Shown: positions 1-35,169 of the stretch, piece by piece
Layout of the letters: each line of letters opens with the position of its first letter
Numbering within the stretch: the first letter of the stretch is position 1
Source: Bacteroidales bacterium
GTDB taxonomy: Bacteria > Bacteroidota > Bacteroidia > Bacteroidales > WCHB1-69
DNA length: 35,169 nt
Assembly: GCA_028703095.1 (NCBI GenBank)
Contig: JAQVNO010000009.1
Span: forward strand, 1-35,169
Direction of reading: 5' to 3'
Program-made: the position numbers and the translations under genes
Notes under the pieces: generated by a model
Told to the model about the DNA's origin: nothing
Seen by the model: only the letters and a program-made list of their open reading frames with translations
The model's database searches: none

Positions 1-1668
1 TCCCAGCATATTGTAAAATTCAATTTTTTGAATAATATTGTCGGACGAAATATTCAATTGATCATTTGCCGGATTCGGATATACTTTGATAGCATCATCT
101 ACCTTGACATTTTCAATAGCAGAAGAATCGACAATTACATAGGCAGACCCTAATATTTTAATATTATCTAAAATAAACATTCCTCTTGAAGCTTGGCTAT
201 TAGTTGTTAAACGAAAAGCAACATAAATATCCTTTCCTTTATACGCTGATATATCAATGCTACGGTTATAAGGATAAACAGGTTCATTCGGTGATAAGAA
301 TTTTTCAGATAACACTTCATGTAGTTTCGTGAAATCGGCAATTTCATTACTTTTATCTGAAATAAGAACCTCATAGGATTCATATTGTGATGCGGGATAA
401 CTTTGTTGAAAACAAGAGGCGGCATTCCACTGTAAATATACAGGATAGGAAGAATTATTGATATGACAATGAGGTAATACAAGCCACCTATCAGCGGCTA
501 CACTTAACCCTTCAGCAAAACGTGAATATGAAAAAACAGCAAATATTCCCCAAACTTTAGGAAATAAAGTTGCACCTCCTACTCCTACTTTCCAAACAAA
601 ATCACCGAAAAGTGATTCGTAATTTAAACTTTGTGCCATGGTTGCAGCATCTTGTTTATACATTTTATAATCCGATGTAGCCCAATATACTGAATCCACA
701 AGACTTGGATCATCAAAATTGAATATAACAAAATTGCTGTCATCTCCTACCCAAAAAGAAATAGTTTCCGATTCATTATTAACGGATAATTCATCTCCTG
801 GAGCAGCTGTAATAAATTTTAATGTATTTACGGATTGTTCACTTAGGTTTATGGGCGTTTCAAAGGTATATAAAACAGTTTCTTTTGATTTTACCAATGG
901 TATAATTCCACTTACAGGACTTCCTCCATTCAAAATATAAGAAACAGGTACATTTGAAGCATCGGTTCTTCCATTGTTTCTTACTTTGATAGTAACAGGG
1001 ATATCTTTATTTATAACATAGAGATCTGAACTATCTGTTTGAGGCATAGGAGATACAAAAGCTAAAGCTTCAATATCCACTCCGGATATTACAGCCTCAA
1101 TCGAAATAAAGTCAAAAGCCCAAGGACTTGTACAAGTAGGAGATTCAAAAACCCATGCAATTTTAACATTCTTACCTTTATACGAATCAGGAATAGCTAC
1201 ATCTAAAGTAGTACTATCTAAATTATTATCCGGATAAGGTTGCGGTAATGTATTGGTATCAGTCCATAGAGTAACCCAATTTGTTCCTCCATCATCTGAA
1301 ATTCGAACTGAATGTGTTCCATCCGATACATGGTACGAATAAAAGGATACTATATTGGTTCTGGTAGTATTTAATAAGGTTACTTCTTTAGAAATCAGCC
1401 ATTCATTATACGTTCTGCCTGATGTAACCTCAAACCCGACAAGATATTTTCTATCAATAGGTTTTATTACTGTGGAACCATCCGGGAAGCTTGTTTTTAT
1501 CCTCCATAATGAACCTCCTGATATTTTCGTTAATGGGGTCCACCCTAGCGGATAATCTTGTCCGGTTCCTGAGGGCAAAAGATTATCATCAAAACTTTCT
1601 CTTAATACAACTTGTGCATTGACTTGCATAAATGCAATTACACAGATTAATGTTATAAATTTTTTCAT
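1..1668 (-). CDS. T9SS-secreted protein with choice-of-anchor J / cleaved-adhesin-like domains and C-terminal sorting domain (truncated by left window edge)
   Basis: Reverse strand is open from ATG at 1668 to the window edge: MKKFITLICVIAFMQVNAQVVLRESFDDNLLPSGTGQDYPLGWTPL..., ending in ...KVYPNPANDQLNISSDNIIQKIEFYNMLG (type A sorting-domain start). Missing from the ORF track because the stop codon lies outside the window. TACTTTTG on minus at 1719..1712. Confidence 0.85.
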   Translation of the reverse strand, partial: MKKFITLICVIAFMQVNAQVVLRESFDDNLLPSGTGQDYPLGWTPLTKISGGSLWRIKTSFPDGSTVIKPIDRKYLVGFEVTSGRTYNEWLISKEVTLLNTTRTNIVSFYSYHVSDGTHSVRISDDGGTNWVTLWTDTNTLPQPYPDNNLDSTTLDVAIPDSYKGKNVKIAWVFESPTCTSPWAFDFISIEAVISGVDIEALAFVSPMPQTDSSDLYVINKDIPVTIKVRNNGRTDASNVPVSYILNGGSPVSGIIPLVKSKETVLYTFETPINLSEQSVNTLKFITAAPGDELSVNNESETISFWVGDDSNFVIFNFDDPSLVDSVYWATSDYKMYKQDAATMAQSLNYESLFGDFVWKVGVGGATLFPKVWGIFAVFSYSRFAEGLSVAADRWLVLPHCHINNSSYPVYLQWNAASCFQQSYPASQYESYEVLISDKSNEIADFTKLHEVLSEKFLSPNEPVYPYNRSIDISAYKGKDIYVAFRLTTNSQASRGMFILDNIKILGSAYVIVDSSAIENVKVDDAIKVYPNPANDQLNISSDNIIQKIEFYNMLG

Positions 1669-1758
1669 ATCGTATGTATTTTTAAATTATAAAGCAATTA
1701 AGTTATGTTTACAAAAGTACAAAAAAAAACACAATAAATAAATATTCATCAAATTATT

Positions 1759-2577
1759 TTAAACAGACACATTGTATTCTCTTAATGCCTGATTTAATGT
1801 TGTTTTTTTATCGGTTGATTGTTTTCTTTTCCCGATTATTAAGGCACAAGCCACCGAAAAAGTACCGGCAGGAAAGTTTTTTTCATAGGTTCCGGGTATA
1901 ACAACCGATCTTGCGGGAACAATTCCAATATATTCAACTGCTTTTTTTTGACTTACATCTATTATTTTGGTTGATTGTGTTAAAACTACATTAGCTCCTA
2001 GTACTGCTTCTGACTCTACCTTTACACCCTCCACTACGATGCAGCGGGAACCGATAAAGCAGTTATCTTCTATAATCACCGGAGAAGCCTGTACGGGCTC
2101 TAAAACACCCCCTATACCTACCCCTCCACTGATGTGAACATTTGCTCCTATCTGAGCACAAGAACCTATCGTTGCCCACGTATCTATCATACTTCCTTTA
2201 CCTACATAAGCTCCTATATTTACATATGAAGGCATTAATATGACTCCTCTTTCCAAATAAGAACCATAACGCGCAATAGCATGAGGGACAACTCTTACCC
2301 CTTGTTGTTTGTAATTTTTTTTCAATGGTATTTTATCATGAAATTCAAAAGGTTCACATTCAATCAGCTGCATATCCTTGATTATAAAATAAAGCAGTAT
2401 GGCTTTTTTAATCCATTCATTAATATTCCATTCGTTATTAATTTTTTCAGCAACACGTATTTTTCCTTTATCAAGCGCTTCTATCGTTTCTTTGATAGCG
2501 TTTTGAGTGTTTATATGCGTTAAGATTTCTCTATTATCCCAAGCAGATTCAATGATTGTCTGATGCGTTATTTTCAT
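1759..2577 (-). CDS. dapD: 2,3,4,5-tetrahydropyridine-2,6-dicarboxylate N-succinyltransferase
   Basis: 272 aa; left-handed beta-helix hexapeptide repeats (GAYVGKGSMIDTWATIGSCAQIGANVHISGGVGIGGVLEP) typical of DapD. Confidence 0.95.
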   Translation of the reverse strand: MKITHQTIIESAWDNREILTHINTQNAIKETIEALDKGKIRVAEKINNEWNINEWIKKAILLYFIIKDMQLIECEPFEFHDKIPLKKNYKQQGVRVVPHAIARYGSYLERGVILMPSYVNIGAYVGKGSMIDTWATIGSCAQIGANVHISGGVGIGGVLEPVQASPVIIEDNCFIGSRCIVVEGVKVESEAVLGANVVLTQSTKIIDVSQKKAVEYIGIVPARSVVIPGTYEKNFPAGTFSVACALIIGKRKQSTDKKTTLNQALREYNVSV

Positions 2578-3238
2578 ATTGTATTACTGTATTTAAATAA
2601 TTATTAATAGGATACATTTTTTTGAATGTATCTACACAAAATTCCATGAAATGGGGGTCCAATACTTCCTTATTGCTTATGGTTTTCCCCACTGTATAAT
2701 GCTTACGTTTCAACAAATCTATGTGTTGAAAATCTGGAGGATACCCTTTAGGCGCTTTTTTTAATTTATCTTCTTCTCCCAGTACAGTAAAAGTAGATAC
2801 AAATTCTTTATTTTGAATTATCGAAAGAAAATTTTCGGGATTATAATATATTTCTTGCCTGATTTGTGATAATATTTCTTTCTCCGGCGACCACAAGCCT
2901 CCGGCTAAAAACGAAGTATCATTTTGTAAATGTAAATAATAACCAGCGTATTTACTTGATTTTCCTCCTTTATTTATAAAAATTCCAAAATGATTTTTAA
3001 ATGGCATTTTATTAGGAGAAAAACGTATGTCTCTGTAAATTCTAAAAATTGACGTTTTTGAAGTTTCTTTTAAAACATTACAATCAAATTTTGCGATATT
3101 TTCAATTAATTCATTCGTAAATACGCTGATTATCGACAAGGATTCTTCGTACAAACTACGATGACTCGAAAACCAATCTCTGGTATTATTCTGTTCTAAT
3201 TGTGATAAAAAATCAAATACAATGGGTTGTATTTTCAT
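2549..3238 (-). CDS. DUF2461 (TIGR02453-type) family protein
   Basis: Motifs FLSQLEQNNTRDWFSSHR, FRIYRDIRFSPNKMPFKNHFGIFI typical of DUF2461; overlaps dapD start. Confidence 0.85.
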   Translation of the reverse strand: MKIQPIVFDFLSQLEQNNTRDWFSSHRSLYEESLSIISVFTNELIENIAKFDCNVLKETSKTSIFRIYRDIRFSPNKMPFKNHFGIFINKGGKSSKYAGYYLHLQNDTSFLAGGLWSPEKEILSQIRQEIYYNPENFLSIIQNKEFVSTFTVLGEEDKLKKAPKGYPPDFQHIDLLKRKHYTVGKTISNKEVLDPHFMEFCVDTFKKMYPINNYLNTVIQYENNASDNH

Positions 3239-3256
3239 TTCATCATTTTTAAATAC

Positions 3257-3697
3257 TTAGAACGGCAAATCTTCTTCTTCTGCCATAAAAGGAGGTAGTT
3301 CCGGTTCGTTAATTGATTGTCCTTGTGGTTCATTTGTTGGGAACTTTCCCGCATTGTCGTTAGCATCGCTTTTTGACCCTAACATAGTAAAAGAATCTGC
3401 TACTATATCAGTAGCATATTTTTTTACGCCATTGTCTTCCCAGCTTCGAGAACGTATTTTGCCTTCAACATAAATTTGTTTACCTTTGGTAAGATACTTT
3501 TCAGCTATTTCAGCTAAATTTCTCCAACAAGTAATATTATGCCACTCAGTTACATCTTTACGTTCACCTGACTTGTCTTTGTAAGTTTCTGTGGTTGCTA
3601 AAGAAAATTTTGCGACTTTAACTCCGCTTTCAATGGTTTTTACTTCCGGGTCTTTTCCTAAATGCCCGACTAAAATAACTTTGTTAATTCCTGACAT
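3257..3697 (-). CDS. ssb: single-stranded DNA-binding protein
   Basis: MSGINKVILVGHLGKDPEVK... OB fold and acidic C-terminal tip EEEDLPF. Start corrected from 3736 to 3697 because a TACTTTTG -7 element (3741..3734, minus) overlaps the longer ORF start. Confidence 0.95.
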   Translation of the reverse strand: MSGINKVILVGHLGKDPEVKTIESGVKVAKFSLATTETYKDKSGERKDVTEWHNITCWRNLAEIAEKYLTKGKQIYVEGKIRSRSWEDNGVKKYATDIVADSFTMLGSKSDANDNAGKFPTNEPQGQSINEPELPPFMAEEEDLPF

Positions 3698-3822
3698 GAT
3701 ACAATTTTTTTTGGTTAATAATAATTTGACATGCAAAAGTAACTAAAAAAAATATATAAACAATTATTTTTATAAAATTTTTTATTTTATACTATTTATA
3801 ACGATTAAATTTAAAAAAATGA

Positions 3823-3830
3823 TATTTTTG
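3823..3830 (+). promoter_or_regulatory. Bacteroidota -7 element (TATTTTTG) upstream of the S66 peptidase gene
   Basis: Matches TAnnTTTG, 30 nt before the ATG at 3860. Confidence 0.5.
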
Positions 3831-3859
3831 CAATTATTATTCAATAATTTAAAATAAAA

Positions 3860-4759
3860 ATGATCATACCGACACTTCAAAAAGGAGACAGCCTAAGTAT
3901 CATTGCTCCTGCTCGTAAAATTTCACAAAAAGAACTGGAAGATAGTATTTTACTTTTTGAATCTTATGGATTAAAGGTTGTTTTAGGCAAAAATATTGAT
4001 AAAAAATATCATCAATTTGCCGGAACAGATAAAGAAAGAGCTTCCGATTTTCAAGAAGCATTGGATAATCCCAATATTAAAGCTGTTTTTTGCGCCAGAG
4101 GAGGCTATGGTAATTTACGCATTATTGATATGCTCAATTTTTCAGCATTTATGAAATCGCCGAAATGGATATGCGGATATAGTGATACAACCGTAATTCA
4201 TTCTCATCTTCATCGCTTGGGTTTTCCAAGTTTACACTGCACCATGCCTATTAACATATCAAAAAAATTATTTGATACCGAAACCATTAAAAGTATGATG
4301 CATGTTTTATTTCATGGAAAAATACACTACGAAATTTCTCCTCATCCCTTTAATAAAATTGGCTCAGCCAAAGGTAAATTATGTGGAGGAAATCTTTCCT
4401 TAATTTATGCTTTAAATAACTCTCCTTCTGATATTAAAACGGAAGGTAAGATTTTATTTATTGAAGAATTAGATGAATACCTTTATCATATAGACAGAAT
4501 GATGCTGAATCTTAAACGTAGTAACAAACTTAATAATCTGGCGGCTCTTATGGTTGGCGGTATGTGTCAAATGAACGATAATACCATCTCCTACGGGAAA
4601 ATTGCCGAAGAAATTATTTTGGAACATGTTCATTCTTACGATTATCCAATATGTTTTGGATTTCCTGCAGGGCATTTAAACGATAACAGAGCTTTACTTT
4701 TCGGACTTCAAACAGAAATAATAATTACAAATAACAAAGTTGGATTAATAAACGGATAA
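3860..4759 (+). CDS. LD-carboxypeptidase (peptidase S66 family)
   Basis: LQKGDSLSIIAPARKI, CARGGYGNLRIIDML, GYSDTTVIH, GKLCGGNLSLIYAL, LFIEELDEYLYHIDRMM motifs. Confidence 0.93.
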   Translation: MIIPTLQKGDSLSIIAPARKISQKELEDSILLFESYGLKVVLGKNIDKKYHQFAGTDKERASDFQEALDNPNIKAVFCARGGYGNLRIIDMLNFSAFMKSPKWICGYSDTTVIHSHLHRLGFPSLHCTMPINISKKLFDTETIKSMMHVLFHGKIHYEISPHPFNKIGSAKGKLCGGNLSLIYALNNSPSDIKTEGKILFIEELDEYLYHIDRMMLNLKRSNKLNNLAALMVGGMCQMNDNTISYGKIAEEIILEHVHSYDYPICFGFPAGHLNDNRALLFGLQTEIIITNNKVGLING

Positions 4760-4760
4760 T

Positions 4761-5678
4761 ATGTTATTTAAAAAAGCTGTACATAAAAAAAATCTGCAAA
4801 GAATCCTAATTTTTATTTTATCTGTTTTAGGGTTATTAAAACTGGTATTTGAAAATAAAATTTATCCTTTTGCACAAGACAATATTAATTTTTTAGGTCA
4901 ATATACGATAAATGTTTATGGAAAATATTATTGGTTTTTTAAAACAGCTGTTTTTATTCTTTTTATTGTAAATGCCCTTCTTTTAACATTTATACTAAGA
5001 AAACATAAACTGATAGAACTACATAAATATTTCCCTGCAATATTTTATTTGTTGCTATTTTTATTCTTTTTAAAAACAAGTTTTTTTATTCCTTTGTTCA
5101 TTAATAGTCTTATTATACTTTTTTTAATACCTCCCTTTTTAAAAATAAGTGAGAAAGACTATAAAGAAAAAAATGGCATCGTTTTCGGAATATTTTGCGG
5201 TTTAATTATTTTAGTCTATGCCCCTTTCATTTTTTATTTTTTACTAATTTATTTAATATTCATATTAAATAATTTTTATAATTGGCGTAACTATATCCTT
5301 CCTTTTTTAGGATTAATTATTACGTGTATTTATTTTTTTAGTATTCTATATTTTATTGATTTTGAAGATTTTGATACTTTATTGGCAGCTTACACTTCCC
5401 AATTTAAAATTACAATTTTCTTTAGTTATATCGGCTATCAAATTATTTTATATTCATTTTTATTGATTCTATATTTAATTTTTTCATATTCTATTTTTTC
5501 TCGTTCTGCCAATATGAATATTTTTATTCGCAAAAAATACTATTTTTTCCTTCTTAGTTCATTATTCGGATTACTTTTTTGTTTCTTATTTAGAGAAATA
5601 CAAGCAATAGGGTTTATTCTATTTTTAACTCTTTTATCATCAATGGGAGGTATTTTATATAGTGGTACTAAAAAATAA
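4761..5678 (+). CDS. Polytopic membrane protein, DUF6427-like
   Basis: 305 aa, multiple hydrophobic segments; resembles the Bacteroidota membrane protein commonly near rnhB/S66 genes. Family assignment is from memory only. Confidence 0.6.
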   Translation: MLFKKAVHKKNLQRILIFILSVLGLLKLVFENKIYPFAQDNINFLGQYTINVYGKYYWFFKTAVFILFIVNALLLTFILRKHKLIELHKYFPAIFYLLLFLFFLKTSFFIPLFINSLIILFLIPPFLKISEKDYKEKNGIVFGIFCGLIILVYAPFIFYFLLIYLIFILNNFYNWRNYILPFLGLIITCIYFFSILYFIDFEDFDTLLAAYTSQFKITIFFSYIGYQIILYSFLLILYLIFSYSIFSRSANMNIFIRKKYYFFLLSSLFGLLFCFLFREIQAIGFILFLTLLSSMGGILYSGTKK

Positions 5679-5701
5679 TATTTTTTCTTTAACACATTTT
5701 T

Positions 5702-6301
5702 ATGCTTAAATCATGTTATAACATCAATCAAATTGAAGCCGGATGTGATGAAGCCGGAAGAGGATGTTTAGCCGGTCCTGTATTTGCTGCAGCCGTTATT
5801 TTTCCTCCCAATTATTCAAACAGTTTCATTCAAGATTCCAAAATATTATCTGATAAACAAAGAAATGAGCTTAGAATTGTTATTGAAACTGATGCCCTTT
5901 GCTGGGCTGTCGCGAAAATTAATGCAGACGAAATAGATAAAATTAATATTTTACAAGCCTCCATCAAAGCCATGAATATTGCCGTAAATACATTAAATGT
6001 AAAACCTGATTTTTTGCTTATCGATGGAAATCATTTTCATTCTTCATTAAAAATCCCTTATCTTTGTGTTGTTAAAGGCGATGCCACTTATTTATCCATT
6101 GCGGCTGCTTCTATTTTAGCTAAAACCTATCGTGATGATTATATGCAAGGGTTACATATCAAATATCCTTTCTATGCTTGGAATAAAAATAAAGGCTACC
6201 CAAGTAGTGAGCATAGAAATGCAATTATAAATCATGGTATTACAGAATACCATCGGAAATCTTTTCGTTTATTTACTTCGCAATTAAAATTTAATTTTTA
6301 A
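5702..6301 (+). CDS. rnhB: Ribonuclease HII
   Basis: AGCDEAGRGCLAGPVFAAAVIF, DSKILSDKQR, LLIDGNHF, KGDATYLSIAAASILAKTYRD. Confidence 0.96.
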   Translation: MLKSCYNINQIEAGCDEAGRGCLAGPVFAAAVIFPPNYSNSFIQDSKILSDKQRNELRIVIETDALCWAVAKINADEIDKINILQASIKAMNIAVNTLNVKPDFLLIDGNHFHSSLKIPYLCVVKGDATYLSIAAASILAKTYRDDYMQGLHIKYPFYAWNKNKGYPSSEHRNAIINHGITEYHRKSFRLFTSQLKFNF

Positions 6302-6340
6302 TTTTTATCAAAAAATTATCAAATGCATTTAAAATAATAC

Positions 6341-6348
6341 TAATTTTG
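6341..6348 (+). promoter_or_regulatory. -7 element TAATTTTG upstream of CNNM/CBS gene
   Basis: TAnnTTTG match. Confidence 0.45.
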
Positions 6349-6459
6349 CATGCATATCAATCAAGATGTATTAATGGACGATGACGACTATTACGAGCCC
6401 CATAATTTATTAAAAAAATACTATTATATTCTTAAAAATAACCTATTATCTTTATATCT

Positions 6460-7737
6460 ATGGAGATATTAATTATATTATTGCTAATTTTATTTAACGG
6501 TTTTTTGACTTTTTTAAAATATGCTTTACTTTCTACTCGTAAATCAAAATTAGAAACCTATAGCCAAAAAATAGCCAAAAAAACACTATCATTAATTGAT
6601 AATCCTGAAAATTTTATTGGCTCTATTCAAATAGGAATAACATTTATCACTTTATTTATTGGCATTTATAGTGTAAATTCATTGATTATATATCTAAAAA
6701 ATATTTTTTTAGATGTTCCCAGCCTTTATGCTTATGCCGGTATTTTAGCTATTTCAATTATTATCATACTCTTAACTTACGTTAGCCTCGTTTTGGGAGA
6801 ACTTCTTCCGAAAAATATTGCTTTACTCTTTCCCGAAAAAATTTCATATAAATTTTCCGGTTTTATGATATTCTTTTCTAAACTTTTTTTTCCGCTACAT
6901 TGGATATTTACAAAAACAGGATTTTTAATTATGCGTATTTTTTCTCTGAAGAAATTAGACGACAATAAAATAACCGAAGAAGAAATATTAGCTGCTATAG
7001 AACAAGGTACCAGTGATGGTGAAATACAAGAAGTAGAACAAGACATCGTAGAAAGAGTTTTCGACTTGGGAGATAGAGATGTTGAATCTCTGATGACGTA
7101 CCGAAATGAAATAATTTTTCTCGATATAAACGATTCTATTGAAAAAATCAATACTATTATTTATAATTACATGCACAGTTATTATCCGGTTATTGATGGT
7201 AATATAGATAAATTATTGGGAGTCGTATATTTACGCGATTTGTTCAATTGTGTATCTAAGGATCATTATGATCTTAAAAAATACATTCATCCGCCCCAAT
7301 ACATACCCGAAACAACAAGTGCTTACAATGTATTAAAACTTTTTAAAGAATCTAAAATTTATTATGCTTTCATTATCGATGAATTCGGCTCTTTACAAGG
7401 AATGATTACTGCAGTTGATATAATGGAAGCTTTAGTAGGAAAAATAGGTCATCTACAAGAAAATGAAGAAACTATTATTCAAAAAGAAGACAATGCTTGG
7501 ATAACCGACGGTCAATATCCTTTTTATGATTTTCTCTCTCATTTCGATATGGAAGATTTATTTCCCGATAATGATTATAATACCTTAAGCGGACTTATTT
7601 TAGAAATAACCGAGCATATTCCTCAAGTAGGAGAGAAATTACAATGGAAAAAATTTGAATTTGAAATTTTAGAAATGGACGGAGCTCGTATTGATAAAGT
7701 ATTGGTTAATATAGTTCAAAATGAAAATATCGAATAA
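6460..7737 (+). CDS. CNNM-transmembrane/CBS-pair/CorC_HlyC domain protein (hemolysin family; GldE-like)
   Basis: N-terminal membrane domain, CBS region (MTYRNEIIFLDIND...YYPVIDGNIDKLLGVVYLRDLF), C-terminal CorC domain (DGQYPFYDFLSHFDM...YNTLSGLILE). Confidence 0.88.
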   Translation: MEILIILLLILFNGFLTFLKYALLSTRKSKLETYSQKIAKKTLSLIDNPENFIGSIQIGITFITLFIGIYSVNSLIIYLKNIFLDVPSLYAYAGILAISIIIILLTYVSLVLGELLPKNIALLFPEKISYKFSGFMIFFSKLFFPLHWIFTKTGFLIMRIFSLKKLDDNKITEEEILAAIEQGTSDGEIQEVEQDIVERVFDLGDRDVESLMTYRNEIIFLDINDSIEKINTIIYNYMHSYYPVIDGNIDKLLGVVYLRDLFNCVSKDHYDLKKYIHPPQYIPETTSAYNVLKLFKESKIYYAFIIDEFGSLQGMITAVDIMEALVGKIGHLQENEETIIQKEDNAWITDGQYPFYDFLSHFDMEDLFPDNDYNTLSGLILEITEHIPQVGEKLQWKKFEFEILEMDGARIDKVLVNIVQNENIE

Positions 7738-7748
7738 AATTATTTATC

Positions 7749-8459
7749 TCACTTTATATTGTGAAATAAATTCGTAACATCATCGTCTTCTTCTATTTTC
7801 TCTATTAATTTTTCTACTTCAGCCCTTTGTTCTTCCGTTAATTCTTTTACATCAGTAGGGATGCGTTCAAATTGAAATGTTTGTATTTCAAAATTATTCT
7901 CTTCTAAATACTTTTGTATAGGTCCGAAACTTTGAAATTCTGCATAAATCATTATCTCATTTTCTTCGGCAAATACTTCTTCTACCCCGTAATCAATTAA
8001 TTCAAGTTCCAACTCTTCAATATTTATATCCGGTTTGGCAAGGATTTTAAAACTACATTTCCTTTCAAACATAAAATCCAACATTCCTTGAGTTCCCAAA
8101 GAACCTCCGAATTTATTGAAATAAGAACGAATATTAGCAACGGTGCGTTGATGATTATCGGTTGCCGTTTCAATTACTAAAGCAATACCATGTGGTGCAT
8201 ATCCTTCATATACTATTTCTTTATAATCACTTGTATCTTTTTCAAATGCACGTTTTATGGCTCTTTCCACATTTTCTTTAGGCATGTTTTCCGAACGTGC
8301 ATTTTGAATCAATAACCGTAAACGAGGATTGGTTTCTGAATCTCCTCCTCCGGCTTTTGCTGCCATAGTTATTTCTTTACCTAAACGCGTGAAAACACGT
8401 GCCATATTTCCCCATCTTTTAAACTTTCTCGCTTTACGGTATTCAAATGCTCTTCCCAT
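7749..8459 (-). CDS. YebC/PmpR family DNA-binding regulatory protein
   Basis: MGRAFEYRKARKFKRWGNMARVFTRLGKEITMAAKAGGGDSETNPRLRLLIQNARSENMPKENVERAIKRA. Confidence 0.95.
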   Translation of the reverse strand: MGRAFEYRKARKFKRWGNMARVFTRLGKEITMAAKAGGGDSETNPRLRLLIQNARSENMPKENVERAIKRAFEKDTSDYKEIVYEGYAPHGIALVIETATDNHQRTVANIRSYFNKFGGSLGTQGMLDFMFERKCSFKILAKPDINIEELELELIDYGVEEVFAEENEIMIYAEFQSFGPIQKYLEENNFEIQTFQFERIPTDVKELTEEQRAEVEKLIEKIEEDDDVTNLFHNIK

Positions 8460-8525
8460 TTTTTAATTGTATTATAAGTTACTTTTTTTAAAAATTGTGC
8501 AAAAATATCATTTTTTATGTTTACT

Positions 8526-9443
8526 TCATGACAAATTAAGCATTCGTATAATAGATTTTTTTGACTTTTCTATTGTCTCTTGATCCAACAAAATTTCATT
8601 TTTTTCTTCCGATAAACAGGCATGAATTTTTTCTAATGTATTTAATTTCATATATTCACAATCATTACATTGACATGTTTTTTCATTTTCTAAAATAAAA
8701 AACTCTTTCCCGGGTGCTTCTTTTCGCATGGCATGTAAGATACCGGTTTCCGTGGCTACAATAAATTGCACATCCTTTGATTGTTTTACATAGTTTATCA
8801 ATGCTGTTGTGGATCCTATAAAATCTGCAAATTTTAATATAAATTGTTTACATTCCGGATGAGCTATTACTTTTGCCTTCGGATAGTTTTTTTTCATTTC
8901 AACCAATTTTTCTACTTTTAGCGTATCATGCACATGACATGCTCCATCCCATAACAACATATCTACTCCCAACTCATTATTTAAATAATTTCCTAAATTA
9001 CGATCGGGTGCAAATATTATTTTTTCTTCCTTCTTCAAACCTTGTATGATTTTCTTAGCATTCCCTGATGTACAAATAATATCTGAAAGCATTTTGATTT
9101 CCGCTGTACAATTGATATACGAAACAACCATATAATCCGAATGCATATTTTTAAAAACTTTAAATGATTCTGCCGGACAAGAGTCTGCTAAAGAACACTG
9201 TGAATTTAAATCCGGGAGAAACACTCTTTTTGTAGGATTTAATATTTTTGCCGTTTCTGCCATAAAATAAACTCCTGCAAATATAATTATGTCAGCATCT
9301 GTTTTTTCAGCATATTGTGATAAGGCTAAACTATCTCCTAAACAGTCGGCTATATCTTGTACTTCTCCTGGTGTATAATAATGAGCTAAAATTACTGCTT
9401 TCTTTTCTTTTTTTAATCGTTTAATTTTATCTTCAATATTCAT
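8526..9443 (-). CDS. nadA: Quinolinate synthase NadA
   Basis: AVILAHYYTPGEVQDIADCLGDSLALS, CHVHDTLKVEKL, HPECK, conserved Cys residues, GTE.GIL. Confidence 0.96.
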   Translation of the reverse strand: MNIEDKIKRLKKEKKAVILAHYYTPGEVQDIADCLGDSLALSQYAEKTDADIIIFAGVYFMAETAKILNPTKRVFLPDLNSQCSLADSCPAESFKVFKNMHSDYMVVSYINCTAEIKMLSDIICTSGNAKKIIQGLKKEEKIIFAPDRNLGNYLNNELGVDMLLWDGACHVHDTLKVEKLVEMKKNYPKAKVIAHPECKQFILKFADFIGSTTALINYVKQSKDVQFIVATETGILHAMRKEAPGKEFFILENEKTCQCNDCEYMKLNTLEKIHACLSEEKNEILLDQETIEKSKKSIIRMLNLS

Positions 9444-9857
9444 TGAATTTATTATTTTTTAAAATGTATTATTATTAAATATTATATTTTTAAATAAAAG
9501 AAAATAATGATAATGATAATGTATGTTAATATTGTTTAAAACTTTATTTAAGTTTTTAATATTCTGTTAATTTGAAATTTATGTCTTTTATATTTTCCAT
9601 ATACCCTTATATTTTCTTTCTATTTTTTGTTTAAAAATTTCATATTTTTGTTTAAAAAATGGATTTCTTATTTTATCAACATTTTATAAAAATTTGCAAA
9701 CAGCTAAATAAACTATTGCTGTTGAAAAAATAGAATTTCTTTATTTTGATAGGTTTTGATAAGTGTATTATTAATTAAAAAACAAGTATTCAATGTTTTA
9801 TTTTTTATTAAAATCATTATAAAAAAAATAGTTTTTAACAATGCCTTTTCGTATCGT

Positions 9858-10355
9858 TTATTTTATTTGCGTGCACGTTTTGCAATTTTTTTTGATGAGG
9901 AGATTTAATTCAGCAACTATATTTTGGTACTGAAATCTATTTCCACACTGGTACATTTTTTTAATGGGATTTTTGTTTAGTATCATTTTTTCCATATCTT
10001 CAAGAGAAGGAGGGGATTTTAATTTTGCATATTCTTCGTACGTCATGGAAAGAAAAACAACATTTTTATTTATACCTCTGTTATCCAGTAAAAATTTTCT
10101 TTTTAAAGGAGTAGGATAACAATAATTTCCATTTTTAAACACATCGCTAGGGTCGGGATAAGAAAGAATTTGTGTTTTATCTTCAGACATAATCACAGCA
10201 ACATTTTTAGTGTAATTTTTTTTAGTTTTGTATATAATTACAGGAGGAACACCCATTTGATTTGCATTATTAGACGTAGAAATGGGTTGTTGGCCGAATG
10301 AGGTTTCTATAAAAATACAAAATACACAAAAAATTATATTACTTACTTTTTTCAT
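9858..10355 (-). CDS. Secreted protein of unknown function
   Basis: Signal peptide MKKVSNIIFCVFCIFIETSFG; conserved-looking YPTPLKRKFLLDNRGI and YQCGNRFQYQNIVAELN; minus-strand TACTTTTG at 10389..10382. Confidence 0.7.
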   Translation of the reverse strand: MKKVSNIIFCVFCIFIETSFGQQPISTSNNANQMGVPPVIIYKTKKNYTKNVAVIMSEDKTQILSYPDPSDVFKNGNYCYPTPLKRKFLLDNRGINKNVVFLSMTYEEYAKLKSPPSLEDMEKMILNKNPIKKMYQCGNRFQYQNIVAELNLLIKKNCKTCTQIK

Positions 10356-10381
10356 CTCCGAATGTTTTTATGTTAATATTG

Positions 10382-10389
10382 CAAAAGTA
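10382..10389 (-). promoter_or_regulatory. -7 element TACTTTTG for the 9858..10355 gene
   Basis: TAnnTTTG on minus strand 27 nt upstream of the start codon. Confidence 0.5.
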
Positions 10390-10469
10390 CTTAAAAATTA
10401 ATAATAACACTAAAAAATGATATAAATAGAAAATTATTGATGAGTGTTTATAATTATAGAAAATTCATG

Positions 10470-10477
10470 TACTTTTG
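10470..10477 (+). promoter_or_regulatory. -7 element TACTTTTG upstream of the ammonia-lyase gene
   Basis: TAnnTTTG match; lies inside the 5' extension of the ORF-track ORF, arguing for the internal start at 10516. Confidence 0.55.
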
Positions 10478-10515
10478 CAAACGTAATCAGAAATAATTTT
10501 ATAAGCACTATATAT

Positions 10516-12033
10516 ATGCAACAATTTGATCTAATAGAGATTAAAGAAATAATTTTTAATAATAAGCTATTAAAAATTAGCAAGGAAGATAAAGAAAGAA
10601 TAGAGAAAAGTTATGAATTTTTGAAAAATTTTGTTGTAGATAAAGTAATTTACGGTGTTAACACGGGATTTGGACCGATGGCACAGTATAGAATTAATGA
10701 TAAAAATTTAAAATCATTACAGTATAATATTATTCGCAGTCATTCCGGTGGTGCCGGTACGCCTTTACCGGAAATATATGTAAAAGCAGCAATGCTTTGT
10801 AGGTTTCAAACCTTTATTAAAGGAAAATCGGGCGTACATTTGGAAGCCTTAGAATTATTACAATCATTTATCAATAAGGATATTACACCTTATATTCCAG
10901 AACACGGCAGTGTAGGTGCCAGTGGCGATTTGGTTCAATTAGCGCATTTAGCGTTAACGATCATTGGAGAAGGGGAAGTGTTCTATAAAGGGGAAAAATA
11001 CCCTACCTTAGAGGTAATGAAAAAAGAAAATTTAAAAGCCCTTCAACCTTATATTCGTGAGGGCTTAGCATTTACTAATGGAACTGCTGTGATGACAGGA
11101 ATAGGTCTTGTTAATTTAATCTATGCCAAGAAATTAGTAAACTGGGCTATCATTGCTTCGGTGATGATGAACGAAATTGCCTCTTCCTATGATGATTTTA
11201 TGTCGGAAACACTAAATGGTTTAAAAAATCATGAAGGGCAACAAAAAATAGCTGAAACCATGCGATCTTTTTCCAAAGGAAGTAAGTGTTTGAGAAAGCG
11301 AGAAATAGAAATGTATAATAAACACAATGAAGAAGTGTTTCAACATAAAATCCAACCATATTATTCTTTACGTTGTGTTCCTCAAATATTGGGTCCGATA
11401 TGGGACGAAATTAATAATGCCGAAAAAGTTTTAATAAATGAATTTCATTCCGTTGATGATAATCCGATAGTAGATTGTGAAACTCAATCCGTGTATCACG
11501 GAGGTAATTTTCACGGGGATTATGTTTCCTTCGAAATGGATAAACTTAAAATTGCGATAACAAAATTAACCATGTTAATAGAACGACAAATGAATTATCT
11601 ATTTCATGATAAAGTGAACCAAATATTACCGCCCTTTGTTAATTTAGGCATTTTAGGTCTCCAATACGGAATGCAAGGAGTACAGTTTACGGCTACTTCT
11701 ACTACCGCTGAATGCCAAACCTTATCCAATCCCATGTATGTACATAGTATTCCTAATAATAATGATAATCAAGATATTGTTAGCATGGGCACCAATTCTG
11801 CCTTACTGACAAAACATATCATTGAAAATTCATTTCAGGTTTTATCCATACATTTCATGGCATTGGCGCAAGCGATTGACTATTTGAAAATTGAAATGAA
11901 AATGGCATCCGGTTCAAGAAAAGTATACCAAGAAATAAGGGAATGTGTTCCTGTTTTTATTGAGGATACGCCTAAATACAAAGAAATAGAAAAACTAAGC
12001 GATTATTTAAAAACGCGGGAAATAAATATATAA
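10516..12033 (+). CDS. Aromatic amino acid (tyrosine) ammonia-lyase, MIO family
   Basis: MIO triad ASG in GSVGASGDLVQLAHLAL; KVIYGVNTGFGPMAQYRI, IIRSHSGGAG, LRCVPQILGP, NPMYVHSIPNNNDNQDIVSMGTNSA resemble the Flavobacterium johnsoniae TAL as recalled; heads a polyene cluster. Start set to in-frame ATG 10516 (MQQFDLIEIKE). Confidence 0.88.
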   Translation: MQQFDLIEIKEIIFNNKLLKISKEDKERIEKSYEFLKNFVVDKVIYGVNTGFGPMAQYRINDKNLKSLQYNIIRSHSGGAGTPLPEIYVKAAMLCRFQTFIKGKSGVHLEALELLQSFINKDITPYIPEHGSVGASGDLVQLAHLALTIIGEGEVFYKGEKYPTLEVMKKENLKALQPYIREGLAFTNGTAVMTGIGLVNLIYAKKLVNWAIIASVMMNEIASSYDDFMSETLNGLKNHEGQQKIAETMRSFSKGSKCLRKREIEMYNKHNEEVFQHKIQPYYSLRCVPQILGPIWDEINNAEKVLINEFHSVDDNPIVDCETQSVYHGGNFHGDYVSFEMDKLKIAITKLTMLIERQMNYLFHDKVNQILPPFVNLGILGLQYGMQGVQFTATSTTAECQTLSNPMYVHSIPNNNDNQDIVSMGTNSALLTKHIIENSFQVLSIHFMALAQAIDYLKIEMKMASGSRKVYQEIRECVPVFIEDTPKYKEIEKLSDYLKTREINI

Positions 12034-12040
12034 ATAAATT

Positions 12041-12769
12041 ATGAGATATGCCTTAATAACGGGAGGTTCGAGAGGAATAGGAAGGGCGATATGTATAGCC
12101 TTAGCAGAAGTAGGTTATTCGATAATTATCAATTATATGTCCAATGAAGCTGCTGCCATGGAAACTAAAAAATGCATTGAAGAAAAAGGAGGTAGCGCCG
12201 AACTTTTGCCTTTCGATGTCTCCGACGGAGAAGCCGTGGACCAAGCCGTCCTTTCATGGACAGAAAAGCATCCCGATGATTACATTGCCATTTTGGTAAA
12301 TAATGCCGGAATTCGCTTAGATACCATGATGATATTTATGCAAGATGAACAATGGAACAATGTAATAAACACTAATTTATATGGTTTTTTCTATATTACG
12401 CGACGTTTACTGAAAGATATGTTAACCAAACGATTCGGAAGAATTATCAATGTGGTTTCTTTATCAGGGATTAAGGGACTCCCCGGACAAACCAATTATT
12501 CGGCTGCCAAAGCCGCTGTTATTGGGGCAACTAAAGCGCTTGCGCAGGAAGTGGGTGTCCGAAAAGTTACTGTGAATGCGGTGGCACCGGGTTTTATTAC
12601 AAGCGATATGACCAAAGACCTGGACGAAAATACGCTTAAATCCATGATTCCCGTAGGACGTTTTGGGAAACCGGAAGAAGTAGCTGCTGTGGTAGAATTT
12701 TTGGCTTCGGAAAAAGCTGCTTATATTACTGGCGAAGTTATATCCATCAATGGAGGGCTTTATACCTAA
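12041..12769 (+). CDS. 3-oxoacyl-ACP reductase (FabG-like SDR)
   Basis: TGGSRGIGRAI, NNAG, YSAAKAA, NAVAPGFITSDMT. Confidence 0.95.
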   Translation: MRYALITGGSRGIGRAICIALAEVGYSIIINYMSNEAAAMETKKCIEEKGGSAELLPFDVSDGEAVDQAVLSWTEKHPDDYIAILVNNAGIRLDTMMIFMQDEQWNNVINTNLYGFFYITRRLLKDMLTKRFGRIINVVSLSGIKGLPGQTNYSAAKAAVIGATKALAQEVGVRKVTVNAVAPGFITSDMTKDLDENTLKSMIPVGRFGKPEEVAAVVEFLASEKAAYITGEVISINGGLYT

Positions 12770-12807
12770 ACATAATATTGTATTTTAATAATAAACAATA
12801 ATATATA

Positions 12808-14025
12808 ATGAGACGAGTTGTTGTTACCGGAATGGGAATTTATTCTTGCATCGGGAAGAATAAAGAAGAAGTTACAAAATCTTTGTATGAAGGTAATTCA
12901 GGTATTGGCATTGATCCTTTGCGGATTGAATACGGCTATCGCTCGCCACTTACCGGAATAGTAGAACGACCTAACTTAAAGGCCTTGTTAGACAGACGAG
13001 CTCGAGTATGTCTTGCCGAAGAAGGAGAATATGCGTATATGGCGACAATCGAAGCGCTGCAACAAGCAAAGATAGATATGGATTATTTGGAAAATAATGA
13101 AGTAGGTATTTTTTACGGAAACGATTCCTCCGCTAAGGCAGTGATAGATGCTCACGCCATTGTATTGGAAAAAAAAGATACGATGTTGATGGGATCCGGA
13201 GCTATTTTCCAATCCATGAATTCTACTATTACCATGAATTTATCGACAATTTTTAAATTAAGAGGAATAAACATGACCATCAGTGCAGCATGTGCCAGCG
13301 GTTCACATTCTTTGGGACTTGGATTGATGTTTATTCGTAACGGGCTGCAAGATATGGTTATTTGCGGCGGAGGGCAAGAAACGAATTATTTATCCATGGG
13401 AAGCTTTGATGCCTTGAGTGTGTTTTCTCTTCGTGTCGACGATCCTACCAAAGCGTCACGTCCATTTGATGCAAATCGAGACGGCTTAGTCCCCAGTGGA
13501 GGAGCTGCCACCCTTATCCTCGAAGAATATGAACATGCAGTGAAAAGAGGCGCTCCTATCCTTGCTGAAATCATAGGCTACGGCTTTTCATCGAATGGAA
13601 ATAATATTTCACAACCGAGCGACATCGGTTCCATGATAGCTATGGAAAGAGCCTTGAAAGATGCTCTTTTGTCTGCCAAAAACATTGACTATGTCAATGC
13701 CCATGCTACTTCAACACTTCAAGGAGATGCATTTGAAGCAGTGGCTATTGATAAGCTCTTTGGCTCTTATAAACCGGAAGTCAGCTCCACAAAATCAATG
13801 ACCGGTCATGAATGTTGGATGGCAGGAGCCAGCGAAGTTATCTATTCTATCCTTATGATGCAAAATGATTTTGTAGCTCCTAATATCAATTTTGAAACTC
13901 CTGATGAATCCTCTAAAAATATCAATATTGTGAATAAAACCATTCATAAAAAAATGAATGTATTTTTATCTAATTCATTTGGTTTTGGAGGAACAAACAG
14001 TGCGTTAATTGTAAAAAAAATATAA
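12808..14025 (+). CDS. Beta-ketoacyl-ACP synthase (KS1, FabB/F-type)
   Basis: Catalytic triad present: SAACASGS (Cys), NAHATST (His), SMTGHECWMAGA (His). Confidence 0.94.
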   Translation: MRRVVVTGMGIYSCIGKNKEEVTKSLYEGNSGIGIDPLRIEYGYRSPLTGIVERPNLKALLDRRARVCLAEEGEYAYMATIEALQQAKIDMDYLENNEVGIFYGNDSSAKAVIDAHAIVLEKKDTMLMGSGAIFQSMNSTITMNLSTIFKLRGINMTISAACASGSHSLGLGLMFIRNGLQDMVICGGGQETNYLSMGSFDALSVFSLRVDDPTKASRPFDANRDGLVPSGGAATLILEEYEHAVKRGAPILAEIIGYGFSSNGNNISQPSDIGSMIAMERALKDALLSAKNIDYVNAHATSTLQGDAFEAVAIDKLFGSYKPEVSSTKSMTGHECWMAGASEVIYSILMMQNDFVAPNINFETPDESSKNINIVNKTIHKKMNVFLSNSFGFGGTNSALIVKKI

Positions 14026-14046
14026 TTTTCGGGTAAAAATAAAAAA

Positions 14047-14076
14047 TACACCTATTTTACATAGGTAAAATGTGTA
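14047..14076. promoter_or_regulatory. Hyphenated palindrome TACAC-CT-ATTTTAC-ATAG-GTAAAAT-GTGTA between KS1 and ACP1
   Basis: 5-bp (TACAC/GTGTA) plus 7-bp (ATTTTAC/GTAAAAT) arms, 4-nt loop, 2-nt bulge; right arm runs into the -7 element. Confidence 0.6.
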
Positions 14077-14082
14077 ATTTTG
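14075..14082 (+). promoter_or_regulatory. -7 element TAATTTTG upstream of ACP1
   Basis: TAnnTTTG match 38 nt before the ATG at 14120. Confidence 0.5.
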
Positions 14083-14119
14083 CACATTGAAATTATAATT
14101 ACATAACCGGTTTAAATTT

Positions 14120-14368
14120 ATGAAAAGAGAAGAGATTGTTACTATCGTTAATGATTTTTTAATAAAAGAGATAGAAATTGAAGAAAACTTAATAAAAGAA
14201 GATGCTCAATTAAAACAAGATTTGGATATTGATAGTCTTGATTTTGTTGATATTGTCGTCATTGTAGAACGTAACTTCGGATTTAAAATCAAACCGGAAG
14301 AAATGGCAAATGTAAAAACCTTATCCGAATTTTACGATTATATAGAAAGTAAAGTTAATCAGCAATAA
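14120..14368 (+). CDS. Acyl carrier protein (ACP1)
   Basis: 82 aa; phosphopantetheine motif DIDSLDFVDIVVIVERNFGFKI. Confidence 0.95.
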   Translation: MKREEIVTIVNDFLIKEIEIEENLIKEDAQLKQDLDIDSLDFVDIVVIVERNFGFKIKPEEMANVKTLSEFYDYIESKVNQQ

Positions 14369-14371
14369 ATA

Positions 14372-15265
14372 ATGTCACCCCAAGAAAAAGAATGGGACGG
14401 AACTACCGGAGGCGGTCGCTTTGGACAAGTTTTTTTATTTTGGATTTTAACCATCATTAACGTTTCTTTTTTATATCCTGTACTTTTTGGAGTCATTCCT
14501 TTTTATTTGGTATTTGCGCGCAAAGGCTATTTCGCCATCTATTCGTATTTCCGATTCCGTCATCACCAAAGCAAAACTAAAGCCTTTGTTTCGACATTTC
14601 GTAATCACTTGATTTTTGGAAAAATCGTTCTTGATAAATTTGCTTTGCTTGCCGGTAATTATAAACAATTTATTATTTCGGTTCAAGGGAATGAGTATTT
14701 CAAAGATTTAACCGATACACAAAAAGGATTTTTTGTTATCAGTGCACATATAGGTAATTTTGAATTAATCGGACATTGTTTTAAACAAGATAAAAAGAAA
14801 ATTAACGGCATTGTTTTCGGTGGCGAAGGTAAAGAATTTCAAAAACAACGAATTAAATCTTTACAACGTTCCAATGTGAACCTTATTCCGGTTAGCAACG
14901 ACATGTCTCATTTGTTTGCTATCAAGGAAGCCATAGACCATGGCGAAATCGTTACTATGCCTTGTGACAGATTATTTGGGAGTACCAAGAATTATGTAAG
15001 CGATTTTTTAGGAGCTGACGCTACTTTTCCTATTGGAACCTTTCGATTAGCCGCTCAATTAAAGGCCCCCGTATTGGCAATGTTTATCATGAAGGAAAAA
15101 GGATTGCAGTATCAAGCCTATGTTTTCCCTTTGCAAACCCTTGAAAATGAGAAGTCATCGGTGATAAAAGCCGAGTTTCTTGCCAAACAATATGTTAACT
15201 TACTCGAAACTATACTAAAAAAATATCCCGAACAATGGTTTAATTATTACGATTTCTGGAAATAA
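14372..15265 (+). CDS. LpxL/HtrB-like lysophospholipid acyltransferase
   Basis: N-terminal membrane segment, HX4E motif (AHIGNFE), DRLFGSTKNYVSDFLGADATFPIGTFRLA. Confidence 0.88.
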   Translation: MSPQEKEWDGTTGGGRFGQVFLFWILTIINVSFLYPVLFGVIPFYLVFARKGYFAIYSYFRFRHHQSKTKAFVSTFRNHLIFGKIVLDKFALLAGNYKQFIISVQGNEYFKDLTDTQKGFFVISAHIGNFELIGHCFKQDKKKINGIVFGGEGKEFQKQRIKSLQRSNVNLIPVSNDMSHLFAIKEAIDHGEIVTMPCDRLFGSTKNYVSDFLGADATFPIGTFRLAAQLKAPVLAMFIMKEKGLQYQAYVFPLQTLENEKSSVIKAEFLAKQYVNLLETILKKYPEQWFNYYDFWK

Positions 15266-15342
15266 TCGGTATCAAGAATAAAAATCATGAAAATAACTAC
15301 ACGCTTTTTCAATTTTAATGTTTCATCTTAAAAACCATCGAT

Positions 15343-16428
15343 ATGAAATTAGAAAGTCCACAAAAAGAAATATATGGCAAAGAACGATTTACAGCTCTCC
15401 AAGCCCAGCGCTTGGCACAAGAAATAGTCTTCGGTCCCATCGTGTTTCAAGTATCCCGTTTAATGGTAAAATTCGGTATTTTTCAATTCCTCGATGACCA
15501 TAAAAACGGCTTGACATTGGAAGAAATTGCTGAAAAAACGCAATTAAGTCGTTACGGGGCACAGGTCTTGATAGAATCCTCCCTCACCATTGGAACAATC
15601 CTACTCAAAGACGAGAAATTCTTTTTAGCGAAAGCCGGCTGGTTTCTCCTTCACGATGAAATGGCTAGAGTTAATATGGACTTTAATCACGATGTAAACT
15701 ATGTAGGAACTTTCGATTTGGAAGCCGCTATTCTAAATGGCAAACCCGAAGGATTAAAAGTTTTTGGTAATTGGCCAACAATTTACGAAGGGCTTTCACA
15801 GTTACCGGCACATGTACAGAAAAGTTGGTTCGGATTCGACCATTTTTATTCCGATGGCTCTTTTGAACAGGCTTTGGAAATAGTGTTTAAAAACAATCCT
15901 AAAACCATATTGGATGTAGGGGGTAATACCGGACGTTTTGCGGCGAAATGCGTGGAATACAATAAAGAAGTGAATGTTACTATTATGGATTTACCGCAGC
16001 AATTGGAAATGATGCGACAACAAACAGTTAACAAAAACGGAGCCGAGCGCATTCACGGACACGGCGTAAATCTGTTGGATGAAAATGTCCCTTTTCCCAA
16101 AGGTTTTGATGTGATTTGGATGAGCCAGTTTCTGGATTGTTTCTCTGAAAAAGAAGTTACCGGTATCTTGCATCGTGCTGCGGCTTCTATGCAGGCAAAT
16201 AGTCGAATCTATATTATGGAAACATTTTGGGATCGTCAACGTTTTGAAACAGCTTCCTACTGTTTGACACAAATTAGTCTGTATTTCACCGCAATGGCTA
16301 ATGGAAACAGCAAAATGTATTTTGCTGCCGATATGGAACGTTGTGTAAATAATGCCGGATTATGTGTGGAAAGCATTCACGATGGATTGGGATTAGGACA
16401 CAGTATCATGGTGTGTAAAGTTAAATAA
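15343..16428 (+). CDS. SAM-dependent methyltransferase (winged-helix plus Rossmann O-methyltransferase fold)
   Basis: N-terminal winged helix (LTLEEIAEKTQLSRYGAQVLIESSLTIG) and SAM motif ILDVGGNTGRFAAKC. Confidence 0.9.
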   Translation: MKLESPQKEIYGKERFTALQAQRLAQEIVFGPIVFQVSRLMVKFGIFQFLDDHKNGLTLEEIAEKTQLSRYGAQVLIESSLTIGTILLKDEKFFLAKAGWFLLHDEMARVNMDFNHDVNYVGTFDLEAAILNGKPEGLKVFGNWPTIYEGLSQLPAHVQKSWFGFDHFYSDGSFEQALEIVFKNNPKTILDVGGNTGRFAAKCVEYNKEVNVTIMDLPQQLEMMRQQTVNKNGAERIHGHGVNLLDENVPFPKGFDVIWMSQFLDCFSEKEVTGILHRAAASMQANSRIYIMETFWDRQRFETASYCLTQISLYFTAMANGNSKMYFAADMERCVNNAGLCVESIHDGLGLGHSIMVCKVK

Positions 16429-16519
16429 TATCCACGTTTTTTGTCGTTAGCAAGAAATCTCGTACTTCCGTTCATTAGAAACCGACGTTTTTAATAGCGG
16501 CTCTCATCCTCTTAACTAT

Positions 16520-16533
16520 GAGATTGCAATCTC
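16520..16533. repeat. Perfect 14-bp palindrome GAGATTGCAATCTC
   Basis: Read directly; begins the tandem repeat block. Confidence 0.9.
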
Positions 16534-16643
16534 AGCTCGACGAGAATGCAATCTCAACCCAACGAGAATGCAATCTCAATTCAACAAGGATGGGGACTCA
16601 ATTCAACAAGGATGGGGACTCAGTTCAACAAGGATGGGGACTC
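16531..16643. repeat. Tandem direct repeat, 22-bp period, about 5 copies in two sequence subtypes
   Basis: CTCA anchors at 16531, 16553, 16575, 16597, 16619 and a partial CTC at 16641. Units: CTCAGCTCGACGAGAATGCAAT, CTCAACCCAACGAGAATGCAAT, CTCAATTCAACAAGGATGGGGA, CTCAATTCAACAAGGATGGGGA, CTCAGTTCAACAAGGATGGGGA. Confidence 0.95.
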
Positions 16644-16818
16644 CAGGGAAAGAGATAGAAACGAAGTTTTAATGAAGATAGGACATGTGTCCCATCCGAC
16701 AAAATCCCGCCTTTCGCTTAAGCTTTTTTTTACCGTTAATTGAGGGGAAAAATAAATGAATAAAATATGTTTTTTTTATTAATGTGTCTATATTGAAAGA
16801 GTCAAACATGTTTTTTTA

Positions 16819-16826
16819 TACTTTTG
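16819..16826 (+). promoter_or_regulatory. -7 element TACTTTTG upstream of the dehydratase gene
   Basis: TAnnTTTG match 65 nt before the ATG at 16891. Confidence 0.5.
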
Positions 16827-16890
16827 TATACTTTCGATGAATAAAAAAAACCTTATTAACGAGAATTTTTGATATAATATAAAACAGTTT

Positions 16891-17313
16891 ATGGATACTA
16901 TTTCCGTTTTAGACCTCATTCCGCAACGTCCTCCCTTTGTTATGATAAACAGTTTACTTTATGCCGACAAAAGCAAAGCAAATACAGTTTTTCAGATTTT
17001 AAAAGAGAATCTTTTTATCGATAAGGAAGGCAATTTTTCCGAAGCCGGCATAATAGAAAACATAGCACAGACGTGTGCTGCTCACATAGGATATATGAAT
17101 CGCTCCCAAGCCATGAAAATAGGAGTGATAGGAGCTGTTAAAAACTTGGAAATATACAAATTACCGAAATATAATCAAACTATTGAAACAAGTATTGAAG
17201 TTACCAATATAGTATTTGATACAACCATTGTACAGGCAAAAGTAATGTGTAAAGAAACACTCATTGCTGTTTGCGAAATGAAAGTAAGCATTACAGAGAA
17301 AACAATTAATTAA
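16891..17313 (+). CDS. Hotdog-fold beta-hydroxyacyl-ACP dehydratase-like protein
   Basis: LIPQRPPFVMINSLL and FSEAGIIENIAQTCAAHIGYM resemble FabZ-type hotdog motifs. Confidence 0.82.
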   Translation: MDTISVLDLIPQRPPFVMINSLLYADKSKANTVFQILKENLFIDKEGNFSEAGIIENIAQTCAAHIGYMNRSQAMKIGVIGAVKNLEIYKLPKYNQTIETSIEVTNIVFDTTIVQAKVMCKETLIAVCEMKVSITEKTIN

Positions 17314-17744
17314 TGGAAAAAAAAGAAATAATTTTAAAAGCAGAGAAAGAGTTCAATGTGCGATTCAGTGAAGTAGATTCGATGAACGTGGTATGGCACG
17401 GTACCTATACCTTGTATTTTGAAGATGCCCGCGAAGCCTTTGGTGAAAAATACGGATTGAAATATCTTTATATTTTCGATAAAGGTTTTTATGCTCCTAT
17501 GGTGGAATTGAATTTCCAATACAAAAGTCCGCTTACCTATAAAGATAAAGGATTGGCAGAAATCATCTTCCGTAATACCGATGCTGCTAAAATTATTTTC
17601 GATTACAATATTTATAACCTAAACACTAAAAAATTAGCTGTTAGCGGTTATTCGGTTCAAGTATTTATGGACCATAAATTTAACCTCCAATGGGCAACAC
17701 CCGAATTTTTTAAGGAATGGAAACAAATACAAGGTTTGCTATGA
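17313..17744 (+). CDS. 4HBT-type acyl thioesterase
   Basis: FSEVDSMNVVWHGTYTLYFEDAREAF motif; start overlaps the dehydratase stop (TAATG). Confidence 0.88.
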   Translation: MEKKEIILKAEKEFNVRFSEVDSMNVVWHGTYTLYFEDAREAFGEKYGLKYLYIFDKGFYAPMVELNFQYKSPLTYKDKGLAEIIFRNTDAAKIIFDYNIYNLNTKKLAVSGYSVQVFMDHKFNLQWATPEFFKEWKQIQGLL

Positions 17745-18892
17745 TTTATCAACTGAGCGACAACATTATTTCTTCCCTTGGATTTACGTCAGAAGAAAAT
17801 TATGCTGCTGTTAAAGAAGGTGTCAGCGGCTTGAAATATTACGAAACGGCATTCGACCTTCCTGAAGGACTGATGGCTTCATGCATAAATGATGAAGCTC
17901 TGGAAGATGCTTTTTTTTCGATAAAAACGAAAAGTAAAGTATTGTATACCCGTTTCGAGAAAGCAGCTATCGTATCGGCATACAGAGCTTTAGAAAAAAC
18001 AAACATAAATCCTGCCGGCGACAACGTTCTGTTTATTCTTTCTACTACCAAGGGCAATGTAGAATTATTAGACCGAAACAAAAGCAAGCAATATGAGTCG
18101 GAACGTGTTTATCTATGGCGTTCAGCGCAATTAATAAGTTCCTTTTTCGGCAACCCCACAGAAGCAGTTGTGGTATCGAATGCGTGTATCTCGGGAGCTG
18201 CTGCTCAAATTACTGCCATGCGATTACTGAAACATAGTGCCTATGATTTTGCTGTTGTAATCGGTGCCGATATGCTGTCGAAATTTGTTATTTCCGGATT
18301 TCAATCGTTTAAATCCTTGTCCACCGAAATATGTAAACCTTTTGATAAAAACCGTTGTGGCTTGAATCTCGGAGAAGCGGCAGCGACTCTAATCTATGGA
18401 AAAAGCGAGAATGAGAATTTAATACCTGAAAAGAGTGTTATGCTCCTTGCCGGTGCCATTGCCAACGATGCCAATCATATTTCCGGACCCTCACGTACAG
18501 GAGCGGGATTATGTATAGCTATTGAAAAAACAATACAACATACCAATATCCAAGATATTGCATTTATTAATGCACACGGTACAGCTACTCCTTATAACGA
18601 CGATATGGAATCCATGGCGATTACCGATACCGGATTACAAGCCCTTGCAGTAAATAGTTTGAAAGGATTTTTCGGTCATACCTTGGGAGCTGCAGGGGTG
18701 GTGGAAACGATTATTTCAGGGAAAGCATTGTCAGATAATACTATATTACAATGCAAGGGCTTGGAAATTCAAGAAACCGTTTGCCCTTTAAACGTACTTA
18801 TGAAAAATGAGAGTAGCAATAAAACACATTTTCTTAAACTACTTTCCGGCTTTGGAGGATGTAATGCGGCTTTGCTGCTACGAAAAAAATAA
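17741..18892 (+). CDS. Beta-ketoacyl-ACP synthase (KS2)
   Basis: SNACISGAAAQ (Cys), NAHGTATPYND (His), FFGHTLGAAG (His). Start preferred at 17741 (ATGA overlap with thioesterase stop) over 17717. Confidence 0.9.
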   Translation: MIYQLSDNIISSLGFTSEENYAAVKEGVSGLKYYETAFDLPEGLMASCINDEALEDAFFSIKTKSKVLYTRFEKAAIVSAYRALEKTNINPAGDNVLFILSTTKGNVELLDRNKSKQYESERVYLWRSAQLISSFFGNPTEAVVVSNACISGAAAQITAMRLLKHSAYDFAVVIGADMLSKFVISGFQSFKSLSTEICKPFDKNRCGLNLGEAAATLIYGKSENENLIPEKSVMLLAGAIANDANHISGPSRTGAGLCIAIEKTIQHTNIQDIAFINAHGTATPYNDDMESMAITDTGLQALAVNSLKGFFGHTLGAAGVVETIISGKALSDNTILQCKGLEIQETVCPLNVLMKNESSNKTHFLKLLSGFGGCNAALLLRKK

Positions 18893-18964
18893 ATGTTTCA
18901 TACTTTCAATCGCCTTTATGTTATTTTTAAGCGTTAATAAAGTAAAATAAAAGAAAAATTATGT

Positions 18965-18972
18965 TACTTTTG
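18965..18972 (+). promoter_or_regulatory. -7 element TACTTTTG upstream of the half-KS gene
   Basis: TAnnTTTG match. Confidence 0.5.
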
Positions 18973-19007
18973 TAGCAAAAATATTTTTAATTTAAAAATA
19001 CTTTATA

Positions 19008-19619
19008 TTGGACGTAACTATCTGTTCTTATTGCAGGCTTACAAATGACAAGGTAGTTGTCAATGGCATGGAAATTCCGATTCAAAAAACGGAAGGTCCT
19101 TGGTTAAATGATATTTATCGTTCATTAAAAATTAGTTATCCCAAATTTTTTAAAATGGATAATTTATCCAAAGCCGGATTTCTGGCTTCGGAATTATTAC
19201 TCAAAGATGAAATCATTGACAAGGAAAATCCAAAAAAAGACATCTCCATTGTATTGATGAATCGCAGTGCTTCTTTGGATGATGATCGGATGTATCAGGA
19301 AACCATAGAAGATAAGAACAATTATTATCCAAGTCCGGCAGTATTTGTTTACACTTTACCCAATATCGTTAACGGAGAAATTGCGATTCGTAACAAGATA
19401 ATGGGAGAAACCTCCTTTTATATTTCAGAAGCATTTTCTGCAGAAAAAATATATAACGTTGCCATGGATGCTTTTTCCGATGAAAGCATCTCTCAAGTTG
19501 TTTGCGGCTGGACAGATTATGAGTTAAACAAATGCGATGTTTTATTGTTATGGATACGTAAAGAAAATCAAAACGGAATACCTTTTAACATAAATAATAT
19601 CTATCACTTACACATATAA
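19008..19619 (+). CDS. KS-like protein comprising roughly an N-terminal half (ketoacyl-synt_2-like), no catalytic Cys seen
   Basis: 203 aa from a TTG start; pattern ...YSLxxxx..GETSFYISEAFSAEKIYNVAMDAF...VVCGWTDYE resembles the thiolase-fold N half; followed 4 nt later by ACP2. Confidence 0.65.
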   Translation: MDVTICSYCRLTNDKVVVNGMEIPIQKTEGPWLNDIYRSLKISYPKFFKMDNLSKAGFLASELLLKDEIIDKENPKKDISIVLMNRSASLDDDRMYQETIEDKNNYYPSPAVFVYTLPNIVNGEIAIRNKIMGETSFYISEAFSAEKIYNVAMDAFSDESISQVVCGWTDYELNKCDVLLLWIRKENQNGIPFNINNIYHLHI

Positions 19620-19623
19620 TTAT

Positions 19624-19881
19624 ATGGAAGCATTAATATTGGAATTAAAGAAAGAGATCATTGAAGTATTAAATTTAGAAGAGATAAAACCTGAAGACAT
19701 AGACGAAAATGCGCCTTTGTTTGGAGAAGGATTGGGTTTAGATTCTATTGATGCCTTAGAACTTATCGTATTAATGGAAAAAAATTACGGCATTAAATTA
19801 AATAATGCCTCCGAAGGACGTGACATTTTCAAATCGGTACGTGTCATGGCCGAATACATTGAAAAAAACCGCACAAAATAA
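19624..19881 (+). CDS. Acyl carrier protein (ACP2)
   Basis: 85 aa; GLGLDSIDALELIVLMEKNYGIKL. Confidence 0.95.
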   Translation: MEALILELKKEIIEVLNLEEIKPEDIDENAPLFGEGLGLDSIDALELIVLMEKNYGIKLNNASEGRDIFKSVRVMAEYIEKNRTK

Positions 19882-19883
19882 GT

Positions 19884-21071
19884 ATGAACGAAACCATCGT
19901 TGTTTCCGGAATGGGAATTATTACCGGCTTAGGGTATGGAAAAGAAGCCACAATAACGGCATTACGTTCCAAACGTTCGGGTATAGGTAAAATGCACTAT
20001 CTGAATACCATTCATGCCGATTATCCCGTTGGCGAAGTGAAAATGAGCGATGAAAAAATGCGGGAATTTTTAGGTATTCCTGCCGACAAAATCATTACCC
20101 GTACGCCTTTATTGGGAATTATGGCAATCAAAGAAGCAATTAAAGAAGCGCAACTGGAAGAAAAACGTCCGCGAAGAATAGCATTTATCAATGGCACTAC
20201 CGTTGGTGGAATGGAAAAAAGCGAACAATATTATCCCGAATTCGTCAATACTGAAGCCTATATTGCTGCTCACGATTGTGGTACTTCCTGTGAAGCCATT
20301 GCCGAAACCTTTGAGGGGTTTGATTTGATAACAACTATATCCACTGCCTGTTCCTCGGCAGCCAATGCGATTATTTTAGGGGCTAATTTGTTAAAAACAG
20401 GGCGTGTGGATGCTGCCGTTGTCGGAGGTACGGAATGCCTGAGTAAATTTCACCTTAACGGGTTCAGTACCTTGATGATTTTAGATAAAGAAGCCTGTAA
20501 ACCTTTCGATGCAAATAGGGTAGGCTTAAACTTGGGCGAAGGAGCTGCTTATTTAGTACTTGAAAAACAAAGCGATGCAAAACGAAGAGGCATTACACCT
20601 CTTTGCAAGCTTTCGGGTTATGCCAATACCTGCGATGCTTTTCACCAAACTGCTTCCTCTCCCGACGGGCAAGGTGCCTATTTAGCAATGCGCGATGCCT
20701 TGGAAGATGCTAAATTGAAACCCGAAGATATTGATTACATAAATGCACATGGTACCGGGACTCAAAACAATGATGTCAGTGAGGGAATGGCTATTGTTCG
20801 TATTTTCAACGAAAATATTCCTCCGGTTTCTTCTACCAAATCCTTTACCGGCCATACTACCAGTGCTGCCGGAAGTGTGGAATCGGTTATTTCCATTCTT
20901 GCGCTGCAGCATGACTTTATCCCTGCCAATTTAAATTTTACCACACCCATGCCTGAATTGTCGTTTACACCGGTGAAAGATAACGTAACCAAAAAATTAC
21001 ATCATGTGCTAAGTAATTCCTTTGGATTTGGCGGAAACGACTCAGCCTGTATTTTTTCAAAAATCGAATAA
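19884..21071 (+). CDS. Beta-ketoacyl-ACP synthase (KS3)
   Basis: STACSSAANA (Cys), NAHGTGTQNND (His), SFTGHTTSAAG (His). Confidence 0.94.
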   Translation: MNETIVVSGMGIITGLGYGKEATITALRSKRSGIGKMHYLNTIHADYPVGEVKMSDEKMREFLGIPADKIITRTPLLGIMAIKEAIKEAQLEEKRPRRIAFINGTTVGGMEKSEQYYPEFVNTEAYIAAHDCGTSCEAIAETFEGFDLITTISTACSSAANAIILGANLLKTGRVDAAVVGGTECLSKFHLNGFSTLMILDKEACKPFDANRVGLNLGEGAAYLVLEKQSDAKRRGITPLCKLSGYANTCDAFHQTASSPDGQGAYLAMRDALEDAKLKPEDIDYINAHGTGTQNNDVSEGMAIVRIFNENIPPVSSTKSFTGHTTSAAGSVESVISILALQHDFIPANLNFTTPMPELSFTPVKDNVTKKLHHVLSNSFGFGGNDSACIFSKIE

Positions 21072-21074
21072 ATC

Positions 21075-22136
21075 ATGAATATCTATATCCAAGCGGCAGC
21101 ACAGATTTCAGCTCAAGAACCTATGGGCAATGCCTGGTTTCAGCGTCCATTACGTTTTACCGAACGTTATGTTCGGTCTATAGACCCTAATTTCAAAGAA
21201 TATATAAATCCTATGGAAGCACGTAGAATGGGAAAAATATTAAAACGTGCTTTGGCTACTTCTCTGGAAGTAGTACGTAAAACAGGTATCGACCACCCCG
21301 ATGCCATTATTACCGGTACGGGTTTAGGGTGTATTGAAAATACCGAAAAATTTCTAACCGCTATGGTTCGCGATGGAGAAATGTATCTACAACCAACTTA
21401 CTTCATGCAATCGACACACAATACTATCAGTTCGCAAATAGCCTTGCATCTGAAATGTAATAAATACAATACAACTTACGCACAAAGAGGCATCTCGTTT
21501 GAAAGTAGCTTGTTGGATGCTTATATGCAATTTGAATTGGGAAAAATTAAAAGCGCTTTAGTTGCCGGACACGATGAAATGACCCCCGATTATTTTGTGT
21601 TGCTCGACAAAATTAATTATTGGAAAAAAGGAGAAGTGAATGAAGCTGTATTACGTAAAAGCGATTCCCTCGGATCTTTTGCCGGCGAAGCTTCAAGCTG
21701 TTTTATGCTCGAAAATAAAAAAACTGATTTGACTATCTGTGAACTCAAAGGGGTGGATTTATTTTTTAATCCCTCCCCACTACGAATGAAAGAAGCGATA
21801 GAAGAATTGCTATCCAAACATAATTTGCATATAAACGATATTGATGTAGTTTTGACGGGTATCAACGGCGACAAAGACAACGATGTAGTTTATCATCAAT
21901 TCCAACAACATTTTTTCCCCGAAACACCCATGGCATGGTATAAACACCTATTTGGGGAATCGTTTACCGCTACCGGTTTAGCTACGTATATTGCTGCTAC
22001 AGCCATACAGAAACAAATCCTTCCCGTGGATTATCTTTACAACAGAACATCTACGTTGAATGGACTAAAAAAGATACTGATTTATAATCATTTTCAAAAC
22101 AAAGACCACGCACTTATATTACTTTCATCATGTTAA
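21075..22136 (+). CDS. Degenerate ketosynthase / chain-length-factor-like protein (KS4)
   Basis: KS-like architecture but YAQRGISFESS in place of the STACSS motif and LTGINGDKDND in place of NAHGTxTxxND; immediately follows KS3. Confidence 0.85.
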   Translation: MNIYIQAAAQISAQEPMGNAWFQRPLRFTERYVRSIDPNFKEYINPMEARRMGKILKRALATSLEVVRKTGIDHPDAIITGTGLGCIENTEKFLTAMVRDGEMYLQPTYFMQSTHNTISSQIALHLKCNKYNTTYAQRGISFESSLLDAYMQFELGKIKSALVAGHDEMTPDYFVLLDKINYWKKGEVNEAVLRKSDSLGSFAGEASSCFMLENKKTDLTICELKGVDLFFNPSPLRMKEAIEELLSKHNLHINDIDVVLTGINGDKDNDVVYHQFQQHFFPETPMAWYKHLFGESFTATGLATYIAATAIQKQILPVDYLYNRTSTLNGLKKILIYNHFQNKDHALILLSSC

Positions 22137-22483
22137 AACTTATAAGCTTAATCATTGGACAAAGTTTACTTTTAGTTGCTGCTCAAACTTTTTTGAAGAT
22201 AGCAGTTCAAGATTTCGGAAAATTCAGTTGGACGTGGAATTTTTTTAAAACCGTATTTACTACTTGGCAATTTGCCGTTTCGGGTGTTTGCGCCTTGCTG
22301 GCGATGTTAACATGGATGTATGTGCTTAAAATTTATGATTTTAGTATTGCTTATCCTTTACTGGGAATCAGCTATCTAATCGGCTTATTCTCCGCTTACT
22401 TTTTTCTCCACGAAGCCATTCCTTTAACACGTTGGATAGGGGTAATTATTATAATAATTGGCGTTTATTTTGTGGCAAAGTAA
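22130..22483 (+). CDS. Small EamA/SMR-like 4-TM membrane protein
   Basis: 117 aa; AYPLLGISYLIGLFSAYFFLHEAIPLTRWIGVIIIIIGVYFVAK typical of EamA/SMR; overlaps the KS4 stop. Confidence 0.85.
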   Translation: MLKLISLIIGQSLLLVAAQTFLKIAVQDFGKFSWTWNFFKTVFTTWQFAVSGVCALLAMLTWMYVLKIYDFSIAYPLLGISYLIGLFSAYFFLHEAIPLTRWIGVIIIIIGVYFVAK

Positions 22484-22486
22484 ATA

Positions 22487-23239
22487 TTAGTCAGTAATTA
22501 AAAATTTCTTTGCAATGATGCATTTAGTATCTTCTATGATACCATAGAAATACAATCCCGATGACCATTCTTTTGTATCAATATTAATTATCTTGGTTGT
22601 TGTTTGTAATGCTTGTTTATATATACACAGTCCATAGATATTGGTAATAACTAACGAATAATTTTCATCGATAGCCGGCATTTCATAAACAATTGTAATC
22701 CGGTCGGTAGTGGGGTTAGGGAAAGCATTCAGTGTAAAAATATTACCCAAGGATTCTTCTATTGAAACTTGATTCAATGTATTATAAATAACATACACCA
22801 TAGCCGTATCCAAGCTATCGTTTATATTATAGAAATGGTAGGAAACAACATATTTCCCCGCTTGGTGTAAGATATCATCAAAACGGAAATGTCCGGAAAA
22901 AGAAGAATCTATTGTTCCGGGATAAATATAGGTTGGGAAAGGAGCCACATAGGTAGAACTGTCATAACAAGACCCGGCAAAACAAAAGGAATGGTATTCA
23001 TGTGCTTTAGTCGTATCGTATTGTACTTTTCTAAAACCGACTTCCAGGGTATCGTTGCCTATATTTTCAATAAATATTTCGGATGTAATTTCAACCCAGC
23101 CATGGTATTGTCCGGGATAAAAGATAACTTCAACGCTATCATTATTCACATGATTTCCTTTTTTATCTTTGAGGATTAAATTTTGCCCGCAGAGATAAAA
23201 GGAAGAAATCAACAAAATGAATGTTATGAAAGATTTCAT
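22487..23239 (-). CDS. T9SS-type C-terminal sorting domain protein
   Basis: Signal peptide; NAFPNPTTDRITIVYEMP...SGLYFYGIIEDTKCIIAKKFLITD. Confidence 0.85.
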   Translation of the reverse strand: MKSFITFILLISSFYLCGQNLILKDKKGNHVNNDSVEVIFYPGQYHGWVEITSEIFIENIGNDTLEVGFRKVQYDTTKAHEYHSFCFAGSCYDSSTYVAPFPTYIYPGTIDSSFSGHFRFDDILHQAGKYVVSYHFYNINDSLDTAMVYVIYNTLNQVSIEESLGNIFTLNAFPNPTTDRITIVYEMPAIDENYSLVITNIYGLCIYKQALQTTTKIINIDTKEWSSGLYFYGIIEDTKCIIAKKFLITD

Positions 23240-24390
23240 TATTTTTGGAGTACAATTTTATAGGAGGAAGAACCTTTTTCCGATTGTATGTAAATATAAT
23301 ATAAACCATTGTTTACCGATGATAAATCAAGTTGAGCAGAAGAGATGTCAACGTTATTTTTTGCATAAACGATACGCCCCATCAAATCGATAACTTGAAT
23401 ATCAACGCTTTCCATTTCGTTTGAAGTCAGGGTAACAATTCCGGTGGTCGGATTTGGGAATAATTTACATTCATGTACCTGAGAGATTTCACGGATACCG
23501 GTTATTCCTGATTGGCCAAGGGGTACCCTGAGAGCCGTTTGAACTTTCCCGAATAAATCATTTTCTCCGTAAAAATCTTCGCTCATATACGCTGTTAAAT
23601 TAAAATGATTTGGATTAGGGGTAACCCATGTGGTAGAATCCGATTCGGTGCCGTATTTAAGCGGAACAACGTAGGTATATTGCTTGGAAATGCTTGTTCC
23701 TTGTGTAGTAGTAGTTATTGAATCGCCAGAAAATCCGTTGATATTGGCTCTAAACATATCCATGTGCACAAAAGAGTCAAAATTCCAAGATGGCGGCACA
23801 TATTGAGGTCCAATGATTGAGTCCTCGGTAATGGCAATTTGAAGATAATTTAAAGGAGTAACGCTGTTTGCAGTATAATAAGCTTTTACATCAATAGTGA
23901 TGGTTCGTGTCCCAGGGTCGTAAGAAGAAGACATGGCTAGATTTACGGGAGATGCTTCGTTTACCAAGGCAGCACATTCCGGTGTTACTTGGTCGTTATC
24001 AGTAGCAATAACAAATGTAGAATTGTAAGGAGCCCCTCTGTCTTTACGGTTTACCATCATATTGAGATAAAAGGGCCAAGTGGGAGAGCAAATGGAATCA
24101 CCGTATTCTGTTTTATAATCCACGTGCAGGGGTCCTGCTTGCGGGCGGGCATCGGGACCGAAGTGATACATTATCATTATTCCTCTCCCTTGGGGATGAG
24201 AATTAATAATGTCGTAACAAAGTTCAGCTTTTTCAACACAAGATCCACAGGCGATGCCGGTTCCTTTTTCTATTATAAAGTTTTTCTTTTGTGGTTCGGT
24301 AGGGACTGTCAGTTCGGATTGTGCTTGCATATTAAAAAAAGATAATAAACAGCAACTTAATAATAAAGGGATAAATTTTTTAAGTTTCAT
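23239..24390 (-). CDS. Omp28-related protein with T9SS C-terminal sorting domain
   Basis: EKGTGIACGSCVEKAELCYDII (CGSC) and HECKLFPNPTTGIVTLTSNE...NGLYYIYIQSEKGSSSYKIVLQK. Confidence 0.8.
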   Translation of the reverse strand: MKLKKFIPLLLSCCLLSFFNMQAQSELTVPTEPQKKNFIIEKGTGIACGSCVEKAELCYDIINSHPQGRGIMIMYHFGPDARPQAGPLHVDYKTEYGDSICSPTWPFYLNMMVNRKDRGAPYNSTFVIATDNDQVTPECAALVNEASPVNLAMSSSYDPGTRTITIDVKAYYTANSVTPLNYLQIAITEDSIIGPQYVPPSWNFDSFVHMDMFRANINGFSGDSITTTTQGTSISKQYTYVVPLKYGTESDSTTWVTPNPNHFNLTAYMSEDFYGENDLFGKVQTALRVPLGQSGITGIREISQVHECKLFPNPTTGIVTLTSNEMESVDIQVIDLMGRIVYAKNNVDISSAQLDLSSVNNGLYYIYIQSEKGSSSYKIVLQK

Positions 24391-24490
24391 TTCAAGTAAA
24401 TTTTATGATCAATGATAAAAAACTATTGCAAAAATACACTTTTTTTAATTATTGTATTTTTCAGGAAAATATTTATGTAAAGGTTTAATT

Positions 24491-26386
24491 TTAAAGATAT
24501 TCTGCAATTACATTTACGATGCTGTTCGTATCGATATGGCATTCTTTGTGAAGTTCATCCATATTTCCTTGTTGAATAAATGTATCGGGTACTCCCATTA
24601 TTTTAAGGGTAGAAGTATAGTTGTTTTGTACGATAAATTCTGAAACTGCACTTCCGAGTCCACCGATGACACTTCCATTTTCTATAGTGATGAGGTGTTT
24701 ATATTTTTTACAAATCTCATGCAATAATTCATCATCTATGGGTTTTAAGAATCGTATATTATACAAAGCGATGCGAATATTGCTTTGTTTTTCAACAATT
24801 TGAGCTGCATTTATAACATTGTTACCAATATGACCTATAAACATAACAGCAATTTTTTCACCTTCTTGTATTAGTTGACCTTTGCCAATAGGAATCATTT
24901 CAAAAGGTTTATTTTTCCATCCGTTTTTAATTCCTTTTCCTCGGGGATATCGAATGGCAAAAGGGGCGGGAGTATGAGCGGCTGTGAACATTAAATTTCT
25001 TAATTCCAATTCGTTTAAGGGGGCAGAAATAATGATATTAGGAATACAGCGTAAATAAGCTAAGTCATAAATTCCGTGATGGGTAGCTCCATCTTCTCCA
25101 ACTAATCCGGCTCTGTCAATGCAGAAGATAACGTGTAAATTTTGCAAAGCCACATCATGGATAATTTGATCGTAGCTGCGTTGTAAGAAGGAAGAATAAA
25201 TATTACAAAAAGGGATATATCCGTTTGTGGCCATTCCGGCTGAAAAAGTAACGGCATGTTGTTCGGCTATACCGACATCAAACGTTCTGTCGGGAAATTC
25301 TTTCATCATGATATCCATCGAACAACCACTTGCCATTGCCGGTGTAACCCCAACTATTTTAGCGTTTTCTCTTGCCAACTCACAAATGGTTTTCCCAAAA
25401 ACTATTTGATATTTTTCTACAGTATCAGGACAACTCGGGATTTGAATAATTTCTCCTGTTTCCTTATCAAAAATTCCGGGAGCATGGTAGAGGGTTTGAT
25501 CATTTTCGGCTTGTTTTAATCCTTTTCCTTTGACGGTTATGCAATGTAAGAGTTTGGCACCTTTTATTTTTTTAATATCTTGTAAAAAGCGCACCAAGCT
25601 AATAACATCGTGTCCATCAATGGGACCAAAATAGCGAAATCCCAATGATTCAAATAAATTACTGCCTTTTAGAATACTTCCTTTGATAGCATTTTGCATT
25701 TGTTGTACTGCACTTCGGGTGCGGGTTCGTTGCTTTTTTGACAGGAAATTCCAAATTTTATTTTTAAATTGATTGTATGTTTGTGAGGTACTTAGCCGGA
25801 TTAAATATTTGCTCAAAGCGCCTACATTTTCATCAATAGCCATCCCATTGTCATTGAGTATTACCAGCATATTTGTATTTGTTGAGCCCGCGTGGTTTAA
25901 TCCTTCAAAAGCAACTCCACCTGTTAAAGCACCGTCACCGATAACGGCTACATGATTACGGTTTTCGTTACCATCGAGTTGTGCAGCAACTGCCATTCCC
26001 AATACGGAAGAAATAGAAATGGAAGCATGTCCACTGCCAAAAGCATCGTATTTACTTTCACTCATTTTGGGGAAACCGCTTATGCCTTTGTATTTACGAT
26101 TATTAATGAAATCATCCCTTCGTCCGGTGAGAATCTTATGAGCATAAGCTTGATGACCCACATCCCAAACCAATTTATCGTTAGGAGTATCAAATACATA
26201 ATGAATAGCTACCGTCAATTCGATAGTTCCAAGGCTGGCACCTAAATGTCCGGGATTGTTGGATGTAATATCAATAATATATTTTCGAAGTTCTTCACAT
26301 AAAGATATTAACTCTTCTTCTTTTAATTTTTTTACATCGGAAGGAGAATTAATGTTAGAAAGTAATGTGTAGGTAGAATGAGCCAT
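24491..26386 (-). CDS. dxs: 1-deoxy-D-xylulose-5-phosphate synthase
   Basis: 631 aa; GHLGASLGTIELTVAIHYVFD, VIGDGALTGGVAFEGLN, FNVGIAEQHAVTFSAGMA-like, DRAGLVGEDGATHHGIYDLAYLR. Confidence 0.97.
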   Translation of the reverse strand: MAHSTYTLLSNINSPSDVKKLKEEELISLCEELRKYIIDITSNNPGHLGASLGTIELTVAIHYVFDTPNDKLVWDVGHQAYAHKILTGRRDDFINNRKYKGISGFPKMSESKYDAFGSGHASISISSVLGMAVAAQLDGNENRNHVAVIGDGALTGGVAFEGLNHAGSTNTNMLVILNDNGMAIDENVGALSKYLIRLSTSQTYNQFKNKIWNFLSKKQRTRTRSAVQQMQNAIKGSILKGSNLFESLGFRYFGPIDGHDVISLVRFLQDIKKIKGAKLLHCITVKGKGLKQAENDQTLYHAPGIFDKETGEIIQIPSCPDTVEKYQIVFGKTICELARENAKIVGVTPAMASGCSMDIMMKEFPDRTFDVGIAEQHAVTFSAGMATNGYIPFCNIYSSFLQRSYDQIIHDVALQNLHVIFCIDRAGLVGEDGATHHGIYDLAYLRCIPNIIISAPLNELELRNLMFTAAHTPAPFAIRYPRGKGIKNGWKNKPFEMIPIGKGQLIQEGEKIAVMFIGHIGNNVINAAQIVEKQSNIRIALYNIRFLKPIDDELLHEICKKYKHLITIENGSVIGGLGSAVSEFIVQNNYTSTLKIMGVPDTFIQQGNMDELHKECHIDTNSIVNVIAEYL

Positions 26387-26424
26387 AGTAAAAAATATAG
26401 AATACCGTTAGAAAAGATATAAAT

Positions 26425-27534
26425 TTATTCTTCTTTTTCAAATATTTCTTTCACTTTAGCAGCCAATGCTTCGCCGCGTAAATCTTTGGCGATAATTTTT
26501 CCCTCCCTATCGATTAATACGGTTGAAGGAATACTGCTGATGCTGTAATCGATTCCGGCTTGACTTTGCCAACGTTTTAAATCACTTACATGTACCCAAG
26601 ATAAATTATCAGAGATAATGGCTGAAATCCAATTTGCTTTGTTTTGATCAAAAGAAACGCCGTAAATTTCAAAACCTTTATCTTTATAGGTTTCGTATAA
26701 TTTCACCATGTTGGGACTTTCTCTTCGACAAGGGCCACACCAAGATGCCCAAAAGTCAATCAAAACAATCTTGCCTCTTAATGAAGATAATGGAATAATA
26801 TTTCCGTTAGTATCAGGTAATGAGATTTCGGGAGCCATAGACCCTATGGCTGTTTTTTTACGAGAAGCTAATTCGTTGTATTTGGCTTTAATAAAGAAAT
26901 GTTCGGGATAAACTTTAATCAAATCCGATAAAACAGTATCATGAATGGAAAAAAATTGATCTTGAGGTAAATTTTCAATTAAAAATGCGGAAGTAAAATT
27001 GTTGGTATTTTTTAAACACAAATCTCTTAATTTAGAAACCCACTCTTTATCCAGTAACTTCAATTCATTTTGAATGTTTGGATCCGGATTAGCTTTATAG
27101 TCTTCCATTAGACTATCTTTTTTAATGCTGGCTTTTAACATGATAGCATAATATTCTTGCAGCAAATCATTTTCCTTTGAACCTTCGGCTTTTGAAAAAA
27201 CTCCTGTTTTCGCATCAATAACCATTTCGATAGGGGTATTGGGAGAAAGAACAATAAGGACATTTTTAGCATTGGGAAATTGTAGGGTATAAAAATTTAT
27301 TTCAACAGGATTATGAGTAAATTCAAAATGCCCTTTTTTATCTACTGTAGTTTTTTCAATGGCTTCTTTAGTTCTCCCCAAAGCATCATATAATCCGATA
27401 CTATCACCGGAATTATAATTAATAACATTGCCTTTTAAGGTAATTTTTTTCTTTTGAGCATGTAAATCAAGGGAAGAAAATCCTACGGAAATGCTTATCA
27501 AAAAAATGCTGATTATTATTTTATGTTGTTTCAT
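26425..27534 (-). CDS. TlpA-like thioredoxin-fold protein with DUF4369-like N-terminal domain
   Basis: IVLIDFWASWCGPCRRESPNMVKLYETYKDKGFEIYGVSFD; signal peptide; N-terminal region LKGNVINYNSGDSIGLYD. Confidence 0.9.
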   Translation of the reverse strand: MKQHKIIISIFLISISVGFSSLDLHAQKKKITLKGNVINYNSGDSIGLYDALGRTKEAIEKTTVDKKGHFEFTHNPVEINFYTLQFPNAKNVLIVLSPNTPIEMVIDAKTGVFSKAEGSKENDLLQEYYAIMLKASIKKDSLMEDYKANPDPNIQNELKLLDKEWVSKLRDLCLKNTNNFTSAFLIENLPQDQFFSIHDTVLSDLIKVYPEHFFIKAKYNELASRKKTAIGSMAPEISLPDTNGNIIPLSSLRGKIVLIDFWASWCGPCRRESPNMVKLYETYKDKGFEIYGVSFDQNKANWISAIISDNLSWVHVSDLKRWQSQAGIDYSISSIPSTVLIDREGKIIAKDLRGEALAAKVKEIFEKEE

Positions 27535-27728
27535 TATAATAGAATGATTTTAATTTATGCAAAAATACAACTTTTTGTGATTATTTTTGATAGTGTTCTT
27601 TATTTTAAATTCACTTAAAAAATAATCGATATTATTATGCAAAGAATGAATGTGTTAAGATGTGAGTAGGAATTGAAATATTTAATGAAATATAATTTCT
27701 GTATTAATTTAAATGTGTATTATAATCA

Positions 27729-29348
27729 TTATTCAAAAATAAATTTACCTTGGCTGATATTTCCTTTTTTATCTTGTAATTTGAAAAAATAAAAAGATTT
27801 GTTCCAATTTTCAGTCTGAAGACAGATTTCCATAGATGAAATATTTTCAATTTTATATATTTGTTGCCCAAGAGAATTAAAAATTGTCAAACTGTAAATT
27901 TCGTTTTCTATTTTAGGGAGTTGAAACGTAATAAAATCTTTAGCAGGATTAGGGAAAACTTTCACAGATGCAGTGTTGGATAATGGTTTTTCATAGATGG
28001 AAGTAAATGGTTTTTTACATAAAGATGATTTACGGTGAATATCTTGTTGGAACATCAGCCATTCGGGACCAGAACCTTTCCCTACTTTGATAAGGTAAGC
28101 TCTTCCGAAATTATTTTCAAAATCAGGATAGGTTGCATATCCACCCACAATAAATATTTCAAGAGTGTCATCCATGTCAAAGTCGGCAATAAGAGCAGCA
28201 TGGTCAATAGCGAATAAATCGTTTCCATAATGAAGGGCTAAATCAACAGTAAATAATTCAGTCCCATTAAATCCGTTCAATGCTATTACTTTACCTCCAT
28301 CAGTGCCAAATACCACATCAAGTAAAAAGTCATTGTTAATATCCGCCAAAGCACAGCCTCTAAATGATTGTTCGGCATTTGGAATAGTGTATTCCCATTT
28401 AAAGAGACCTTTGGAAGTAAGCGCAATGACTTTATTAAAAGAGGTAAATACAACATCACAATCATCATCTCCATCGACATCCGCTATAGATGCCGGAGAG
28501 CCAATATAATAATCAGATGCGTATTTCCATTTAACAGTGCCATTTTCTCCGTTGAGACAATAGAGGGTGTCATTGTAACATCCGATTATTAATTCAGGAA
28601 AAGCATCGTCATCAAGATTAGCAACGGCTGTTCCATGATAAACGACATCGGAAATATAGTATTTCCATATTAAAGATTGATCACTGCAACGGTAAGCATA
28701 GATAGCGTTACTATCTTTATCCACGTTATTCCATGTTGCTACGACAAAATCCAATTGGGTGTCATTATCAAGGTCTACTAAGGTAGGAGCAGTTTGTATC
28801 CATGAATTTAAATCAACGGGGATTTCCCATAAAGGAGTTCCATTAGCCCCATTGATACAAATGACATAGCCACCAAATTCTCCATGGAGAATATCAGAAA
28901 TATCATCTCCATTAATATCTGCAATGCTAGGAGGAGAATCACTTCCACGGGTATCACAATCCCATTTTACTTCGCCGGTAGCACCATTGAAACAAAATGT
29001 TTTGTTGTTACATGAGCTTGGAACAATCACTTCTAAACTATCATCTCCATCTAAATCATAGATAATGGGGGCAACATCATTACACCCCTCAGCGTAGGTT
29101 GAATGAGTATTATATTTCCATAAAAGCGTTCCATTTTCAGTATTGAGAGCATAAACACAGCTATCGTTGCGATAACATCCGAAAATAGCTTCTAATTTTC
29201 CGTCACTGTCAATATCTCCGGCTGCTGATTGACCAAAAGACGCATCTTTAACATCAAACCACCATTTTATACTAGGAGTTTGTGCATTTATGTCACACAT
29301 TAAAAAAAAGGAGACACCAGTAATTACGGATAGCATTATTTTTTTCAT
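27729..29348 (-). CDS. Secreted FG-GAP/PQQ-like beta-propeller protein with T9SS sorting domain
   Basis: Eight DxDxD-type loops (DIDSDG, DLDGDD, DINGDD, DLDNDT, NLDDDA, DVDGDD, DINNDF, DFDMDD) alternating with NGxxGxxxW motifs; KVFPNPAKDFITFQLPK C-terminal domain. Confidence 0.88.
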   Translation of the reverse strand: MKKIMLSVITGVSFFLMCDINAQTPSIKWWFDVKDASFGQSAAGDIDSDGKLEAIFGCYRNDSCVYALNTENGTLLWKYNTHSTYAEGCNDVAPIIYDLDGDDSLEVIVPSSCNNKTFCFNGATGEVKWDCDTRGSDSPPSIADINGDDISDILHGEFGGYVICINGANGTPLWEIPVDLNSWIQTAPTLVDLDNDTQLDFVVATWNNVDKDSNAIYAYRCSDQSLIWKYYISDVVYHGTAVANLDDDAFPELIIGCYNDTLYCLNGENGTVKWKYASDYYIGSPASIADVDGDDDCDVVFTSFNKVIALTSKGLFKWEYTIPNAEQSFRGCALADINNDFLLDVVFGTDGGKVIALNGFNGTELFTVDLALHYGNDLFAIDHAALIADFDMDDTLEIFIVGGYATYPDFENNFGRAYLIKVGKGSGPEWLMFQQDIHRKSSLCKKPFTSIYEKPLSNTASVKVFPNPAKDFITFQLPKIENEIYSLTIFNSLGQQIYKIENISSMEICLQTENWNKSFYFFKLQDKKGNISQGKFIFE

Positions 29349-29359
29349 GGCTTATTTAT

Positions 29360-31084
29360 TTAAAAAAAACATTGATTCTGTTGTCGTTTCTTTGAAATAT
29401 TGGTTTCGCAAAAAACTTTTTCTTTTGTATAGGGATTAATACCGGAATAAAAAATTACGGAAGATAATGTCATGGGTGTTGGTGTAAAATCTTGTACTTG
29501 TTCTAATTTAAAATGAATCCGTTTCATTTTTATTGAAAGGCGTTGCATATCTGCTAAACTACATGCCGGATGGCTCGAAATAAAATATGGAATTAGTTCT
29601 TGATGTAGGTTATGGTTTGTATTTATGGTATCGAACGTTTGTTTAAATGTTATAAAAGTATTAAAAGAAGGTTTTCGCATCATTTGTAAAACATGCTCTT
29701 CCGTATGTTCAGGGGCTACTTTCAATCTACCTGATACATGATTTCGGATTAATAAAGAAGCATATTCGTTTAAATGGTAAGTTTTCTTTTTTTGAATGTC
29801 TGTGCATTCGAGCATATCGTAACGAATACCGCTACCTATAGTAATTTTTTTAACTTTAGGGATTAAAGTAGCGTTTTTATACAAAGAAATCAGAGGTTGA
29901 TGATTAAAATTCAGATTTTTACAAATCTCAGGAAAGATGCAGGATGGGCGAGTGCACGAAAAACAGGCCTGCATTTTTATCCCTTGCATTTGATACATAT
30001 TGGCAGAAGGACCTCCTAAATCCGTGATATGACCTTTAAAATAAGAGAGGTCGGTAATTTTTTTTATTTCTTTCAAAATTGATTTTTCTGAACGGCTGAC
30101 AATACATTTTCCTTGATGAGCCGAAATAGTACAAAAACTACATCCTCCGAAACATCCACGATGCACATTAACCGAGCAGTTAATCATTTCGAATGCTTTT
30201 ATAGGGCCTCTTTTTGCGTAAGTAGGGTGAGGAAAACGTGTAAAAGGCAGTTCGTAAATGGCATCTAATTCAGCAGTAGTCATACTAGGTGCGGGTGGAT
30301 TTACAATTAGGGATTGATTGCCGACTTCTTGCATTAATCGTTGAGCCTGAATTTTATTTGATTCTATTTCAATAATTTTAAAATTTTCTGCAAACTTTTG
30401 TTTCGATTGTAAACATTCTTCGTGAGAATATAAAAGAAGTCCTTCTTCTTTCTTATTAACGGATAAATAAGCGATTTGTGGAATGTTTTTAAAATCGTGA
30501 ATGCTTGGATTGCTTTTATTTTTAAATACATTTACAATATCCAAAATGGGTTTTTCGCCCATGCCATAGACCAAAATATCTGCTTGGCTGTCTATTAAAA
30601 TGGAAGGGAACAATGTATCGGACCAATAGTCATAGTGGGTAAAACGCCGTAAAGAAGCTTCAATACCGCCTAGAATAATAAAAGAATCAGGATATAAATT
30701 TCTAATAATTTTGCTATAAACTTTTACTGCATAATCTGGGCGAAAACCGGCAATATCGCCGGCAGTATATGCGTCGTTGGAACGTAAACGCTTGAGAGCG
30801 GTGTAGTGGTTGACCATCGAATCCATAGCTCCGGATGTAATGCCGAAAAATAAACGTGGTTTCCCCAATTTTTTAAAATCGCGTAAATCGTCACGCCAAT
30901 TGGGTTGAGGTAAGATGGCAATACGTAACCCTTGTTTTTCGATTAATCTGCCAATGATAGCATGTCCAAAAGAAGGATGATCTACGTAAGCGTCTCCACT
31001 TACAATAATGATATCAACTTCATCCCATCCACGAATTTGCAATTCTTTCTTATTGATGGGTAGCCATGCTTTTAAATCGGTCAT
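29360..31084 (-). CDS. YgiQ family radical SAM protein
   Basis: Radical SAM CxxxCxxC in NVHRGCFGGCSFCTISAHQG; AYVDHPSFGHAIIGRLIE; PEHTEEHVLQMMRKPS. Confidence 0.95.
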   Translation of the reverse strand: MTDLKAWLPINKKELQIRGWDEVDIIIVSGDAYVDHPSFGHAIIGRLIEKQGLRIAILPQPNWRDDLRDFKKLGKPRLFFGITSGAMDSMVNHYTALKRLRSNDAYTAGDIAGFRPDYAVKVYSKIIRNLYPDSFIILGGIEASLRRFTHYDYWSDTLFPSILIDSQADILVYGMGEKPILDIVNVFKNKSNPSIHDFKNIPQIAYLSVNKKEEGLLLYSHEECLQSKQKFAENFKIIEIESNKIQAQRLMQEVGNQSLIVNPPAPSMTTAELDAIYELPFTRFPHPTYAKRGPIKAFEMINCSVNVHRGCFGGCSFCTISAHQGKCIVSRSEKSILKEIKKITDLSYFKGHITDLGGPSANMYQMQGIKMQACFSCTRPSCIFPEICKNLNFNHQPLISLYKNATLIPKVKKITIGSGIRYDMLECTDIQKKKTYHLNEYASLLIRNHVSGRLKVAPEHTEEHVLQMMRKPSFNTFITFKQTFDTINTNHNLHQELIPYFISSHPACSLADMQRLSIKMKRIHFKLEQVQDFTPTPMTLSSVIFYSGINPYTKEKVFCETNISKKRQQNQCFF

Positions 31085-31087
31085 AGG

Positions 31088-31534
31088 CTATTGCAATAAT
31101 TGTTTAACAATGTCGGAAATAAGTTTATTTTCCGCTTTCCCGGCCAAAGTTTTAGAAGCAATGCCCATAATTTTCCCCATTCCTTTTATATCGTTTACGT
31201 TTTCTTGTTGAATAATTTGTTGAATAATTTGTTTTACTTCTTCTTCGGATAATTGAGCCGGTAAATAGGCAGAAATAATTTTATACTGAAACATTTCTTC
31301 TTCGTATAAATCGGTTCGATGTTGACTTTTATACGTATCGGCAGCTTCTTTCCGTTGTTTAATAAGACGTTGCAACAATTTAATTTCGCTGTCTTCCGTA
31401 ATTTCGCTTGCGTTTTTATTTGTTTTAAGTAATAACAATTCCGCTTTAATGGCACGCAATGCATTTAATTTTTCTTTTTCTTTCGACAACATAGCTGCTT
31501 TGATGTCGTCGTTTATTTTTTGTTCTAAATTCAT
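31088..31534 (-). CDS. GatB/YqeY domain-containing protein
   Basis: MNLEQKINDDIKAAMLSKEKEKLNALRAIKAELLL; GMGKIMGIASKTLAGKAENKLISDIVKQLL. Confidence 0.93.
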   Translation of the reverse strand: MNLEQKINDDIKAAMLSKEKEKLNALRAIKAELLLLKTNKNASEITEDSEIKLLQRLIKQRKEAADTYKSQHRTDLYEEEMFQYKIISAYLPAQLSEEEVKQIIQQIIQQENVNDIKGMGKIMGIASKTLAGKAENKLISDIVKQLLQ

Positions 31535-31710
31535 GATAGTTAAATTTAAATAGATTGCAAATGTACATAAAATTGACTAATTACACACAGACGGATAAAA
31601 ATATTTCAAAAATTTATAGAGGAAAAATACATTTTTTTGATTTAAAAATAAGCGATTCTACGAAATATTATATTTTAAAAAAGGAATATAAAACGTAAGT
31701 AAAAAAGTTA

Positions 31711-31718
31711 TATCTTTG
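31711..31718 (+). promoter_or_regulatory. -7 element TATCTTTG upstream of tRNA-Cys
   Basis: TAnnTTTG match 11 nt upstream of the tRNA. Confidence 0.6.
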
Positions 31719-31729
31719 CATTTCCAAAC

Positions 31730-31800
31730 GGTTCCGTGGCCGAGTGGCTTAGGCATCGGTCTGCAAAACCGAGTACAGCGGTTCGAATCCGCTCGGAACC
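31730..31800 (+). tRNA. tRNA-Cys (GCA)
   Basis: Acceptor GGTTCCG/CGGAACC; anticodon stem TCGGT/ACCGA with loop CTGCAAA (anticodon GCA); T-arm AGCGG-TTCGAAT-CCGCT. Confidence 0.96.
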
Positions 31801-32025
31801 TCTTAAAAAACAAAGGAATGAAATGAAAGTTTTATTCCTTTATAAATTTATACGGAAAGCAAAGAATTATACAAATTATACAAAGCGTAAATTAAAAATG
31901 TCAACAATCATACTTTTTTATCATTATTATCGTTTTAAAACGTATTGTATGTAAACGGTCATAATGAATACAAATTTTTATTAAAAAAATATACTTTCGC
32001 AAATTAAAAATAATATTTATATAAT

Positions 32026-32544
32026 ATGAAAAGAATTTCAATTTTAACAGCTGTTATTGCCTGTTTTTTAATGTTTAACAATTCAGTTTTTGCACAATCA
32101 AAAGTAAAGCTTGCTCATTTAAATTCAGCGGATTTAATGCAAGTAATGCCGGGAAGGGATACAGCTCAAAAGATAATAGAAGATTATGCCGCTTCATTAG
32201 AAGATGAATTAAAAACAATGTATACTGAATATCAATCAAAAGCGACAAAATTTCAGGAAACACAAGCCACCATGTCACAAATTGTTCAACAAAGTAAATT
32301 AAAAGAACTTCAAGACCTTGAAAATAGAATTAAATTGTTCGATGAGCAAGCACAAGAAGACTTACAATTAAAACAAGAAGAACTTTTAAAACCTCTCATA
32401 GACAAAGCAAAAGCTGCAATAGCAGAAGTAGCCAAAGAGAATGGATATACCTATGTTTTTGACTCAAGTGTTGGTGTTTTGTTATATTTTGAAAACAGTG
32501 ATGATATTATCGAATTGGTAAAGAAAAAACTGAATATAAAATAA
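32026..32544 (+). CDS. OmpH/Skp family outer-membrane protein chaperone
   Basis: Signal peptide; VKLAHLNSADLMQVMPGRDTAQKII..., coiled-coil, YTYVFDSSVGVLLYFENSDDIIELVKKKLNI. Confidence 0.93.
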   Translation: MKRISILTAVIACFLMFNNSVFAQSKVKLAHLNSADLMQVMPGRDTAQKIIEDYAASLEDELKTMYTEYQSKATKFQETQATMSQIVQQSKLKELQDLENRIKLFDEQAQEDLQLKQEELLKPLIDKAKAAIAEVAKENGYTYVFDSSVGVLLYFENSDDIIELVKKKLNIK

Positions 32545-32556
32545 AACATTAAAATA

Positions 32557-33339
32557 ATGAAAAAAACATTACTCTTATTGGGATTAATAATTTTCGTTAT
32601 AGCAGGATGTAAAGATAAAGACCCCGGACAAGGAGATTTTCAAATTAAATTCAAACATTTCATTGACAATAACGAAATTATTTACGATAGCATGATGTAT
32701 GTAAATGCCGCCGGAAATACCTATCAGGTAACGGAAGTTAAATGGTTCGTATCAAGAGTGATGTTGTTTCAAAAAGGAGGAGATATTATTGAAATTGAAG
32801 AAAATGACGGCATTCATTACATAGATACAAAAATAGAATCAACTTTATTATGGAATATTAATCAAAAAATAGAATCAGGAGATTATGATTCTATTCGGTT
32901 TATTTTTGGATTTAATGAGCAGGATAATATTCAGAATAGGTTTGTAAATCAACCCGAAACATCAATGGCATGGCCACTTACCTTGGGAGGAGGTTTTCAT
33001 TATATGATGTTAAATGGTAAGTTTAAACGTATGGATGAATCCATTGCTGCTATGAATGTACATATGGGAATAGGACAAATTTATGAAGGGACTACCTATA
33101 GTGTGGACTCTATCATCAGTTTTGTACATAACCATTTTACGGTTACACTTGCCAAACCATTTACCATAGAAAAAGATCAAAAAAAGACAGTTTCCATTGT
33201 GATGAATGTTGAAAATTGGTTTCAGAATCCTCATATGTATGATCATTTTCAATGGGGAAGTCATATTATGCAAAAACAAGATGCCATGCATATGCTGAAA
33301 GAAAATGGATGGAATGTTTTTAGCATAAATGTTGAATAA
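32557..33339 (+). CDS. MbnP-like lipoprotein
   Basis: Lipobox FVIAGC; FQIKFKHFIDNNEI, YQVTEVKWFVSRVMLF, MAWPLTLGGGFHYMMLNGKF resemble the MbnP family. Confidence 0.82.
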   Translation: MKKTLLLLGLIIFVIAGCKDKDPGQGDFQIKFKHFIDNNEIIYDSMMYVNAAGNTYQVTEVKWFVSRVMLFQKGGDIIEIEENDGIHYIDTKIESTLLWNINQKIESGDYDSIRFIFGFNEQDNIQNRFVNQPETSMAWPLTLGGGFHYMMLNGKFKRMDESIAAMNVHMGIGQIYEGTTYSVDSIISFVHNHFTVTLAKPFTIEKDQKKTVSIVMNVENWFQNPHMYDHFQWGSHIMQKQDAMHMLKENGWNVFSINVE

Positions 33340-33400
33340 TATTAACTTTTAACGGGGGAAAAATAAATTTTTTTTAATGTTTTTTCATATAAAGAAAGTT

Positions 33401-33408
33401 TATCTTTG
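33401..33408 (+). promoter_or_regulatory. -7 element TATCTTTG upstream of the TonB-C gene
   Basis: TAnnTTTG match. Confidence 0.55.
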
Positions 33409-33454
33409 CATATTGTGGATACTATAGACAAGGAAAAGAAAGATAACAATTAGT

Positions 33455-33850
33455 ATGATTAAAAAAAGTTTACTTTTATTTACATGGATATTTCTTTTGG
33501 GAAATATTATGTTCGCTCAACAAAATGATTCTATTAATAATACAATAAACTATCCGACAAAACAAATTGATGCAAGTTTTAAAGGGGGATTAAGTGCAAT
33601 GGTTTTCTTTATTGACGAAAACATTCAGCTTCCGGCAACAAAGAAAGGGATGAAGGGGACCGTTTTAATTAACATCAGTATGAATGCGGAAGGGAAAATT
33701 GTGGAATCTACTATTTTATCCGGAATAAACAAAGAAATAGATCAAGCGGTTTTAGATGTAATAAAGAAAATGCCGAATTGGAATCCTGCAAGCGTAAATG
33801 GGATAGCGATACCATCAAAGCAAGTAATAGGCTATAATATAAGCTATTAA
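33455..33850 (+). CDS. Secreted TonB C-terminal domain protein
   Basis: KKGMKGTVLINISMNAEGKIVESTILSGINKEIDQAVLDVIKKMPNWNPASVNG. Confidence 0.88.
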   Translation: MIKKSLLLFTWIFLLGNIMFAQQNDSINNTINYPTKQIDASFKGGLSAMVFFIDENIQLPATKKGMKGTVLINISMNAEGKIVESTILSGINKEIDQAVLDVIKKMPNWNPASVNGIAIPSKQVIGYNISY

Positions 33851-33858
33851 CGATAAAT

Positions 33859-35085
33859 ATGATCACTAAAATGATTGATATACAATCTATAAAACAACGA
33901 TATGGAATTATAGGAAATTCTCCGGCGATTGATAGAGCTATTAATATAGCTATTCAAGTTGCAGCTACAGATTTAACGGTTCTTATAAATGGAGAAAGCG
34001 GTGTAGGAAAAGAGCATTTTCCAAGAATTATTCATGACAACAGTGCTGAGAGGAAATTTAAAACCTATACCGCCATCAATTGCGGTGCCATACCGGAAGG
34101 AACCATTGATTCGGAATTATTCGGACATGAAAAAGGCTCTTTTACAGGAGCAAATGAAGCACGAAAAGGATATTTTGAACAATCGGATGGAGGAACGATT
34201 TTTTTAGATGAAGTTGCCGAGTTACCGCTAGCAACACAAGTGCGATTATTACGTGTTTTAGAAACAGGTGATTTTATACGTGTAGGCTCTTCAAAGGTTC
34301 AAAAAACTAATGTCCGTGTTGTAGCTGCTACTAACGTGGATATCCCCAAAGCTATCAGTAAAGGAAAATTTCGTGAAGATTTATATTATCGATTGAATAC
34401 AGTTCCTATTCAGGTTCCCCCGTTAAGAGAAAGAAAAGAAGATATTCTCTTATTATTTATGAAGTTTGCCCTTGATTTTTCAGAAAAATATCGCATGCCT
34501 GTTCTTGAATTAAATCCCGAAGCCAAAGAAGCCTTGACAAAATTTTATTGGCCAGGAAACGTCAGACAATTAAAAAATATTACCGAACAAATATCTATTC
34601 TTGAAAAAGAAAGATTAATTACTCCCGAAACGCTTAATAAATATATCAATATCGACCATAATGAATTTTTACCGGTAATATACAAACATAAAACAGAACA
34701 TACTTCTGAAAGTGCTATTTTTGAAAGAGAATTAATTTTCAAATTTTTAGGAGATATGCAAAAAGATATCAATGATTTAAAGCATTTGGTGTCGCATCTT
34801 TCAAAAAATCAAGCTCAAACATTTAAAACACAGGATAAAAAAGCATTAATTTTTGATGCAGAAACTAATAAAACCGAAGATGCCATTGAGTTAACGGAAT
34901 ACTATGACGATTTTGAGAAAGCAGAAGAAATCTCCGATAATTTATTGTTGCAAGAAAAAGAAAAAGAATTGATTGTTAAAGCACTTATAAAAAATAATGG
35001 CAAACGAAAAGATACTGCTAAAGACTTGGGTATTTCGGAGCGGACATTGTATAGAAAATTAAAAGTGTATAATCTTGTAGATTAA
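33859..35085 (+). CDS. Sigma-54-interacting AAA+ transcriptional activator with Fis-type HTH
   Basis: GESGVGKE Walker A, ELFGHEKGSFTGANEARKGYFEQSDGGTIFLDEV, FREDLYYRLNTVPIQVPPLRERKEDI, C-terminal DTAKDLGISERTLYRKLK. Confidence 0.94.
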   Translation: MITKMIDIQSIKQRYGIIGNSPAIDRAINIAIQVAATDLTVLINGESGVGKEHFPRIIHDNSAERKFKTYTAINCGAIPEGTIDSELFGHEKGSFTGANEARKGYFEQSDGGTIFLDEVAELPLATQVRLLRVLETGDFIRVGSSKVQKTNVRVVAATNVDIPKAISKGKFREDLYYRLNTVPIQVPPLRERKEDILLLFMKFALDFSEKYRMPVLELNPEAKEALTKFYWPGNVRQLKNITEQISILEKERLITPETLNKYINIDHNEFLPVIYKHKTEHTSESAIFERELIFKFLGDMQKDINDLKHLVSHLSKNQAQTFKTQDKKALIFDAETNKTEDAIELTEYYDDFEKAEEISDNLLLQEKEKELIVKALIKNNGKRKDTAKDLGISERTLYRKLKVYNLVD

Positions 35086-35089
35086 AAAA

Positions 35090-35169
35090 ATGACACAAAA
35101 AAAACAGCTTGTTTATTTTTATCTTTTTATTTTATTTTTTACTGCAATTGCTTGTGTCGGCATTAAATA
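35090..35169 (+). CDS. N-terminus of a lipoprotein, possibly LptE-like (truncated by right edge)
   Basis: MTQKKQLVYFYLFILFFTAIACVGIK: signal peptide and lipobox-like AIAC; position after a sigma-54 activator is consistent with Bacteroidota LptE loci (inference). Confidence 0.5.
   Translation, partial: MTQKKQLVYFYLFILFFTAIACVGIK

Follow-up and report, generated by a model that had tools for sequence, protein, structure and literature searches.

Array architecture and genomic setting

Between two genes of a biosynthetic cluster lies a tandem array of 22-bp units whose sequence switches abruptly from one type to another, and the question it raises is whether such an array is a binding site acting on the cluster or one copy of a repeat dispersed through the genome. 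In the window (the whole stretch of DNA analysed, 35,169 nucleotides) the array sits between a methyltransferase gene, ending at 16428, and a small gene that starts at 16891, which an earlier sequence-only reading had called a dehydratase and which gives no Pfam match. That reading was correct that the gap between them (16429-16890, 462 bp) is the largest of the cluster, but not that it is the only large one, as 14026-14371 and 19620-19883 are also open. The cluster products comprise an aromatic amino acid lyase, a ketoreductase, ketosynthases, an acyltransferase, the methyltransferase and a thioesterase-like protein, a set that fits a pathway of the presumed aryl-polyene/flexirubin type. Ten neighbouring proteins were scanned and are biosynthetic or without assignment, and no replication gene lies beside the array. 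The sole Rfam match of the window is a tRNA gene at 31730-31801 on the + strand. Upstream of the dehydratase-like gene, TACTTTTG (16816-16823, + strand), recognised from its sequence as a TAnnTTTG-type Bacteroidota promoter element, lies about 173 bp downstream of the array, where it had been placed before; being outside the array, it served as a reference for conservation.

The five 22-bp units previously described at 16531-16643 are exact: CTCANYYCRACRA matches at 16531, 16553, 16575, 16597 and 16619, the two proposed tails are present (GAGAATGCAAT in units 1-2 and AAGGATGGGGA in units 3-5), and a closing CTC runs to 16643. TRF likewise gives a period of 22, with scores of 97 and 131. However, the true start of the array is earlier, at 16520, where it opens with the perfect palindrome GAGATTGCAATCTC, and as the natural unit consists of a 14-bp brick together with an 8-bp linker, the unit as previously drawn begins inside a brick. 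The array is best read as six such bricks and five linkers, with three A bricks (GAGAWTGCAATCTC) followed by three B bricks (AAGGATGGGGACTC), neither block being assigned a strand. The A block (16520-16577) was placed by its sequence, the 22-bp frame and pattern matches at 16520-16555 and 16542-16577; its first brick (16520-16533) is the perfect palindrome, its second and third (16542-16555 and 16564-16577) read GAGAATGCAATCTC, and they are separated by 8-bp linkers at 16534-16541 and 16556-16563. The inter-block linker, placed by sequence and frame, is the 8-bp AATTCAAC (16578-16585, no strand). The B block (16586-16643), located by sequence, TRF, the 22-bp frame and a profile, has bricks at 16586-16599, 16608-16621 and 16630-16643, joined by the linkers AATTCAAC and AGTTCAAC; tested on consensus units, the B brick is not palindromic. 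A coding origin was rejected, the period not being a multiple of 3 and no supported gene extending over the array. The noncoding assignment of the sequence-only reading therefore stands, whereas the palindromic 14+8 architecture and the nature of the switch, discussed below, had been missed.

A dispersed family with a fixed order of modules

A BLAST search of the own genome (2.29 Mb, 192 contigs) with the array region returned many further copies, and the element is found at about 20 other intergenic loci across this genome and one sister species. Among 99 genomes searched by BLAST, the only carrier besides the own genome is G003, of the same genus. The genome-wide search for CTCANYYCRACRA that had been proposed gave 12 matches, compared to 2 for the reversed control. 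Given that the carrier genomes are drafts of at least 140 contigs and that several arrays lie at or near contig ends, these copy numbers are approximate. The other copies lie between unrelated genes, in all gene orientations; three of them (L037, L038 and L040, on G000:C174, C175 and C70) adjoin C-terminal regions that, from translations judged by eye, resemble RHS-repeat or polymorphic-toxin proteins. A phage or plasmid origin was rejected in the absence of a blastn match, and stray genome and viral matches (L103, L112, L114 and L116) were set aside as single chance bricks without an array.

Read in 22-bp frames, full copies consist of about eight modules in fixed order, in simplified form GAGTTCCCANGNCC, GACGTCCCAAGNCC, GRCCTCCCTTACTC, GAGATTGCAATCTC (one to four times), GAGCATGGGRRCTC, GAGTCCCCATGCTC, AAGAYAGGCACGGC and GAANGTGGGAAGCR, where GAGTCCCCATGCTC is the reverse complement of GAGCATGGGRRCTC and every module is followed by an 8-bp linker. 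Across 17 aligned copies the only length difference is in the palindromic block, which is longer by 0, 22, 44 or 66 bp. A profile of the right half, built from 18 other copies, matches the window at 16610-16683 without gaps (E=1e-4, the next best in the window being 2.5), while a profile of the left half finds no recognisable match in the window. The B bricks resemble module 5 of the family, GAGCATGGGGACTC, and the ungapped match includes a right-hand part (16644-16683, + strand) like modules 7-8, GAGATAGAAACGAA-GTTTTAAT-GAAGATAGGA. The window copy has three A modules and three B modules, and the inverted form of B is either absent from it or replaced. Given the resemblance of B to the module that follows the palindromic block elsewhere, together with the right-half match, the A-to-B switch reads as the point where one module of a longer element gives way to another, the two having been amplified independently.

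Gain, loss and divergence of units between relatives

A comparison of copy number with relatives had also been proposed earlier. At the orthologous locus of G003 the same array is present minus exactly one unit, with three A bricks and two B bricks, such that six bricks in the window face five; tandem units within the 10-60 bp range of minisatellites and VNTRs thus differ in number between relatives, in 22-bp steps. Two further orthologous pairs behave alike, L044/L070 having one and three palindromic units and L039/L072 four and one. In the latter pair identity is 97-99% in the flanks but falls to about 83% in part of the element, a difference that points to exchange with another copy. The many genomic copies and the whole-unit changes at orthologous loci bear out the proposal that the array is a member of a dispersed VNTR family, and both this membership and the gain and loss of whole units are shown.

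The same comparison speaks to a role in the cluster. Between the window and G003, 14.7% of sites differ in the array, 14.3% in the left noncoding flank and 4.9% on the promoter side of the downstream gene, the difference between array and promoter side being significant (p=0.011). The idea that the array is better conserved than its flanks was rejected, as it diverges like the left noncoding flank and faster than the promoter side; it is therefore not conserved in the way a control element of the cluster would be. This faster divergence and the unrelated gene contexts of the other copies do not support the iteron-like array acting on the cluster that had been suggested, and a conserved regulator of this kind would appear unlikely.

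A 22-bp geometry shared by unrelated units

Matches to the pattern GAG-N8-CTC-N8-GAG-N8-CTC number 33 in the own genome and 30 in G003; G001, of the same genus and with different cores, has 19, and G033, from another genus, has 11. Each of the other 100 genomes of the taxonomic family has zero or one. Within the order, five matches were counted in G420, and most genomes had none. When the spacing was scanned on sampled contigs of the four carriers, the 8/8 arrangement gave 73 matches and each of 80 other spacings at most one, and controls of the same composition gave none in eight genomes. The 14+8 geometry is found again in a second class, GTAA-N6-TTAC, which matches 6 times in the own genome, 12 times in G003 and not at all in the six others tested, and further unrelated 22-bp arrays occupy the same intergenic regions as the GAG arrays. 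At a lag of 22 the carriers have 25-45 self-matches, where the median per lag is 0-1, and G002, G015 and G012 have 0-1; the carrier contigs were partly picked for holding GAG arrays, and the excess elsewhere rests on only 510 kb. In those 510 kb, picked regardless of GAG arrays, the clear period-22 arrays of at least three copies are the window array and TCATTTGTACGCATACAAATTG in four copies.

Several individual loci illustrate this variety. Beside a GAG array, L158:2078-2300 (G000:C175) carries two arrays of unrelated units, of the AAAACCAAGC and ACTCAACTGAGTAA types, at the same 22-bp spacing. In the other genus, L189 (G033:C257) has a GAGACGGCG-type array and then the unrelated 22-bp unit ATATAGTTATATCGCGAATGCA in 11 copies (155-276 and 515-759). 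Two contigs from a viral collection (L147:9992-10224 and L148:1911-2143) show seven GAGGCACTTGCATC-type bricks switching abruptly to three of the GAGTTAGCAAACTC type, the whole keeping to a 22-bp frame, with GCCTAGGC among the linkers. The two contigs share near-identical sequence running in opposite directions, and both may derive from a single locus. Given that phage-like genes lie on one side of this array and a recQ-like and then a recJ-like gene on the other (names assigned by reading their sequences), the array may lie at the border of a prophage with its host, recalling the dRS3 repeat discussed below as a phage integration target. Near-identical paired bricks, GAGTAAAATTACTC-N8-GAGTAATTTTACTC, are found in four genomes (G118:C108, G043:C25, G439:C5 and G425:C117), three families being included; together the paired bricks make up a long inverted repeat, which could be a terminator or some other element.

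Inverted arms within the bricks

Among 37 distinct GAG bricks, pair 4-11, which lies outside the searched triplets, is complementary in 68% compared to 28% after shuffling and occurs as all four pair types, and pair 5-10 is complementary in 49% compared to 32%. In the linkers of this class, complementarity is 55% for pair 2-7 and 50% for pair 3-6, compared to 32%. As bricks within one array are relatives, the 37 bricks are not 37 independent tests; nevertheless, the change of pair type between genomes is direct. The GAG class is thus shown to retain its palindromic arms while the sequence changes. Full two-fold symmetry of every 22-bp unit was not upheld in general on consensus units and applies to the brick arms and inner linker pairs of the GAG class only. 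For the GTAA class the excess of complementary pairs is not significant, and within one aligned subfamily there is no covariation, no pair having changed on both sides.

Origin and possible role of the array

The reading judged rather probable places the array in a dispersed intergenic minisatellite family, of which it is a diverged copy. The 22-bp units of this family include several brick types in fixed order, and most types have inverted arms. On this view dynamic repeat DNA is the most likely description of the array, as opposed to a switch for the surrounding gene cluster. Short inverted arms would allow hairpins to form during replication, leading to the duplication or loss of whole 22-bp units, and replication slippage or unequal recombination, favoured by such hairpins, could change the unit number. 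Imperfect arms might be restored to perfect palindromes through template switching, a process that one report describes for quasipalindromes in E. coli (PMC7202029) and that another proposes to create and maintain hairpins (PMC8794818). Copies may in addition be mixed by ectopic recombination between intergenic regions, as one orthologous pair suggests. No regulatory role specific to the cluster is needed in this account; against it, the 22-bp period of unrelated arrays is left unexplained and the B brick is not palindromic.

A dimeric or polymerising DNA-binding protein could instead recognise bricks spaced two helical turns from each other along the same face of the DNA, making the arrays chromosome-organising or regulatory sites; the sharp preference for 8/8 spacing, the empty controls and the second class of identical 14+8 geometry argue for it. 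However, brick cores vary widely, divergence is faster in the array than on the promoter side, the number of units changes freely, gene contexts are unrelated and most close relatives are without such arrays, such that a binding array is unlikely, even if a candidate protein preferring sites two turns apart is possible and forms the most interesting alternative. It is likewise doubtful, though worth stating, that a dedicated factor acts on or generates arrays of fixed geometry, in which a 14-bp inverted-arm brick and an 8-bp linker place two-fold axes about every 11 bp, with unrelated cores and in several Bacteroidales lineages; if so, the arrays would form an intergenic element class of their own, carrying an intrinsic two-turn ruler.

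Less probable still is a non-autonomous MITE-like mobile element that contains a minisatellite and depends for its movement on a transposase acting in trans. Copies are indeed numerous, intergenic and of fixed modular order, with outer modules partly inverted, and full copies fold far better than shuffled sequences (z -9.7 and -9.2), but neither a clean insertion with its empty site nor a target-site duplication was found, and the sole resolved presence/absence difference (L053/L237) resembles a deletion through short repeats. Furthermore, the Y1 transposase family (PF01797) is present in G000 but undetected in the carriers G001 and G003 (drafts 72% and 88% complete), on which ground a RAYT/REP origin was also rejected. 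It is very improbable that the array is an RNA element, in which clusters of hairpins transcribed between the methyltransferase and dehydratase-like genes would stabilise mRNA or else end or insulate transcription. The + strand of the array folds better than shuffled sequences (z -3.8 in the window, -3.9 in G003), yet the other strand folds too (z -2.2 and -3.0), the aligned subfamily shows no two-sided pair change, gene context is varied and no intrinsic terminator (a GC-rich stem followed by a T run) lies in 16380-16920; a known RNA family was rejected, the array having no Rfam match.

Descriptions of bacterial intergenic minisatellites usually deal with a single unit sequence each. In the present family and its neighbours one geometry is kept by several unrelated units in the same genomes while their arms co-vary, and what is kept (22 bp, inverted arms) can therefore be separated from what is not (sequence). 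Whether repeat length is set by a protein or by a replication error process is testable in these arrays, which also warn against taking this one for a regulator of the aryl-polyene/flexirubin-type cluster.

Comparison with known repeat systems

Plasmid iterons are direct repeats of about 17-22 bp at replication origins, to which an initiator protein from a nearby gene binds. The array resembles them in having direct repeats about two helical turns apart, but it lies in a chromosomal biosynthetic cluster, is dispersed, has varying brick cores and adjoins no replication gene. REP elements (20-40 bp with a GTAG or CGTC tag, often with a RAYT gene; PMC3733652) are also small intergenic palindromes, unlike which the RAYT transposase is undetected in two carriers of the present family.

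The dRS3/NIME repeats of Neisseria are 20-bp ATTCCC-N8-GGGAAT sequences in about 700 copies, interspersed with RS elements and serving as a phage integration target (PMC3898611). Both they and the present units have short inverted ends around a variable 8-bp core and form intergenic mosaics, but the unit here is a 14-bp GAG-N8-CTC brick in head-to-tail arrays with a fixed 8-bp linker. Among the open-access literature the nearest description is BrickBuilt of P. gingivalis, an intergenic, strain-variable 23-nt minisatellite inside a MITE, with a non-repetitive leader and tail and IS5-like terminal repeats (PMC4596501). Neither IS5-like terminal inverted repeats nor a target-site duplication was found at the copy edges or at the one resolved presence/absence junction, and given that the defining features of both systems were looked for and not found, neither name is given to the present family. 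It nevertheless shares with BrickBuilt a Bacteroidales host, tens of imperfect, dispersed intergenic copies, a two-turn tandem unit without spacers, a variable copy number (in BrickBuilt between strains), predicted stem-loops and a narrow host range, and differs in that the BrickBuilt unit is 23 nt of a single sequence, whereas the unit here is exactly 22 bp and of several ordered types.
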